From assembly GCA_017599285.1 (NCBI GenBank), contig JAGFXX010000001.1, positions 2,942,501-3,006,500 of the forward strand: DNA of 64,000 bases, given 5' to 3'. The position numbers were made by a program, and so were the translations under genes. Below the pieces are notes generated by a model, which was given only the letters and a program-made list of their open reading frames with translations, was not told where the DNA came from and made no database searches. The stretch's first letter is position 1. Every line of letters begins with the position of its first letter. Source of the stretch: Cereibacter azotoformans (GTDB taxonomy: Bacteria; Pseudomonadota; Alphaproteobacteria; Rhodobacterales; Rhodobacteraceae). This document shows positions 1-64,000 of the stretch, one piece after another.

Positions 1-65
1 AACCCGACCAAAGGCTTTCGATGACGAAGCGATTTCATGAAGGGGAAGGGGGGAGGCGGAATACA

Positions 66-305
66 TCACGCCGCGTCCCCTTCGATTTGCAGGAGGGCTT
101 GGTCATGATCGGCGACACAAACGTCCGAGTTCGCAGCCATGAAGGCGCGCAGGCGATCCACGACCTTCATGGTCGGGCTGGACTTGCCGTCCTTCCAATC
201 CTGCCATTGTCCCCACTTCGCGTTGATGGCCTCGCGCAACAGCTTCTGCGGACTGATCCCGCACGCCGTGCAATGGGCTTCGATGTCTGAGATGAGCTGT
301 TCCAT
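66..305 (-). CDS. Cro-like small DNA-binding protein
   Basis: A 79-residue protein whose central part (about residues 17-55, with ISPQKLLREAI and SSPTMKVVDRLRAF) reads like the helix-turn-helix of phage Cro/CI-type proteins. It diverges from an S24-peptidase repressor, the usual position of a cro-like gene. I chose the ATG at 305 because the frame further upstream runs through the operators and gives no domain. No Shine-Dalgarno precedes this ATG, and the nearest promoter-like boxes (TTGATT near 341-336) would leave almost no leader, so the message may be leaderless. The family call rests on pattern and context only. Confidence 0.62.
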   Translation of the reverse strand: MEQLISDIEAHCTACGISPQKLLREAINAKWGQWQDWKDGKSSPTMKVVDRLRAFMAANSDVCVADHDQALLQIEGDAA

Positions 306-315
306 GGCGGCGAAT

Positions 316-391
316 ATGGGGGAACTCCCCCACATAATCAAGGGGAACTTCCCCATGGATCGGAGCGAGGGTATGGGGCACTTTCCCCATA
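316..391. promoter_or_regulatory. Three phage-type operators between divergent regulators
   Basis: Three G-run/C-run dyads lie here. O1 at 317-332 has perfect 7-bp arms TGGGGGA/TCCCCCA around 2 bp. O2 at 342-354 has arms GGGGAA/TTCCCC around 1 bp. O3 at 372-391 has perfect 7-bp arms TATGGGG/CCCCATA around 6 bp. In O1 and O3 the outer G-to-C distance is 14 bp. They sit between the Cro-like gene and the repressor and overlap the repressor start, so autoregulation is the natural reading. A CATAAT hexamer at 333-338 could be a plus-strand -10. Confidence 0.7.
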
Positions 392-1059
392 TGCAGAAGA
401 AGACCCTGGACGCCTTCGTGCGTGGCCTGCAGATCGTCATGGAGGCTGAGGGCATCAAGATGAAGCCGCTCTCGGTGGCTGCAGGCATGGGCGAGTCCGG
501 AGTGCGAGATCTGATCCGCAACGAGTCGTCGCCCAAGGTCGCCAACGCCTACGCCTTGGCCAGAGAGCTTGGGCGAACGGTGGATGAGATCATCCAGATC
601 GGCATGACGGGAGATCTGAATGCGCGCCCGGATCGCGCGCCCATTGCGGTCGCCGGGTGCGTGGGTGCGGGTGCGCGGGTCGATCTCCTGGACGCCTACG
701 AGAAGGGCGATGGCATGTATCACGTCGCCCGCCCCCCGCAGCTGAAGCCGCACGGCATAGTCGCGGTGGAGGTTAAGGGCGATAGCATGATGCCGCTTTA
801 CCGCCCTGGGTCCGTGCTTTTCTACACGCGTGCCGCTGCCGAGGGCGTGCCGATCGAGGCACTCAACACGCCTTGTGTCTGCGAGGATACGGACGGAAGG
901 GCTTGGCTCAAGGTAGTCAAGGTGGGCAGTCAGGAGGGCACTTTCAGCCTCCTGTCGCTCAACCCGGATGCGGACAACATGCATGGCGTCCGGTTGAAGT
1001 GGGCAGCGCCAGTGCTCATGACGCTATCGCCCGACTATGTGGAGCGGGTTTACGTCTGA
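373..1059 (+). CDS. LexA/CI-like phage repressor with S24 peptidase domain
   Basis: A 228-residue repressor. An N-terminal helix-turn-helix covers about residues 10-75 (KPLSVAAGMGESGVRDLIRN). The C-terminal S24 self-cleavage domain has the nucleophile in VKGDSMMP (Ser138), a general-base Lys in GRAWLKVVK (Lys180), and a likely Ala-Gly cleavage bond in VGAGARV (99-100). It probably represses the gene run downstream and itself through the nearby G-run/C-run operators, and would be inactivated by RecA-stimulated self-cleavage. ATG 373 has GGAG seven bases upstream. ATG 391 (MQKKTLDAF) is the alternative, and operator O3 covers both. The S24 call is firm; the start is less so. Confidence 0.85.
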   Translation: MGHFPHMQKKTLDAFVRGLQIVMEAEGIKMKPLSVAAGMGESGVRDLIRNESSPKVANAYALARELGRTVDEIIQIGMTGDLNARPDRAPIAVAGCVGAGARVDLLDAYEKGDGMYHVARPPQLKPHGIVAVEVKGDSMMPLYRPGSVLFYTRAAAEGVPIEALNTPCVCEDTDGRAWLKVVKVGSQEGTFSLLSLNPDADNMHGVRLKWAAPVLMTLSPDYVERVYV

Positions 1060-1119
1060 CGGCGCTTAGTCGTCATGCTGTCTGCTTCGCTCAGTGGTAA
1101 GGCGCACTTAACTGCCCGC

Positions 1120-1136
1120 CCCGCCTCCGCGGGTTT
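1120..1136 (+). terminator. Weak hairpin terminator after the repressor
   Basis: CCCGC (1120-1124) and GCGGG (1129-1133) form a 5-bp stem with a 4-base loop followed by TTT. It lies 60 bp after the repressor stop and before the next promoter. The short stem and T-run make it weak. Confidence 0.35.
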
Positions 1137-1214
1137 CCGGAGTGCTGGAGTTTCGCTGCGTCCTGTATCCCCCGGTGGTGCGGCCGAGGGCGAGACCCAC
1201 ACGATTCTGCTCGC

Positions 1215-1270
1215 ATGTGGGGGTAAATCCCCACATCAGCGTTGACATGGGGAAACTCCCCCAATAGCTT
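1215..1270 (+). promoter_or_regulatory. Promoter overlapped by two repressor operators
   Basis: A consensus -35 TTGACA (1242-1247) and a -10-like TAGCTT (1265-1270) are 17 bp apart. Operator O5 (1248-1263, arms TGGGG/CCCCA around 6 bp) fills the spacer exactly. Operator O4 (1215-1236) has perfect 8-bp arms ATGTGGGG/CCCCACAT around 6 bp and ends just before the -35. Both match the dyads next to the repressor gene, so this should be the lytic- or excision-type promoter it silences. It faces the small-gene run starting at 1319. Confidence 0.72.
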
Positions 1271-1318
1271 CTCGTCAGACGGTCGATCCTTGGCCGTTCA
1301 TTTGATGGGAGACTGCCC

Positions 1319-1420
1319 ATGATCCTCCAGCCGCTGGCCTGGACCGGCCCGCTCACCAACGCCAGTGCGCGCCTATCCCCCTCTGGCAACCAATGCCATA
1401 TCGCGGAGGCCCGGCCATGA
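1319..1420 (+). CDS. Small 33-residue protein, first gene of the repressed run
   Basis: A 33-residue frame begins MILQPLAWTGPL and ends EARP. GGGAG at 1307-1311 is seven bases before the ATG, and the stop overlaps the next gene's start as ATGA (1417-1420), the spacing used by genes further along this run. It lies about 50 bp after the operator-controlled promoter. No family is recognised and the function is unknown. It could be a leader peptide that couples translation into the next gene. Confidence 0.45.
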   Translation: MILQPLAWTGPLTNASARLSPSGNQCHIAEARP

Positions 1421-1614
1421 CCGCCACCGCCATCCGCTACCCGGCCTCTGCGCCGGTTGCCCGTTTCGCCCTTCTCGACCTGACCGAGCCCCAGCTGCGC
1501 CTGCTGCTCTCCGCGGCCGAGGCGGGGCTCCCGCAACTCGACACTGCCGATGACGAGACCGCGGCCGAGGTCAATACCATCCTCGGCCAGGCGCGGGAGG
1601 CGCTCGAAGCATGA
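1417..1614 (+). CDS. Hypothetical small phage-type protein (65 aa)
   Basis: A 65-residue acidic protein (MTATAIRYPASAPV..., with a helical middle LTEPQLRLLLSAAEAGL). The ATG at 1417 follows GGAGG (1405-1409) by seven bases. The frame could extend back to 1393, but that start has no ribosome site. Its stop overlaps the next gene's ATG by four bases, so the two are translationally coupled. No family recognised. Confidence 0.6.
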   Translation: MTATAIRYPASAPVARFALLDLTEPQLRLLLSAAEAGLPQLDTADDETAAEVNTILGQAREALEA

Positions 1615-1943
1615 GCCAGATCCTGCCCCTCACGCCCCGCGATCTGAATGCCGCGCGCCATCGTGCCGAGTACGCGCCCACGCCCGAGATGCGCGAGGCC
1701 GCCAGCCGCCTGCTGACGGATCACGAGCTGGCCGTCGCCATGGGCCGCACGCTCGCGAGGGCCCGGCCGCGACCCGCCTTCCGGACGAGCAGGCCAAGCC
1801 CGCTCGGGCCGAACCTGACCGGCTTCCTCGTCGGGGCGCTCGCGCTCCTGGGCTTCCTGTTTGTCGCCACCGTGCTCTGGGCCCATGTCACCGACGTGAC
1901 CGAGGCCATGCGCCAGCAGGCCAGCGCCATGCGGAGCATGTGA
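1611..1943 (+). CDS. Small single-helix membrane protein
   Basis: A 110-residue protein with a cytoplasm-like N-terminal part rich in Arg and Ala, one clear membrane segment at about residues 69-91 (LTGFLVGALALLGFLFVATVLW), and a short tail rich in Met and Gln. It starts in an ATGA overlap with the upstream gene, and its TGA overlaps the next ATG (TGATG), so it belongs to the same polycistron. No family recognised. A small membrane protein in a phage-like early run could act in exclusion or lysis control, but nothing in the sequence decides this. Confidence 0.62.
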   Translation: MSQILPLTPRDLNAARHRAEYAPTPEMREAASRLLTDHELAVAMGRTLARARPRPAFRTSRPSPLGPNLTGFLVGALALLGFLFVATVLWAHVTDVTEAMRQQASAMRSM

Positions 1944-2338
1944 TGGAGGCCGCCCCGCAACCCGCGCCGCGCTCCGGGCCCGTTCCGGTCGAGAGCCTCG
2001 GCGCGGCCGATCTCGACCGCATGGCGGCCGCCATCGACAGCGGCCGCATCCGGAAACCGCCGATGAAGGAGACGCCCGCCGACCGCGCCGTGGCCGAGGC
2101 CGCCTATCAGGTCGCGGCCGACGAGCTGCGCCAGTTCATCGAACGCTTCGAGCAGCTCGAGGCCGAGAAGAAGGAGATCGGCGGCCAGCAGAAGGAGCTG
2201 ATGGCCGAGGCCAAGGGCAGGGGCTACGCGCCGAAGATCCTCAGGATGATCGTGGCGCTCCGCAAGCGCACCCCCGACGACCTCGCCGAGGAGGAGACGC
2301 TCCTCGATCTCTACAAGGCCGCGCTCGGCATGGCCTGA
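1943..2338 (+). CDS. GapR-like DUF2312 DNA-binding protein
   Basis: A 131-residue protein. The N-terminal 50 residues are low complexity (Pro, Ala). The rest matches the DUF2312/GapR pattern: a long helix AADELRQFIERFEQLEAEKKEIGGQ, then KELMAEAKGRGYAPKILRMI and LRKRTPDDLAEEETLLDLYKAALGM at the C-terminus. GapR of Caulobacter is a nucleoid protein that binds over-twisted AT-rich DNA and helps topoisomerases. Carriage in a mobile run suggests a copy that serves the element's replication or silencing (inference). Its start overlaps the preceding stop (TGATG). The domain call is confident; the role is not. Confidence 0.8.
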   Translation: MEAAPQPAPRSGPVPVESLGAADLDRMAAAIDSGRIRKPPMKETPADRAVAEAAYQVAADELRQFIERFEQLEAEKKEIGGQQKELMAEAKGRGYAPKILRMIVALRKRTPDDLAEEETLLDLYKAALGMA

Positions 2339-2436
2339 CCCATCCCGGCGCGGCGGGCGATCCGCGCAGCTTCCGTTCAACTTGCCCGCCGCCTCTGCGG
2401 CTTGGGCCCTTTCTCCCGAACCTGCGGAGCAGTCCC

Positions 2437-2616
2437 ATGAAGAGCAAATCCTCCATCCTGTCCGCATGGCGGCAGGTCCTGTCGGAGACGGCGCGGTATC
2501 TTCCGTTCGGCGGTGCCATGCCCGAGGACCGGCCGGGCCTCTATCGCCGTGTCGCGCGAGATTGCGGCGTGCCCATCGAGGCAGTGCGCCGGGCCGTGGA
2601 GGCCTCCGGTGGCTGA
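2437..2616 (+). CDS. Hypothetical 59-residue protein
   Basis: A 59-residue basic protein beginning MKSKSSILSAWRQVLSETA and ending AVRRAVEASGG. The C-terminal half (GLYRRVARDCGVPIEAVRRAV) has the look of a short helix-turn-helix. It follows a 98-bp gap after the GapR-like gene in which I see no signal. GCGGAG lies about seven bases before the ATG. It overlaps the methyltransferase-like gene by eight bases. No family recognised. Confidence 0.55.
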   Translation: MKSKSSILSAWRQVLSETARYLPFGGAMPEDRPGLYRRVARDCGVPIEAVRRAVEASGG

Positions 2617-3331
2617 GCCCCTGCGCATCCTGATCGGCTGCGAGACCTCGGGCGTGATGCGCCGGGCCTTTGCTGCCCGCGGGCATGACGTCTGGTCCTG
2701 CGACCTCCTGGCGGCAGAGGACCGCTCGAACCGCCACATCGTCGGCGATGTGCGCGACCATCTGACCGACGGCTGGGATCTGCTGATCGTGGCGCACCCG
2801 CCCTGCACGCGGCTCTGCAACAGCGGCGTCCGGTGGCTGCATGAGCCCTCGAAGCGCCTCCCCGAGACCTATGCTGCGGCAGAGCGGGAGGCTTTCGCCC
2901 GGATGGGTCGCGAGGAGCGGCTGGCCTTCCTGTGGGCTGACCTCGACCGCGGGGCTGCGCTGTTTGCGGCCTGCTGGCAGGCGCCGGCGCCGCGCGTGGC
3001 CGTCGAGAACCCGGTGATGAACCCGCACGCCCGGGCCCGCCTGCCTGCCGACCTGCCACGGCCGCAGACGGTGCAACCCTGGTGGTTCGGCGAGCCCTTC
3101 TTCAAGGCGACGAGCTTCTATCTGCGCGGCCTGCCGCGGCTCGCCGCCACCAACCGGCTGACGCCGCCCCGGCCCGGGACGCCCGAGCACAAGAGCTGGT
3201 CGGCCGTCCACCGCGCGCCGCCGGGGCCCGACCGCTGGAAATTCCGCAGCCGCACCTTCGAGGGCGTGGCCGAAGCCTGCGCCGACCAGTGGGGCGGGTG
3301 GGCCGAGGGGGAGGCTGCGGCATGTGGGTGA
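2609..3331 (+). CDS. Orphan C5-methyltransferase-like phage protein
   Basis: A 240-residue protein with a SAM-binding start (RILIGCETSGVMRRAF, residues 6-21), an acidic strand end (VWSCDL) and a PPC-type catalytic loop HPPCTRLCNSG (Cys66), followed by VENPVMN. This is the compact methyltransferase-like family common in phages, which lacks the long target-recognition region of true cytosine methylases. GTG 2609 is preceded by GGAGG (2598-2602), six bases away, and overlaps the upstream stop. The ATG at 2513 would lie inside the upstream gene in another frame. No restriction partner is adjacent, so self-protection of phage DNA or base modification fits better than restriction-modification (inference). 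Confidence 0.75.
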   Translation: MAEPLRILIGCETSGVMRRAFAARGHDVWSCDLLAAEDRSNRHIVGDVRDHLTDGWDLLIVAHPPCTRLCNSGVRWLHEPSKRLPETYAAAEREAFARMGREERLAFLWADLDRGAALFAACWQAPAPRVAVENPVMNPHARARLPADLPRPQTVQPWWFGEPFFKATSFYLRGLPRLAATNRLTPPRPGTPEHKSWSAVHRAPPGPDRWKFRSRTFEGVAEACADQWGGWAEGEAAACG

Positions 3332-3369
3332 GACTGCCGAACGCGAACGAGGAACACGAGGAGGTCTAG
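3322..3369 (+). CDS. Possible 15-residue peptide
   Basis: The short frame MWVRLPNANEEHEEV has GGGGGAGG (3307-3314) seven bases before its ATG. It overlaps the end of the methyltransferase-like gene by ten bases and stops three bases before the next gene. It may only serve to keep ribosomes on the message. No independent support. Confidence 0.2.
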   Translation: MWVRLPNANEEHEEV

Positions 3370-3372
3370 GAC

Positions 3373-3555
3373 ATGCGATCAGCCACCGTCACGAAGACCG
3401 CGATCAGCCGGGCCATTGCCGCTTGGAAGGAATGCGGGCTGAAGGTCGGGGGGATGGAGATCACCAAGGACGGCACCATCCGCATCACGGCGGCAATGGA
3501 CGAACCGGCGCCCGTGGCTCAGCGTGGTGGGCCGAAGCAGTGGCCGACCAGGTGA
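3373..3555 (+). CDS. Small protein preceding the integrase
   Basis: A 60-residue basic protein. Residues 1-42 (MRSATVTKTAISRAIAAWK... then GMEITKDGTIRITAA) resemble the short proteins often found immediately upstream of integrases in Rhodobacterales elements: one helix and then a beta hairpin with an I-x-x-D-G-T-I core. GAGGAGG (3358-3364) is eight bases before the ATG. Its stop overlaps the integrase start as GTGA (3552-3555), which indicates coupling. It could be an excision-type accessory protein, but no motif proves that. Confidence 0.6.
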   Translation: MRSATVTKTAISRAIAAWKECGLKVGGMEITKDGTIRITAAMDEPAPVAQRGGPKQWPTR

Positions 3556-4649
3556 TCGACGTGAAGCACAACTTCCCGGGCCTCCTGCGCGAGAAGCTCC
3601 CGTCCGGGGCCATCCGTTTCCGTGTCCGGGCCGAGGGCAACAAGCGGCTCCGCACCGCCATTCCGGTGGGGCCCGACCATGCTGACTTCTATCACCACTA
3701 TACGGCCGCCCGAGAGGGGCGGCGCTGGGAGGGGCCGCCGCCCGAGAGCAGCGCAGTCGCCCATTCCATCCAGTGGCTGGTGGACAAGTATCTCGCGCAC
3801 CTCGGGCGGCTGGTTGACGCCGGACAGGCCTCGAAGCTGACGCTCCAGCAGCGGCGATCCCAGCTGCGCAGGCTCTGCGCCATGACCACCGACGACGGCG
3901 GCGGGATCTACGGCGAATATGACATGTGCGCGCCGCGGAGCGCCTTCATCGCTGCCCGGGACCAGTGGCGCGACAAGCCCGGCGAGGCGAACAACCTCAT
4001 CAAGTCCGTCTCGGCCATGTATCGCTGGGCGATCGAGGAGGCGGAGCTCCTCGCCGAGAACCCGGTCAAGGGCATCAAGAAGCTCGCCATGAAGGGGGAG
4101 GGGGCGGCCCCCTGGACGCCCGAGGATCTGAAGAAGTTCCGGGACAGGCATCCTCTTGGCACCACGGCGCATCTGTGGCTCACGCTGCAGATGTTCACGG
4201 CCTGCCGGATCGACGACGCGCGCAAGCTCGGCCGCCGGCACGAGGTTGAGAGGGCAGGGGAGCTGTGGCTGGACTTCCAGCCCAGCAAGAAGGGAAGCGC
4301 GCCGGTGTCGATCCCGATGATGGCGCCCCTTTTGCGGGCCGTCCGGGCGCAGAAGGTGCAGGGGGCGACCTATCTTCTCACAGACTACGGCAAGCCCTTC
4401 AGCACGGCCGAGAGCCTGCGCAACCGCGTCCGGAAATGGTGCGCGGCGGCCGGCATTGAAGGGAAGTCCTCGCACGGCATCCGGAAGGCCGTGGCCGAGC
4501 TCCTGGCGGAGGCCGGCTGCAGCCAGCACCAGATCATGGCGATCATGGCGCACACCCAGGCGAAGACGTCGGAGATCTACACTAAGGGCGCGCAGCGGCG
4601 GGTACTGGCGGCCGATGCCTTGGCCGCTCTCAGCGACATGGAGTGGTGA
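3552..4649 (+). CDS. int: Tyrosine-type site-specific integrase
   Basis: A 365-residue tyrosine recombinase. It has an N-terminal arm/core-binding region with a SAM-like helical domain (about 70-160), then a complete catalytic set: Arg219 (TACRIDDAR), Lys246/247 (SKKGS), His308 and Arg311 (HGIRK), His334 (MAHTQ) and the nucleophile Tyr343 (SEIYTKG). It should catalyse integration and excision of this island at the tRNA 3.3 kb downstream. GTG 3552 overlaps the previous stop (GTGA); GTG 3540 is the alternative. The longer frame back to 3324 is out of place because it would overlap the upstream gene. All catalytic residues are present, so the enzyme looks intact. Confidence 0.9.
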   Translation: MIDVKHNFPGLLREKLPSGAIRFRVRAEGNKRLRTAIPVGPDHADFYHHYTAAREGRRWEGPPPESSAVAHSIQWLVDKYLAHLGRLVDAGQASKLTLQQRRSQLRRLCAMTTDDGGGIYGEYDMCAPRSAFIAARDQWRDKPGEANNLIKSVSAMYRWAIEEAELLAENPVKGIKKLAMKGEGAAPWTPEDLKKFRDRHPLGTTAHLWLTLQMFTACRIDDARKLGRRHEVERAGELWLDFQPSKKGSAPVSIPMMAPLLRAVRAQKVQGATYLLTDYGKPFSTAESLRNRVRKWCAAAGIEGKSSHGIRKAVAELLAEAGCSQHQIMAIMAHTQAKTSEIYTKGAQRRVLAADALAALSDMEW

Positions 4650-4985
4650 TCGGGGAGACGACCCGGCCCCTTGCGCCAGGCGATGGTGCTGCTTGGAGAC
4701 CATGGCCCTGTGGGCACAATGTGACCTGTTGAACAGCTGCCCCCGAAGGACTGCTGTCTGCTAAGCGCAGGGAGCGGACGTCGCGGATTGGAAGGCCGCC
4801 CTGTGCGACCCGATGCACCCGGCCCGGACCGGTCGTTCGCCGAACAGGGCGTCGCTGCGGCGCGGCTACCCGGAAGCGGCCTTTGGTCGATGCTTCCGCC
4901 AGCGACTTATGGCGAGCCGGTCGTAGACAATAGAACCTGATCGTATAGGCTTGAACAGGGAGCATCGATTAAAGGATGATCAACT
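4650..4985. other. Intergenic region after the integrase
   Basis: 336 bp without a supported gene. It contains the ribosome site of the next gene (AAAGGA at 4971-4976). I found no convincing terminator, tRNA, attachment repeat or well-spaced promoter. Base composition becomes more AT-rich from about 4920, marking the change into the following two-gene module. Confidence 0.5.
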
Positions 4986-6215
4986 TTGGCCAAAAGTTTG
5001 CTAAGCGTCACGTTGAGGGCTATGAAGGCCGCGGAGAGAAACCGTGTTCGTCACGCAAAAGCTGCCGAGCGTCGTGACCTCGCCGAGCGGAGAGAGGTGG
5101 CACGACAGGCGAAGGATTATGCAGCCAAGGTTCGCAAAGCAGAGATCGCGGATGAGCGCGATCGGAAAGCTTACGAGAAGGCCGTAAGGGCTGCGCATGC
5201 CGCAGCCCAGCAAGCCGAGGTCGACCGAATGAATTCGGAGATCGACGCGGTCTTCGACGAGCTGGAAGGGCTTCTGGCTGCCACGATCAACGTTGACGAC
5301 CATATAGATCTCGAGAAGCTTCGAAAGCCTTTGGATACGCCATTCGACATGCCCGACTTGGAGATTCCGTTAGTCGCGCCGAGACGGCCAAATTATCCAC
5401 CCGAGCCTAAATATGTTGAACCGGCTAAGCCTAAAGGTTTCTTCGGCAAGAAGCGGAAGCTTGAGGAGGCGCGCGCAATAGCGCAGCAAGCTTACGAGAT
5501 GCAAAAGGCGGAATGGGGCCGACGGATTTCGGCCTTAGAAGACCGATATGCAAACGAGTTGGCTGCCCATGAACAGGCAGAGGCCAGAAGAGTTGAGACC
5601 CTGGCCGCAGAGAAACATCGGTTTCGACAAGAACTGGAGGACCACAATAAGTCTATCGACCAGTTCATTACGAACCTATCATATGGAGACGCTGAGGCGG
5701 TTCAGGAGTACATCTCGCTGGTCGTAGAGAATTCCACCTATCCCGATCACTTCATAGTCACGCATGAATTCTCGTTCGCGCCTGAGACAGCCGAGCTTCG
5801 GATGCGCGTGACGATCCCGGCCCCAGACAGCTTCCCAGCAATTAAGGCGTACAAATACGTAAGGACGTCCGATGAGATACGCGATGTCCCGATGTCCCAA
5901 GCTGAGATCAATAAAAGGTACTCCAGCGTCTTACATCAGGTCGCGATCAGGTCGCTCCACGAGGTGTTCGAGGCGGACAGGCGCGGGCTTATCCGAACGA
6001 TCTCGCTCGAGGTCGGCACGAAGGCACGGCATCCTGCGACGGGACGGCTCGATTTCCTTCCTTTCGTGGGCGTCAGCGCCGAGCGTGACAGTTTCACGGA
6101 GTTCGATCTTTCTGGCCTCGTCCCGCTCGCAACTTTGAAACATCTCGGTGCTGCGATCTCCAGAGACCCCGTCGCCCTCGTCGCCGCCGACGTGACTGGC
6201 GTGCGCAAGTCATGA
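4986..6215 (+). CDS. Coiled-coil protein, first gene of a putative defence pair
   Basis: A 409-residue cytoplasmic protein. Residues about 10-85 are a highly charged coiled coil (KAAERNRVRHAKAAERR...). A Pro-rich linker follows (PRRPNYPPEPKYVEPAKP, 128-145), then a second coiled coil (about 148-225) and a globular C-terminal domain with FPAIKAYKYVRTSDEI and RSLHEVFEADRRGLI. From memory, this C-terminal pattern resembles the N-terminal part of actinobacterial Mrr-type restriction proteins, but no nuclease domain follows here. A TTG start is used, nine bases after AAAGGA; ATG 5022 is the alternative. It overlaps the next gene by four bases (ATGA). Codon use is more AT-rich than in its neighbours, suggesting separate acquisition. 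Molecular function is unknown. Confidence 0.7.
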   Translation: MAKSLLSVTLRAMKAAERNRVRHAKAAERRDLAERREVARQAKDYAAKVRKAEIADERDRKAYEKAVRAAHAAAQQAEVDRMNSEIDAVFDELEGLLAATINVDDHIDLEKLRKPLDTPFDMPDLEIPLVAPRRPNYPPEPKYVEPAKPKGFFGKKRKLEEARAIAQQAYEMQKAEWGRRISALEDRYANELAAHEQAEARRVETLAAEKHRFRQELEDHNKSIDQFITNLSYGDAEAVQEYISLVVENSTYPDHFIVTHEFSFAPETAELRMRVTIPAPDSFPAIKAYKYVRTSDEIRDVPMSQAEINKRYSSVLHQVAIRSLHEVFEADRRGLIRTISLEVGTKARHPATGRLDFLPFVGVSAERDSFTEFDLSGLVPLATLKHLGAAISRDPVALVAADVTGVRKS

Positions 6216-7528
6216 CGGACGGGCGGACGTTCAATCCACCGCCGGGGTGGCCCAAGCCGCCTAAGGGGTGGACGCCACCCAAGGACTGGAAGCCCGACCC
6301 AAACTGGCCTGCCATGCCTGAGGGATGGGTACTCTGGGTATCCGACGCTGGCGACACGCCTCAGGCGGCGCCAGTGATGGAGAGGATTAATGATTCGACT
6401 GAACCGGAAGCTCCACACGACGAACTCTTCGCATTGAAGGCCGAGTTGGCGAGGCTACGGGCGCAATTGGCGGCCAATCCATCGACGGAAACCATCTCTT
6501 TCGATGACCAGAAGATCCTGCAGGATATCGGTATTTACCGATACCATCATCCCCTCGAGAACGCCGCAGGATATAGAGCCGAACTCGAACGGATCGAGAT
6601 TGAGGTGGCCAAGGTCGTGCGGGAGCAAGAGGCCATCGAGGTCTCGTCTACGTTTACGTTCGAGAACTCACTGGCGGCGGGCCGGAAGCTGTCGAACGAC
6701 CTCGGGAAGCTGATGCTTCGTGCCTACAACGCCGAATGCGATAACTGCATCCGTTCACTTCGTACCGGGAATGCCGAAGTCGCCAAAAAGCGGATAGAAG
6801 CGTCGCGCCAGGCGATCGCGAAGCTGGGCAAGATCATGGAGATGCAGATCAGCGCGCGATACCACGATCTCCGAGTGCGGGAGATCGAACTGACGGCCGA
6901 CTGGCTAATGAAGAAGCAGGAAGAGAAGGAAGCGGAAAGGGAAAACAGGGCTAGACTTCGCGAGGAGAAACGCGTGGAAAGGGAGTTCGCTGAGGAGAGA
7001 GAGAGGCTGGCCAAGGAGAAGCAGCACCTCGAGAACGCCATTGAGGCCCTTCGGGAAAAGGGAGAGAGAAACCCTGACCTAGAGGCGAACCTTTTGGCGT
7101 TGGAGGAAGCCATAAAGCAAAACGAATATCGGCTGGCAAATATCAGGTCCGGCTATGTTTACGTCATCTCGAACCGGGGGGCATTCGGCACCAACGTCGT
7201 CAAGATCGGTTTAACAAGACGGCTTGAACCGAATGATCGCATCTCGGAGCTCGGCGGCGCATCCGTTCCCTTTCGATTCGATGTTCATGCCCTTTTCTTT
7301 TCCGAAGACGCCGTGTCATTAGAGAATGAGCTTCATAACCACTTTCGCGACAGAGCTCTGAATGCAGTGAATGCCCGCAAGGAGTTCTTCTTTGCGACAC
7401 CTGCCGAGGTTCGTGACGTCCTCATGGACAAGGTCGGAAGTCTTCTCGAGTTCTCGGAGGTAGGAGAAGCGCTGGAATTTCATCAGTCAAGAAAATATTG
7501 GCCGGAACGACCGGAAGAACTGAAATAG
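6212..7528 (+). CDS. DUF4041-like coiled-coil GIY-YIG (T5orf172) nuclease
   Basis: A 438-residue protein in four parts. Residues 8-43 are a Trp/Pro repeat (PPGWPKPPKGW, PPKDWKPDPNWP, GWVLWV) like the N-terminal motif seen in many actinobacterial proteins. A short coiled coil covers 70-88. A DUF4041-like helical region runs from about 97 to 310, ending in a long charged coiled coil. A C-terminal GIY-YIG domain of the T5orf172/MUG113 kind covers 314-404: YVYVISN (315-321), KIGLTR (331-336), Arg343, and Glu371/Glu373 in LENELHNHF. It is coupled to the upstream coiled-coil gene by ATGA. Proteins of this type occur in phages and in defence islands. Nuclease activity is inferred from the motif; the biological role is not established. 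Confidence 0.8.
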   Translation: MTDGRTFNPPPGWPKPPKGWTPPKDWKPDPNWPAMPEGWVLWVSDAGDTPQAAPVMERINDSTEPEAPHDELFALKAELARLRAQLAANPSTETISFDDQKILQDIGIYRYHHPLENAAGYRAELERIEIEVAKVVREQEAIEVSSTFTFENSLAAGRKLSNDLGKLMLRAYNAECDNCIRSLRTGNAEVAKKRIEASRQAIAKLGKIMEMQISARYHDLRVREIELTADWLMKKQEEKEAERENRARLREEKRVEREFAEERERLAKEKQHLENAIEALREKGERNPDLEANLLALEEAIKQNEYRLANIRSGYVYVISNRGAFGTNVVKIGLTRRLEPNDRISELGGASVPFRFDVHALFFSEDAVSLENELHNHFRDRALNAVNARKEFFFATPAEVRDVLMDKVGSLLEFSEVGEALEFHQSRKYWPERPEELK

Positions 7529-8000
7529 ATAATGGCTCTGGGCTGAAAGTCCTGGAAGGCATGAATCTAAATCATATGGCCGCTCGTGCCGTGTATGGTA
7601 GTCTGCATGTATGTAAACCCTAAAAAGTGGCGCCTTCGAATGGCTGCTTCTGCGCTTGGCGCACCTCAAGTGCCGGATGCCGCGAATGTCAGGTCTCCGC
7701 CCGGTCATGCCTACACCGGACCTCGCGCTGCGCTCCGCACGACCGACTGCTCAGGGCTGAAGCGGTCATCATGCTTCGAGCCTCATGGATCTCCCGAGCC
7801 CTGTACGCTGCGCGGGGCGGCCGAAGAGGCGCCGCCTTCTCGACCTGCGCATGGTCCGGTCTCGCCCACCTTGAGGGTGCGGACCGTGTCCTCAAGGGAG
7901 CCGCTCGATTGGCCGGAACCTCGCGTCTGCCGCTACAAGTGTCCCACGGTCCCGAAAAATGGGACACCCTCCGTTGTTTTGGCAGGACAGAATGCTGGAA
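7529..8000. other. Gene-free region between island genes and tRNA
   Basis: 472 bp. Short frames exist on both strands but have Arg/Pro/Ser-rich translations without ribosome sites, and I do not believe any of them. The only structure I see is the inverted repeat at 7939-7967. This stretch should contain the island-side attachment region next to the tRNA 3' end. Confidence 0.5.
7939..7967. repeat. Inverted repeat near the tRNA
   Basis: GTGTCCCA (7939-7946) and TGGGACAC (7960-7967) are perfect 8-bp arms around 13 bp. It lies 34 bp from the encoded CCA end of the tRNA, on the island side. It may be a transcription stop for the tRNA or the last island gene, or an integrase-binding site. No T-run clearly supports a terminator. 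Confidence 0.5.
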
Positions 8001-8076
8001 TGGTAGGCCCGGAGGGACTCGAACCCCCAACCAAGGCGTTATGAGCGCCCTGCTCTGACCATTGAGCTACAGGCCC
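8001..8076 (-). tRNA. tRNA with CAU anticodon (Ile2 more likely than Met)
   Basis: A 76-nt cloverleaf with encoded CCA (8001-8003). The acceptor is GGGCCTG pairing with CGGGCCT (one G-U at each of positions 1 and 6). The D arm begins TAGCTCA, the anticodon loop is CTCATAA on a GGCG/CGCC stem, and the T arm is GGGGG-TTCGAGT-CCCTC. The anticodon is CAU. It lacks the initiator features. The AGAGCAG and CTTGGTT context is closer to the lysidine-modified tRNA-Ile2 than to elongator Met, but sequence alone does not settle this. Its 3' end faces the integrase-bearing island, as expected for a tRNA-integrated element. Confidence 0.88.
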
Positions 8077-8086
8077 GGATGGAGTC

Positions 8087-8115
8087 CGGTTAAGGCCTCG
8101 CCGCAGGCGGGTCAA
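8087..8115 (-). promoter_or_regulatory. tRNA promoter
   Basis: On the minus strand, TTGACC (8115-8110) and TAACCG (8092-8087) are separated by 17 bp and lie about 10 bp before the tRNA 5' end. This is a reasonable sigma-70-type promoter. A 7-bp hairpin (8120-8136, GCTTCGC-GTT-GCGAAGC) lies just upstream, between this promoter and purM. Confidence 0.55.
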
Positions 8116-8183
8116 GCGTGCTTCGCGTTGCGAAGCCAGCGGAGATCGTCTAGAGCGGCCGCAGGCAGCTGCAGGGATGAAAG

Positions 8184-9230
8184 ATGGCCGAACAGCAGAA
8201 GGGTCTGACCTACGCAGACGCAGGCGTGGACATCGACGCCGGCAACGCGCTCGTCGAGCGGATCAAGCCCGCCGCACGGCGCACGGCGCGTCCCGGCACA
8301 GTCTCGGGCCTGGGTGGGTTCGGCGCGCTCTTCGACCTGAAGGCCGCGGGCTACCGTGACCCGGTGCTGGTGGCGGCCACGGACGGGGTGGGAACCAAGC
8401 TGCGCATCGCCATCGACACGGGCGAAGTGGATACGATCGGCATCGACCTCGTGGCCATGTGCGTGAACGACCTCGTCTGCCAAGGGGCAGAGCCGCTTTT
8501 CTTCCTCGACTATTTCGCCACGGGCAAGCTCGAGCTGGATCAGGCGGCCCGCATCATCGAAGGCATTGCCGAAGGATGCGCGGCCTCGGGATGCGCCCTC
8601 ATCGGGGGGGAGACCGCCGAGATGCCGGGCATGTACCACAAGGGGGACTTCGACCTTGCGGGCTTCGCCGTGGGCGCAATGGAGCGTGGCGCGGACCTGC
8701 CGCGAGGGGTCGCGGCGGGCGACGTGCTGCTCGGGCTCGCATCCAACGGGGTCCATTCCAACGGCTATTCCTTCGTGCGCAAGGTCGTCGAACTCTCGGG
8801 GCTCGCCTGGGATGCGCCGTCGCCGTTCGGCGGGGACAGCCTGGGGCGGGCGCTGCTGGCGCCGACGCGGCTCTATGTGACGCAGGCTCTGGCCGCCGTC
8901 CGCGCGGGCGGCGTCCATGCGCTGGCCCACATCACGGGCGGCGGGCTCACCGAGAACCTGCCGCGGGTGCTGCCCGAGGGGCTGGGCGCGCGCATCGACC
9001 TCGGCGCGTGGGACCTGCCGCCGGTGTTCCGCTGGCTCGCCGAGACCGCCGCGATGGCCGAGCCGGAGCTTCTCAAGACGTTCAACTGCGGCATCGGCAT
9101 GATTGTGGTGGTTGCCGCCGACCGCGCCGACGCGATCGCGGCCCTGCTTGAGGCCGAGGGCGAGACCGTCACGCGCATCGGCGAAGTGATCCCCGGCCAG
9201 GGTGTGAGCTACGACGGCCGCCTGCTGTGA
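8184..9230 (+). CDS. purM: Phosphoribosylformylglycinamidine cyclo-ligase
   Basis: A 348-residue AIR synthetase that closes the imidazole ring using ATP, fifth step of purine synthesis. It begins with the family pattern [22 protein letters not shown] and contains [11 protein letters not shown], the [11 protein letters not shown] loop and the glycine-rich [16 protein letters not shown], all typical of the PurM fold. Length is normal (about 345). Its stop overlaps the purN GTG start by four bases (GTGA), so the pair forms a translationally coupled operon. The start is ATG 8184, with AGGGA and AAAG just upstream. Confidence 0.97.
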
Positions 9231-9817
9231 AACGTGTCGCCGTCCTGATCTCGGGCGGAGGCTCGAACATGCTGGCTCTCGTGCGCAGCATGGTGGGGGA
9301 TCATCCGGCGCGGCCGGTTCTGGTGGCCTCGAACGACCCCGAGGCGGGGGGGCTTGCCCGGGCCGCGGCACTCGGCGTGCCGGTTGCGGCGGTGGATCAC
9401 CGGCCGTTCCGGGGCGACCGCGCCGCCTTCGAGGCGGCCCTGCTCGAGCCGATCCTCGCGGCCGACGCGGACATTCTGTGTCTTGCCGGCTTCATGCGCG
9501 TGCTGACGGCCGATTTCGTCGCGCGTTTCGAGGGGCGGATGCTGAACATCCATCCCTCGTTGCTGCCCAAGTATCAGGGGTTGCACACGCACCGGCGGGC
9601 GCTCGAGGCCGGCGACACCGAGGCGGGCTGCACCGTGCATGAGGTGACGGCCGCGCTGGACGACGGGCCGATCCTCGGACAGGCGCGGGTGCCGGTGCTG
9701 GCCGGGGATACGCCCGACAGCCTGGCCGCCCGGGTGCTTGCGCGCGAACATGTGCTTTATCCGGCCGTTCTGCGCCGTTTTGCATCGGGCGACCGCACGC
9801 CGATCTGGCTGGCCTGA
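9227..9817 (+). CDS. purN: Phosphoribosylglycinamide formyltransferase
   Basis: A 196-residue GAR transformylase transferring a formyl group from 10-formyl-tetrahydrofolate to GAR in purine synthesis. It shows [10 protein letters not shown] at the N-terminus for phosphate binding, the catalytic [16 protein letters not shown] stretch, and a DDGPILGQ loop carrying the conserved Asp. The GTG start at 9227 overlaps the purM stop. Family length is usual, and the purM-purN order is conserved in many bacteria. Confidence 0.97.
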
Positions 9818-9911
9818 CCCAAGCGCCCATCGGTCTTTCCTTTTCTCCTCACGGCGCCTATAGCGGAAGGCGCGGGACGAACCCGTGTGAACCCCGAGAC
9901 GCGGGATCTGG

Positions 9912-11069
9912 ATGAAGACGATCACCACCACCGAGGCGCTGGCCGCCTTCTGCGAGGCCGCCAAGGCCGCCCCCTATGTCACGATCGACACGGAGTTCCT
10001 GCGCGAACGCACCTACTGGTCCAAGCTCTGCCTGATCCAGATGGCGCTTCCCGGCAAGACTGGCGAGGCGGTTCTCGTCGATCCGGTCGAGGCGCCCGAC
10101 ATGTCGCTCGAACCGCTCTACGACCTGTTCCGGCACGAGCCGACGGTCAAGGTGTTCCACGCAGCCCGGCAGGATCTCGAGATCTTCTTCGTCGAAGGCA
10201 GGGTTTTCCCCACGCCGCTGTTCGATACGCAGGTGGCCGCGATGGTCTGCGGCTTTGGCGAGCAGGTGGGCTATGAGACGCTGGTCAAGAAGATCGCGCG
10301 CGAGCAGCTGGACAAGACCTCGCGCTTCACCGACTGGTCGCGCCGGCCGCTGAGCGACGCGCAGAAGACCTATGCCATTGCCGACGTGACGCATCTGCGG
10401 GTGATCTACGAGTGGCTCTCGGCCCAGATCGAGAAGAACGGCCGGCAGCGGTGGGTCGAGGAAGAGCTGGCGATCCTCACCGACCCCGAGACCTACACCG
10501 TCCGCCCCGAGGAAGCCTGGCTGCGGATCAAGACCCGCACCACCTCGGGCCGCTTCCTTGCGGTGGTCAAGGAGCTTGCGCGCTTCCGCGAGGAATATGC
10601 GCAGAAGAACAACGTTCCGCGCTCGCGGGTGCTCAAGGACGATGCCCTTCTCGAGATCGCCTCGACGCGGCCGACGAATGTCGAGGAACTGGGTCGCTCG
10701 CGGCTCTTGCTGCGCGAGGGCCGGCGGGGGGATATCGCGGACGGGATCCTCGCTGCGGTCAAGGCGGGGATGGAGGTGAAGGCCGAGGATCTTCCCAAGC
10801 CCGACCTGTCCCGCGAGCAGCTTCAGGTGAACCCGGCCCTGGCCGATCTGCTGCGGGTGCTGCTGAAGGCCAAGTCGGAGAGCCTTGGTGTGGCGGCCCG
10901 GCTGATTGCCTCGGCCTCGGATCTCGACGCCATCGCGGCGGGCGAGCGCGACCTGCCGACGCTCAAGGGTTGGCGGCTGGAAGCCTTCGGCGCCGATGCG
11001 CTGCGGCTCTGCCGGGGTGAGATCGCGCTTTCGGCCAAGGGCAACGATGTGCGGGTGGTCAAGCTCTGA
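9912..11069 (+). CDS. rnd: Ribonuclease D
   Basis: A 385-residue 3'-to-5' exoribonuclease acting in tRNA 3' maturation and stable-RNA turnover. The DEDD exonuclease residues are visible: IDTEF (about 25-29), a central Asp in HAARQDLEIFF, and YAIADVTHL for the fourth acidic site with its Tyr. The C-terminal half has the HRDC-type helical regions (for example LLKAKSESLGVAARLIAS). It follows purN by 94 bp with no terminator I can see, so it may have its own promoter. Length matches the family. Confidence 0.94.
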   Translation: MKTITTTEALAAFCEAAKAAPYVTIDTEFLRERTYWSKLCLIQMALPGKTGEAVLVDPVEAPDMSLEPLYDLFRHEPTVKVFHAARQDLEIFFVEGRVFPTPLFDTQVAAMVCGFGEQVGYETLVKKIAREQLDKTSRFTDWSRRPLSDAQKTYAIADVTHLRVIYEWLSAQIEKNGRQRWVEEELAILTDPETYTVRPEEAWLRIKTRTTSGRFLAVVKELARFREEYAQKNNVPRSRVLKDDALLEIASTRPTNVEELGRSRLLLREGRRGDIADGILAAVKAGMEVKAEDLPKPDLSREQLQVNPALADLLRVLLKAKSESLGVAARLIASASDLDAIAAGERDLPTLKGWRLEAFGADALRLCRGEIALSAKGNDVRVVKL

Positions 11070-11076
11070 CAGGTTG

Positions 11077-11100
11077 CGCGGCGGCCGGGTGGCCGCCGCG
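11077..11100. terminator. Hairpin between convergent genes
   Basis: Perfect 10-bp stem CGCGGCGGCC (11077-11086) and GGCCGCCGCG (11091-11100) with a GGGT loop, in the 36-bp gap between rnd (plus) and the lipoprotein gene (minus). There is no T-run, but position and stability suggest a bidirectional stop. Confidence 0.5.
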
Positions 11101-11105
11101 GCACC

Positions 11106-11558
11106 TCAGCGGCGGCTGGTGAGGGCGTTGCCGGCGGCCACGACCGTTATCTGGTTGATCGAGCGGAGCTGGTAGGCCGACAGGAACGCGCCCACCGTCA
11201 CCTCGCGCGAGGCCTGGGTCGAGACGGCCGCGGGGCCCGGCGGGGGCAGGGCTCGGAACTCGTAGGTGATCACGCCATCCTGAACCGGCCGCGCGACAAG
11301 CTCGGCGTCCCAGTAGCCCTGGGTGGGCGGCAGACCCACCGCACGGATCACGGCGCCGCCCCGGTTCGGCTCCACATCAAGCGAGACGACCTGCGCCATC
11401 AGCGGGCGCGCGTCCTGCGCCGGACCCGAAGGGGCCGCGGGGGCCAGGGTCGCGGGTGCGGCCTCGGAACCGCCGAACCAGTTCAGCGGATTGAGCCGCG
11501 AGCCGCAGGCCCCGAGTGCCAGGACCAGCGCGAGCCCCACGAGCAGCGGTCGTCTCAT
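11106..11558 (-). CDS. Putative lipoprotein
   Basis: A 150-residue exported lipoprotein. The signal peptide MRRPLLVGLALVLALGACG has a clear lipobox LGAC with Cys18. An Ala/Pro-rich linker (about 30-52) follows, then a beta-rich domain (VVSLDVEPNRGGAVIRAVG; GYWDAELV) of unknown function and a C-terminus ending INQITVVAAGNALTSRR. It probably sits in the envelope, facing the periplasm. AAGGA precedes the ATG. It is divergent from sufE across 129 bp. No specific family recognised. Confidence 0.8.
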   Translation of the reverse strand: MRRPLLVGLALVLALGACGSRLNPLNWFGGSEAAPATLAPAAPSGPAQDARPLMAQVVSLDVEPNRGGAVIRAVGLPPTQGYWDAELVARPVQDGVITYEFRALPPPGPAAVSTQASREVTVGAFLSAYQLRSINQITVVAAGNALTSRR

Positions 11559-11687
11559 TCCTTCATCCCCCGCATCTTTTCCTGCCCATTGGCTAGCCTA
11601 TGCGGCGGGCTTTGAAAAGCACGGGCGCACAGGGCTGGACCTGACGCGGCTCGGTGATTACCTCTGGCGGCAGGAACGGAGAAGACC

Positions 11688-12116
11688 ATGGCCACGCAAG
11701 CCTTCGAAGACATCGCCGAGACGTTCGACTTCCTGGACGACTGGGAGGATCGATACCGCCATGTGATCGAGCTTGGGAAGGCGATGCCCCCGCTGGACGA
11801 GGCGTTCAAGGTGCCCTCGACCAAGGTGGAGGGGTGCGCGAGCCAGGTCTGGATCCGGCCGGTGATCAAGGGAGAGGGCGGGGCGGCGCGCTTCGACTTT
11901 CACGGCGACAGCGATGCGATGATCGTGCGCGGCCTGATCGCCGTGCTGCACGCGCTTTATTCCGGTCTCACGGTGGCCGAGGTGGGGAAGGTCGATGCCG
12001 CGCACGAATTGACGCGGCTCGGGCTCGACCAGCATCTTTCGTCGCAACGGTCCAATGGACTGCGCGCGATGGTCGAGCGGATCCGCCGCGTCTCGGCCGA
12101 GGCGGCGGCGGCCTGA
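11688..12116 (+). CDS. sufE: SufE-family sulfur acceptor
   Basis: A 142-residue SufE protein, which takes persulfide sulfur from the cysteine desulfurase SufS and passes it to the Fe-S scaffold. The active cysteine is Cys50 in KVEGCASQVW, and the surrounding PLDEAF(K)VPSTKVEGC and LTRLGLDQHLSSQRSNGL patterns are typical. Length is normal. The gene stands away from any suf operon in this window. Its C-terminus meets a convergent DUF427 gene. Confidence 0.94.
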   Translation: MATQAFEDIAETFDFLDDWEDRYRHVIELGKAMPPLDEAFKVPSTKVEGCASQVWIRPVIKGEGGAARFDFHGDSDAMIVRGLIAVLHALYSGLTVAEVGKVDAAHELTRLGLDQHLSSQRSNGLRAMVERIRRVSAEAAAA

Positions 12117-12138
12117 CGGTGCCCGCCGCCCTGCGCCG

Positions 12139-12480
12139 TCAGTACTGGCCGACCTTGGTGACGTCCGGCGCGAAGGCGAGATAGCCCGCAATCGCCTCGA
12201 GCCCTTCCCTGGGCGATTCGTAGGACCAGGCCGCGTCCTTCAGCGTGCCGTTGACGCCCACGATCGAGTAATAGCTCGCCTCGCCCTTGAAGGGGCAGGC
12301 GGTGGTCTTGTCGCTCTTGTCGAACATGACCATCGCCACATCCTCGCGCGGGAAATAGATCACCGGGTCGCGGCTGCCCTCGGTCAGTTCGATCGCGTTG
12401 AGGGTTTCGCCCAGAACAGCCGAGTCCGTCCGAATGACCCACTTGCCCTCGGCCTTGCGCAGGTGAATGTGATCGTTCAT
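12139..12480 (-). CDS. DUF427 domain protein
   Basis: A 113-residue single-domain protein with the DUF427 signature: [34 protein letters not shown], then [16 protein letters not shown] and a C-terminal [21 protein letters not shown]. The biochemical role of the family is unknown. I used the ATG at 12480 because GAGGGA lies seven bases upstream; the frame could extend to 12513 but without a ribosome site. It is convergent with sufE and 66 bp downstream of the aminopeptidase gene's mirror boundary. Confidence 0.85.
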
Positions 12481-12546
12481 CGGAAAGTCCCTCACTGTGC
12501 TGCAATGCAGCAAATCATGCCGCCGCGTCAGCCGCGGGGCAAGAGG

Positions 12547-14343
12547 TCAAAGAGGCGCAGCCGCCGCCCCCAGCCACGCCCGCGCCGGGGGTGAGAGGCG
12601 CGATCCGATCCTTTCGAGAACATCCGCATGGTAGGCATCCAGCCATTCCCGCTCGGGCAGCGAGAGACGGTGGGGCAGGATCAGCCGCCGGTCGAACGGC
12701 ACGAAGGTCAGGGTTTCGAACGACAGCTGCCGGCGATGATCGCCAAGCGCCGGCGCTTCCTCGACGACGATCAGGTTTTCCAGCCGGATGCCGAAGGCGC
12801 CCTCGCGGTAGTAGCCCGGCTCGTTCGAGAGGATCATGCCCGGCTCGAGCGGCACCTCCGAGATGCGGGCAATCCGCTGCGGTCCCTCGTGGACCGAGAG
12901 GAAGGCGCCGACGCCGTGGCCGGTGCCATGATCGTAGTCCTGTCCCGCAAGCCACAGCGGGTAACGCGCCAGCGCATCAAGGTCGCGCCCGGCGAGACCT
13001 TTCGGCCAGCGCGCGCGGCTGATGGCGATCAGGCCCTGCAGCACCCGCGTGTAGCACTCGCGCGCCTCCTCGCCGGGGTCGCCCACGGCAATGGTGCGGG
13101 TGATGTCGGTCGTGCCATCGGCATATTGCGCACCCGAATCGACGAGCAGCAGCTCGTCCCGCTGCACGGGGCGGTTCGAGCCCTCGGTCACGCGGTAATG
13201 CATGATCGCGCCGTTGGGCCCTGCGCCGCAGATCGTGTCGAAGCTGATGTCGTGGAGCGCGTTGGTTGCCCGGCGGAAGCCCTCGAGCGCGGTCACCACG
13301 GCGATTTCCGTGAGGCCGCCCTTTGGCGCCTCGGCGTCGAGCCAGCAGAGGAACTCGACCATCGCGGCCCCGTCGCGCAGGTGGGCGTCGCGCATGCCGG
13401 CAATCTCGGCCGGGGTCTTGCAGGCCTTTGGCAGCCGGCAGGGATCGTCGCCGTCGGCCACCTCGATCCCGGCATCCTGCAGCTCGAGCGTCACGGCCAG
13501 CGGGGCGGTCTTGCGATCCACCTGAACCGGGCCGCCGAGCGTGCGCAGGGCCGGCACGAAGGCCTGCGGCGGGCGCAGGGTCACACCCTGGCCCAGATGC
13601 ACGAGGGTTGCCTCGTCGAACTTCGCGGCGTCGGCAAAGAGCGTCACGCGGGCGTCGTCATGCAGCACGGCAAAGGCGTGCAGCACCGGATTGCGCGGCA
13701 CATCGGCGCCCCGGATGTTCAGCAGCCAGCAGATCGAGTCCGGCAGCGTCAGGACCGCGGCCTTGCGCCCGGCGAGGCCAAGCGCAGCCGCGAGGCGTTG
13801 GCGCTTGGCCTCGCCCGTCTCGCCTGCGAGGGCGTCGGGATGGGCAAAGGCGCGCCCCATCGGTGCCTCGGGCTGGTCGGCCCAGAGCCGGTCGAGCGGG
13901 TTCTCCACCGCGCGCAGGCTGATGTCGGAGCCCGCCAGCGCCGCCTCGAGCCGCGAGATCTCATCGGCCGTATGGAGCCAGGGATCGAAGCCGATCGTGC
14001 CTTGGGAAAGATTTTCACGCAGCCAGTCACCCGGCTGCACCTCGGGCCAGGGAACGGGCGTGAAATGGCCGGGATCCACCTGATGCTTCACCTGAACCCG
14101 GTAGCGGCCGTCGATGAAGACGCCCGCGAGGTCGGGCAGCACGATGCAGAAGCCGGCCGATCCGGTAAAGCCCGTCAGCCACTGGAGACGCTCGTCCCGG
14201 GCGGCCACATATTCGCCCTGATGGGCATCCGAGCGTGGAACGATGAACCCCGTCAGCCCGTCGGCCGCCAGCGCCGCGCGCAGCGCCGCAAGCCGGGCCG
14301 GCCCCTGGGCCGGGGAGGAAGTCGCATGGAACGTCTGGAACAT
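12547..14343 (-). CDS. Xaa-Pro aminopeptidase (M24B)
   Basis: A 598-residue aminopeptidase P of the long, three-domain type. It has two creatinase-like N-terminal domains (GFIVPRSDAHQGEYV; then a second from about 150 to 300) and a pita-bread catalytic domain with the five metal ligands in LLVDSGAQYADGTTDITRT (Asp, Asp), DHGTGHGVG (His), LSNEPGYY (Glu) and RLENLIVV (Glu). It releases N-terminal residues preceding proline in the cytoplasm. Its ATG overlaps the cobT stop by one base (TGATG), so it is the last gene of the cobS operon, although no functional link to cobalamin is known. Confidence 0.94.
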   Translation of the reverse strand: MFQTFHATSSPAQGPARLAALRAALAADGLTGFIVPRSDAHQGEYVAARDERLQWLTGFTGSAGFCIVLPDLAGVFIDGRYRVQVKHQVDPGHFTPVPWPEVQPGDWLRENLSQGTIGFDPWLHTADEISRLEAALAGSDISLRAVENPLDRLWADQPEAPMGRAFAHPDALAGETGEAKRQRLAAALGLAGRKAAVLTLPDSICWLLNIRGADVPRNPVLHAFAVLHDDARVTLFADAAKFDEATLVHLGQGVTLRPPQAFVPALRTLGGPVQVDRKTAPLAVTLELQDAGIEVADGDDPCRLPKACKTPAEIAGMRDAHLRDGAAMVEFLCWLDAEAPKGGLTEIAVVTALEGFRRATNALHDISFDTICGAGPNGAIMHYRVTEGSNRPVQRDELLLVDSGAQYADGTTDITRTIAVGDPGEEARECYTRVLQGLIAISRARWPKGLAGRDLDALARYPLWLAGQDYDHGTGHGVGAFLSVHEGPQRIARISEVPLEPGMILSNEPGYYREGAFGIRLENLIVVEEAPALGDHRRQLSFETLTFVPFDRRLILPHRLSLPEREWLDAYHADVLERIGSRLSPPARAWLGAAAAPL

Positions 14344-16202
14344 CAGGCCACCCGCCGTTTGCCGATGCGCTTCTTCGGATCGGCGTCGAAAAGGGAGGCG
14401 AGCTGCTCGGTCATGGCGCCCGCCAGTTGCTCCACATCCGTGATCGTGACGGCGTGGGCATAGTAGCGCGTCACGTCATGGCCGATGCCGATGGCGATAA
14501 GCTCTACCTGCCGCTTGCGCTCGACCATCGAGATCACGTCGCGGAGGTGTTTTTCAAGATAGCTCGCCGGGTTCACCGACAGGGTGGAATCATCCACCGG
14601 CGCCCCGTCCGAGATCACCATCAGGATCTTGCGCGCCTCGGGGCGGTGGCTCAGACGGCGGTGCGCCCATTCCAGCGCCTCGCCGTCGATGTTCTCCTTG
14701 AGGAGCCCTTCCTTCATCATCAATCCGAGATTTTCCCGCGCACGCCGCCAGGGCGCGTCGGCGCCCTTGTAGATGATGTGGCGCAGATCGTTGAGCCGAC
14801 CGGGCTGCTGCGGCCTTGCGGCGGCGAGCCACTTCTCGCGGCTCTGCCCGCCCTTCCAGGCGCGGGTGGTGAAGCCCAGGATCTCGACCTTGACCTGACA
14901 GCGTTCCAGCGTCCGCGCCAGCACATCGGCGCAGATCGCGGCGATCGAGATCGGCCGGCCGCGCATCGAGCCCGAGTTGTCCAGCAGCAGCGTCACGCAG
15001 GTGTCGCGGAACTCGGTGTCCTTCTCGACCTTGAAGGAGAGCGGCGTGGTGGGGTTGGCCACCACCCGCGCAAGGCGGCCGGCGTCGAGGATGCCCTCCT
15101 CGCGGTCGAACTCCCAGCTGCGGTTCTGCTGCGCCTGCAACCGGCGCTGGAGCTTGTTGGCAAGGCGGCTGACCGCGCCCTTCAGCGGTTCGAGCTGCTG
15201 GTCGAGATAGGCGCGCAGCCGCTCGAGTTCGGCGGGCTCGGCCAGATCCTCGGCGCGGATCTCCTCGTCGAAGTCGGTGGCGAAGACCGTATAGGCGGGG
15301 TCGGCCTCGGAGTGCGGGGCAGGGGGAGGCGGCTCGAGCGGCGCCTCGCCGTCGGGCATCTCCACCTCTTCGCCCTGATCGGCGTCGGGCTGGTCCTCCA
15401 TCGAGACCTGCGCCTGACTGGGATCCTGCTGTTCCTCCTGGCTCCGCTCGGGCTGCGCTTCCTGCGACTCGTCGGAGTCGTCCTCGCCCTGGCTCTGCGA
15501 CTCGTCCTCGTCGGTCTCCGCGTCCTCGCCCGCGTCGTCCTGCTCGTCCGTGTCCGGATCGTCGCCGAGTTGGTCGCCGTAGCCCAGATCGGAGATCACC
15601 TTGCGGGCCAGTCGTGCAAAGGCCGCCTGATCGGCCAGCACCTCGTCGAGGTTCTGGAGCGTCCCGCCCGCCTGCTGCTCGATGAAGCCGCGCCACAGCT
15701 CCATCACATTGTCGGCGCCGCCGGGCAGGGTGCGCCCCGTCGCCAGATGGCGCACAAGATAGCCCGCCGCCGTGGCGAGCGGCGCATCCGCGGCCTGCGT
15801 GATCTGGCCATAGCCCTTGCGCTCGGCCTCGTGGCCGATCCGGGCGTCGATGTTGCCCGCGGTGCCCGGCATGGTGCGGGCGCCCACCGCCTCGCAACGG
15901 GCCGCCTCCATCGCCTCGTAGATCTCGCGCGCCATCTGGCCCTGCGGCAGGTAGCGGGCCGAGATTGCATCATCATGATACCGGCGGCGCAGCGCGAAGG
16001 CGTCGGCCGTGCCGCGGGCGAGCATCACCTCGTCGCGCGTCATCCGGCGGCTGACCTGCGGCAGGCGCATCCCCTCGCGGTTCATCCCCGCGGGATCGAC
16101 CGAGAAGGTCACCGTCATGTCCGGGTCGTCGGCGAGCGTCTTGGTCGCCTCGGCGAGGGCCTTCTTGAACGGATCGGCGGGATTGTCGGTGGGCTTGCTC
16201 AT
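14343..16202 (-). CDS. cobT: Cobaltochelatase subunit CobT
   Basis: A 619-residue subunit of the aerobic CobNST cobaltochelatase, which inserts cobalt into hydrogenobyrinic acid diamide using ATP. The N-terminal helical domain is followed by a very acidic Glu/Asp/Gln/Ser segment (about 215-295, [20 protein letters not shown] and beyond), which is normal for CobT. The C-terminal von Willebrand A domain has the metal-binding [18 protein letters not shown] and a later [13 protein letters not shown]. It lies downstream of cobS and two small membrane-protein genes. Its stop overlaps the aminopeptidase start. Confidence 0.96.
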
Positions 16203-16243
16203 GCCTCAGATAAAGCACCCGCGCGGGATGCCGACAAGGGGAG

Positions 16244-16573
16244 TCAGCGGAAGAGCTTCCACCGCTCGGCCCGTTCGAGCGCAAGCGTCAGGCGGTAGCG
16301 GTCCATGGCGAGGGCGACGGCCTCGGGATGCTCGCGCTCGAGCCGGGCCAGTGCGCGCAGCGGAGCCGTGGCCCGCATCCGCGCCAGCAGGCCCGCGACA
16401 AGAGCCGCAAGCAGCCCCGCGGCCAGCGCCATCAGGGCCGAGCCCGCCGCCATCCACAGGGCGGCCGCGGCCACGATGCCGGCCGCTGCCGCCAGAAGGC
16501 GCGCCTGCCGGCGCAGGGTTTCCAGGCGGCCGTGAAGCTCGGCCAGGCGTGCGGCGACCGCGGCCTGATCCAT
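16244..16573 (-). CDS. Small membrane protein, paralogue A between cobS and cobT
   Basis: A 109-residue protein with an N-terminal helix (LAELHGRLETLRRQA), two close hydrophobic segments at about residues 28-46 and 48-66, and a C-terminal helical tail that ends MDRYRLTLALERAERWKLFR. The tail and length match the adjacent upstream gene (also 109 residues), so the two are tandem paralogues. It is separated from its twin by one base and from cobT by 41 bp, all co-directional. No named family recognised. A membrane role linked to cobalamin or cobalt handling is suggested only by position. Confidence 0.7.
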   Translation of the reverse strand: MDQAAVAARLAELHGRLETLRRQARLLAAAAGIVAAAALWMAAGSALMALAAGLLAALVAGLLARMRATAPLRALARLEREHPEAVALAMDRYRLTLALERAERWKLFR

Positions 16574-16574
16574 G

Positions 16575-16904
16575 TCAGCAGAAGAGCTTGTAGCGGGAGG
16601 CGCGCTCGGTCGCCATCACCATCCGGTATCGTTCGAGCGCCGCCGGATAAAGGTCTGGCTGCTCGGCCGCAAGGCGCGTCAGCCGCCGGCGGGCCGCGAT
16701 CAGCGCGATGCCGGCGCTGGCCGATCCAAGGGAGGTGCCGACAAGTGCCAGCGCAAGCGCAGTGCCGACGCCTCCGAAGAGGAGAAGCCCCAGCCCCGCA
16801 CCGGCCAGAGCCAGCAGCGGAACGAGCGTCAGGATCTGGCGCCTGGCGCGCGCGCGCGCCGCCTCGCCGTCCGCGATGCGCCCGGCCAGCGCCGCAACGC
16901 TCAT
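16575..16904 (-). CDS. Small membrane protein, paralogue B between cobS and cobT
   Basis: A 109-residue protein with the same layout as its neighbour: a short N-terminal helix, hydrophobic segments at about 25-46 and 48-70 ([39 protein letters not shown]), and a tail [21 protein letters not shown] that aligns with MDRYRLTLALERAERWKLFR of paralogue A. Its ATG overlaps the cobS stop as ATGA (16901-16904), so translation is coupled to cobS. Function unknown. Confidence 0.7.
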
Positions 16905-17875
16905 TTCATCGCCATCGAGGCGGCGCTTTCCGGCAGTTCCTCGTTGAAGCAGCGCTGGTAGAACTCGGCCACGGTCTGCCGCTCGAGCTCATCGCACTTG
17001 TTGAGGAAGGTCAGCCGGAAGGCGTAGCCCATGTTGCGGAAGATCTCGGCGTTCTGCGCCCAGGAGATCACGGTCCGCGGGCTCATCACCGTCGAGAGGT
17101 CGCCGTTCATGAAGGCGGTGCGCGTGAGGTCGGCCACCGTCACCATCTGGCTGATCTGCCGGCGGCCCTTCTCGGTGTTGTAATGGGGGTTCTTCGACAG
17201 GACGATCGCCACCTCGGCGTCGTGGCTGAGGTAGTTCAGCGTGGCCACCAGCGACCAGCGGTCCATCTGGCCCTGGTTGATCTGCTGGGTGCCGTGATAG
17301 AGGCCGGTCGTGTCGCCGAGGCCGACCGTGTTGGCGGTCGCGAACAGCCGGAAGGACGGGTGAGGGGTGATCACCTCGTTCTGGTCCAGCAGCGTCAGCT
17401 TGCCGTCGGTTTCCAGCACCCGCTGGATCACGAACATCACGTCGGCGCGGCCGGCGTCATATTCGTCGAAGACGATGGCGCAGGGGTTGCGCAGCGCCCA
17501 GGGGAGGATGCCCTCCTGGAAGGTGGTGACCTGCTTGCCGTCCACCAGCTTGATCGCGTCCTTGCCGATCAGGTCGATGCGGCTGACGTGGCTGTCGAGG
17601 TTCACCCGCACGCAGGGCCAGTTCAGCCGGCTCGCCACCTGCTCGATGTGGGTGGATTTTCCGGTGCCGTGGTAGCCCTGGATCATCACCCGGCGGTTGT
17701 AGGCAAAGCCCGCAAGGATCGCGAGCGTGGTGTCGGGATCGAACTTGTAGGTGGGGTCCAGATCCGGCACGCGGTCGGCGCGCTCGGCGAAGCCCTTCAC
17801 CTTCATGTCGGTGTCGATGCCGAAGGTCTCGCGAACGGAAATTTCCTCAGTGGGTTTCACAGTCATGTCCAGCAT
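16901..17875 (-). CDS. cobS: Cobaltochelatase subunit CobS
   Basis: A 324-residue AAA+ ATPase subunit of the aerobic cobaltochelatase. Walker A is GYHGTGKST, Walker B is CAIVFDEYD, and sensor 1 is [11 protein letters not shown]. The N-terminus [27 protein letters not shown] is characteristic of CobS. I chose the ATG at 17875 ([11 protein letters not shown]), with 17866 as the alternative; a longer frame to 18043 is low-complexity and unlike the family. First gene of the operon cobS - two small membrane proteins - cobT - aminopeptidase P. Confidence 0.95.
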
Positions 17876-18068
17876 TCCGTCCGCCTTGTTTCCACTTCGG
17901 GCGCCCGCTCGCGGCGCACCCGGCCTTTGATGAAACATATCGAGAGGGCCTGCAAGGGGAAGGGCCCGCCGCGCAGGGCCTTCGGCCGGCAGCGGCGCCA
18001 GGCCGATGGTTGCCGGTGCGGCTGCGGGCAGGCATCGCGTCATCCTGCCCGCGCCGCGAATGGCCGCC

Positions 18069-18704
18069 TCACTCGCGGAAGTAGCGGCTGTCCTTGATCT
18101 GGTCCCACGCCCAGACGACTTCCTGCAGCCGCTCCTCGTCGGCGCGGTTGCCGCCGTTCATGTCGGGGTGCAGGTCCTTGACGAGGCTCTTGTATTGCTT
18201 GCGGATCTCGAGCTTGGTCCAGGTATCGCGCGCATCGAGGATCTCGAGCGCCTTGCGCTCGGTCGGCGGCAGCTTGCGCGTCGCGGTGCTGGCGACCTTG
18301 CCGGGGTTCTGCGTGGCCTTCTCGCCAAGGATCTCCATCGGGTCGTTCACGCCGAGCCGCGACCAGACGCGGCCCTCGTCGGGGCGCTTGCCGAAGGGCT
18401 GGGTCTCGCGCCCCCAGAGCCGGTCCTTCTCGAGGATGCGATTGATCTCTTCTTCGCCCGAACCCTGGAAGAAGTTCCACTTGAGGTTGTATTCGCGGAC
18501 GTGGTCCTTGCAGAACCAGAAGAACTCGTCGAGCAGGTCGGGCGACTTGGGCGCGCGGTAGATGCCCGCTTCGGAACAGCCGGGATATTCGCACTGCCGG
18601 TTCGAGGTCTCGAAGGCACCCGACATGCCCCGCCGCCCGGTCTTGCGCCGCTTCTTGTCCGAGGAGACCCGGATGTCGAATTCGAAGGGGGGGCGGTTCG
18701 TCAT
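18069..18704 (-). CDS. J-domain protein with N-terminal Cys/His motif
   Basis: A 211-residue co-chaperone. The C-terminal J domain (about 150-211) carries the HPD motif in [13 protein letters not shown], needed to stimulate DnaK ATPase. The N-terminal half is not DnaJ-like. It has a possible metal site CEYPGC...FWFCKDH (C-x4-C, then C-x2-H about 22 residues later) and a basic segment [12 protein letters not shown]. Such single-J proteins are common in alphaproteobacteria, and their clients are unknown. It is divergent from bolA across 73 bp, which may hold shared promoters. Confidence 0.88.
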
Positions 18705-18777
18705 TTCTTCTGCCTTTCCGACTCGGAGGCGTGAGTTTAGGGCTTTGTGCGCCGGATTGAAGAGGGGAAGGCACAGG

Positions 18778-19035
18778 ATGGGCGTCGTCGAGGAAATTCG
18801 TGATCGGCTGGAGGCGGCCTTCGCCCCGCATGAGCTTGAGGTGACGGACGAAAGCGAGAAGCATCGGGGGCACGCCGGCTGGCGCGAGGGTGGCGAGACA
18901 CACTTTCACGTGAGGATGCGCGCGGGCGCGATGGCGGCCAGGAGCCGGCTTGAACGGCACCGGGCGGTGCATGCGGCGCTCGGGCAGGATCTGGTCGGGC
19001 GCATTCATGCGCTGGCGCTCGATCTGGACGGCTGA
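18778..19035 (+). CDS. BolA family protein
   Basis: An 85-residue BolA/IbaG-like protein. It shows IRDRLEAAFAPHELEVTDES, a loop ending in His (HRGHAGWREGGETHFHVRM), and the helix SRLERHRAVHAAL with the RH motif that follows the family's signature, then ...GRIHALALDL. BolA proteins pair with monothiol glutaredoxins in Fe-S trafficking and affect stress morphology. GAGGGG and AGG precede ATG 18778; the frame further upstream overlaps the divergent J-protein gene and is not coding. Confidence 0.93.
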   Translation: MGVVEEIRDRLEAAFAPHELEVTDESEKHRGHAGWREGGETHFHVRMRAGAMAARSRLERHRAVHAALGQDLVGRIHALALDLDG

Positions 19036-19067
19036 CAAAGCCGTCCTCGGGCGGCGCACGCCTGTCA

Positions 19068-19116
19068 GGCGGCCCGCGCGGGGCCGCCGTGGCATGGATA
19101 TTTGAGCCAGAGTGAA
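19068..19116. repeat. REP-like element, copy A
   Basis: A GC hairpin with perfect 8-bp arms GGCGGCCC/GGGCCGCC (19068-19088, loop GCGCG) is followed by GGATATTT (19096-19103) and GCCAGAGTGAA (19106-19116). The same tail occurs at 21989, 30661 and 63957. It lies between the convergent bolA and malate synthase genes, where the hairpin may also stop transcription. Confidence 0.65.
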
Positions 19117-19160
19117 TGGAGGAGGGCGCGCCCGCCCGGAAAGGGAGCGCGCCCTGCCGG

Positions 19161-21320
19161 TCAGGCGCGGCTCACCTGCGGCGTGCGCTCGGCCTTCACC
19201 TGGAGGCGGCGGTCGTGAAGCACGGGCTCGGTGTAGCCCGAAGGCTGCTCGCGGCCCTTGAAGACCAGATCGCAGGCCGCCTGGAAGGCCGCACCGTCGA
19301 AATCCGGCGCCATGGGGCGATAGGCGGGGTCTCCGGCGTTCTGCGCATCCACGACGGCCGCCATCTTTTTCAGCGCCGCCAGTACCTGCTCTTCCGAGAC
19401 AACCCCGTGGTGCAGCCAGTTCACCAGCGCCTGGCTCGAGATCCGGCAGGTCGCGCGGTCTTCCATCAGGCCCACGTCGTTGATGTCGGGCACTTTCGAG
19501 CAGCCCACGCCCTGATCGACCCAGCGGACGACATAGCCCAGGATGCCCTGGGCGTTGTTCTCGATCTCCTGCCGCAGCTCGGCATCCGACCAGTTCACGC
19601 CCTCGGCCACGGGCAGGGTGAGCAGGTCGGCGAGGCTGCCGCGGGGGCCACCGGCCGCGATCTCCTCTTGCCGCGCCTTCACATCCACGCGGTGATAGTG
19701 GGTGGCGTGGAGCGTCGCCGCCGTGGGCGAGGGCACCCAGGCGCAATTGGCGCCCGCACGGGGATGAGCGATCTTGGTCGCGAGCATCTCGGCCATCCGG
19801 TCGGGCATGGCCCACATGCCCTTGCCGATCTGAGCCCGGCCGCGCAGCCCGCAGGCAAGGCCGATGTCCACGTTCCGGTCCTCGTAGGACGCGATCCAGC
19901 GCGAGGCCTTCATGTCGCCCTTCTTCACCATCGGGCCCGCCTCCATGCCGGTCACGATCTCGTCCCCGGTCCGGTCGAGGAAGCCCGTGTTGATGAAGGC
20001 CACCCGGTGCCTCGCCGCGCGGATGCATTCCTTGAGGTTGACCGACGTCCGGCGTTCCTCATCCATGATGCCGAGCTTGACGCTGTAGCGCGGCAGGCCG
20101 AGCGCCTCCTCGACCCGGGTGAAGATCTCGTCGGCGAAGGCCACTTCCTCAGGCCCGTGCATCTTGGGCTTCACCACATAGACAGAGCCGGTCACCGAGT
20201 TTCGCGGCCCTGCGGTCTTGCGCAGGTCATGGATGGCGCAGAGGGTCGTGGCGAAGGCGTCGAGCATCCCCTCGAAGATCTCCTCGCCCGCCTCGTCCAG
20301 CACGGCGGGCGTGGTCATCAGATGGCCCACGTTCCGCACCAGCATCAGCGCCCGGCCCTTGAGCGTGATCGTGCCGCCATCGGGCGCCGTGAAGGACAGG
20401 TCCGGCGCCAGCTCCCGCACGAACATGCGCCCGGCCTTCGAGATCGCCTCGCGCAGGTCGCCGCGCATCAGGCCCAGCCAGTTGCCGTAGGCCAGTGCCT
20501 TGTCCTCGCCATCGACGGCCGCGACGGAATCCTCGCAATCCATGATGGCCGACAGCGCGGACTCCATCCGGATGTCGGCCACACCCGCCCGGTCCGTCGC
20601 CCCGATCCGGTGCCCACGGTCGATGTCGAGGATCAGATGCAGCCCGTTGTTCGCGAGGAGGATCGCGCTCGGTGCCCCGGCCGGCCCCGCGTAGCCGGCG
20701 AATTGCGCAGGCTCCTTCAGCGCGGGCACGAGAGCCCCGTTCGCGATCCGGTAGCTCTCGACCTCGGCATGACTGTCCTCGGCGAGCGGCGCCACCTCGT
20801 CCAGGAACTGCCGCCCCCAGGCGATCACGCGCGCGCCCTGCTCGGCATCGAACTCACCGGCAGGCGGCGCATCCCCAAGCGCGTCCGTGCCGTAGAGCGC
20901 ATCATAGAGCGAGCCCCAGCGCGCGTTGGCCGCATTCAGCGCGTAGCGGGCGTTCATCACCGGCACGACCAGCTGCGGACCTGCAACCTCGGCGATCTCG
21001 GGATCGACGTTGCCGGTCTCGATCGTGAAATCCGGTCCCTCCGGCACCAGATAGCCGATGTTGCGCAGGAAGGCCGTGTAGTCCTCGAGGCTCGTGCGCT
21101 GGCCACGCCGATCCCGATGCCAGGCATCGATCCGCGCCTGCAGATCGGCCCGACGGTCAAGAAGCGCGCGGTTTCCGGGCCCCAGTTCGCGCACCATCCG
21201 GGCGAGCCCCCCCCAGAAGGCGTCCTCGCCGACACCCGTGCCCGGCAGGGCCTCGCGCGCCACGAACTCGGCAAGGCGCGTGTCCACCTGCAACCCGTGC
21301 TTCTCGATCCGGTCGGTCAA
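19161..21320 (-). CDS. glcB: Malate synthase G
   Basis: A 719-residue enzyme condensing glyoxylate and acetyl-CoA to malate, as in the glyoxylate cycle or glycolate use. The start of the family pattern [18 protein letters not shown] is followed by EALPGTGV, a [19 protein letters not shown] stretch, [21 protein letters not shown], and the catalytic region MEDRNVD-like [26 protein letters not shown] chose TTG 21320 because GGGAG (21332-21328) is seven bases upstream and the length then matches the roughly 720 residues usual for form G. Longer starts at 21356 or 21377 lack a ribosome site. The gene ends next to REP copy A. Confidence 0.93.
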
Positions 21321-21420
21321 GGCCCTGCTCCCGCTGTTGACAATCTGTCGCAGCATTACGGACAAAGCTGCCGGCATTCAACCATCTGGTCATGAAAGAT
21401 GACCAATCTTCCCGGCGGCC

Positions 21421-22788
21421 TCAAAGATCCAGATAAAGCTGCCCCGGGTCGGTTCCGCGCCGCCCGCGTGTGCCTCGAACCGCCCGCATGTCCGACGGTT
21501 CCAGCCGATCCGGCATAGACAGGACGAGGCGGCGACGAGCCTCGCGGATGGCCGTCGCCGGATCGACAAGCGGCTCGGGGTAGCGCCGCCCGAGAAGCTG
21601 CCGCGCGCCTTCCCAGCGCCAGGGCGCCTGCAGGAACAGGTCGGGCACGTCGGCCAGCTCCGGCAGCCAGCGGCGGGTGAAGGCACCCTCCGGGTCGAGC
21701 GCCGCGGCCAGTCCCAGGGGATCCACGGGACGGGCACGCGCCGCCCGCCGCACCCGCGCCCAGTGGACGGCAGGGGCATGGTCCGTCAGGCCCGCTGCAA
21801 TGACCACACCCGCCGTCCGCTCGCACAGACGCAGATGGTGCATCGCGGCCGAGACCAGCAGGCCGCGTAGCCGCGCCGGCAGCCAGCCGGTCGCCGAGAG
21901 GGCCCGGGCGGCCGCATCCACAAACGGCAGCCCGGTCTCACCCAGACGAAGCGCCTCCCGCCGCGCCGCTCCCGAGGCGATCCCGTCCTTCATTCTGGCG
22001 AAAATATCCTCGGGGGGAGCCGCCCCTTCCGGGGCGGCCGGGGGGCAGACAGCCCCCCGCGCGACATCGGCCTGCGCAAGCGCCGCCCGAAAGGCGCCGA
22101 GACTGCGCGTCCAATCCGGCCCGGCCTCTTCCATCCGCGCCGTCACGGCCGCGCGCACTTCGACTCTCGACAGCGTGCCGGTCGCGAGATGCGGCGACAG
22201 GCGCGAGCAGATCCGCTCGGCCCCCAGCGGCCGGTCGCGCCCGTCCCGGTAGTGCTCGCCCCGCCGTTCGAGGAAACTCTGCAACAACAGCCGTCCCTGC
22301 ATCCGCCCGCCCGGCTGGCGGTGCGGACAGCGGTCCTCGGCGATCCTGAGGGCCCGGGCCGGGGGGATCGGCCCCGGCTCGACCCCCGGCAGCGGAGTGA
22401 GCGTTGCAGGCGCACCGGGCCCCGGTGCGAGGGCCGTGAACTCCACCCCCGCGGCCGCCGCCCAGGCCTGAGCCCGTCGATCAAGCGCATGGCAGGCGGG
22501 ATCCTCGATGCAGAGAATGCGTCCGATCCGGTGCAGACGGCAGAGCGTCTCGAGCACGGTCAGGGGATCGCCCACACGCAGGGCGAGGGGCGCGCCAAGC
22601 GCCGCAAGCGCCTCGCGCAGGTCCTGCAGGCACTCGGCCCGAAAGGCCCATTGCCGCCCCGATCGAGCCGGATCCGCCCATTCCGCCGGATCGACGATGA
22701 CGAGGGGCAGCGCAGGCCCGTCCGCACGGGCCAGCGCCGGGTGATCCGTCACCCGCAGGTCGTTGCGAAACCATACCAGAACATTCAT
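21421..22788 (-). CDS. Photolyase/cryptochrome-family flavoprotein
   Basis: A 455-residue member of the DNA photolyase family. The N-terminal alpha/beta antenna domain opens with VLVWFRNDLRVTDHPAL. The helical FAD domain includes TGLPFVDAAARALSATGWLPARLRGLLVSAAMHHL, then WRWEGARQLLGRRYPEPLVDPATAIREAR at the C-terminus, close to the photolyase pattern. Several usual FAD-site residues differ (VDAAARAL where photolyases have VDAAMRQL), so light-dependent repair activity is likely but not certain. Residues about 244-267 are encoded by a REP-like repeat in frame, immediately before the FAD helix. It is shorter than FeS-type CryB proteins and lacks an obvious Cys cluster. Confidence 0.85.
   Translation of the reverse strand: MNVLVWFRNDLRVTDHPALARADGPALPLVIVDPAEWADPARSGRQWAFRAECLQDLREALAALGAPLALRVGDPLTVLETLCRLHRIGRILCIEDPACHALDRRAQAWAAAAGVEFTALAPGPGAPATLTPLPGVEPGPIPPARALRIAEDRCPHRQPGGRMQGRLLLQSFLERRGEHYRDGRDRPLGAERICSRLSPHLATGTLSRVEVRAAVTARMEEAGPDWTRSLGAFRAALAQADVARGAVCPPAAPEGAAPPEDIFARMKDGIASGAARREALRLGETGLPFVDAAARALSATGWLPARLRGLLVSAAMHHLRLCERTAGVVIAAGLTDHAPAVHWARVRRAARARPVDPLGLAAALDPEGAFTRRWLPELADVPDLFLQAPWRWEGARQLLGRRYPEPLVDPATAIREARRRLVLSMPDRLEPSDMRAVRGTRGRRGTDPGQLYLDL
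21989..22058. repeat. REP-like element, copy B, inside the photolyase gene
   Basis: Read on the minus strand: GGGGGGCTGTCTGCCCCCC hairpin, then a GGCCGCCCC/GGGGCGGC hairpin, then CCCCCCGAGGATATTTT and GCCAGAATGAA. This is the same order of modules as copy C at 30611-30680, including an identical first hairpin. It lies wholly within coding sequence and keeps the frame open. Confidence 0.8.
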
Positions 22789-23012
22789 GGAACATGGCTT
22801 AGCGGATCGGGCGGGAAGGGCAAGGGGCTCGTGGTCTCAGGCTTCGTGGCGTGACGGGCGGCCATCCTGTGCGGTGCCGCCCACCGCACCTTCCCGGAGC
22901 GTCATCGCCCTGATACCAGGCTTTGCGATGAAGGTGCGACCTCCCGCGATCCGGCGCGGCGGGCCTTGCGCGCGGCGCGGCGCGGGCTAGGCTGAAGGTC
23001 CAGGAGAAGATC

Positions 23013-25568
23013 ATGACCGACACGCCGATCCGCCTCGCCGACTACCGCCCCCCCAGCCATCTCGTCGACTCCGTCTCGCTCGTCTTCCGTCTCGCGCCGG
23101 GCGAGACGCGCGTCCTGTCCGAGATCCGGTTCCGGCCGAACCCCGCCCTGCCGGGGCGGCACGACCTGCGCCTCGATGGCGAAGGGCTGAAGCTCGTCTC
23201 GGCTGCGGTCGATGGCGCGCCCGTCACGGCCTCTCCCGACGCAACCGGCCTCACCCTGCCTGCCGGCAGCCTGCCCGGGGGCGCCTTCACCTTCACGGCC
23301 GAGGTCGAGATCGACCCGGCCGCCAATACCGCGCTCGAAGGGCTCTACATGTCGAACGGCATGTATTGCACGCAATGCGAGGCCGAGGGCTTTCGCAAGA
23401 TCACCTTCTATCCCGACCGGCCCGACGTGATGGCGCCGTTCCGCGTGCGGATCGAGAGCGACCTGCCGGTGCTGCTGTCGAACGGCAACGAGGTGGCCTC
23501 GGGTCCCGGCTGGGCGGAGTGGCACGATCCCTGGCCAAAACCCTCCTATCTCTTCGCGCTCGTGGCGGGCGATCTGGTGGCCCACAGCGCGGGCTATACC
23601 ACCATGTCGGGCCGTGACGTGGCCCTGAACATCTGGGTCCGGCCGGGCGACGAGGCCCGCTGCGGCTATGCGATGGACAGCCTGATCCGCTCGATGACAT
23701 GGGACGAGGAGGTCTATGGCCGCGAATACGACCTCGACGTGTTCAACATCGTGGCGGTCGATGATTTCAACATGGGCGCGATGGAGAACAAGGGGCTCAA
23801 CATCTTCAACTCGAAGTATGTGCTGGCCCTGCCCGAGACCGCGACCGACGACGATTTCGCCCGGATCGAGGCGATCATCGCGCACGAATATTTCCACAAC
23901 TGGACGGGCAACCGGGTCACCTGCCGCGACTGGTTCCAGCTGTGCCTGAAGGAAGGCCTGACGGTCTTCCGCGACCAGCAGTTCAGTTCGGACATGCGCT
24001 CGGCCGCCGTGAAGCGGATCGAGGATGTGCTGACGCTGCGCGCGCGCCAGTTCCGTGAGGATGACGGGCCGCTCGCCCACCCCGTCCGCCCCGAGGACTA
24101 TATCGAGATCAACAACTTCTACACCGCCACCGTCTATGAGAAGGGCGCCGAGGTGATCGGGATGCTCAAGCGCCTCGTGGGCGATGAGGCCTATGACCGC
24201 GCGCTCGACCTCTATTTCCAGCGGCACGACGGGCAGGCGGCCACCATCGAGGACTGGCTGACGGTGTTCGAGGATGCCACGGGCCGGGATCTCTCGCAGT
24301 TCAAGCTCTGGTATTCCGAGGCCGGGACGCCGCGCCTCAAGGTCTCGGACCGGTTCGAGGCGGGCCGCTACACGCTGGAGTTCGAGCAGGTGAACCCGCC
24401 GACCCCGGACCAGCCGGTGAAGCGCCCCAAGGTCATCCCGATCGCGGTGGGCCTTCTGAACCCGAACGGCGACGAGGTGGTGCCGACGACCGTTCTCGAG
24501 ATGACCGAGCCGCGCCAGAGCTTCACCTTCGACGGGCTCGCGAGCCGCCCCGTTCCGTCGATCCTGCGCGGTTTCTCGGCGCCCGTGGTGCTGGAGCGCG
24601 AGACCTCGCCCGAGGAGCGCGCCTTCCTGCTCGCGCATGACACCGACCCGTTCAACAAGTGGGAGGCCGGCCGCGCGCTCGCCAAGGACGTGCTGGCGCG
24701 CATGGTGACCGAGGGGGCGCAGCCGGGGCCGGACTGGCTCGATGCGCTGGCGCGGGTGGCGGTGGATGATGCGCTCGACCCCGCCTTCCGGGCTCTGTCC
24801 CTGCGTCTGCCGGGCGAGGATGACATGGCGCACACGCTCCATTCGGCCGGTCATGTGCCCGATCCGGCGCGCATCCATGCCGCGCGCGAGCGGATGGCCG
24901 AGGCGCTGGCCCAGCGGCTCGAGCCGCAGTTGGGGGCGTTGATCGACGCGCTGGCCGAACCCGGACCCTTCTCGCCCGAGGCGCGGGCGGCGGGACGGCG
25001 GGCGCTGCGGCTGGCGGCGCTGGGGCTCGTGACCCGGCGCGACGGGGGGGCGCGCGCCGAGGCCGCCTTCCGTGCGGCCAACAACATGACCGAAGAGGTC
25101 GGCGCGCTGGCCTGCCTGCTCGAGATCGGCCGGGGGCAGGAGGAGCTGGGCCTTTTCGAGACGCGGTGGAGCCGTGACCGTCTGGTGATGGACAAGTGGT
25201 TCGCCCTGCAGATCCTCCATGCGGCGCCCGACCAGACGGGCGCGACGGTCGAGCGGCTGACGACCCATCCCGCCTTCGAATGGAAGAATCCGAACCGCTT
25301 CCGCTCGGTCATCGGGGCGCTTTCGGCCAATCACGCGGGCTTTCACCATGCGTCGGGCGCCGGATACCGGCTGCTTGCGGACTGGCTGATCCGGCTCGAT
25401 CCGCTGAACCCGCAGACGGCGGCACGCATGTCCACCGCCTTCGAGACGCGGGCGCGCTACGATGCGGATCGGCAGGCCATGATGGTGGCCGAACTCGACC
25501 GCATTCTTGCCGCGCCCAGCCTCAGCCGGGATCTGGGCGAGATGGCCGGGCGGATGAGGCGCGGGTGA
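23013..25568 (+). CDS. pepN: Aminopeptidase N (M1 metallopeptidase)
   Basis: An 851-residue zinc aminopeptidase of the proteobacterial PepN type. The substrate motif is GAMENKG, and the zinc site is HEYFHNW with His291 and His295 plus Glu314 in CLKEG, exactly 18 residues apart. The C-terminal Ig-like and superhelical domains (about 430-851) complete the usual length. It removes N-terminal residues from peptides in the cytoplasm. AGGAGA (23002-23007) is five bases before ATG. It diverges from the photolyase gene across 224 bp. Confidence 0.97.
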   Translation: MTDTPIRLADYRPPSHLVDSVSLVFRLAPGETRVLSEIRFRPNPALPGRHDLRLDGEGLKLVSAAVDGAPVTASPDATGLTLPAGSLPGGAFTFTAEVEIDPAANTALEGLYMSNGMYCTQCEAEGFRKITFYPDRPDVMAPFRVRIESDLPVLLSNGNEVASGPGWAEWHDPWPKPSYLFALVAGDLVAHSAGYTTMSGRDVALNIWVRPGDEARCGYAMDSLIRSMTWDEEVYGREYDLDVFNIVAVDDFNMGAMENKGLNIFNSKYVLALPETATDDDFARIEAIIAHEYFHNWTGNRVTCRDWFQLCLKEGLTVFRDQQFSSDMRSAAVKRIEDVLTLRARQFREDDGPLAHPVRPEDYIEINNFYTATVYEKGAEVIGMLKRLVGDEAYDRALDLYFQRHDGQAATIEDWLTVFEDATGRDLSQFKLWYSEAGTPRLKVSDRFEAGRYTLEFEQVNPPTPDQPVKRPKVIPIAVGLLNPNGDEVVPTTVLEMTEPRQSFTFDGLASRPVPSILRGFSAPVVLERETSPEERAFLLAHDTDPFNKWEAGRALAKDVLARMVTEGAQPGPDWLDALARVAVDDALDPAFRALSLRLPGEDDMAHTLHSAGHVPDPARIHAARERMAEALAQRLEPQLGALIDALAEPGPFSPEARAAGRRALRLAALGLVTRRDGGARAEAAFRAANNMTEEVGALACLLEIGRGQEELGLFETRWSRDRLVMDKWFALQILHAAPDQTGATVERLTTHPAFEWKNPNRFRSVIGALSANHAGFHHASGAGYRLLADWLIRLDPLNPQTAARMSTAFETRARYDADRQAMMVAELDRILAAPSLSRDLGEMAGRMRRG

Positions 25569-25595
25569 GGAGGGGAACCTTGGCCCGAAACAGGC

Positions 25596-25660
25596 GTTCT
25601 GACCGGCGGATGACTGCCGAGTGCGAAGGCGCGCAAAGGCCGGCGCTTGCCGGTCAGAAC
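25596..25660. repeat. 12-bp inverted repeat upstream of the acyltransferase
   Basis: GTTCTGACCGGC (25596-25607) and GCCGGTCAGAAC (25649-25660) are perfect 12-bp complements around 41 bp. They lie between the pepN stop and the acyltransferase start. Could be a folded leader or protein-binding dyad; no T-run follows, so a simple terminator is less likely. Confidence 0.6.
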
Positions 25661-25707
25661 GACTCAGCCTCATGTCATGCGAGAGCAGGAGGCCATTGGT
25701 ATCGCTC

Positions 25708-26583
25708 ATGATGCAGTCCCGAATCGATCCGCTCATCGAGGAGCGTGCGCCGTGGCTCTTTTCCGGCCGCCCGCACCATGACTTGTGCCGGCGTCTGCTG
25801 ACGCGGGTCCTGAGCTACGATCGCACCGTCCAGATCGGCGAGACGTTGAAGGACGACCCCGCACCCGAGATCATGCGCCGCGTGGCCGCGATGATCGCGC
25901 GCGATGTCGAGGTGTCCGGGCTCGAGAACCTGCCGCGCAACGGGCCGGCGCTGGTGGTCTGCAACCATCCCACGGGGATTGCCGACGGGATCATCCTGCA
26001 CCGCGCACTGGCGCCCCTGCGGCCTGACCTCTTCTTCTACGCCAACCGCGACATCCTCCGCGTGCTGCCGCAGATGGAGGAGATGATCTGCCCGGTCGAA
26101 TGGCGTCCCGAAAAGCGCAGCCACCAGAAGACGCGCGAGACGATGGATTACACCCGCCGCGCCATCGAGACGGGGCGACTCGGGGTGATCTTTCCGTCGG
26201 GGCGGCTGGCGAAGCGCACCGGACTCAAGCTGATGGAGCGGCCGTGGATGGCCTCGGCCGCGATGATCGCGCGCAAGTTCGACCTGCCCGTGGTGCCGGT
26301 GAACATCCGGGCCCGCAACTCGACGCTCTTCTACCTCTTTGACCTGATCCACCCGACGCTGCGCGACATCACGCTGTTCCATGAGGTGCTGAACAAGCAC
26401 CGCCAGCCGTTCCGCATCACCATGGGCCGCCCCATCCCCGCCGAGCGTCTGCCGGCGAAGTCCGAGGACGGGATCGAGATGCTGCGCGAGGCGACGCTGG
26501 CGCTGGGCGGGCAGCATTCGCCCGCGGTCAGCATCCTGCAGATGACCAGCCTGCGCGGCGCCCTGCGCTACGCACGGGGCTAG
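25708..26583 (+). CDS. PlsC-like acyltransferase
   Basis: A 291-residue protein of the lysophospholipid acyltransferase superfamily. The catalytic block is VVCNHPTGIADGIIL (His and Asp; five residues between them rather than the usual four). A second block, GVIFPSGRLAKRTGLKLMERPWMASAAMIA, matches the EGTRS/phosphate-binding region, and LPVVPVNIRARNS fits block IV. It likely acylates a glycerolipid at the inner membrane. Start choice is uncertain: ATG 25708 has AGGAGG 15 bases upstream, TTG 25696 has it three bases upstream, and ATG 25672 has none. It follows pepN after a 12-bp inverted repeat. Confidence 0.83.
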   Translation: MMQSRIDPLIEERAPWLFSGRPHHDLCRRLLTRVLSYDRTVQIGETLKDDPAPEIMRRVAAMIARDVEVSGLENLPRNGPALVVCNHPTGIADGIILHRALAPLRPDLFFYANRDILRVLPQMEEMICPVEWRPEKRSHQKTRETMDYTRRAIETGRLGVIFPSGRLAKRTGLKLMERPWMASAAMIARKFDLPVVPVNIRARNSTLFYLFDLIHPTLRDITLFHEVLNKHRQPFRITMGRPIPAERLPAKSEDGIEMLREATLALGGQHSPAVSILQMTSLRGALRYARG

Positions 26584-26639
26584 GCACCGCTGCGGCATCC
26601 CCTTGCGCGGCGGCGCGGGATGGCGTTCAACTCGGCGCC

Positions 26640-27743
26640 ATGACCGCACCGCGCTACACCCCGCTCGTCGAGAGCCTGCCCTCCACCGTCCCCTTCGTTG
26701 GCCCCGAAACGCAGGAGCGTGCGCGCGGCCGGCCCTTCCGCGCCCGGCTCGGCGCGAACGAGAGCCTCTTCGGGCCGTCCCCGCGGGCCGTGGCGGCGAT
26801 GACGCTCGCCGCGTCCGAGGTCTGGATGTATGGCGACCCCGAGATGCATGAGTTGCGGGGCGCGATCGCGGCGCATCATGGGGTGGCGCCGGATCAGGTG
26901 ATGGTGGGCGAGGGGATCGACGGCCTCCTTGGCCTGCTGGTCCGGCTGATCGTGGCGCCCGGAGATGCGGTGGTGACCTCTGACGGGGCCTATCCGACCT
27001 TCGCCTTCCACGTCACGGGCTTTGGCGGGAGGCTGCACAAGGTTCCCTATCGCGGCGATCACGAGGATCCCGAGGCTCTCGTGGCCCGCGCCCGTGAGGT
27101 CGGGGCGAAGATCCTCTACCTTGCGAACCCGGACAATCCGATGGGCTCGCACCATCCCGCCGCCGCCATCCGCGCGATGATCGACAACCTGCCCGAGGGG
27201 ACGCTCCTTGCGCTCGACGAAGCCTATGTGGAGCTTGCGCCCGACGGGACGGCCCCGGACATCGACCCCGAGGATCCGCGGGTCATCCGGTTCCGCACCT
27301 TCTCGAAAGGATATGGGCTGGCGGGCCTGCGGGTGGGCTATGCGATCGGCGCGCGCAGCCTGATCGCCGCCTTCGACAAGGTGCGCAACCATTTCGGTGT
27401 TGGGCGGATCGCCCAGGCCGGTGCGCTGGCCGCCATCACCGATCAGGACTGGCTGGTGCAGGTGAGGACGCAGGTAGCCCTCTCACGCGACGAGATCGGC
27501 CGGATCGCACGGTCCTGCGGGCTGGCGCCGCTGCCCTCGGCCACGAACTTCGTCACGATCGATTGCGGACGGGACGGAGCCCACGCGCGTGCCATTCTCC
27601 GCGCATTGGCGGATCGGGACATCTTCGTGCGGATGCCCTTCGTGGCACCCCACGACCGCTGCATCCGCGTGAGTTGCGGCCAGCCCGAGGATCTGGCCGC
27701 CCTGGCCGAGGCCCTGCCGGAAGCGCTCAGCGCGGCAGGATGA
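26640..27743 (+). CDS. HisC-like PLP-dependent aminotransferase
   Basis: A 367-residue fold-type I aminotransferase of the histidinol-phosphate aminotransferase class. The PLP-binding lysine is Lys223 in TFSKGYGLAGLRVGY, with Asn166 (LANPDNPMG), Asp193 (LALDEAYVEL) and the N-terminal LGANESLFGPSP. It converts an amino acid and a keto acid in the cytoplasm; the real substrate cannot be read from the sequence. There are no his genes nearby, so a paralogue acting on another amino acid (for example an aromatic one) is plausible. It starts 57 bp after the acyltransferase gene, in the same direction. Confidence 0.9.
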   Translation: MTAPRYTPLVESLPSTVPFVGPETQERARGRPFRARLGANESLFGPSPRAVAAMTLAASEVWMYGDPEMHELRGAIAAHHGVAPDQVMVGEGIDGLLGLLVRLIVAPGDAVVTSDGAYPTFAFHVTGFGGRLHKVPYRGDHEDPEALVARAREVGAKILYLANPDNPMGSHHPAAAIRAMIDNLPEGTLLALDEAYVELAPDGTAPDIDPEDPRVIRFRTFSKGYGLAGLRVGYAIGARSLIAAFDKVRNHFGVGRIAQAGALAAITDQDWLVQVRTQVALSRDEIGRIARSCGLAPLPSATNFVTIDCGRDGAHARAILRALADRDIFVRMPFVAPHDRCIRVSCGQPEDLAALAEALPEALSAAG

Positions 27744-27756
27744 GGACGCCGGGCGC

Positions 27757-28185
27757 CTATTCGGCCGCCAGCCCGCCGCGTGCCGGGCCAAGCGAAGGCG
27801 CATGTCCCTCCGGGGCCTGAGCGGTCAGCCCTCGCTGGCCCTCGTCCGCGCCGGGCCGGAGGCTCGAGGCGAGCGCGGACGGGGCCGGCGTTCCTTCGGG
27901 GCGGAAGAAGGCCGGCAGGTCCGCCGGAAGCCGGTCCGTTGTCTGGGCCTCCTCGACCACCCGGCGGAAGATGAGCAGGTTCTGGTAGGTGGTCGTCTTG
28001 CCCGTGAAGCCGACCCGTTCCTCGCAGGGGAGCGTCTCGGCGCGCAGATAGTCCCAGCCGTCGCGGCCAAGCTCGTTCATCATCTGCGTGAGCGCATGGG
28101 CAAAGCGGTCGGTGGGCGTCCTGGCCCCCTTCACCTTCTCGCCTTTGCGCGGCGCGGGGACGACCTTGTATTCGAATCGGGGCAT
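27757..28185 (-). CDS. DUF4177 domain protein
   Basis: A 142-residue protein. The N-terminal 75 residues match the DUF4177 pattern: MPRFEYKVVPAPRKG, then LTQMMNELGRDGWDYLRAETLPCEE and TYQNLLIFRR. The rest is a Pro/Ala/Gly-rich disordered tail. Function of the family is unknown. I chose ATG 28185 because the family starts there; a frame to 28263 adds an unrelated Arg/Pro segment. It is convergent with the aminotransferase gene, 13 bp apart. Confidence 0.82.
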   Translation of the reverse strand: MPRFEYKVVPAPRKGEKVKGARTPTDRFAHALTQMMNELGRDGWDYLRAETLPCEERVGFTGKTTTYQNLLIFRRVVEEAQTTDRLPADLPAFFRPEGTPAPSALASSLRPGADEGQRGLTAQAPEGHAPSLGPARGGLAAE

Positions 28186-28323
28186 GATCTGGAATCTCGC
28201 TTGCTGGGGCGAGAATCTAGGGCGGATCCGGCGAGCGCCAAGAGGCAGGGCAGGCGGGGCCACCCTGCCGCGCGGGGAACAGCCGATCCGCCTCGGTCAA
28301 CCCGCGTCGCCCCGCCGAATCCC

Positions 28324-29835
28324 TTACAGGCCGAGCTTCTGCGCCACGATCTGATTGACGGCCGCGGGATTGGCCTTGCCGCCGGTGGCCTTGATGACCT
28401 GGCCGACGAACCAGCCCGCCAGCTTGGGGTTGGCCTTGGCCTTCTCGACCTGCGCGGGATTGGCCGCGATGATCTCGTCCACCGCGGTTTCGATGGCGCC
28501 GGTGTCGGTCACCTGCTTCATGCCGCGGGCCGCCGCCACCTCGGCCGGATCGCCGCCTTCGGTCCAGAGGATCTCGAACAGGTCCTTGGCCATCTTGCCC
28601 GAGATTTCGCCCGTGGCGATCAGGTCCAGCACGCCGCCGAGCTGTGCGGCACTCACCGGCGCCTCGGCAATCGTCAGGCCCTGCTTGTTCAGCCGGCCGA
28701 ACAGTTCGTTGATGACCCAGTTCGCCGCCTGCTTGCCGTCGCGCCCCTTCGCCACCGCCTCGAAGAAGGCGGCCGCTTCCAGTTCGGAGGTCAGCACGTT
28801 GGCGTCGTAATCCGTCACGCCGTAATCGCTCATGAAGCGGGCCTTCTTGGCGTCCGGCAGCTCGGGCATCGAGGTCGCGATCTCGTCCACCCACGCCTGC
28901 TCGATCTCGAGCGGCAGGAGGTCCGGGTCGGGGAAATAGCGGTAATCGTGCGCCTCTTCCTTCGAGCGCATCGAGCGCGTCTCGCCCTTGTCGGGATCGT
29001 AGAGGCGGGTTTCCTGCACCACCTTGCCGCCGTCCTCGAGAATGGCGATCTGGCGCCGCGCCTCATACTCGATCGCCTGCTGGATGAACCGCATCGAGTT
29101 CATGTTCTTGATCTCGCAGCGGGTTCCCAGATGCGAGAAGTCCTGCGTCGCCTGATAGCGCTCGTAGTCGCCGGGGCGGCAGACCGAGACGTTCACGTCC
29201 GCCCGCAGGTTGCCGTTCTGCATGTTGCCGTCGCAGGTGCCGAGGTAGCGCAGGATCTGGCGGAGTTTCGCCACATAGGCCGCCGCCTCTTCGGGGCCGC
29301 GGATGTCGGGGCGGCTGACGATCTCCATCAGGGCCACGCCCGTGCGGTTGAAGTCCACGAAGGAGAGATTCGGGTCCATGTCGTGGATCGACTTGCCGGC
29401 GTCCTGCTCGAGGTGGATGCGCTCGATCCGCACGAGGCGGGCGACGCCCGGGCCCATCTCGACCAGCACCTCGCCCTCGCCCACGATCGGGTGGTAGAGC
29501 TGGCTGATCTGGTAGCCCTGCGGCAGGTCGGGGTAGAAGTAGTTCTTGCGGTCGAAGGCCGAGACCAGGTTGATCTGCGCCTTGAGGCCGAGGCCGGTGC
29601 GCACCGCCTGCGCCACGCAGAAGTCGTTGATCACCGGCAGCATCCCCGGCATCGCGCAATCGACGAAGGACACGTTCGAGTTCGGCTCGGCCCCGAAGGT
29701 GGTCGAGGCGCCCGAGAAGAGCTTGGCGTTCGACGAGACCTGGGCATGGATCTCCATGCCGATCACCAGTTCCCAGTCGTGCTTGGCCCCGGCGATCACC
29801 TTGGGCTTCGGGGTCTCATAGGTCAGGTCGAGCAT
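28324..29835 (-). CDS. gatB: Asp-tRNA(Asn)/Glu-tRNA(Gln) amidotransferase subunit B
   Basis: A 503-residue GatB, the kinase/amidotransferase subunit of GatCAB, which converts Glu-tRNA(Gln) or Asp-tRNA(Asn) to the amidated form. It shows [22 protein letters not shown] at the N-terminus, [15 protein letters not shown], the [13 protein letters not shown] motif, then the C-terminal YqeY-like tRNA-binding domain ending [24 protein letters not shown] is five bases before ATG 29835. gatA and gatC are not in the window. The gltX gene 9 kb away supplies the misacylated Glu-tRNA. Confidence 0.96.
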
Positions 29836-30002
29836 GGGGCACCTCCGGTCGCTGGGCGTTTCTAGGCGGGGAACTGCCAGAGGGCAAGGGAGGGGGTGGC
29901 GAAGTCTCGCCGACATCAATTGGGCTGGGTTGCCCGAATCCGCTGGTGCCGGGCACAAACCGCGGGCCGCAACGTGAGGCGGTGCAACTCTGAGGTTGAC
30001 GG

Positions 30003-30599
30003 ATGAAGATCCGGATGGTCCTGATCGGTCTGCTGCTCGCCCTGCCGGTTTCCTGTGGCGAAGCGCGGCCCACTTCGGAAGCGCGGAACTTCCTGCCCGC
30101 CATGCGGTGGGACCACCGCCCCGAAGCGAAGATCTGGACCGAGCGGACGCTGCTCGCCGTCGAACAGCGCGACGACTTCCTGACCGACATCGTGCCGCAG
30201 GACATCGGAACCTGGTGCCCCGGCTATCCCGATGCCACGCCCGAGGAGCGTCGCGCCTTCTGGACCGGCATCCTCTCGGCGCTGGCCAAGCATGAGAGCA
30301 CCTGGAACCCCGTGGCCTCGGGCGGGGGCGGGCGCTGGATCGGCCTGACGCAGATCGCGCCCCAGACCGCCCGCGCCTACGGCTGCCGGGCCCAGAGCGC
30401 GGGCGAGTTGAAGGACGGGGCGCTGAACCTGTCCTGCGCGGTGCGGATCGCGGCCAGGCAGGTGGGACGCGACGGAATGGTGGCGGGGAATGGCCGCAAG
30501 GGCCTTGGGCGCGACTGGGCGCCGTTCCGCAGCGCCTCGAAGCGGGCCGAGATGGCCGCATGGACGCGCTCGCAGCCCTACTGCCAGGTGCGGAGCTGA
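30003..30599 (+). CDS. Transglycosylase-like exported protein
   Basis: A 198-residue exported protein. The signal sequence [19 protein letters not shown] looks like a lipoprotein signal (VSCG, Cys19). The mature part contains [11 protein letters not shown], with a Glu placed like the catalytic acid of SLT-type lytic transglycosylases, followed by [22 protein letters not shown], resembling the GLMQI motif. It may cleave peptidoglycan in the periplasm. It diverges from gatB across 167 bp. Substrate and activity are inferred. Confidence 0.82.
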
Positions 30600-30610
30600 G
30601 GTCCGGCGGC

Positions 30611-30680
30611 GGGGGGCTGTCTGCCCCCCGGGCCGCGGCATGCCGCGGCCTCCCCCCGAGGATATTTCTTCCAGAGCGAA
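30611..30680. repeat. REP-like element, copy C
   Basis: It contains a GGGGGGC-TGTCT-GCCCCCC hairpin (30611-30629), a perfect 20-bp palindrome GGCCGCGGCATGCCGCGGCC (30631-30650), then CCCCCCGAGGATATTT and CCAGAGCGAA. Its modules match copy B inside the photolyase gene. It lies between the convergent transglycosylase-like gene and valS, and the hairpins may terminate both. Confidence 0.8.
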
Positions 30681-30738
30681 AGCAGGGGCGGCGCGGGCCG
30701 TTCCTGCCGTAGAGGGTGGCGCCCGGAGGCGCCAACGG

Positions 30739-33702
30739 TCAGTCGATTTCGGACAGGCGGGCGAGGGCCGCGGACAGTTTCGCCGCCTCTTCCTCGCCCT
30801 GTTCAAGCCGGGTGCGGGCCTCGTCCACCACCTCTTCCGGCGCGGAGGCGACGAAGGCGGGATTGCCGAGGCGCCCACGCAGGCCGCCGAGATCCTTCTC
30901 GAGCTTTTCGAGCGTCCTGGCGAGGCGGGTGCGTTCGGCGGCGATGTCGATCACGCCCTCGAGCGGAATGGCGAAGCTGCCGCCTTCGACGGCAATGGTC
31001 AGTGCCCCTTTGGGTGCCGTCGCAGTCTCGGTGAAACCCTCGAGGCGGGCAAGGCGCAGGATGAGGGCTTCGTTGCGGGCCAGGGCCGCATGTCCGGCCT
31101 CGTCCAGCGCCAGTTGCAGCACCGGCAGCTTGAGCCCCGCCGGCACGCGCACCTGCGCCCGGGCCGAGCGGATCTCTTCGATGAGCGAGATCACCCAGCT
31201 CATCTCGCGATCGGCCGCGGGATCGACCAGTTCGGCGCCGAAGGACGGCCAGTCGGTGTGGACCAGCATCTTCGAGCGGCTGCCGGTGGTGGCCCACAGC
31301 TCCTCGGTCACGAAGGGCATGATCGGGTGCAGCAGGATCATGCACTGGTCGAGCACCCAGGCCATCGTGGCGCGTGTCTCGGCGGCCGCCTCGGTGTCGA
31401 AGAGCGGCTTGGAAAACTCGACATACCAGTCGCAGACCTTGCCCCAGACGAAGGCATAGAGCGCATTGGCCGCCACGTCGAACCGATAGGCCGCCAGTGC
31501 CGCGTCCACGTCTTCGCGCACGCGCCCCGTTTCGCCGATGATCCAGCGGTTCACGGTGGCGGTGGCCTGCGGCGGGGCGGCCTGGGTTGCGTGACCCTCC
31601 CACACGCCGTTCATCTCGGCGAAGCGGCAGGCGTTCCAGAGCTTGGTGCCGAAGTTGCGGTAGCCCTGGATGCGCGCGGTGGACAGCTTGAGGTCGCGGC
31701 CCATGGCGGCCATCGCCGTCAGGGTAAAGCGCACGGCATCGGCGCCGAACTCGTCGATCAGTTCCAGCGGGTCAAGCACGTTGCCGAGCGACTTCGACAT
31801 CTTCTTGCCCTTCTCGTCCCGCACGAGGGCGTGGACATAGACGGTCTTGAAGGGGACCTCGTTCACCACGGCAAGCTGCATCATCATCATCCGGGCGACC
31901 CAGAAGAAGATGATGTCAAAGCCGGTGATCAGCACGTTGGTCGGGAAATAGCGGCGGAGTTCGTCCGTATCCTCGGGCCAGCCCAGCGTGCCGATCGGCC
32001 AGAGGCCGGAGGAGAACCAGGTGTCGAGCACGTCCGGGTCGCGCCAGACCGGATAGACGAGATGCGTCGGGTCCTCGCTCACGTTGTAGTCGGCGAGCGC
32101 CTGCGCCAGCCGGTCGACGGCCTCGGCGCGGCTCGCGACCTCGACCACGCGCGCATGGTTCAGCGGCGCCGGCAGCGAGGCGAGATCGTCGAGGAACTTC
32201 TCGGACACCGCGTCGAAGTCGAAGGCGCAATGATGCGTGGGCTCGGCATGGTTGAAGGCGCCGTCTTCCAGCAGTTCGAAGATCTCGACCTCGTCGAGCG
32301 TGTCATCGCCGTCGTCGTCGAAGCGGGCGGGCCAGATGTCGAGGCCATACCAGACCGGGATCTGGTGGCCCCACCAGAGCTGGCGCGAGATGCACCAGGG
32401 CTCGATGTTCTCGAGCCAGTGGAAGTAGGTCTTGGCGTCGCGCTCGGGCAGGATCTCGGTCCGGCCGTCGCGCACGGCGTCGATGGCGGGCTGGACGATC
32501 CTGGCCGTGTCCACGAACCACTGGTCGGTCAGCATCGGCTCGATCGCGACCTTCGAGCGGTCGCCGTGCGGGACCATGTGCTTGTCCTGGTCGATGCCGT
32601 CGAGCCAGCCCTGCTCCTCGGCCAGCGCCACGATGCGCTTGCGCGCCTCGTAACGGTCGAGGCCATCCAGCGCCAGCGCCTCCTCGGACGGCGTGCAGCC
32701 TTCGAGGAAGTCGGCGTTCTCGGCGAGGAACATGGCCGCGCGGCCGCTCATCACGTTGATCGCGCGCAGCCCGGTGCGGCTTCCCACGCCCCAGTCGTTG
32801 AAGTCGTGCGCGGGCGTGATCTTTACCGCGCCGGTGCCCTTGGAGGGATCGGCGTAATCGTCGGCCACGATCGGGATGCGGCGGCCGACCAGCGGCAGGA
32901 TGACCTCCTTGCCGATCAGGTGGGCGTAACGTTCGTCGGCGGGGTTCACCGCGATGCCGGTGTCGCCCAGCATCGTCTCGGGGCGGGTGGTGGCGACGGT
33001 CAGATAGTCGCGCTCCTCCCACTCGGTCGCGCGGCCCTCCTCGTCGAAGGCGACCGGGTGGCGGTAGGTCGCGCCATCGGCCAGCGGGTAGCGCAGGCGC
33101 CACATGCTGCCGTTCACCTCGACCTGCTCGACTTCCAGATCCGAAATCGCCGTCTCGAAGTGGGGATCCCAGTTCACCAGCCGCTTGCCGCGGTAGATGA
33201 AGCCCTTTTCGTAGAGGTCCACGAACACCTTCAGCACGGCGCGCTGGAAGTTGGCATCCATCGTGAAGGCGTTGCGCGACCAGTCGCACGAGGCGCCGAG
33301 GCGCTTGAGCTGGTTGACGATCGTGCCGCCCGACTGCTCCTTCCACTCCCAGACCTTCGACAGGAACGCCTCGCGGCCCATCTCGCGGCGGCCCGGCTGG
33401 CCGGCTTTCGCGAGTTCCCGCTCGACCACCATCTGGGTGGCGATGCCGGCATGGTCCTGCCCCGGCTGCCAGAGCGTGTCGAAGCCACGCATCCGGTGCC
33501 AGCGCGTCAGGATGTCCTGCAGCGTGTTGTTGAAGGCGTGACCCATGTGCAGCGACCCCGTCACGTTCGGCGGCGGGATCATGATGCAGAAGGTCTCGGG
33601 CCGCGAGGCATTGGCGCCCGCGCGGAAGGCGCCCGCCTTCTCCCACGTGTCGTAAAGCCGGGCCTCGGCCTCGGCGGCGTTGAAGGTCTTGTCCATCGGC
33701 AT
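30739..33702 (-). CDS. valS: Valyl-tRNA synthetase
   Basis: A 987-residue class I aminoacyl-tRNA synthetase charging tRNA-Val. The HIGH-type motif is [18 protein letters not shown], and the KMSKS loop is [15 protein letters not shown]. The CP1 editing domain ([17 protein letters not shown]) and the C-terminal coiled coil ([23 protein letters not shown]) are present. The start may be ATG 33702 or ATG 33696. It ends beside REP copy C. Confidence 0.97.
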
Positions 33703-33775
33703 GTCGGGCCTCGCAATTCGTTGCGCCCGGTCTATCCAAGCCGCGGCCCGAGGCCAAGCCTCATCGCACCCGCGC

Positions 33776-34207
33776 TCACACCGCGCGGTCGATCCGGGTC
33801 GAGAGGTGGATCAGGCTCTCCGAGCTTCGGACCCCCGTCATCGCCCCCACCTCGTCGAGCACCTGATCGAGGACCTGCGTCGAGGGCGCCGCGATCTGGA
33901 GGAGGAGGTCGAACCGGCCGGAGGTGGTGAAGACGCGCTCGACCTCGGCGATGGCCTTGAGCCGGGTCAGGATCGCGGCCTGTGTCCGCGGCTCGATCGT
34001 GAGCAGGACCGAGGCCCGCAGCCGCCCCTGCCGGGCCTGTTCGCCCAGCTTGAGCGTGTAGCCCGCGATCACGCCCGAGGTCTCGAGCCGCTCCAGCCGG
34101 GCCTGAATGGTCGAGCGGGCGACCTTCAACCGGCGGGCGAGAGTCGCCACCGAGGTCCGTGCGTCGGCACCGAGGATGCCGAGAATGTTGCGGTCCAGCT
34201 CGTCCAT
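33776..34207 (-). CDS. Lrp/AsnC-family transcriptional regulator
   Basis: A 143-residue Lrp/AsnC regulator. The N-terminal winged helix-turn-helix ([27 protein letters not shown], then [25 protein letters not shown]) is followed by an RAM/ligand domain ending [12 protein letters not shown]. It is divergent from the decarboxylase gene, so control of that gene by an amino acid or polyamine signal is likely (inference). The ATG at 34207 abuts an 8-bp-arm palindrome with no Shine-Dalgarno between, suggesting a very short or absent leader and autoregulation. Confidence 0.92.
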
Positions 34208-34237
34208 GCATAATGCCCGAAGTTTTCGTCATTATGC
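34208..34237. promoter_or_regulatory. Palindromic operator for the Lrp-type regulator
   Basis: GCATAATG (34208-34215) and CATTATGC (34230-34237) are perfect arms, with inner arms CGAA/TTCG around GTT. The 34208-34424 gap is AT-rich and holds the divergent promoters of the regulator and the decarboxylase. Lrp/AsnC proteins bind dyads of this kind. Confidence 0.6.
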
Positions 34238-34424
34238 CGACATATCGCTGCATATCAACACTTTTGATCGGTGGATTTGTGCCCCAAATGAGGCATCCTT
34301 TGTTGCAGGAAAAGGGCGGCTCATACGCACCTGGCCTGGTTTGTCGAAACCGCGCAGGTGCCTCCCACTCCCCCCATGTAACGCGGGCAGAGGGCTTGCG
34401 TCTTGTTGGCCGAAAGGAACGCCG

Positions 34425-35570
34425 ATGGGACTCTCGAAGACGATCTGGACAAACCCCGCCGAATATCTCCGCGCGATCTCTCCCGAGGCGCCGGTGCTGT
34501 TCTTCTCGCCGTCGATCCTGCAGGCGACGGCGCGGCGTTTCATCGACGGCTTTCCGGGCATGGTGACCTATGCCGTCAAGTCGAACCCGGAAGAGGTGGT
34601 GATCGAGAACCTCGCCGCGGCCGGGATCCGCGGCTATGATGTGGCGTCGCCGCACGAGATCCGCATGATCCGCCGGATCGCCCCGGATGCGGCGCTGCAT
34701 TACAACAACCCGGTCCGGTCGCGCGCGGAAATCGCCGTGGCCGTCGAGATGGGCGTGAAAAGCTGGTCGGTCGACTCGAAGTCCGAGCTGGCCAAGCTGA
34801 TCGAGCTGGTTCCGGCCGAGGGCTGCGAGATCTCGGTGCGCTTCAAGTTGCCGGTCTCGGGTGCGGCCTACAATTTCGGCGCCAAGTTCGGCGCCACGGT
34901 GGAGCTGGCGATCGAGCTGCTGAAGACGGTGGCCGAGGCGGGCTTCATCCCCTCGATGACCTTCCATCCGGGCACGCAATGCACCGATCCGGCGGCGTGG
35001 GAGACCTATATCCGCACGGCGGCCGAGATCGCGCGTGAGGCCGGCGTCACCATCGCCCGGCTGAACGTGGGCGGGGGCTTCCCCTCGCACCGGCTGAACG
35101 GGGTCGAGCCCGAGCTTGAGGCGATCTTCCACCTGATCGACCGCGTGGCCGACGAGGCCTTCGGCGCCGACCGTCCGCTCCTTGTGTGCGAGCCGGGCCG
35201 GGGCATCTGCGCTGACGCCTTCACCCTCGCCACGCGCATCAAGGCGGTGCGGGACGATGCCCATGTGTTCCTCAATGACGGGGTCTATGGCTCGCTCACC
35301 GAACTGCCGCTGATCGGCGTGATCGACCGGGTGTCGGTGCTGACCCCCGAGGGCCGCCGCCGCGAGGGCGAGACGCGCGACCGCATCATCTTCGGGCCGA
35401 CCTGTGACTCGGTGGACCGTCTGCCGGGCGAACTGCCGCTGTCGGTCGATGTCGCGGAAGGCGACTTTCTGGTGTTCCAGGGCATGGGCGCCTACTCCAC
35501 GGCCACCAACACCCGGTTCAACGGCTTCGGCGAACTGAGTATGGCGACCGTCCTTTCGCTCAAATTGTAA
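34425..35570 (+). CDS. Ornithine/lysine-type PLP decarboxylase (fold III)
   Basis: A 381-residue alanine-racemase-fold decarboxylase. PLP-binding Lys52 is in YAVKSNP, His181 in TFHPGTQ, the glycine loop is NVGGGFPS, and CEPGR precedes the phosphate. The catalytic CDSVD (327-331) matches the CDxxD of eukaryotic-type ornithine decarboxylases, and the length (about 380) is much closer to them than to LysA (about 420). The product would be putrescine or cadaverine for polyamine synthesis. AAAGGAAC precedes the ATG. A strong terminator follows at 35599. Ornithine rather than lysine preference is inferred from motif and size. Confidence 0.9.
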   Translation: MGLSKTIWTNPAEYLRAISPEAPVLFFSPSILQATARRFIDGFPGMVTYAVKSNPEEVVIENLAAAGIRGYDVASPHEIRMIRRIAPDAALHYNNPVRSRAEIAVAVEMGVKSWSVDSKSELAKLIELVPAEGCEISVRFKLPVSGAAYNFGAKFGATVELAIELLKTVAEAGFIPSMTFHPGTQCTDPAAWETYIRTAAEIAREAGVTIARLNVGGGFPSHRLNGVEPELEAIFHLIDRVADEAFGADRPLLVCEPGRGICADAFTLATRIKAVRDDAHVFLNDGVYGSLTELPLIGVIDRVSVLTPEGRRREGETRDRIIFGPTCDSVDRLPGELPLSVDVAEGDFLVFQGMGAYSTATNTRFNGFGELSMATVLSLKL

Positions 35571-35598
35571 ATCATTCACCCCTCGGTGATATTTTGAG

Positions 35599-35629
35599 GC
35601 CCGGTCGGAACCTTCCGCCCGGGCTTTTT
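35599..35629 (+). terminator. Rho-independent terminator after the decarboxylase
   Basis: GCCCGG-TCGGAA...TTCCG-CCGGGC forms a long stem (35599-35624) with a very short loop, followed by TTTTT (35625-35629), 29 bp after the decarboxylase stop. A textbook intrinsic terminator. Confidence 0.88.
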
Positions 35630-35726
35630 CTTCATCCTCCATGTAACAGTGGGTGGGCTACATGTCGGCGCTCGACCAGTTGACTCAGTGCGAGGGCGGA
35701 ACCGCGGTCGAACCGGAGGTTGCGGC

Positions 35727-36830
35727 ATGTCGCTGATCAAGAGTATCCGTCACTGGCTGCGGACCCATCCAACCGTCACGACAGAGCCGGCCACACCGCC
35801 TGGGCGCGGTGCCCGCAGGGGGCCGGTGGATCATGTGATCCTGCTTGACGGCACCTGTTCCTCGCTCGAGCCGGGCCACGAGACCAACGTCGGACTGATC
35901 TTCAAACTGCTGCGCCAGGGACGTCGCTCGGTCCATCGCACGATCTATTACGAGCCCGGCCTGCAATGGTGCGGCTGGCTCAGGATCGGCGACCTCGTGC
36001 AGGGCAGGGGTCTCAACCGCCAGATCCGCCGCGCCTATGGCTATCTCGCCTCGCACTATCAGCCGGGCGATCGGATCTTCCTCTTCGGCTATTCGCGCGG
36101 GGCCTATGCCGTGCGCTCGCTGGCGGGCGTGATCGACCGGGTCGGGCTGCTGCGCCGCGAAGAGGCGACCGAGCGCAATGTCCAGCTGGCCTGGCGCCAT
36201 TACGAGCAGGGCAGCATCCGACCCCATGCCCGAGCCTTTTCGCGCCGCTACTGTCATCCGCGGGTCGAGATCGAGGTGGTGGGCATCTTCGACACCGTGA
36301 AGGCCCTCGGGTTGCGGCTGCCGCTGCTGTGGCGGCTGACCGAGGACCGGCACGCCTTCCACAGCCACAGGCTGGGCCGGACGGTGCGCCACGGCTTTCA
36401 CGCGCTGGCCATGGACGAGACCCGCACGGTCTTCGAGCCGGTGCTCTGGGACTATCCCTACCACGGCCAGATCGTCGAGCAGGCCTGGTTCCGCGGTGGC
36501 CACGGTGACATCGGCGGCCAGCTCAACGGCGGTCGGCATGGCTCGCGCCTGCTGTCCAACATCCCGCTGGTCTGGATGCTCGAGCGTGCCGCCCATTGTG
36601 GATTGCAACTTCCGGAGAGCTGGCGCGCCGAGTTTCCCTGCGACGCCAGCGCCCCTATGACGAGCCTCTATGCCGGCTGGGGCAAGCTCTTCCTGTGGCG
36701 GCAGCGCCGGTCGCAGTTGTGCTGTCCGACGGAATATCTCCACCCGACAGCCCTGCGGCCCGATTGCGCCCCCCGCAAGTGGCGGCTCCGGCTGGGCCCG
36801 GCCGAGGCGGGAGAGCCGACGCAGGGATAG
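35727..36830 (+). CDS. DUF2235 alpha/beta-hydrolase (Tle-like)
   Basis: A 367-residue DUF2235 protein. The opening DHVILLDGTCSSLEPGHETNVG is typical, and the nucleophile elbow is LFGYSRGAYAVRSLAG. An Asp is placed as in EVVGIFDTVKALGLRLPL, and a C-terminal WFRGGHGDIGGQ supplies a His. Proteins of this family include type VI phospholipase effectors (Tle). Here no secretion or immunity gene is adjacent, so a stand-alone hydrolase is more likely. GGAGG precedes ATG 35727. It is convergent with gltA, with a hairpin between. Confidence 0.86.
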   Translation: MSLIKSIRHWLRTHPTVTTEPATPPGRGARRGPVDHVILLDGTCSSLEPGHETNVGLIFKLLRQGRRSVHRTIYYEPGLQWCGWLRIGDLVQGRGLNRQIRRAYGYLASHYQPGDRIFLFGYSRGAYAVRSLAGVIDRVGLLRREEATERNVQLAWRHYEQGSIRPHARAFSRRYCHPRVEIEVVGIFDTVKALGLRLPLLWRLTEDRHAFHSHRLGRTVRHGFHALAMDETRTVFEPVLWDYPYHGQIVEQAWFRGGHGDIGGQLNGGRHGSRLLSNIPLVWMLERAAHCGLQLPESWRAEFPCDASAPMTSLYAGWGKLFLWRQRRSQLCCPTEYLHPTALRPDCAPRKWRLRLGPAEAGEPTQG

Positions 36831-36845
36831 GCGCCCGGCAAAGCG

Positions 36846-36874
36846 GAACGGCGGCCCCCGAGGAGCCGCCGTTC
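36846..36874. terminator. Bidirectional hairpin between DUF2235 and gltA
   Basis: Perfect 10-bp stem GAACGGCGGC (36846-36855) and GCCGCCGTTC (36865-36874) with a 9-base loop, in the 57-bp gap between convergent genes. No T-run longer than two. Confidence 0.55.
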
Positions 36875-36887
36875 GTTCATGTCCCGA

Positions 36888-38174
36888 TCAGCGGTGGCGC
36901 AGATCGACGTAGTCGCGGGTCTTCTCGCCCTTGTAGAGCTGGCGCGGGCGGCCGATCTTCTGCGTGGGATCGCCGATCATCTCCTTCCACTGCGAGATCC
37001 AGCCAACCGTCCGCGAGATCGCGAAGATCGGCGTGAACATCGAGGTCGGGAAGCCCATCGCGTCGAGGATGATCCCCGAGTAGAAATCCACGTTCGGATA
37101 GAGCTTCTTCGAGACGAAATACTCGTCCTCCAGCGCGATGCGCTCGAGTTCCTTGGCGACCTGCAGCGTCGGGTTGTTCTCGATGCCCAGCAGACCCAGC
37201 ACCTCGTCGGCGCTTTCCTTCATCACCTTGGCGCGCGGGTCGAAGTTCTTGTAGACCCGGTGGCCGAAGCCCATCAGGCGGAACGGATCGTCCTTGTCCT
37301 TGGCGCGCCGGATGTATTCCGGGATTCGGTCCACAGTGCCAATCTCGCGCAGCATTTCAAGGCAGGCCTGGTTCGCGCCGCCATGCGCGGGCCCCCAGAG
37401 GCAGGCGATGCCGGCCGCGATGCAGGCGAAGGGGTTCGCACCCGACGAGCCCGCCAGACGCACCGTCGAGGTCGAGGCGTTCTGCTCGTGATCGGCATGG
37501 AGCATCATGATCCGGTCCATCGCCTTGGCGAGGACGGGGTTCACCGTGTAGGACTCGGCCGGCACCGCAAAGCACATATGCAGGAAGTTGCCGGCGTAAT
37601 CGAGATGGTTCTGCGGGTAGTTGAAGGGCTGGCCGATCGAATATTTGTAGGCCATCGCCGCGATCGTCGGCAGCTTGGCGATCATGCGGATCGCCGCGAC
37701 CTCACGCTGCCACGGATCGTTGATGTCGAGCGAGTCGTGATAGAAGGCCGACATGGCGCCCACCACGCCCACCATCGTCGCCATCGGGTGGCTGTCGCGA
37801 CGGAAGCCGCGGAAGAAGTAGTGGATCTGCTCGTGCAGCATCGTGTGCCGCGTGATCCGGTATTCGAAGTCGGCCGCCTGTGCGGCGTTCGGCAGCTCTC
37901 CGTAGAGAAGGAGGTAGCAGACTTCCAGATAGTGCGACCGCTCGGCCAGCTGCTCGATCGGGTAGCCGCGATAGAGAAGCTCGCCCTTGTCGCCGTCGAT
38001 GTAGGTGATCGTGCTTTCGCAGGCCGCCGTCGAGGTGAAGCCCGGATCGTAGGTGAAAACGTCAGCTTCCGCGTAGAGCTTGCGGATGTCGAGAACGTCC
38101 GGCCCAAGGGTGGGCGAGTGGATCGGCAGGTCGATGACCTTCTCTCCGATCGTGAGCTTTGCGGATTTCGTCAT
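36888..38174 (-). CDS. gltA: Citrate synthase
   Basis: A 428-residue type II citrate synthase, condensing oxaloacetate and acetyl-CoA at the entry of the TCA cycle. Catalytic histidines are visible in [15 protein letters not shown] and [16 protein letters not shown], and the Asp region is in [13 protein letters not shown]. The N-terminal beta domain ([25 protein letters not shown]) is of the NADH-sensitive Gram-negative form. GGGAG precedes the ATG. It shares direction with gltX, 107 bp downstream of it, but probably has its own promoter. Confidence 0.97.
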
Positions 38175-38281
38175 GCTTCTCCCTCTCTCGTTCGGGCCGG
38201 CGTCGCGCGGAATGGCGCGAGGCCGATAGGATCCGGTTCCGTTGAGGACCGGGATGCGGCGAAGAGGGGAGGGCGGCTCCG

Positions 38282-39697
38282 TCAGGCCGCCGCGGCATCC
38301 TCCAGCCGCGCAATCGTCTCGTCCCGACCGATGACCAGCATCATGTCGAAGACGCTGGGCGTCACCGTGCGCCCGGCAAGGGCGGCGCGCAAGGGGCCGG
38401 CCAGTTTGCCGAAGCCCATTCCCTTCTCGCCCGCGAAGGCGGTCAGGGCGGCCTCCAGCTCCTGCTTCGACCAGCTAGCAGTTTGCAGGATCGGCGTCAA
38501 TTCGCGCAGTATACCACGGGATACCGCATCGAGCGCCTTTGCCGCAGCGTCATCCGCCGCGATCGGCCGCGACTCGAGGGCGAATCGGGCCTTTTCAAGC
38601 AGTTCCGGGAAGGTCTTGGCCCGGTCCTTCAGCGCGTAAAGAGCCGCCGAAAGCCGCCCTGCCTGCAGGTCGGTCAAGGCGGGTTTCCGCGCCGCAGCAA
38701 GATATGCCTCTATTTCATGCATCGCAGCCGCATCATCCATGACCGCGATATGCTGGCCGCAGACATTCTCCAGCTTCTTGAAGTCGAGTCGGGCGGGCGA
38801 ACGTCCGATTCCCTCCAGGTCGAACCACGCCATCGCCTGCTCGGAGGTGAAGAACTCGTCGTCGCCATGCGCCCAGCCGAGACGGGTCAGGTAGTTGCGC
38901 ATCCCGGCGGCGGGATAGCCCATCGCCTGATATTCCTCGACGCCGAGCGCCCCGTGCCGCTTCGACAGCTTCTTGCCGTCCGGCCCGTGGATCAGCGGGA
39001 TATGGGCCCAGATCGGCACCTCCCAGCCCATCGCCTCATAGACCATTGTCTGCCGCGCGGCGTTGTTCAGGTGGTCGTCGCCCCGGATCACATGGGTCAC
39101 GCCCATGTCGTGATCGTCCACCACCACCGCCAGCATGTAGGTCGGCGTCCCGTCCGAGCGCAGCACCACCATGTCGTCGAGCGTCTCGTTCTGGAAGCGC
39201 ACCGTGCCCTGCACCCGATCCGCGATGACCGTCTCGCCGGTCCGCGGCGCCTTCATGCGGATCACATAGGGCGCATCGGGATGGGTGGAGGGATCGGCCT
39301 CCCGCCAGGGGCTGCGGAACAGGGTCGAACGGCCCTCGGCCCGCGCGGCCTCGCGGAAGGCCTCGATCTCGTCCTGGGTCGAGAAGCACTTGTAGGCCGC
39401 GCCCCGTGCCAGCATCTCGCGCGCCACCTCGGCGTGGCGATCCTTGCGGGCGAACTGGCTGACCACCTCGCCGTCCCAGTCGAGGCCCAGCCAGGTCAGC
39501 CCGCGCAGGATCGCGTCCGTCGCCTCCGGGGTCGAGCGTTCGCGGTCGGTGTCCTCGATGCGCAGCAGGAAGGTGCCCTTGCGACCGCGGGCGAAGAGCC
39601 AGTTGAACAGCGCCGTCCGGGCGCCGCCGATGTGCAGATAGCCGGTCGGCGACGGGGCGAAACGGGTGACGACAGGCTTTTCGGACGCGGCGGACAT
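38282..39697 (-). CDS. gltX: Glutamyl-tRNA synthetase
   Basis: A 471-residue class I synthetase. The HIGH motif is [20 protein letters not shown], and the KMSKS-type loop is [13 protein letters not shown]. The family's [16 protein letters not shown] follows the HIGH block. Because the window also has gatB, this enzyme may be non-discriminating and feed the amidotransferase. Many alphaproteobacteria have two GltX forms; this one cannot be assigned to GluRS1 or GluRS2 by eye. It is divergent from comEC across 76 bp. Confidence 0.96.
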
Positions 39698-39773
39698 GGG
39701 TGGATTAACCTTTCTGAAACCATCAGGCGCTCAGGATCGGGCCTGTCTAGGCAATCACGGATCGGGAAACAAG

Positions 39774-41814
39774 GTGCGCGCATTGGCGCTTCCGCTCGTG
39801 GCTCTGGCCGAAGCGCGGGGCTTCCTGTTCCCCTTCGTGCCGGTGTTCCTCGGGATCGGGATCGGGATCTGGTTCGTGCCGTCGGCCGAGCCGGGATGGC
39901 CCGCCTATGCGCTGGCGCTGGCCTTGGCCCTCCTTGGCCTCCTCGGCCGCTGGAAGGCGCCCGAACTCCTCCATCCTCCGATCGTGGCGCTGGCCTGTAT
40001 CGCGGCGGGGTTCCTCGCGGCCGGCCTCAGGGCCGCTGTGCTGGCGGCACCGATCCTCGGCTTTCACTATTACGGCGCGATCGAGGGGCGGGTGCTGTCC
40101 ATCGACCGCTCGCAGACCGACGCGCTGCGCCTGACGCTCGACCGTCTGGTGCTGGAACGGACCCCGCCCGAGCGCACGCCCGAGCGGGTGAGGGTGACCG
40201 TTCATGGCCTGCAGCCCTTCGAGCCGAAGCCCGGCATGGTCGTGATGATGACCGGCCATCTCGACGCGCCGCTGCCCCCGGCCGAGCCCGGCGGCTTCGA
40301 CTTCCGCCGCATGGCCTTCTTCGACCGGCTGGGTGCGGTGGGCTACACGCGGACGCCCGTCGTGATGCTCGAGCCGGCGGCGCGCGGCGACAGCCTCGTG
40401 AACCGGCTGCGTGTGGCGGTCCGCATCGGCGTGCAGGATCGCTTTCCGGGCGAGGCCGGCGCCTTTTCCGCCGCGGTGCTGACCGGCGACTACGCCGGCA
40501 TCAGCGCCGCCACGATGGAGGATCTGCGGCTGTCGGGGCTGGCGCATATCCTCGCGATCTCGGGCCTGAACATGAGCCTTCTCGCGGGCTTTGTCTTCGG
40601 GCTCGTGCGGCACGGGCTGGCCCTTGTTCCGCCGCTCGCCCTGCGCCTGCCGACGAAGAAGATCGCGGCGTGCGTGGCCTTCCTCGCCACCGGCTTCTAC
40701 CTGCTGATGTCGGGGGGGAACGTGCCCACGCTGCGCGCCTTCGTGATGATTGCCGTCATGCTGGCGGCGATCCTTGCCGACCGGAGGGCGCTGTCGATGC
40801 GCAGTTTTGCCCTGGCGGCCAGCGTGATCCTGCTCTGGCAGCCCGAGGCCCTGCTCGAGGCCGGCTTCCAGATGTCCTTCGCCGCCACGGCGGGCCTGAT
40901 CTGGGGCTTCAACGCGCTGCGCGAACGGGTCCATCCCCGCACGATGTCGCGCTTCGTGGCGCCGGTGTTCCTGCTGTTCGTCTCGTCGGTGATCGGCGGT
41001 GTCACGACCGGCCCCTACGCGGCGGCCCACTTCAACCGGATCGCGACCTACGGGCTGATGGGCAACCTGATCGCCGTGCCGATGATGGAGCTGCTGGTGA
41101 TGCCCGCGGCCGGGGTTGCGGCGCTGCTTGCCCCCTTCGGCGCGTCGTTCCCGGCGCTCTGGGCGATGGAGCTTGGCGCGCGCTGGATCCTCTGGGTGGC
41201 GCATTGGGTGGCGGCGCTGCCCGGCTCGGTCGGGGCAGTGGCCTCGCCGGGGCCGTGGGTGCTGCCGATCCTGACGCTCGGAGGGCTCTGGCTCATGCTC
41301 TGGCGGGGGAGGGCGCGCCATGCAGGGCTGGTCGGCATGGCGGGGGCCTTCCTGCTCTGGGCGCAGGCGGACCGGCCGCCGCTCCTCGTCTCGTCGGATG
41401 GGGCGCTGGTCGGCCTTCTGGGCCCCGAGGGCCGGGCGCTGTCGTCGGCACGGGGGGGGGGGCTTTGCCGCGCGAAGCTGGCTTGAGAACGACGGCGATC
41501 TGGCGGATCAGCCGGCCGCCGCCGCGCGACCGGGATTTGACGGACCTCGCGGCGCGCGGCGCTTCTCGATGGCCGGGATCGAGGGGGTGGCCCTCAAGGG
41601 AAAGGGAGCGGCCGATCGGATGCCCGAGGCCTGCGCCACGGCGCAGCTGGTGATCCTCGCGGCGCGGCACGAGGGGCCGGTTCCTCCGGGCTGTCAGCTG
41701 ATCGACCAGTCCGTGCTGGCCCGCACCGGCGCGCTGGCCATCTGGCCGGAGGCCGAGGGGCTGCGCATGGTGCCCGCGCGCGCCGACCGGAGGCTCTGGA
41801 GCGGCCGCCCCTGA
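39774..41814 (+). pseudogene. comEC: ComEC/Rec2-like DNA-uptake channel protein, frameshifted
   Basis: A multi-spanning membrane protein with the ComEC competence core: LTGDYAGISAATMEDLRLSGLAHILAISGLNMSLLAG and the following helices up to about residue 545. Normal size would be about 680 residues. The first frame runs 39774-41486 and ends LCRAKLA. From an 11-G run (41452-41462) the +1 frame continues as GGGFAARSWLENDGDLADQPA... to 41814 with good family-like sequence. Removing one G restores one 679-residue protein. So this copy is truncated, phase-variable or mis-sequenced. GTG 39774 follows GGGAAA. The product would import single-stranded DNA across the inner membrane. Confidence 0.85.
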
Positions 41815-41828
41815 GCCGCGGTGCGCCG

Positions 41829-42515
41829 TCAGTAGCTGCGGATCAGCCCCACGAGCCTGCCCTGAACCTTGACCATGTGGTCGGGATAGACCTGCGTCTC
41901 GTAGGAGGCGTTGGCGGGCTCGAGCGCGATCATGCCGCCGCGGCGACGGAAGCGTTTCAGCGTCGCCTCATGATCCGCGACCAGCGCCACCACGATGTCG
42001 CCATTGTCCGCCGTCTGCTGCTCGCGGATCACGACGATGTCGCCGTCGTTGATCCCGGCCTCGATCATCGAATCGCCGCGGACTTCCAGCGCGTAGTGCT
42101 GCCCGCGGCCCGACAGCATCATGCTCGGCACCGTGACCGACTGCGCCCCGTCCGTGATGGCCTCGATCGGCAGGCCCGCCGCGATCCGGCCCATCAGGGG
42201 CAGATCGAGCGCGTTCGCCGTTTCCACCGGGCGCGCGCCCCGAGGAGGCTCCGTCCGGTCGCCCTCGATCACACGGGGGGCAAAGCCCGCCCGCTCCATC
42301 GCCTCGGGCAGCTTCACGATCTCGATCGCGCGGGCGCGGTGGGCAAGGCGGCGGATGAAGCCACGCTCTTCCAGCGCGGTGATCAGCCGATGGATGCCGG
42401 ACTTCGACCGCAGGTCGAGCGCATCCTTCATCTCGTCGAACGAGGGCGGCACGCCGTCGCGGTCCATCCGTGTCTTGATGAAGTCCAGCAGTTCCATCTG
42501 CTTGCGTGTCAGCAC
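41829..42515 (-). CDS. lexA: LexA SOS repressor
   Basis: A 228-residue SOS repressor with winged helix ([28 protein letters not shown]) and S24 peptidase domain. The cleavage bond is Ala113-Gly114 (RIAAGLP), the nucleophile Ser149 ([10 protein letters not shown]), and the general base Lys187 (ATLKRF). It is longer than E. coli LexA, as in other alphaproteobacteria. I chose GTG 42515 because GGAGG is eight bases upstream and the protein then starts at the family's LTRKQ; ATG 42542 would lie on the operator. Three GTTC half-sites (42537-42562) show autoregulation. Last gene of the trpG-trpD-trpC-moaC-moeA-lexA string. Confidence 0.97.
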
Positions 42516-42536
42516 GGCGGCAACCTCCGTCGAAGG

Positions 42537-42562
42537 GTTCACCGCATGTTCTGCCCGCGTTC
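42537..42562 (-). promoter_or_regulatory. Triple LexA operator (GTTC-N7-GTTC-N7-GTTC)
   Basis: GTTC at 42537-42540, 42548-42551 and 42559-42562, each separated by exactly seven bases, giving two overlapping alphaproteobacterial SOS boxes. They lie 22 bp before the lexA GTG, between moeA and lexA, so lexA can be transcribed on its own during DNA damage as well as by read-through. Confidence 0.85.
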
Positions 42563-42572
42563 CCGCTTTGTG

Positions 42573-43757
42573 TCAAGCGTTCAGGGAAATGTAATCCATC
42601 GCCTCGCCCGGCTCGCGCGCCGGGTCATCCACCGGCCGCACGAGCAGCGCATCCGCCTGGGCCAGCAGCCGCAGCAGCGCGCTGTCCTGCGAGCCGAAGG
42701 GCTCGATCAGCGGCAGCCCCTCGCGCGGGGTCAGGCGCGCGCGCATGTAATGCGCGCGGGCGGGATTTGGCGGCAAGGCAACCGCAAGTTCCGCCCTTCG
42801 CATGGGTGCCGGACCAGCCGGCAGCCCCAGCATCGCGCGCAGCATCGGCAACAGGAAGAGATGCGCGCAGACGATGGACGAGACCGGATTGCCCGGCAGC
42901 CCCAGCATCGGCACGTCCCGCAGGCGGCCCGCCATCAGCGGCTTTCCGGGGCGCATGGCGATCTTGTAGAAGGCGCGCTCCAGCCCCATCTCGGCCGCCA
43001 CCTTGCCCACGAGATCGTGGTCGCCCACCGAGGCGCCGCCGATCGTCACGATCAGGTCGGCGTCCGAGGCGAGATCCAGCACGGTGCGCAGCTCGTCCTC
43101 GGTGTCGCGCGCGATGGGCAGAAGCCGCCCCTCGGCGCCCTCGGCTTCGACCAGGGCCTTCAGCGCGAAGCTGTTCGAGGCGATGATCTGATCGGGGCGC
43201 GGCACCTCGCCGGGCATCACCAGCTCGTCGCCGGTGGCGATCAGGGCCACCACCGGGCGGCGCGTCACCGTGACCTCGGGAATGTTCATCGCGGCCAGAA
43301 GCGCCAGGTCGTTCGGCCGCAGGCGCCGGGGCGACAGGCTGTCACCGGCGCGGAAGTCCTGACCCTTCGGCCGGATATGCGCGCCGCCCGTGGCCGCCGA
43401 GGCCAGACGGATCACGCCCGCCTCGACCGTCACATCCTCCTGCAACACCACGCGGGTCGCCTCGGGTGGAACGGGCGCGCCCGTGAAGATCCGCACCGCC
43501 TGTCCGGGCTCGAGCCCGCCCTGCCAACCGTGGCCCGCCGCGGCCTCGCCCACCACGGCGAAGGTCGCGCCCGCCGGCGGATCGCCGATCACCGCATATC
43601 CGTCCATGGCCGAGGCATCGAAGGGCGGCTGATCGCGCGTCGCCACCGCCGGCCGCGCCATCACGCGCCCCGAGGCCGAGGCCAGCGGCACCTTCTCGAC
43701 CGGCAACGGAGAGGCGAGCGCCAGCGCCCGCTCGAGGGCCTCCTCGACCCGGATCAT
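42573..43757 (-). CDS. moeA: Molybdopterin molybdenumtransferase
   Basis: A 394-residue MoeA, which inserts molybdate into adenylylated molybdopterin. Visible blocks: [11 protein letters not shown] near the N-terminus, [45 protein letters not shown] and [10 protein letters not shown]. Length is normal (about 400). It overlaps moaC by four bases (ATGA at 43754-43757) and precedes lexA by 57 bp. Confidence 0.96.
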
Positions 43758-44233
43758 GGCGTGGCCTCGAACCGGCCCGACTTGCCGCCATCCTTGAGCA
43801 GCAGGCGGATGCCGGTGATCTCCATGCCCTTCTCGACCGCCTTCACCATGTCGTAGATCGTGAGGCAGGCGACCGAGACGGCGGTCAGGGCCTCCATCTC
43901 GACGCCGGTCTGGCCGCCGGTCCGGACGGTGGCCTCGACCACGATGCCCGGAAGGCCCGGGTCGGGCGTCAGGTCCAGCGCAACCTTGGTGATCGGCAGC
44001 GGGTGGCAGAGCGGGATCAGGTCGGCGGTGCGCTTCGCCGCCATGATCCCGGCAAGCCGTGCGACACCCAGCACATCGCCCTTGTCCGCCCGGCCCTCGG
44101 TCACGAGGGCGAGCGTCGCCGCGCTCATCCGCACTTCGCCGCGGGCCACGGCCACGCGGGCCGTCACCGGCTTGTCGGACACATCCACCATATGCGCGCG
44201 GCCGGCCTCATCGAAGTGGCTCAGCCCGGCCAT
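43754..44233 (-). CDS. moaC: Cyclic pyranopterin monophosphate synthase
   Basis: A 159-residue MoaC, acting with MoaA in the first steps of molybdopterin formation. It shows [52 protein letters not shown] (catalytic Cys/His region) and [20 protein letters not shown] (active-site Lys follows in [10 protein letters not shown]). Its ATG overlaps the trpC stop by one base, and its end overlaps moeA. Confidence 0.97.
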
Positions 44234-45045
44234 CAGATGCCGCCTTGCGAGGTGAGCGGCGCCGCGAGGATGGCGCGGGTGGCCGCCTCGACATCCTGTT
44301 GCCGCATCAGGCTTTCCCCGATCAGGAAGCAGCGGGCGCCGTAGCGGGCGAGGTCGGCGAGGTCGTCGGGCGTGTAAAGCCCGCTCTCGGAGACGATCAG
44401 CCGGTCCTCGGGCACGCGTCGCGCCAGATCGCGCGTCACGTCAAGCGAGACCTCGAACGTGTCGAGGTTGCGGTTGTTGATGCCGATGAGCCGCGATTTC
44501 AGATGTTCCGCCCGCGCGAGTTCCTCGCGCGAATGAACTTCGACCAGCACATCCATGCCCCACTGGCTCGCCGCCGCCTCGAGTTCGAGCGCCTGGCTGT
44601 CGCTGACGCTTGCCATGATGATGAGGATGCAGTCGGCCCCGAGCGCGCGGGCCTCCGCCACCTGATAGGTGTCGTAGATGAAGTCCTTGCGCAGGCAGGG
44701 CAGCTTGACCGCGTCATGGGCCTGACGCAGGAACTCGTCCGCTCCCTGGAACGACGGGCCGTCGGTTAGGACCGAGAGGCAGGTGGCGCCGCCCGCCTCA
44801 TAGGCGCGGGCCAGCGCGGGCACGTCGAAATCCTCGCGGATGAGGCCCTTCGAGGGGCTGGCCTTCTTGATCTCGGCGATCAGCCCGTAGCCGGTCGCGG
44901 CGGCCGCCGAGAGGGCCCGGGCGAAGCCTCGGGGCGCAGGCGCGGCGCGGGCCGCATCCTCGACCGCGACCAGCGGCCTTTCGGCCTTGCGGGCCTCGAT
45001 CTCTTCCAGTTTGTAAGCCTTGATGCGGTCGAGAATGGTGCTCAT
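44233..45045 (-). CDS. trpC: Indole-3-glycerol phosphate synthase
   Basis: A 270-residue TIM-barrel enzyme closing the indole ring in tryptophan synthesis. Visible blocks: [20 protein letters not shown] (catalytic Lys), [55 protein letters not shown] and [12 protein letters not shown]. Single-function form without TrpF. It follows trpD by 31 bp. Confidence 0.97.
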
Positions 45046-45076
45046 CGCCGGCCGGTCCCCCTTTGTCTCTTGGCCG

Positions 45077-46093
45077 TCAGGCGGCGTTCGTCAGCCGGAC
45101 CAGCAGGGCGACCTTCGCCTTGGCGGCACCGGACAGGATGCTTTCGGTGGCGATCTCTACCCCTTCCACGAGGGTAGCGGCCCGATCAGCCACCACGAGC
45201 GCCGCCGCCGCGTTCAGCAGCACCGCGTCGCGATAGGCGCCGGGCGCGCCCTCGAGCAGCGCGCGGAAGGCCTGCGCATTCTCGGCCGGCGTGCCGCCCA
45301 CGATCTCCTCGAACGGGTGGACGGGAAGGCCCGCCTCCTCGGGGTGCAGATCGAACTCGCGGATCTGCCCGCCCTCGAGCGCGGCCACCTTCGAGGCGGC
45401 CGAGATCGCCAGCTCGTCCGTGCCGTCGCCGCCATGCACGAGCCACGCCTTCTCGGATCCGAGCGCGGCCAGAACCTCGGCCATGGGCCGGATGAGGTCG
45501 GGGGAGAAGGCGCCGGTCAGCTGCCGCTTCACGCCCGCCGGATTGGTCAGCGGCCCGAGGATGTTGAAGATCGTCCGCGTGCCCAGCTCAGCCCGCACCG
45601 GCCCCACATGGCGCATCGCCGGATGGTGCATCGGCGCCATCATGAAGCCGATCCCGGCCTCCATCAGGCATTCTTCGACCCGCTCGGGGCCGATCATCAC
45701 ATTGAGCCCCATCTCGGTCAGCGCATCCGCGGCGCCCGACTTGGACGAGAGGTTGCGGTTGCCGTGCTTGGCGACCGGCACGCCCGCGCCCGCCACGACG
45801 AAGGCGGTCGCGGTGGAGATGTTCAGCGTGCCCTTGCCGTCGCCCCCGGTGCCCACGATGTCGATGGCCCCGTGGGGCGCGCGGACCTTGTGGCACTTGG
45901 CGCGCATGACGGTGGCCGCTGCGGCATATTCATCCACCGTCTCGCCGCGGGTGCGCAGCGCCATCAGAAGGCCCCCCATCTGCGCGGGGGTGGCCTCGCC
46001 CTCGAACAGGCATTCGAAGGCGAACTCCGCCTCCTCGCGGGTGAGGGGGCGGGTGGCCGCGGTGCCGATCAGCGGCTTCAGCCGGTCGCTCAT
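45077..46093 (-). CDS. trpD: Anthranilate phosphoribosyltransferase
   Basis: A 338-residue enzyme attaching phosphoribose to anthranilate. Visible blocks: [59 protein letters not shown] and [15 protein letters not shown] 46093 overlaps the trpG stop by four bases, so TrpG and TrpD are separate, coupled proteins here rather than fused. Confidence 0.97.
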
Positions 46094-46671
46094 GCCGCCA
46101 CCCGGGCGCTGTCGAGGAAGGTGCGCAGCATCTGGTGGCCATGCTCGGACGCGATGCTTTCGGGGTGGAACTGCACGCCCTCGATCGGCAGGGTCTTGTG
46201 GCGAAGCCCCATGATCGTGCCATCCTCGAGCCATGCGGTGACCTCGAGGCAGTCGGGCAGGCTGTCGCGCTCGACGATCAGGCTGTGGTAGCGCGTGGCG
46301 AGGAAGGGCGAAGGCAGGCCGGCGAAGACGCCTTTGCCCTCGTGGTGCATCGCGCCCATCTTGCCGTGCACGATCTCGTGGCAGCGCACCACCTTGCCGC
46401 CGAAGGCCTGGCCGATGGTCTGGTGTCCGAGACAGACGCCCAGGAGCGGGATCTTCGCCTCGGCCGCGGCGGCGGTCAGCGGCAGGCAGATCCCCGCGGC
46501 CTCGGGGTCGCACGGGCCGGGGGAGAGCACGATGGCCTCGGGCCGGAGCGCCATGACGGCCTGCACGTCGAGCGCATCGTTGCGCCGCACATCGACCTCG
46601 GCCCCGAGTTCCCCCAGATAATGCACGAGGTTGTAGGTGAAGCTGTCGTAGTTGTCGATGAGAAGCAGCAT
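46090..46671 (-). CDS. trpG: Anthranilate synthase glutamine amidotransferase subunit
   Basis: A 193-residue class I amidotransferase. The nucleophile is Cys80 in [18 protein letters not shown], and the His-Glu pair is in [13 protein letters not shown]. It begins [20 protein letters not shown] as in TrpG/PabA. It supplies ammonia to TrpE, whose gene is 1.7 kb upstream beyond a plus-strand gene, and may also serve as PabA. Confidence 0.97.
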
Positions 46672-46848
46672 CTTGCGGCACCCCGAGGCGATGTGGAGGA
46701 TAGGGGGTGAACCCTTGCGACGGTCGCGTTATACATGGGACGACGGGCGCAGGGGCGTCAAGGGGATGAACGGCGCGGGAAACGCGCGAAATGCCCCATG
46801 AAGGCCCGGAACGGGCCGGCGCGAGGGGCAGTGGGCAGGAGTGGCCAG

Positions 46849-48273
46849 ATGAGCCGGGGTTTCCTTTCGGGCGTGTTGATGGGCGGCATCGTGGGCAGCG
46901 TGGGCCTCGCCGTCGCCTCGCAGATGGCGCGGCCTCCGGGCACGACCTGGCCCTCCGTCAAGGCCGAGCCCGCGACGGTGGCCGCGGATGTCTCCTCCTC
47001 CTCGGATCGCGCCGCCGTGGCGGACGCCGCCGGAGGAGCCGATCCGGCTTCCGTGCCGATGGCGGCCGGGGCCGTGCCCGCGGGCCCCGCCACGGATCTC
47101 GTGCCGCCCGCCGGATCCGAGTTCGCCCGGCCTCTGCCCGACGCGCCGCCGGTCCTGCCGGCGGCCGACCGGGCACCGTCGCGCAGCGAGATGTTGCCCG
47201 TGGCCGTCCCGGACGTGCCCGACACCTCGTCGCCCGACACCCGCACCGCTTCCCGGCCGCAGTCGGTGCCGCTCGAACCCGCGGTTCCGGTCGCCCCGGC
47301 GGGCGAGGCCGCAGCGCCCGCGCGTCCCGCCACGAGCCTTGCCGCTCCGGTCCGCCTCGAGGGGACGGCGCAGCCGGGCGTGCCCGCCGCCGAGGCCGAT
47401 CCCGCCGCGGCCGAGTTGCCGCCGCCTCCGCCCCTGACGCCGGAAGAGGAGGCGATGCTGGCGGAAGCCGCAGGGATCACCGATCCCGCGCGCCCGCGGA
47501 TGATCGAGGCCGACCCGCCGCGCACGACCGCAGACGGCTCGCGCCTGCCGCGCATCGGCGACCCCGATCCCACGACCCAGGCGACGGTTGCGCCCGAGAC
47601 CGACCTGCCGCCGATCCGGCGCTACGCGCGGCCCTTCGAGAACCCGATGCAGAAGCCGCTGTTCGCGGTTCTCCTGCGCGACACGGGCGGGCCTGCCCTG
47701 GACCGCGAGGCGCTGGCCGGCCTGCCGTTCCCGGTGACCTTCGTCATCGACCCGCAGGAGCCCGGCGCGACCACCGCGGCCGCCATGTATCGCGCGGCCG
47801 GGCACGAGGTGCTGATGCTCGCCACGGGCCTGCCCGAGGGCGCGACGGCTGCGGATGCCGAGGTGATGCTCGAATCCGCCGCGCTTGCGGTGCCGGAGGC
47901 GGTCGGGATGATCGACCTGCCTTCGGGCGGCTTTCAGGAGGCCCGGACGCTGGCGACGCAGGTCGTCGGCATCCTCGAGGCGCAGGGCCGGGGGCTCGTG
48001 ACCCACGACCGCGGCCTCAACGCCGCCGATCAGGTGGCCCGGCGCCAGAGCCTCCCGGCGGCGGTCGTGTTCCGCAGCCTCGATGCCGAGGGGGCGAACG
48101 CGGCCGAGATCCGCCGCGTGCTCGACCGTGCCGCCTTCAAGGCGGCGCAGGAGGGCCGGGTGGCGGTCTATGGCGACACAAGGCCCGAGACGGTGCAGGG
48201 CCTGCTGGAATGGACGGTCGAGGGGCGGGCGGATGCGGTGGCGCTGGCGCCGGTCACCGCCCTGATGCGGTAA
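46849..48273 (+). CDS. Divergent polysaccharide deacetylase (YibQ-like)
   Basis: A 474-residue exported or membrane-anchored protein. One N-terminal membrane helix ([21 protein letters not shown], residues 4-24) is followed by a long Pro/Ala/Asp-rich segment (about 30-265), then a divergent polysaccharide deacetylase domain (about 270-474) with [51 protein letters not shown] and VTHDRGLN. The family usually lacks a fully canonical metal site, so activity is uncertain. AGGAG precedes ATG 46849. It separates trpE from trpG and is divergent from trpG. Confidence 0.86.
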
Positions 48274-48345
48274 GCGCGCTGCGCGGGCCCAGTAAGCTCT
48301 TGAGCAGACTGCGGGAACGGCCCTGAAGGCCGCCCCCGCATGGTC

Positions 48346-49857
48346 TCAGCCGTTGCCGTGTCGGCGGGCGAAGAGGCCCGCATCCTCGGCGGCGCGCCGC
48401 AGCGCCATGGCCTTGTTCACCGTCTCCTGATACTCGGCCTCGGGGTCGCTGTCATAGACCACGCCGCCGCCCGACTGGATGTAGAGCGTCTCGTCCTTCA
48501 GAACGGCGGTGCGCAGCGCGATGCAGAAATCCATCTCGCCATTGGCCGCGAAATAGCCGACGCCCCCGCCATAGACGCCGCGCTTTTCCGGCTCCAGCTC
48601 GTCGATGATCTCCATCGCGCGGACCTTCGGCGCGCCCGAGACGGTGCCCGCGGGAAGGCCCGCCAGCAGCGCCGACAGCGCGTCCTGCCCCTCGGCGATC
48701 TCGCCCACCACGTTCGAGACAATGTGCATGACGTGGCTGTAGCGCTCGATGATGAACTTTTCGGTCGGCCGCACCGTGCCCACCTTCGCCACACGGCCGA
48801 CGTCGTTGCGGCCCAGATCCAGCAGCATCAGATGCTCGGCCAGCTCCTTCTGGTCGGCGAGCAGGTCGGCCTCCAGCGCGCGATCCTCTTCGGGGGTCGC
48901 GCCGCGCTTGCGGGTGCCGGCGATCGGGCGGATCGTCACCTCGCCGTCGCGCAGCCGCACGAGGATCTCGGGGCTGGCGCCCACCACCTGGAAGCCGCCG
49001 AAGTTGAAGAAGAACATGAAGGGCGAGGGGTTGGTCTTGCGCAAGGAGCGGTAGAGCGCGAAGGGCGGCAGGCGGAACTCCTGCGCCCAGCGTTGCGAGG
49101 GGACCACCTGGAAGATGTCGCCCGCGCGGATGTAGTCCTTGGCGGTCTCGACGGCGGCCTTGTAGCCCTCGTGCGTGAAGTTCGACCGCATCTCGCCGAC
49201 CTGCGCCACCTCGCCGAAGTCGCGCTGCGTGGGCGGCGCGCGGTCGAGATCGCGCAGCGCATCCATCACCCGCTCGGCCGCCTGCGCATAGGCCGCCCGC
49301 GCCGACAGGCCCGACGAGACCCAGGCGGGCGCCACCACCGTCACCTCGCCCTTCACCCCGTCCAGCACCGCCACGACCGAGGGCCGCATCAGCACCGCAT
49401 CGGGCAGGCCCAGCGGATCGGGGTTCACCCCCGGCAGATGCTCGACCAGCCGGATCATGTCATAGCCGAGATAGCCGAAGAGGCCGGCGGCGATCGGCGG
49501 CAGGTCGGCCGGCATGTCGATGCGGCTTTCGGCGATCAGCGCCCGCAGCGTGTCGAGCGGATGGCCCTCGAGCGGCTGGAACGCCTGCCGGTCAAAGCGC
49601 GCCTCGCGGTTGATGCGGCTGTGCTGCCCGTGGCACTGCCAGATCAGGTCGGGCTTCATGCCGACCACCGAATAGCGGCCGCGGATCTCGCCGCCGGTCA
49701 CGGATTCCAGCATGAAGGTGTCCGTCCGCGCCTCGGCCAGCTTCAGCATCAGTGACACCGGCGTGTCGAGATCCGCCGTCAGCCGCGCATGGACAAGCTG
49801 GTTCTGCCCGGCGTTCCAGCCGCGCTCGAAGGTTTCGAAGGAGGTCACGAGCGGCAC
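48346..49857 (-). CDS. trpE: Anthranilate synthase component I
   Basis: A 503-residue chorismate-utilising enzyme, first step of tryptophan synthesis. The C-terminal catalytic domain has PSPFMFFFNFGGFQVVGASPEILVRL, TIRPIAGTRKRGATPEEDRALEADLLADQKELAEHLMLLDLGRND and the GTVSGAPKVRAMEIIDELEPEKRG motif. The N-terminal region carries the LLES-type feedback site (FMLESVTGG). It starts nine bases after the ppiD stop, so the two are cotranscribed. Confidence 0.97.
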   Translation of the reverse strand: MPLVTSFETFERGWNAGQNQLVHARLTADLDTPVSLMLKLAEARTDTFMLESVTGGEIRGRYSVVGMKPDLIWQCHGQHSRINREARFDRQAFQPLEGHPLDTLRALIAESRIDMPADLPPIAAGLFGYLGYDMIRLVEHLPGVNPDPLGLPDAVLMRPSVVAVLDGVKGEVTVVAPAWVSSGLSARAAYAQAAERVMDALRDLDRAPPTQRDFGEVAQVGEMRSNFTHEGYKAAVETAKDYIRAGDIFQVVPSQRWAQEFRLPPFALYRSLRKTNPSPFMFFFNFGGFQVVGASPEILVRLRDGEVTIRPIAGTRKRGATPEEDRALEADLLADQKELAEHLMLLDLGRNDVGRVAKVGTVRPTEKFIIERYSHVMHIVSNVVGEIAEGQDALSALLAGLPAGTVSGAPKVRAMEIIDELEPEKRGVYGGGVGYFAANGEMDFCIALRTAVLKDETLYIQSGGGVVYDSDPEAEYQETVNKAMALRRAAEDAGLFARRHGNG

Positions 49858-49866
49858 GGGGGCACC

Positions 49867-51732
49867 TTACTGGAACTGGGCCTGAACCGCCGAGATCGCG
49901 GCGTCATTCAGCGTGATGCCGGCCTCCTGCATCAGGCTGTTGGAAAAGAGCGCAAGCGCATCCTGCGACAGCGCCTGTTCGATCTGGGCCGACAGCGAGG
50001 CCTTGAGCGCCCGGGCCGCCTCGTCGTCGCCGGCGGCGGGCTCGACCGTGTCGAGCCGGAGGACGCCGGCAAAGCCCGGCCCGTCGATGGCCCGCAGCGC
50101 GCCCTCCTCCATCCCGAAGGCGGTGGTGACGAGGGTGTCGGGCACGTTCTCGACAAAGCCGTCGCGCGTCATCGGGCCCAGATCCTCGACCGGACCGAAG
50201 CTGCCGAGGTCCGTGCCTTCCTCGGCCGCCGTGGCGATCTCGGCGGCACGGGCGGCCAGCGCCTTGTCGAGGGCGTCGGCGCGCACGGCCTCGGCCACCT
50301 CGTCGCGCACCTCCTCGAAGGGTTTCAGCTGCGGCGGCACCACCTCGTCGAGGCGCATGGCCAGAAGCCCGCCGTCGTTGAGCTGGACCGTCTCGGGGAA
50401 GTCGTCCGGCTGCAGCGCATCGGCGGCGGTGCGGAACGCCTCGTAGCCCGCGATGTCCGAATCGAGCCCCGGCGCATATTCGACGGTGGCGATCTTCATC
50501 CCGGCCTCGGTGCCCAGCTCTTCCAGCGTGGCACCGGCGGCGAGCAGGTCGTCGATCTGGTCGCGGCGGCCCGAGATGGCGCGGGCGGCGGCGTCCTGCT
50601 GATATTCGGCGAGAAGGTCGTCGCGCACCGCCTCGAACGGGGTCTCCTGCGCCGCGATCACCCCGTTCACCCGAAAGAGGGCGGGGCCCAGCCCGGTCTC
50701 GACCGGGCCCGCGACCCCCGGCTCGGTGAGGGCGAAGACCGCCTCCGCTGCCGCGCCCAGCTCGTCGCGGGTGACATCGCCCATGTCGATGTCGATCAAT
50801 TCGAGCCCCCGTTCGGAAACGAGGGTCTCGAACGACGTTCCCTCGTCGATCCGGGCGCGGGCCTCGGCCGCGGCCTCGGGCGTGGAGAAGGCCAGCCGTT
50901 CGACCAGCCGGCGCTCGGGTTGCACGAATTCGCCCAGACGCTGGTCATAGAGCCGGCGCAGCGCCTCTTCCTCGACCGGAAGGGTCGGGGCCACCTCCTG
51001 CGGCAGCAGGGCGGCGTAGGTGATGCGCTTGCGTTCCGGGGCGGTGAAATCGGCCGGATGCGCCTCATACCACGCCTGAAGCTCGTCCTCGGTGGGTTCG
51101 GGCAGCGGCGCGCCGAGGTTGGCCTCCTGCACCCGCAGCAGGCTGAAGCTGCGCCGCTCGGCGATGTAGGCGTGCAGCGTGTCAACCAGCGCCGCGGGCG
51201 CCACGAAGCCGCCCCCCACCGCGCCCTGCAGAAGCGAGCGCGAGATATCCTCGCGCAGGCCGTTCTCGAACTCGGATTCGGAAAGGTTGTTCTGGCGCAG
51301 CACCAGCCGGTAGGTCTCGCGGTCGAACTGCCCCGAGGGACCGTGGAAGGAGTCCGAGCCGGTGATCTCCTCGGCCACCCGCGCATCGCCCACCGACAGG
51401 CCGACACGGTCGGCTTCGTTGGACAGCGCGGCCTGCGTCACGAGGCGGCGGCGCACCTGCTGGTCGAGCCCGAACGCCCGCGCCATTTCCATCGTGACCG
51501 GCTGGTTGATCTGCGCCCCGAGGACCCGCATCTCCTGCTGAAGCGCGCGGGCATAGTCGGCGGTGGTGATGTCGCGGTCGCCGACGCTGCCGACGGTGCT
51601 GAGCCCGCCGCCGAAATTGGTCACGCCAAAGCCGCCGAGGCCCACGGCCATCAGGGCGACGAGGCCCCAGAACACGATCTGCGTGCCCTTCTTCTTCGGC
51701 TTGTGGTGCTCGATCGACGTCAGTCTCGACAT
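49867..51732 (-). CDS. Periplasmic peptidyl-prolyl isomerase PpiD/SurA-like
   Basis: A 621-residue inner-membrane-anchored chaperone. A single helix IVFWGLVALMAVGLGGFGV (about 19-37) is followed by a SurA-N-like helical region, central parvulin-type modules (LAFSTPEAAAEARARIDEGTSFETLVSERGL; GLGPALFRVNGV) and a C-terminal helical tail. PpiD proteins assist folding of exported outer-membrane proteins. I chose ATG 51732 (MSRLTSIEHHKPKKKG); a frame to 51834 adds an unlikely basic stretch. Next gene is trpE. Confidence 0.88.
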   Translation of the reverse strand: MSRLTSIEHHKPKKKGTQIVFWGLVALMAVGLGGFGVTNFGGGLSTVGSVGDRDITTADYARALQQEMRVLGAQINQPVTMEMARAFGLDQQVRRRLVTQAALSNEADRVGLSVGDARVAEEITGSDSFHGPSGQFDRETYRLVLRQNNLSESEFENGLREDISRSLLQGAVGGGFVAPAALVDTLHAYIAERRSFSLLRVQEANLGAPLPEPTEDELQAWYEAHPADFTAPERKRITYAALLPQEVAPTLPVEEEALRRLYDQRLGEFVQPERRLVERLAFSTPEAAAEARARIDEGTSFETLVSERGLELIDIDMGDVTRDELGAAAEAVFALTEPGVAGPVETGLGPALFRVNGVIAAQETPFEAVRDDLLAEYQQDAAARAISGRRDQIDDLLAAGATLEELGTEAGMKIATVEYAPGLDSDIAGYEAFRTAADALQPDDFPETVQLNDGGLLAMRLDEVVPPQLKPFEEVRDEVAEAVRADALDKALAARAAEIATAAEEGTDLGSFGPVEDLGPMTRDGFVENVPDTLVTTAFGMEEGALRAIDGPGFAGVLRLDTVEPAAGDDEAARALKASLSAQIEQALSQDALALFSNSLMQEAGITLNDAAISAVQAQFQ

Positions 51733-51929
51733 GGCATTCTTCCGGTTTGGGCGGTTGCGACTGTCTAGGGCCTGGGCGGCGCCGGGGCAAGGTGCAGAGG
51801 GCCGCACGAGGCGGGCCCGCGCGACGCGCTTCACGCAATCCTGACCGTTCGGCCGGCCCTGCGCCGGAGCGATGCTTGCTGCGGCCCATGGCGGCGGCTA
51901 GGCTTTCGGCGGAACGATCGGAGGTGTCG

Positions 51930-53903
51930 ATGCGCTGGCTGATCCGTCTGGTGGCTGTGCTCTTCGGGCTCGTGGCCCTGTTTCTCGTGGCGCTGGTGCT
52001 CGTGCCGCGCGACCGGCTGGCCGAGCTGGCCGCCCGCCAGTTCGAGGCCGCGACCGGCCGCGCCATGACCATCTCCGGCGAGGTGCGCCCCTCGGTCTGG
52101 CCGAAGCTCGGCGTGCGCACCGGCCCGGTGACCATTGCGAATGCCCCCTGGGCTGCGGGCGAGCCGTTGCTCGAGGCGCGCGCGCTCGAGATCGGGCTCG
52201 ATACGCTCGCCCTGATGGGCGGCAGCTGGCGGATCAGCCGGGTCGCGCTGGACGAGCCGGTGATCCGTCTCGAGCGCGATGCGGAGGGGCGGGCGAACTG
52301 GGACCTGTCGCGCCCGGCGGCGGCCGATCCTGCGCCCGAGGCCGATCCCGCGCCCGCCACTGCCGCGGGATCGGCCGTGTCCCCCTTCACGCTCGACGAG
52401 GGCATCGTGACGGGCGGGCGGGTTCTCTGGATCGATCACGGCACCGGGCGACGGGGGGACATCTCCGGCGTGCAGGCGCGGGTGACCCTGCCGGAATCGG
52501 GCGGACCGGCCGATCTCACCCTCTCGGGGCAGGCGAATGGCCGGGGCTTTGCCGTCGAAGGCCGGCTCGAGGAGGCGGGCAGCGCACTGGCCGGCCGGGT
52601 GGCGCCGTTGCGCCTGTCGCTCGCCACGGGCAGCGCCCGGATCACCTTCGAGGGCGAGGCCGGCAGCGCGCCGCCGATGGCCGACGGGCGGATCGACGCG
52701 GCCCTGGGCGATCTGGGCGATCTGGCGGCCCTCTTCGGCCGGCCCCGCCCCGAGCTGCCGGAAGGGCTGGGCCGCCGTCAGCTCGATATCGCGGGCCGGC
52801 TCACGCTGGCCGAGGGAGGGACGCTTCATCTGCGCGATGGCCGGGTGACCGCGGACGGCAACCGGCTGGCCGTCGAAGCCGACATGACCCCCGGCGGCGA
52901 TCGCCCGAAGCTCGAGGCGAATGTGCGGGCCGAGGCGCTCGAGCTTGCCGGCCTCTCGACACCGGCCGCAGCCGCGGGCCCGCCCGGCGACGACCGGCAA
53001 GGCTGGTCGCGCACCCCGATCGACGCGAGCGCGCTGTCGGCGGTGGATCTCGGTCTGGCCCTCTCGGCGGGCAGCATCGACCTCGGCCGGCTCAGGCTGG
53101 GCGCCACCAAGGCGATCCTGACGCTCGACCGGGCGCGGCTGGTGGTGGATCTGCGCGAGGTGGCCGCCTACGGCGGCAGTCTCGCGGGCGAACTGGTGGT
53201 GAACGGGCGCCAAGGCCTCTCGCTCGCGGCCGACCTGACGCTGTCGGGCCTGCAGACCGAGCCCCTCCTGGCCGATCTGGCGGAGTTCGATCGGCTGGCG
53301 ACGCAAGGGGACGTGCGGCTGAAGCTGCTCGCCGCGGGCCCGCATCAGGAGGCCCTGATGCAGAGCCTGTCGGGCACCGGCTCGATCCGCTTCGGCAAGG
53401 GCGAGTTCCGCGGGCTCGATGTGGCGCGGATGGTGCGCACGCTCGATGCGGGCTCGGTGGGCGAGGGGACGCGCACGATCTTCGACAAGCTCGGCGCGAG
53501 CTTCACCGTGGAAAAGGGCGTGCTGCGCAATGAGGATCTGGCCCTCGAGGCGCCGCTGATGCGGGCAACGGGCGCGGGATCGGTGGGGATCGGCGACCGG
53601 ACGCTTGACTACCGGCTGCTTCCGACGCTCCTGCCGCGCGAGGACGGAACGGGCGGGGTGAGCGTTCCGGTGATCATCGCCGGGCCCTGGGCGGGCCCGC
53701 GCACCCGGCTCGACCTCGATGCGCTGGTGCGCCAGCCGGTCGGGCAGCAGGTGAAGGAGCGGATGTCCGAGGAGGCGGCCGAGCGTCTGGGCGTCGTTCC
53801 GCAGGACGGCGAGAGCCTCGAGGAGGCCGCCAAGCGCCGCGCCCGCGAGTCGCTCCAGAACGAGGCCGGGCGGGCGCTGAACAGGTTGCTCGGCGGGAAC
53901 TGA
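51930..53903 (+). CDS. AsmA-family membrane protein
   Basis: A 657-residue envelope protein. An N-terminal membrane helix MRWLIRLVAVLFGLVALFLVALVLVP is followed by the AsmA pattern: FEAATGRAMTISGEVRPSVWPKLGVRTGPVTIANAPWA, then repeated beta segments (LDEPVIRLERDAEGRANWDL), and a C-terminal AsmA_2-type part SLSGTGSIRFGKGEFRGLDVARMVRTLD. Members bridge the inner and outer membrane and move lipids or affect outer-membrane assembly. GGAGG precedes ATG 51930. It is divergent from ppiD across 197 bp. Confidence 0.9.
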   Translation: MRWLIRLVAVLFGLVALFLVALVLVPRDRLAELAARQFEAATGRAMTISGEVRPSVWPKLGVRTGPVTIANAPWAAGEPLLEARALEIGLDTLALMGGSWRISRVALDEPVIRLERDAEGRANWDLSRPAAADPAPEADPAPATAAGSAVSPFTLDEGIVTGGRVLWIDHGTGRRGDISGVQARVTLPESGGPADLTLSGQANGRGFAVEGRLEEAGSALAGRVAPLRLSLATGSARITFEGEAGSAPPMADGRIDAALGDLGDLAALFGRPRPELPEGLGRRQLDIAGRLTLAEGGTLHLRDGRVTADGNRLAVEADMTPGGDRPKLEANVRAEALELAGLSTPAAAAGPPGDDRQGWSRTPIDASALSAVDLGLALSAGSIDLGRLRLGATKAILTLDRARLVVDLREVAAYGGSLAGELVVNGRQGLSLAADLTLSGLQTEPLLADLAEFDRLATQGDVRLKLLAAGPHQEALMQSLSGTGSIRFGKGEFRGLDVARMVRTLDAGSVGEGTRTIFDKLGASFTVEKGVLRNEDLALEAPLMRATGAGSVGIGDRTLDYRLLPTLLPREDGTGGVSVPVIIAGPWAGPRTRLDLDALVRQPVGQQVKERMSEEAAERLGVVPQDGESLEEAAKRRARESLQNEAGRALNRLLGGN

Positions 53904-53958
53904 GGCCGGTGTCGCGTGCCGTGGGCGGACAGGCTGCTCACGGCGCGGGGCCGGGCTC

Positions 53959-54576
53959 TCAGCGCCGACGGTCGCGGCGGGCGCTCATCGGCTGGAACGC
54001 GACGCCGACATGGGCTTCGCAATAGGGCTTGCCGGGCGAGGAGGGCAGGCCGCAGAACCAGAAGTCCTCGGTGGCCGGGTCGCCGATCGGCCATTTGCAG
54101 GTCCGCTCGGTCAGCTCCATCAGCGTGAGCCGGCGGGCGCGCTTTTCCACCTCGCGGACCGAAGCCAGCGCCTCGGGGCTGATCTCGTTGGCCGAAGGCT
54201 GCGGCGGCAGGGGCTGGCCCGCGGTCACCAGAGGCTTGCGCAGCGGCACCGGGGCCACCGGCGCAACCGGAGCCGGGCGTTCCGGCGCCGGGCGCGGGTC
54301 GGCGCTGCGGGGCGGATCGGCCGGACGTGCCGGTTCGGGGCGCGGGGCCGCCGGGGCCGGGCTCGCGGCGGTCGTGCCGGTGGCGGGCGCGACCTCCTCC
54401 TCGATCTCGTCGCGGCTTCCGTTGCCGCCCACACGGTTCGACAGGCCCAGCCGGTGCACCTTGCCGATCACCGCGTTGCGCGTGACGCCCCCGAGCTCCT
54501 TGGCGATCTGGCTGGCGCTCTGGCCCTCGGCCCACATTCGCTTCAGGGTCTCGACGCGCTCGTCGGTCCAGGACAT
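53959..54576 (-). CDS. gcrA: GcrA-type cell-cycle regulator
   Basis: A 205-residue GcrA. The N-terminal DNA-binding helices SWTDERVETLKRMWAEGQSASQIAKELGGVTRNAVIGKVHRLGL are the family hallmark. A Pro/Ala-rich linker (about 60-130) precedes the sigma-70-binding end with RRLTLMELTERTCKWPIGDPATEDFWFCGLPSSPGKPYCEAH. GcrA acts with RNA polymerase at CcrM-methylated GANTC promoters. I saw no GANTC site in the 84 bp before its own ATG. It is convergent with the AsmA gene. Confidence 0.97.
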   Translation of the reverse strand: MSWTDERVETLKRMWAEGQSASQIAKELGGVTRNAVIGKVHRLGLSNRVGGNGSRDEIEEEVAPATGTTAASPAPAAPRPEPARPADPPRSADPRPAPERPAPVAPVAPVPLRKPLVTAGQPLPPQPSANEISPEALASVREVEKRARRLTLMELTERTCKWPIGDPATEDFWFCGLPSSPGKPYCEAHVGVAFQPMSARRDRRR

Positions 54577-54948
54577 GCCGCAACTCCGCTTGAGGGTGGA
54601 CCCGACGCCGGGCGCCGGGCTTCCGCCGCTCCCCGCCTGTGGGGAGGAAGGGCGAGATTTACACCCGCCCCGGCCGTGTTTCAAGCCGCTCCGGCGCCGC
54701 GGCGGGCAGGGCCGGGCCCGCGCCCATCCAGCAGGCGTGCGCGAGGGATGGACAGCCGGCACGGATCGCGATAGGAGCACGGCCATGACAAGCCGGACCT
54801 GCACCCCCGCCGCCCGACGTTGACGCTTTCAAGCGTCCGGTCGCGCCTGCGCGCAGCCTCTGCCTGTCCTGCCTTCCTTCCTGACACATCACGTTGACTT
54901 GGGGCGCCTCCTCTGGCACCCCTGTGGCTTTCCTGGGGACCCTTGCCG

Positions 54949-56130
54949 ATGATCTCTGCCGTCCTGCCGACCTACAACCGTGCGCCCCTCGCATTCGTGA
55001 CGGGCGAGGGCTCGTGGCTCACCGCCGAGGACGGCAGCCGATATCTGGATCTCGGCGCAGGGATCGCGGTGAACGCGCTGGGCCACGCCCATCCCGCGCT
55101 GGTCGAGACGCTCACGGCGCAGGCCGGCAGGCTCTGGCATGTCTCGAACCTCTACCGCATCCCCGAGCAGGAGCGGCTGGCCGAGAAGCTGGTCGAGGCC
55201 ACCTTCGCCGACACGGTCTTCTTCACCAACTCGGGCACCGAGGCCGCGGAACTCGCGATCAAGATGGTGCGCAAATACTGGTCCGCAAAGGGCCAGCCCG
55301 ACCGGATCGAGATCCTCTGCTTCGAGGGCGCCTTCCATGGCCGCTCGACCGGCGCCATCGCGGCGGCGGGCTCCGAGAAGATGACCAAGGGATACGGGCC
55401 GCTGATGCCGGGTTTCCGGCAACTGCCCTTCGGCGACCATGAGGCGCTGCGCGCGGCGATCTCGGACAAGACGGCGGCCGTGATGATCGAGCCGGTGCAG
55501 GGCGAGGGCGGCATCCGCGTCCTGCCCGACGTCTGCCTGAAAGGCCTGCGCGACGCCTGCGATTCCGTGGGCGCGCTTCTGGTGTTCGACGAGGTGCAGT
55601 GCGGCATGGGGCGCACCGGCAAGCTCTTCGCCCACGAATGGGCAGGGATCGAGCCCGACATCATGATGGTGGCCAAGGGCATCGGCGGCGGCTTTCCGCT
55701 GGGGGCCGTGCTGGCCAAGGAAGAAGCCGCCGCGCCCATGACGGTAGGCACCCACGGCTCGACCTACGGGGGCAATCCGCTCGGCTGCGCGGTGGGCGCC
55801 AAGGTGATGGAGATCATCGCCGACCCGGCCTTCCTCGCCGAGGTGAACCGCAAGGGCGCGCTCTTCCGCCAGAAGCTCGAGGGGCTGGTGGCGGCCCATC
55901 CTCAGATCTTCGAAGAGGTGCGGGGCGCGGGCCTGATGCTCGGCCTGAAGTGCCGGGCGCCGAACACGGATCTGGTGCAGGCGGCCTATGGCCAGCATCT
56001 GCTGACCGTGCCCGCGGCCGACAACGTGGTGCGGCTGTTGCCGGCGCTGACCATCCCCGACGAGGACATCGCCGAAGCGGTGGCGCGTCTCGACCGGGCC
56101 GCGGGGGCACTGGAAGCCGATGCGGCCTGA
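54949..56130 (+). CDS. argD: Acetylornithine aminotransferase
   Basis: A 393-residue class III PLP aminotransferase converting N-acetylglutamate semialdehyde to N-acetylornithine. Visible: NSGTEAAELAIKMVRKY, FHGRSTGAIAAAG, LLVFDEVQCGMGRTGKLFAHE, and the PLP lysine in MMVAKGIGGGFPLGA. GGGGAC is nine bases before ATG 54949; TTG 54943 is less likely. It is followed by argF after 114 bp. Confidence 0.95.
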   Translation: MISAVLPTYNRAPLAFVTGEGSWLTAEDGSRYLDLGAGIAVNALGHAHPALVETLTAQAGRLWHVSNLYRIPEQERLAEKLVEATFADTVFFTNSGTEAAELAIKMVRKYWSAKGQPDRIEILCFEGAFHGRSTGAIAAAGSEKMTKGYGPLMPGFRQLPFGDHEALRAAISDKTAAVMIEPVQGEGGIRVLPDVCLKGLRDACDSVGALLVFDEVQCGMGRTGKLFAHEWAGIEPDIMMVAKGIGGGFPLGAVLAKEEAAAPMTVGTHGSTYGGNPLGCAVGAKVMEIIADPAFLAEVNRKGALFRQKLEGLVAAHPQIFEEVRGAGLMLGLKCRAPNTDLVQAAYGQHLLTVPAADNVVRLLPALTIPDEDIAEAVARLDRAAGALEADAA

Positions 56131-56244
56131 CCCCTGCCTCAGGGCCGATCCGCGCCGACGAGGCGGCTTGCTCTTCGGTCGCGCATGAACATCCGGCGGG
56201 AGGCGGTGCCCGAGGCCCGCACCCGAGACAGAAGGCCCTTTCCC

Positions 56245-57171
56245 GTGAACCACTTCCTCGACATCCACAAGACCGACACCGACGCCCTCCGGCAGATGAT
56301 GGACAGCGCCCACGCGATGAAGGCGGCGCGTCAGGGCCGGCCCAAGGGCCAGCTCGACGACGACCAGCCGCTCGCCGGCCGCATGGTGGCGCTGATCTTC
56401 GAGAAGCCCTCGACCCGCACCCGCGTCTCGTTCGACGTGGGCGTGCGGCAGATGGGCGGGCAGACCATGGTGCTCTCGGGCAAGGAGATGCAGCTCGGCC
56501 ACGGTGAGACCATCGCCGACACGGCGCGCGTGCTCTCGCGCTATGTCGATCTCATCATGATCCGCACCTTCGAGGAGGCGACGCTGCTCGAGATGGCCGA
56601 GCACGCCACGGTGCCGGTGATCAACGGGCTCACGAACCGCACGCACCCCTGCCAGATCATGGCCGACGTGATGACCTACGAGGAGCACCGCGGCTCGATC
56701 TCGGGGCGCAAGGTGGTCTGGGCGGGCGACGGCAACAATGTCTGCGCCTCGTTCCTGCATGCGGCGGGCCAGTTCGGCTTCGACTTCACCTTCACCGGCC
56801 CGCCCACGCTCGACCCCGAGGCCGAGTTCGTGGGCTATGCCCGCGAGAAGGGCCGGCGCGTCTCGATCGAGCGCGATCCGGCACGCGCGGTCGAGGGGGC
56901 CGATCTCGTGGTGACGGACACCTGGGTGTCGATGCACGATCCGCAGTCCGCGCGCGAGCGGCGGCACAACCAGCTCAGGCCCTATCAGGTGAACGAGGCG
57001 CTGATGGCGAAGGCGCGGCCCGATGCGCTGTTCATGCACTGCCTGCCCGCGCATCGCGACGACGAGGCCACGAGCGCGGTGATGGATGGGCCGCATTCGG
57101 TGATCTTCGACGAGGCCGAGAACCGGCTTCATGCGCAGAAGGCCATCATGCGCTGGTGCCTCGGAACCTGA
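56245..57171 (+). CDS. argF: Ornithine carbamoyltransferase
   Basis: A 308-residue enzyme making citrulline from ornithine and carbamoyl phosphate. The carbamoyl-phosphate loop is [14 protein letters not shown], with [26 protein letters not shown] and the ornithine-binding [15 protein letters not shown] chose GTG 56245 ([11 protein letters not shown]), with GAAGG nine bases upstream; the ATG at 56185 would add an atypical extension. Forms an arginine pair with argD. Confidence 0.96.
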
Positions 57172-57283
57172 TGCGGGGGGGCTGGCCTGGCCATGGCCGG
57201 GCCTCGCCCGAAAACCGGGCCCCGGCTCGTGTCGGGACGGACGGTCCTTCGCCATCCCCCGCGGTCTTGCGCGGGCGTGCCGT

Positions 57284-57490
57284 TCAGGCGTCCTGTTCGG
57301 TGGCGGGCCGGACGCGACACCTCCAGCTCGAGACGCGGTATTTCGGGTGGTCGAGCACCCATTTCGCAAGCTCGGGCGGCGCGCGCAGCAGGCAGGCCCG
57401 CGGGCTGAGATCATCGCTGTAATAGAGGCTGCGCTTCTCGCAGGCCTCGGGGGCGGCACTGAGGCAGGCCACGAAGGCAAGTTCGATCAT
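57284..57490 (-). CDS. Small conserved-looking hypothetical protein
   Basis: A 68-residue protein with four Cys (MIELAFVACLSAAPEACEK; SPRACLLRAPPELAKWV; SSWRCRV). The N-terminal hydrophobic stretch and Cys-rich body fit a small family I have seen in Rhodobacterales, but I cannot name it. AAGAGG lies just before the ATG (57491-57505, minus strand). It is convergent with argF. Confidence 0.6.
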   Translation of the reverse strand: MIELAFVACLSAAPEACEKRSLYYSDDLSPRACLLRAPPELAKWVLDHPKYRVSSWRCRVRPATEQDA

Positions 57491-57864
57491 GTTGACCTCT
57501 TCACAAGGTTGGCAGGGTCCTCCCTGAACACCGCTGATACCGCATGAACCCCTTCGAACCGCTCAAGCGCAGTGCTTTGCGAGACTGCAAGACGGACTTC
57601 GGGCGAACAACGTGCAGAAACCTGCATGGTTGCCACATTCTTTCGTATCGGGAGATCCGCCAGAGCCGCGCCCGCGCGAATCCCTCGGGCCGAAGGTGAG
57701 GGCGGGCGGATCGCGCGTCCAGTCCCCTTTCCGCTCGGGCAGGCGAATATGCTTCGGACGGGTGGACCTCACGGCGCGGGCCGTCCCCGCCTGCCGCAGC
57801 GCGGCGATTGACACGCCCCGGAGGGTCCGCCACAAATTCCTGCGAGAATTTTCGGGAGGTCTCC
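57491..57864. other. Intergenic region upstream of scoA
   Basis: 374 bp between a minus-strand small gene and scoA. Frames on either strand give Arg/Pro-rich translations without ribosome sites. Apart from the scoA promoter candidate at 57808-57836 and the ribosome site GGGAGG just before scoA, I see nothing in it. Confidence 0.5.
57808..57836 (+). promoter_or_regulatory. Candidate scoAB promoter
   Basis: A perfect -35 TTGACA (57808-57813) is followed after 17 bp by a weak -10 CACAAA (57831-57836), about 29 bp before the scoA ATG. The -10 is poor, so an activator may help. Confidence 0.4.
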
Positions 57865-58563
57865 ATGAAGAAGGTCTATGACAGCGCGTCCGCCGCGCTG
57901 GACGGGCTGCTGTTCGACGGGATGCTGATCGCGGCCGGCGGGTTCGGTCTGTGTGGCATTCCCGAGCTGCTGATCCAGGCGATCCGCGACGCGGGCACCC
58001 GGGATCTGACCATCGCGTCGAACAATGCGGGCGTGGACGGCTTCGGTCTGGGCGTGCTGCTCGAGACGCGGCAGGTGAAGAAGATGATCTCCTCCTACGT
58101 CGGCGAGAATGCCGAGTTCATGCGCCAGTATCTCTCGGGCGAGCTGGAACTGGAGTTCAACCCGCAGGGCACGCTCGCCGAGCGGATGCGGGCCGGCGGC
58201 GCGGGCATTCCGGGCTTCTACACGAAGACGGGCGTGGGCACCGTGATCGCCGAGGGCAAGGAGCACAAGGAGTTCGACGGCGAGACCTACATCCTGGAAC
58301 GCGGGATCGTGGCGGACCTGTCGATCGTGAAGGCCTGGAAGGCCGACCCGTCGGGCAACCTCGTCTTCCGCAAGACGGCGCGCAACTTCAACCCGCCGGC
58401 GGCCACCTGCGGCAAGGTCTGCGTGGTCGAGGTCGAGGAGATCGTCCCGCTGGGCAGCCTCGAGCCGGACTCGATCCATCTGCCGGGGATCTATGTGCAC
58501 CGCCTGATCCAGGGGCAGCACGAGAAACGCATCGAACAGCGCACCGTCCGCAAGCGCGCCTGA
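57865..58563 (+). CDS. scoA: Succinyl-CoA:3-ketoacid CoA-transferase subunit A
   Basis: A 232-residue alpha subunit of class I 3-oxoacid CoA-transferase, which activates acetoacetate using succinyl-CoA for ketone-body or polyhydroxybutyrate-derived carbon. Visible: [85 protein letters not shown] precedes ATG. scoB follows 14 bp later. Confidence 0.95.
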
Positions 58564-58577
58564 GGGGGAGAGAGATC

Positions 58578-59207
58578 ATGGGCTGGGACCGCAACCAGAT
58601 GGCGGCACGCGCCGCGCAGGAGCTTCAGGACGGCTGGTATGTCAACCTCGGGATCGGCATCCCGACGCTGGTGGCCAACTACATCCCCGAAGGGATCGAG
58701 GTGACGCTGCAATCCGAGAACGGTATGCTCGGCATGGGCCCCTTCCCCTTCGAGGGCGAGGAGGATGCCGACCTGATCAACGCCGGCAAGCAGACCATCA
58801 CCGAACTGCCGAAGACCGCCTATTTCGACAGCGCCCAGAGCTTCGCGATGATCCGCGGCGGCAAGATCGCCATGGCGATTCTCGGCGCGATGGAGGTGGC
58901 CGAGAACGGAGACCTTGCGAACTGGATGATCCCCGGCAAGCTCGTGAAGGGCATGGGTGGGGCGATGGACCTTGTGGCGGGCGTGCAGCGCGTGGTGGTG
59001 GTCATGGACCACACCTCCAAGCACGGCGAGTCGAAGGTGCTGAAGCAATGCACCCTGCCGCTCACCGGCAAGGGCGTCGTGAACCGCATCGTGACGAACC
59101 TCGGCGTGCTCGACGTGGTGCCGGGTGGGCTGCGGATCGTGGAATGTGCCGACGGCGTGACGGAAGACGAAATCCGCGCGGCGACGGAAGCCACCATCGT
59201 CGCCTGA
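58578..59207 (+). CDS. scoB: Succinyl-CoA:3-ketoacid CoA-transferase subunit B
   Basis: A 209-residue beta subunit. The catalytic Glu lies in LQSENGMLGMGPFPFEGEEDADLINAGK; other family blocks are GWYVNLGIGIPTLVANYIP and MDHTSKHGESKVLKQCTLPLTG. GGGGGAGAGAG lies before ATG 58578. Together with scoA it makes the heteromeric enzyme. Confidence 0.95.
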   Translation: MGWDRNQMAARAAQELQDGWYVNLGIGIPTLVANYIPEGIEVTLQSENGMLGMGPFPFEGEEDADLINAGKQTITELPKTAYFDSAQSFAMIRGGKIAMAILGAMEVAENGDLANWMIPGKLVKGMGGAMDLVAGVQRVVVVMDHTSKHGESKVLKQCTLPLTGKGVVNRIVTNLGVLDVVPGGLRIVECADGVTEDEIRAATEATIVA

Positions 59208-59347
59208 CGGCGCGGCTCCTCCGTCCGCGCGGCCGGAGGGGCGGCACCTCTTGTCGTGCGGTTGGGGAGGGACCGCGCATCCAGCGGCGCATGGCCTGCG
59301 GCATCTTCTCCCTACCTCCGGGCGAGGGGGCAGGTTAGGATTTCTCC

Positions 59348-59539
59348 ATGCAACTCATCGATCCAAACCACCCGTTCTTCCGCCCCGCCTGGCGTCGCTG
59401 GGTCACCGGGATCTTCCCCATCGCCTGGTCGGCCGTCGAGCTGTTCGCGCTGGGAAGCCCCGTGTGGGCCGTGATCTTCCTCCTCCTCGGGATCTACGCC
59501 TTCTGGGTTCTGGTCATCAAGGGGCCGGACGCCGCCTGA
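59348..59539 (+). CDS. Small two-helix membrane protein
   Basis: A 63-residue protein: FFRPAWRRWVTGIFPIAWSAVELFALGSPVWAVIF in two hydrophobic segments (about 20-35 and 39-57), the second LLLGIYAFWVLVIK. AGGTTAGGA lies before the ATG. No family recognised; the sequence is convincing as a real small inner-membrane protein rather than a shadow frame. Confidence 0.6.
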   Translation: MQLIDPNHPFFRPAWRRWVTGIFPIAWSAVELFALGSPVWAVIFLLLGIYAFWVLVIKGPDAA

Positions 59540-59664
59540 TCCGGCGGCTCGGTTCCCTGGGCGCAGCGGCCGGGCTGTTCCTGGCCCATGACCGCTGTCC
59601 GCAGGCGTGTGCCTCCCCGGTCTGAGCCGTCGCGTCGGCCCGGATCATGCCCGCTCGGCGCGTC

Positions 59665-62091
59665 TCAGGTGCCGCGCGGCTTGGCCCGCAGCGTAGGCTC
59701 GGCCACCGTCGGGTCCTCGGGCCAGGGATGGCGCGGGTAGCGACCGCGCATGTCGCGGCGGACATCCGCATAGGAACTTGCCCAGAAGCCCGGAAGATCC
59801 ATCGTCACCTGCACCGGCCGCTGGCCCGGTGACAGCAGGGTGATCCGCAAGGGCAGCCTTCTGGGGCCCACCGTCGGGTGCACCGTCACGCCGAACATCT
59901 CCTGCAGCCGGATCTCGATTCCCGGCGCCTCTCCCTCGTAGTCGATCGGCACCTTGCGCCCGAGCGGTGTCTCGAAATGCGCGGGCGCCAGCCGGTCGAG
60001 AAGCTGCACCCCCTCCCAGCCGAGGAGGGCGCGCAGCGGCTCGGTCAGGTCAAGGGCGCGAAGCTCGGCCTCGGTGCGGCGGGTGCCGAGGTAGGGCAGC
60101 AGCCACTCGGGGTCGGCCAGCAGCGCCGCGTCCGACGTGTCGGGCATTTCGGCCCCCTCGGCGCGCAGGAGGGCGATGCGGGCGCGCAGCCTGCGGGCGG
60201 GCTCGCTCCAGGGCAGGCCGATCTGGCGCAGCCCCTCGAAGGCCGCGCGGGCCAGCGCCTCGGGGGGCACTTCGGGCCAGGTCCGGTCGTCGAGCACCAG
60301 CGCGCCGAAGGTTTCCTGCCGCCGCGCCACGACGCGGCCTTCGCGGCGCGACCAGTCGCAGACCGTGCGCCAGCGGATCTGTGGCGCAAAGAGCTGGCGC
60401 AGCTCGGATTCCGGGATCGGCGCCGCCTGCCGCACCTTCGCCTCGCGCGCGTCGCCGTCGAGATCGGTCGCCACGATCAGCCGCGCGCCCGAGAGCGGCA
60501 GGCCCGGTTCCATCGCCGCGCCCTTGCCGCCCGATAGCACCCAGCGCGGCGCCTCGCCCTTGCGCCTCAGGCCGACCCGGTCGGGATAGGCCAGCGCCGC
60601 CATCTGCCCCACAGACAGACCCGCGTCGGGCGTCGCCACCGCGCGGGAGAGCCGGCGGGCCTCGTCCCGGACGCGGGCGAGGGCCGTGCGGTTCACCTCG
60701 TGCGGATGCTCGTCCGGGAACCGCTTCGGATCGGCCAGCGCCGCCAGACGCAGCGCAAGATCGGGCGGCCCCTTCACCGGGTCACGGTCGGCCATCAGCG
60801 CGGCAAGCGGCGCGGCGGAGGGCCCCGCCACCGTCAGCATGTGGCCCAGCCGGGGATGGAGCGGCAGACGCGCCAGCCGCTTGCCATGGGCGGTGATCCG
60901 GCCATCCTCCAGCGCGCCCAGCCGCTCGAGCAGCCCGCGCGCCTCGGCCAGCACGCCGGGATGGGGCGGCGTCAGGAACGGCAGGTCGGCGCTGCCCCAG
61001 ACCGCCAGCTCGAGCGCAAGCCCGGTCAGATCCGCCGCCTCGATCTCGGCCGGCGGGAAGGCCGCCAGTGCCCCTTCCTCGCCCCGCGTCCACATCCGGT
61101 AGCAGATGCCCTCGGCCACACGGCCCGCGCGGCCGCGGCGCTGGTCGGCCTCGGCCCGCGTCACCCGCTCGGTCACCAGCCGCGACATGCCGGAACTCGG
61201 ATCGAACCGCGCCCGCCGCGCGCGGCCGGCATCGACCACCACCCGCACGCCGGGAATGGTCAGCGAGGTCTCGGCGATCGAGGTGGCCAGCACGATCCGA
61301 CGCTCCGGGCCTGGCTCGAGCGCCGCGCGCTGGGCCGCGAAGTCGAGCGCACCAAAGAGCGGCGCCACGCGCACCCCCGGCAGGTCGAGCATGCCCTGCA
61401 CGCGCCGGATCTCGCCCTCGCCCGGCAGGAAGACGAGGATGTCGCCCTCGGTCTCGACTGCGGCCCGTCGCACCAGGGCCGCCACCTCGGGCTCGAGCCG
61501 CGCACCGGGGGCGAGGGGGCGCGCCAGCCACCGCGTCTCGACCGGAAAGGCGCGCCCCTCCGACGTCACGACGGGCGCCCCTCCCATCAGATCGGCCACC
61601 GGCCCCGCGTCAAGCGTTGCAGACATCGCGACCAGCAGCAGGTCCTCGCGCAGCGCGCCCCGCACCTCGAGCGCCAGCGCAAGTCCCAGATCCGCGTTCA
61701 GACTGCGCTCGTGGAACTCGTCGAAGATCAGCGCGCCGATCCCTTCGAGCGAGGGATCGTCCTGGATCATCCGGGTGAGGATGCCCTCGGTCACCACCTC
61801 GATGCGGCTGGCCGGCGAGACGCGCGCCTCGCCCCGGATGCGGTAGCCGACGGTCTGGCCCACCGGCTCGCCGAGCGTGGCCGCCATCCGCTCGGCGGCC
61901 GCCCGCGCCGCAAGACGCCGCGGCTCGAGCATGACGATCCGTTCCCCGGTCAACCCGGCATCCAGGATCGCAAGCGGCACGCGCGTGGTCTTGCCCGCAC
62001 CGGGCGGCGCCTGGAGCACCACCATCCGGCGATTGGAGAGCGCCTCCACCAGGGCGGGCAGCGCAGAGTCGATCGGCAGCGTCTCGGTCAT
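59665..62091 (-). CDS. hrpB: ATP-dependent helicase HrpB
   Basis: An 808-residue DEAH/RHA-type RNA helicase. Walker A is APPGAGKTTRVPL (about 28-40), motif II is IFDEFHERSLNADL, motif III is AMSATLD, and motif VI region is VTRAEADQRRGRAGRVAEG. The HA2-like and C-terminal HrpB domains follow, ending QVTMDLPGFWASSYADVRRDMRGRYPRHPWPEDP, which is diagnostic for HrpB. Cellular role is not well known. It precedes the DUF3108 gene's mirror boundary by 41 bp, both minus strand. Confidence 0.96.
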   Translation of the reverse strand: MTETLPIDSALPALVEALSNRRMVVLQAPPGAGKTTRVPLAILDAGLTGERIVMLEPRRLAARAAAERMAATLGEPVGQTVGYRIRGEARVSPASRIEVVTEGILTRMIQDDPSLEGIGALIFDEFHERSLNADLGLALALEVRGALREDLLLVAMSATLDAGPVADLMGGAPVVTSEGRAFPVETRWLARPLAPGARLEPEVAALVRRAAVETEGDILVFLPGEGEIRRVQGMLDLPGVRVAPLFGALDFAAQRAALEPGPERRIVLATSIAETSLTIPGVRVVVDAGRARRARFDPSSGMSRLVTERVTRAEADQRRGRAGRVAEGICYRMWTRGEEGALAAFPPAEIEAADLTGLALELAVWGSADLPFLTPPHPGVLAEARGLLERLGALEDGRITAHGKRLARLPLHPRLGHMLTVAGPSAAPLAALMADRDPVKGPPDLALRLAALADPKRFPDEHPHEVNRTALARVRDEARRLSRAVATPDAGLSVGQMAALAYPDRVGLRRKGEAPRWVLSGGKGAAMEPGLPLSGARLIVATDLDGDAREAKVRQAAPIPESELRQLFAPQIRWRTVCDWSRREGRVVARRQETFGALVLDDRTWPEVPPEALARAAFEGLRQIGLPWSEPARRLRARIALLRAEGAEMPDTSDAALLADPEWLLPYLGTRRTEAELRALDLTEPLRALLGWEGVQLLDRLAPAHFETPLGRKVPIDYEGEAPGIEIRLQEMFGVTVHPTVGPRRLPLRITLLSPGQRPVQVTMDLPGFWASSYADVRRDMRGRYPRHPWPEDPTVAEPTLRAKPRGT

Positions 62092-62132
62092 GCGCCCTTA
62101 TGGCCGGACCTCGTGCCCCGCGCCAGAGGCGC

Positions 62133-62846
62133 CTAGCGCCGCCGCAGGGTGGCTTTGCCGTAGATCGTGTCCGTTGCCACCTGCATCACGCGCATCCGTC
62201 CGTCGGCGGTCGGCTGGTAGTAGAGCGTGAAGGGAAAGCGTGGCTTTTCGGCCATGTCCTCGGGCGAGTAGCCCGCCACGCGCCGGAACTCGCCCGCGCA
62301 GCTCACGCCGCCCTCGATCGCCTTCGGTGTGCCCAGCACCACCTGCGTCCGCCGACGCCCGTCGAAGATGTCCAGCGACAGCCGGCATTCCTGCCCCGGC
62401 TCGACATCCCGGAGAGCGGCATAGAGGGCCGTCATCGGGTCCACCGTGCCACGTTGCGCCGCCGGATCCACGTCATAGGGGCGGGGCTTGCGCGCGGGCG
62501 CGTACCGTTCGACCCTCGGCCTGCCCCGGTCCCAGGCCAGGACCACCTCGGACTGCCGCCGCCCGGTGTCGGCCTTCTCGCTGTAGCTGAGCGCCTCGGG
62601 GCGGCCCTGCACCATCCGCCCGCTCGCCTGCGCATCGTAGCGCATCCTGCGGACCAGCCCGAGCAGCCCCGCGCTCTGCAGCCGCCCGTTGACGCTGTAG
62701 CGTCCCGCCTCTTCGGCGCCACTGAACGAGAAGGTCCCAGCCCTCACGCCGCGGAGCACGAGATCGAACGCGGCCTCGTCCGTCCGTGCAGCGGCGGGCG
62801 CCGCCAGCAGCAGCGCCAGCGCCGCCATCCCGAGAGCCGTGCGCAT
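62133..62846 (-). CDS. DUF3108 exported protein
   Basis: A 237-residue secreted protein. The signal peptide MRTALGMAALALLLAAPAAA is followed by a DUF3108 beta domain: FDLVLRGVRAGTFSFSGAEEAGRYSVNGRL, then RPYDVDPAAQRGTVDPMTALYAALRD and FPFTLYYQPTADGRMRVMQVATDTIYGKATL. Function unknown; likely periplasmic. GGAGGTTCC lies just upstream of ATG 62846. It is divergent from meaB across 135 bp and shares direction with hrpB. Confidence 0.87.
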   Translation of the reverse strand: MRTALGMAALALLLAAPAAARTDEAAFDLVLRGVRAGTFSFSGAEEAGRYSVNGRLQSAGLLGLVRRMRYDAQASGRMVQGRPEALSYSEKADTGRRQSEVVLAWDRGRPRVERYAPARKPRPYDVDPAAQRGTVDPMTALYAALRDVEPGQECRLSLDIFDGRRRTQVVLGTPKAIEGGVSCAGEFRRVAGYSPEDMAEKPRFPFTLYYQPTADGRMRVMQVATDTIYGKATLRRR

Positions 62847-62981
62847 GGAACCTCCATCTGCCGCATTCTCGCCTCTGGCATATCGCGGGAAGAGAGGGCA
62901 CAACAGCCCCGCAGTCCGGTTCCGCCCTGACAATCGCGTCAGCGGCCGGAGAGGCTGCGCCCGATCTTGACGGAGCACCCG

Positions 62982-63953
62982 ATGGACACAGCCGACCTCG
63001 CCCCCCGTATCGCCAGCGGCGACCGTCGCGCCCTCGCCCGCGCCATCACGCTCGTCGAGAGCCAGCGCGCCGACCACCGCGCACAGGCTCTGGCGCTTCT
63101 CGGCCAACTGGCCGGGACAGGCCGCGAGGCATTGAGGATCGGTCTGTCGGGAACGCCGGGCGTCGGCAAATCCACCTTCATCGAGAGCTTCGGGCTGATG
63201 CTGACCGGCCAGGGGCTCCGGGTGGCGGTTCTCGCGGTCGATCCCTCCTCCTCCCGCTCGGGCGGCTCGATCCTTGGCGACAAGACCCGGATGGAGCGGC
63301 TCTCGCGCGATCCGATGGCCTTCATCCGCCCGTCGCCGTCCCAGAGCCACCTGGGCGGCGTCGCGCGCCGCACCCGCGAGGCGGTGGCGCTCTGCGAGGC
63401 GGCGGGCTTCGACGTGATCCTGATCGAGACGGTGGGCGTCGGCCAGTCCGAGACCGTGGTGGCCCAGCTCTGCGACCTCTTCCTTCTGCTGCTCGCCCCC
63501 GCGGGCGGCGACGAGCTGCAGGGCGTCAAGCGCGGCATCATGGAGATGGCCGACATCATCCTTGTCAACAAGGCCGATGGCGACCTCAGGCCCGCCGCCA
63601 TGCGGACCGTGGCGGACTATGCGGGCGCGCTGCGCCTCCTGCGCCGCCGGCCGCAGGATCCCGAGGGCTTTCCCAAGGCGATGCCGGTCTCGGCCATCGA
63701 AGAGCAGGGCCTCACCCATGCCTGGGCCGAGATGCAGGCGCTCGTCGGCTGGCGCCGCGAGACCGGCCATTTCGCCCGTCGCCGGTCCGAACAGTCCCGC
63801 CACTGGTTCGAGGAAGAGGTGCGCCAGGGCCTCCTGTCCGTCCTGAGCCGCCCCGGCCCCGCGCGCGAGACCATGAGCCGGCTGGGCGAGGCCGTCACCC
63901 GTGGCGATCTCACCCCCGAGGCCGCCGCCGCGCGGATGCTCGCCTCTCTCTGA
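62982..63953 (+). CDS. meaB: MeaB/ArgK-type methylmalonyl-CoA mutase GTPase chaperone
   Basis: A 323-residue G3E GTPase that protects and reloads B12-dependent methylmalonyl-CoA mutase. Walker A is SGTPGVGKSTF (about 56-66), Walker B region AVLAVDPSSSRSGGSILGDKTRM, the family block FDVILIETVGVGQSE, and the base-specificity NKAD in IILVNKAD. I chose ATG 62982 (GGAG seven bases upstream) over TTG 62967. It links to the aerobic cobalamin genes cobS/cobT in the same window. No mutase gene is visible here; it may lie beyond the right edge. Confidence 0.94.
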   Translation: MDTADLAPRIASGDRRALARAITLVESQRADHRAQALALLGQLAGTGREALRIGLSGTPGVGKSTFIESFGLMLTGQGLRVAVLAVDPSSSRSGGSILGDKTRMERLSRDPMAFIRPSPSQSHLGGVARRTREAVALCEAAGFDVILIETVGVGQSETVVAQLCDLFLLLLAPAGGDELQGVKRGIMEMADIILVNKADGDLRPAAMRTVADYAGALRLLRRRPQDPEGFPKAMPVSAIEEQGLTHAWAEMQALVGWRRETGHFARRRSEQSRHWFEEEVRQGLLSVLSRPGPARETMSRLGEAVTRGDLTPEAAAARMLASL

Positions 63954-63956
63954 TCC

Positions 63957-64000
63957 TTCATTCTGGCCCAAATATCCCGCGGGGGTGCGGGGGCGCGAAG
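63957..64000. repeat. REP-like element, copy D, cut by the window end
   Basis: Read forward: TTCATTCTGG, CCC, AAATATCC, then a G-run and GC-rich tail at the window end. It is the reverse-oriented form of the tail seen in copies A, B and C. It starts three bases after the meaB stop, so it may also act as its transcription stop. Confidence 0.6.

What the first reader, a model, noticed from the sequence alone, without database searches (positions are those of the whole stretch)
4986..7528. Two-gene coiled-coil / GIY-YIG module with the look of an undescribed defence system
Two coupled genes (ATGA overlap) sit inside an integrase-bearing island beside a tRNA and are more AT-rich than everything around them. 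The second fuses a Trp/Pro N-terminal repeat, a DUF4041-like coiled coil and a GIY-YIG T5orf172-type domain with its KIGLTR, Arg and Glu motifs. The first has two coiled coils and a C-terminal domain that, from memory, resembles the N-terminal part of actinobacterial Mrr-type restriction proteins but carries no nuclease. A sensor/scaffold plus separate nuclease is a plausible arrangement. The pair, rather than each part, appears unnamed to me.
Basis: partly seen in the sequence, partly recalled or inferred. Interest (0 to 1): 0.8.

Follow-up and report, generated by a model that had tools for sequence, protein, structure and literature searches.

The report
Two-gene SNIPE-type anti-phage nuclease pair
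A prophage carries two coupled genes, a DNA-cutting protein of the known SNIPE (PD-λ-1) anti-phage family and a partner made from the recognition half of a restriction enzyme without its cutting half, which looks like a two-part version of a defence described so far as one gene.

Summary
Gene A (4986-6215) and gene B (6212-7528) overlap by ATGA, are AT-rich, and lie between integrase and tRNA-Met at the end of a ~37 kb prophage.

B alone is not new: it is a homologue of SNIPE/PD-λ-1 (DUF4041 plus GIY-YIG; PADLOC E 2e-98), a proven anti-phage nuclease. The pair looks new. A matches, almost end to end, the N-terminal part of Mrr-type restriction enzymes, without the nuclease.

Among A relatives I read, 40 of 40 long ones carry Mrr_cat and have no B beside them. 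All 22 close nuclease-less ones have B downstream (21 open, one cut beside a transposase) and end in a G(V/I)R tail. Paired A's form one clade, paired B's form one clade, and the trees agree. Three more distant nuclease-less relatives have no B. In one genome an A core fused to TerD follows a SNIPE that also carries TerD, a second, separate link.

Best reading: a split SNIPE in which A is a trans-acting adaptor that places or licenses the B nuclease at incoming phage DNA. Linkage is shown; binding, direction of control and defence are inferred. New variant of a known kind.

The parts
4986..6215 (+). Gene A, 409 aa, TTG start: nuclease-less relative of the N-terminal part of Mrr-type (type IV) restriction enzymes; two long helices, an alpha/beta domain and a GVRKS tail
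6212..7528 (+). Gene B, 438 aa: SNIPE/PD-λ-1 homologue (Trp/Pro repeat, DUF4041, long helix, GIY-YIG); catalytic Glu is E371 (aligns with SNIPE E414)
6230..6340 (+). Trp/Pro (WP) repeat at the N terminus of B, about residues 7-43
6707..6874 (+). DUF4041 domain of B, residues 166-221
7151..7423 (+). GIY-YIG (T5orf172/MUG113) nuclease domain of B, residues 314-404
3324..4649 (+). Tyrosine integrase of the carrying prophage (first possible start)
139..1059 (+). CI-like repressor (HTH_3 plus peptidase S24) of the carrying prophage (first possible start)
7998..8016 (.). Candidate attachment site: 19 bp (18 identical) at the 3' end of tRNA-Met, repeated at genome C1:2913189-2913207, about 37.3 kb away
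   Evidence: BLAST E 0.024, so it rests also on its place at the tRNA end and near the IMG/VR border
8001..8076 (-). tRNA-Met (cat), probable integration target

Best explanation
A and B are one two-protein anti-phage unit, a split variant of SNIPE/PD-λ-1, carried as prophage cargo. B is the effector: its DUF4041 binds DNA and probably a phage entry protein, and its GIY-YIG domain cuts the entering phage DNA, as in E. coli SNIPE. A is the adaptor. It does in trans what the variable N-terminal region is thought to do in one-gene SNIPE: it places or licenses B at the right DNA, probably near the membrane, through its coiled coils and its conserved G(V/I)R tail. In related proteins the same A core is joined in cis to an Mrr nuclease, so the A core looks like a recognition module that has been coupled to two unrelated nucleases. 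Shown here: homologies, conserved catalytic residues, strict linkage within the clade, joint descent, absence of the Mrr domain, a common tail, prophage context. Inferred: A-B binding, A as activator rather than brake, action at DNA entry, and defence itself.
For: B: PADLOC PD-Lambda-1 E 2.3e-98; DUF4041 and GIY-YIG; KIG(L/M)TRR, R343 and E371 kept in the 11 paired B's aligned, and E371 aligns with residue E414 of a 500-aa phage protein annotated PD-lambda-1, the number of SNIPE's catalytic Glu. Linkage: 22 of 22 close nuclease-less A's have B directly downstream, 21 open and 1 (G547) reduced to 105 aa beside a transposase gene; 40 of 40 long A relatives carry Mrr_cat, 0 of 22 split ones do, and 0 of the 40 have B in the stretch read. 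Paired A's are one clade, 98/100 (19 of 60 rows), paired B's one clade, 99/94 (21 of 52 rows); distances agree, Mantel r 0.847, 0 of 5000 permutations (18 loci). All 22 split A's end in G(V/I)R plus 0-5 residues; a chance-like G(V/I)R stands near the core end in 1 of 40 fused ones. A second link: G321 has TerD-SNIPE followed by A core-TerD. WP-repeat ORFs: 25 of 25 have a predicted membrane segment against 13 of 52 other ORFs (with caveats in the report). For SNIPE the DUF4041, nuclease and membrane roles are experimental (PMC13190303, abstract, passages and section 9).
Against: No experiment, and no complex could be modelled with these tools. The pairing needs one gain on the trees, so 22 of 22 is one coupling that was kept, not 22 events. 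Three more distant nuclease-less A relatives (L117, L118 and the Shewanella DUF4236 protein L003) have no B. In the order of Arthrobacter genome G061, 37 of 396 genomes have a strong B match (E <= 1e-99) and only 4 of these have a split A beside it, so most SNIPE relatives do without A. Lack of a membrane segment does not set paired B's apart: 0 of 20 scored paired ones, but also only 1 of 24 unpaired ones, has one by hydropathy. Two paired B's (L018, L059) show no WP repeat and L020 only a remnant. The window's host genome shows no other WP protein. A's C-terminal domain has no convincing solved relative.
Confidence: 0.55

Rival explanations
1. A is a brake (antitoxin-like): SNIPE without its membrane anchor is toxic, and A holds the anchorless B inactive until phage arrives.
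For: SNIPE lacking its membrane segment is highly toxic through its nuclease (PMC13190303, passages); B has no membrane segment by hydropathy; the two genes are tightly coupled with A first.
Against: 23 of 24 unpaired SNIPE relatives scored also lack a membrane segment and have no A beside them. In L016, L017 and L019, and in the IMG/VR copy of this prophage, A is frameshifted while B is open, which would be hard to survive if A were an essential brake; but the two indels examined (L016, IMG/VR copy) are single bases in short homopolymers and may be sequencing errors, so this is weak.
Confidence: 0.25
2. B alone is a one-gene SNIPE and A is an accessory that only widens the phage range, or a separate defence protein that happens to travel with it.
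For: E. coli SNIPE is one gene (PMC13190303); most SNIPE relatives have no A; A cores also occur without SNIPE.
Against: Adjacency in 22 of 22, joint clades, correlated distances and a tail peculiar to the paired A's.
Confidence: 0.15
3. The pair is a prophage gene set for something other than defence, such as DNA processing or superinfection control of the phage itself.
For: It sits in a prophage between integrase and attachment site; GIY-YIG enzymes also serve mobile elements (recalled).
Against: Relatives lie on plasmids by their record titles (Kocuria L002, Arthrobacter L016); members of B's family protect against phages in E. coli and S. thermophilus (PMC13190303, PMC12322248, passages).
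Confidence: 0.05

Closest known systems
SNIPE (PD-λ-1), E. coli (PMC13190303)
   Same: DUF4041, long helix, GIY-YIG with the same catalytic Glu; the PADLOC PD-Lambda-1 models match. Prophage setting is common for the screen that found it (12 of its 21 systems in intact prophages, PMC9519451, passages).
   Different: SNIPE is one gene with an N-terminal membrane segment. Here B has a WP repeat instead, and a second gene, A, goes with it in every paired-clade locus read. 33% identity to a PD-lambda-1 record where aligned.
Mrr-type (type IV) restriction enzymes, PADLOC mREase_IV
   Same: A aligns with profile positions 22-377, coiled coils and alpha/beta domain included.
   Different: A has no Mrr_cat nuclease (0 of 22 split A's; 40 of 40 fused relatives have it) and has its own G(V/I)R tail.
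   Same: A core and SNIPE encoded side by side.
   Different: Order is B then A, both carry TerD, and neither lies in the paired clades.
CoCoNuTs, coiled-coil nuclease tandems (PMC11090510, search listing only)
   Same: Coiled-coil protein coupled with a nuclease in a type IV-like setting.
   Different: By the listing they are a branch of McrBC systems; no GTPase domain was found in A or B.

Membership tests
SNIPE / PD-λ-1 (gene B) | DUF4041 domain | tested here: met
   Pfam PF13250 E 2.6e-22, residues 166-221
SNIPE / PD-λ-1 (gene B) | C-terminal GIY-YIG nuclease with the catalytic Glu (E414 in SNIPE) | tested here: met
   PF10544/PF13455; E371 aligns with residue 414 of a 500-aa record annotated PD-lambda-1; that this record equals the SNIPE of the paper was not tested
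SNIPE / PD-λ-1 (gene B) | Matches the PADLOC PD-Lambda-1 models over most of the protein | tested here: met
   E 2.3e-98, residues 69-429
SNIPE / PD-λ-1 (gene B) | N-terminal membrane segment (predicted in 66% of 474 homologues in PMC13190303, so typical, not defining) | tested here: not met
   No 19-residue window reaches 1.6 on Kyte-Doolittle; maximum 0.78
SNIPE / PD-λ-1 (the pair) | Works as a single gene | tested here: inconclusive
   A is adjacent in all 22 loci read of this clade; whether B works alone needs experiment
SNIPE / PD-λ-1 (gene B) | Anti-phage activity at genome injection | not testable with these tools
   Experimental for E. coli SNIPE (PMC13190303)
Mrr-type IV restriction enzyme (gene A) | N-terminal region homologous to mREase_IV | tested here: met
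   PDLC03663 E 9.9e-27, profile 22-377 of 544
Mrr-type IV restriction enzyme (gene A) | Mrr_cat PD-(D/E)XK nuclease domain | tested here: not met
   No Mrr_cat in A or in any of 22 split A's (for L016, L017, L019 only the open C-terminal part was scanned), so A is not an Mrr enzyme
Toxin-antitoxin pair | One protein toxic alone and neutralised by the other | not testable with these tools
   Only indirect arguments, see the first rival

The most novel reading that the evidence does not exclude
The A core is a general recognition module for foreign or entering DNA that nature has coupled to two unrelated nucleases: in cis to PD-(D/E)XK (Mrr_cat), and in trans, at least twice, to GIY-YIG SNIPE (WP type and TerD type). 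A and B then form a two-protein entry-sensing nuclease in which recognition and cutting are separated, and finding what A sees would also explain a large group of uncharacterised Mrr-type enzymes.
Probability: 0.35. Interest if true: 0.75.

Novelty: new variant of a known kind. Interest (0 to 1): 0.6.

Why it matters
SNIPE was described as a single membrane nuclease whose variable N terminus may decide where it acts. A clade in which that role seems to be a separate, conserved protein makes the adaptor testable on its own, and the same protein core is the N-terminal half of the 40 Mrr-type proteins read here. It would also add a defined two-gene subtype to defence-finding tools: the PADLOC models match B as PD-Lambda-1 and give A only a partial match to a restriction enzyme model.

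Tried and rejected
1. Idea that A replaces a membrane segment that unpaired SNIPEs keep: not supported, since unpaired relatives also lack one (1 of 24 has one; crude hydropathy only; among 4 unpaired plasmid ones, L005-L008, one, L007, has segments).

2. Idea that A supplies in trans a coiled coil that unpaired B's have in cis: unpaired B's have an LFGARK-like motif before a long coil (18 of 29; paired 0 of 20) and several A's have FG(R/K)K at the start of the second helix. Suggestive, but the motif is short and coils compare badly; not used as evidence.

3. A as a recent truncation or decayed Mrr enzyme: rejected by the single well-supported clade and the common tail.

4. Fold of A: Foldseek gave nothing at E <= 0.001; VIA-align 2 gave Z 7.4 to CamS-type sex-pheromone precursors (95-103 residues, rmsd 2.8-3.1), inside the noise range the tool states; no sequence relative in PDB at E <= 0.2. 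Fold search with the B model (mean pLDDT 79) was filled by coiled coils and told nothing. B's GIY-YIG assignment rests on Pfam and motifs.

5. A relatives in viruses: none in 50,697 phage records at E <= 1e-3; in IMG/VR only a near-identical copy of this prophage.

6. Neighbours of paired loci: of 10 large flanking ORFs given to Pfam, 5 had a match (a SNF2 helicase, a TerD protein, an AAA/TniB protein, a lamin-tail/phytase-like and a beta-helix protein); of 10 given to PADLOC (9 of them the same), one matched (DpdE-like SNF2 helicase, L124). No common theme; not systematic.

Rows set aside or not read: of 21 plasmid records with an A match I opened 3 (L002, L003, L004). L022/L050 (one locus) is cut by a contig end. 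Of, 28 weaker hits were not read (open frames 501-805 aa by the table). The genome search scored only the best few candidates per genome, so misses are possible. Frameshifted L016, L017, L019 were counted for linkage and tail but left out of the A tree. The flank read was 5 kb for loci (less at contig ends) and about 1.5 kb for most loci.

Full report
WHAT IS THERE. Gene A (4986-6215, 409 aa) and gene B (6212-7528, 438 aa) overlap by ATGA. They lie in a low-GC stretch (0.56-0.60) between a tyrosine integrase (3324-4649) and tRNA-Met (8001-8076). A 19-bp repeat, 18 identical, links the tRNA 3' end (7998-8016) to genome C1:2913189-2913207, 37.3 kb away (BLAST E 0.024). Of 10 ORFs tested in that stretch, 7 match phage families (terminase, portal, head protease, major head, major tail, tail fibre, endolysin); the others gave a methyltransferase, an unknown family and nothing. 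IMG/VR holds a 35.4-kb viral contig whose end is the stop codon of B. So the pair is cargo at the integrase end of a prophage.

GENE B. Pfam finds DUF4041 and T5orf172/MUG113, PADLOC finds PD-Lambda-1 at E 2.3e-98 over residues 69-429, PHROGs a family of unknown function, phrog_1847. PD-λ-1 came from a functional screen of E. coli and was then studied as SNIPE, a membrane-anchored nuclease that cuts phage DNA during injection; 34% of 474 homologues lack a predicted membrane segment, and SNIPE without its own is toxic (PMC13190303, abstract, passages and section 9). The screen paper (PMC9519451) I saw in passages that do not name PD-λ-1. One of two tested streptococcal PD-Lambda-1 homologues also protects (PMC12322248, passages). 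E371 here aligns with residue 414 of a phage protein annotated PD-lambda-1. B has no membrane segment by hydropathy and begins with a Trp/Pro repeat.

GENE A. No Pfam family reaches its cut-off. PADLOC's mREase_IV model aligns from 22 to 377 of 544, that is, without the C-terminal part. The AlphaFold2 model of A (53-row alignment) has mean pLDDT 93 and pTM 0.74: two long helices, a short helix, and a b-b-b-b-a-b-b domain. No solved structure is clearly related.

THE PAIR ELSEWHERE. The Kocuria rosea plasmid NZ_CP126484 has the same two genes side by side, 47% and 62% identical. Draws of whole genomes gave a match in 9 of 396 from the order of Arthrobacter genome G061, 55 of 394 from its class, 3 of 337 from the window's own class, itself included, and 1 of 61, itself, among relatives. 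Loci read fall in two groups. First, 22 in which A ends within 5 aa of the core: window, Kocuria, L011-L020, and genomes G250, G072, G445, G665, G607, G679, G681, G637, G547, G508. In 21 of 22 an open B follows directly; in G547 B is reduced to 105 aa holding the WP repeat, and a DDE transposase gene stands next to it. Second, 40 with a C-terminal extension of more than 150 aa: all 40 have Mrr_cat, and 0 of 40 have B in the stretch read. Outside both groups are L051 (A core-TerD), L003 (DUF4236-A core, Shewanella), L117 and L118 (distant, no nuclease found, no B; L117 stands among transposase genes and may be a truncated fusion), and L022/L050 (cut by a contig end). Of 37 of 396 genomes in G061's order with a strong B match (E <= 1e-99), only G061, G250, G072 and G445 have a split A beside it, plus G321 in the other form; G061 was the centre of the draw and chosen because it has the pair.

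DESCENT. In a tree of 60 A cores the 19 paired ones form one clade (98/100). In a tree of 52 B cores the 21 paired ones form one clade (99/94). Distances over 18 shared loci correlate at 0.847, none of 5000 permutations as high; this also reflects shared host descent. In both trees the window sits with L011, a metagenome bin titled Gammaproteobacteria, inside a clade otherwise drawn from Actinomycetota, which points to transfer as a unit (a mis-binned contig is possible for L011). All 22 split A's end in G(V/I)R plus 0-5 residues; the 10 fused proteins printed (9 Mrr, 1 TerD) run on as VRPVVDFD or similar, and 1 of 40 (L031) has a G(V/I)R near that place.

A SECOND LINK. In G321 a SNIPE with an N-terminal TerD domain is followed by an A core with a C-terminal TerD domain. 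Neither protein lies in the paired clades (both are long branches), so A core and SNIPE met at least twice by this evidence. Another A core carries Mrr_cat and TerD together (L080). TerD-SNIPEs without A exist too (L104, L109).

WP REPEAT. I took 20 of the 25 best WP-only hits. In these stretches 25 of 25 WP ORFs have a predicted membrane segment against 13 of 52 other ORFs. Several of the 25 are alike and probably orthologues, and the two sets were cut differently (WP ORFs from 100 aa; controls from 200 aa with high GC3, some perhaps not genes), so the contrast is rough. It suggests, and does not show, that the repeat works next to membranes. The window's host genome shows no other such protein.

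HOW IT PROBABLY WORKS. B cuts, A guides or licenses. The main alternative is that A is a brake. The choice between the two rests on weak indirect points: frameshifted A with open B in L016, L017, L019 and the IMG/VR copy, and unpaired anchorless B's without A. The two indels looked at closely are one-base changes in short homopolymers that may be sequencing errors.

NOVELTY. B is a known kind. I did not find the pair described, which cover open-access full text only; subscription papers, bioRxiv and the SNIPE paper's supplementary tables were not seen. New variant of a known kind, interest 0.6.

Noticed in passing
L119 (G321), 3122-6738 minus: TerD-DUF4041-GIY-YIG protein followed by an A core-TerD fusion: a second form of A core plus SNIPE.
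   Followed up: partly
window 6230-6340 and L131-L150: The Trp/Pro repeat (FNPPPGWPxPPxGWxPPxxWxPDPxWP) opens many proteins in genomes of Arthrobacter's order; 25 of 25 ORFs examined have a predicted membrane segment. Pfam gave it no name in B.
   Followed up: partly
L003, 4773-5981: Shewanella plasmid: DUF4236-A core protein in a run of genes annotated ATP-grasp, phosphoribosyltransferase, StiP family and HpcH/HpaI, a tellurite-resistance-like setting (that label is recalled).
   Followed up: no
L116 (G547), 3779-4958: B of a paired locus is reduced to its WP part, next to a DDE transposase gene, while A stays open.
   Followed up: yes
window about 5742; L010: The IMG/VR copy of this prophage has one C less in a C run inside A, which breaks the frame; the window's copy is open.
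   Followed up: yes
L021: The Actinoplanes-type A-Mrr fusion scores weakly on Mrr_cat (E 2e-6) and seems to lack the QxK motif (YAERG by eye), so its nuclease may be dead.
   Followed up: no
L002 and L007: Kocuria rosea RP1 carries the A-B pair on one plasmid and a separate SNIPE relative with predicted membrane segments on another.
   Followed up: no
window 2513-3331: Prophage DNA methyltransferase-like gene (phrog_757) just upstream of the integrase.
   Followed up: no
L026, 4272-7898; L080, 1459-3654: A core-Mrr proteins with a further domain: CHAT protease in L026, TerD in L080.
   Followed up: partly
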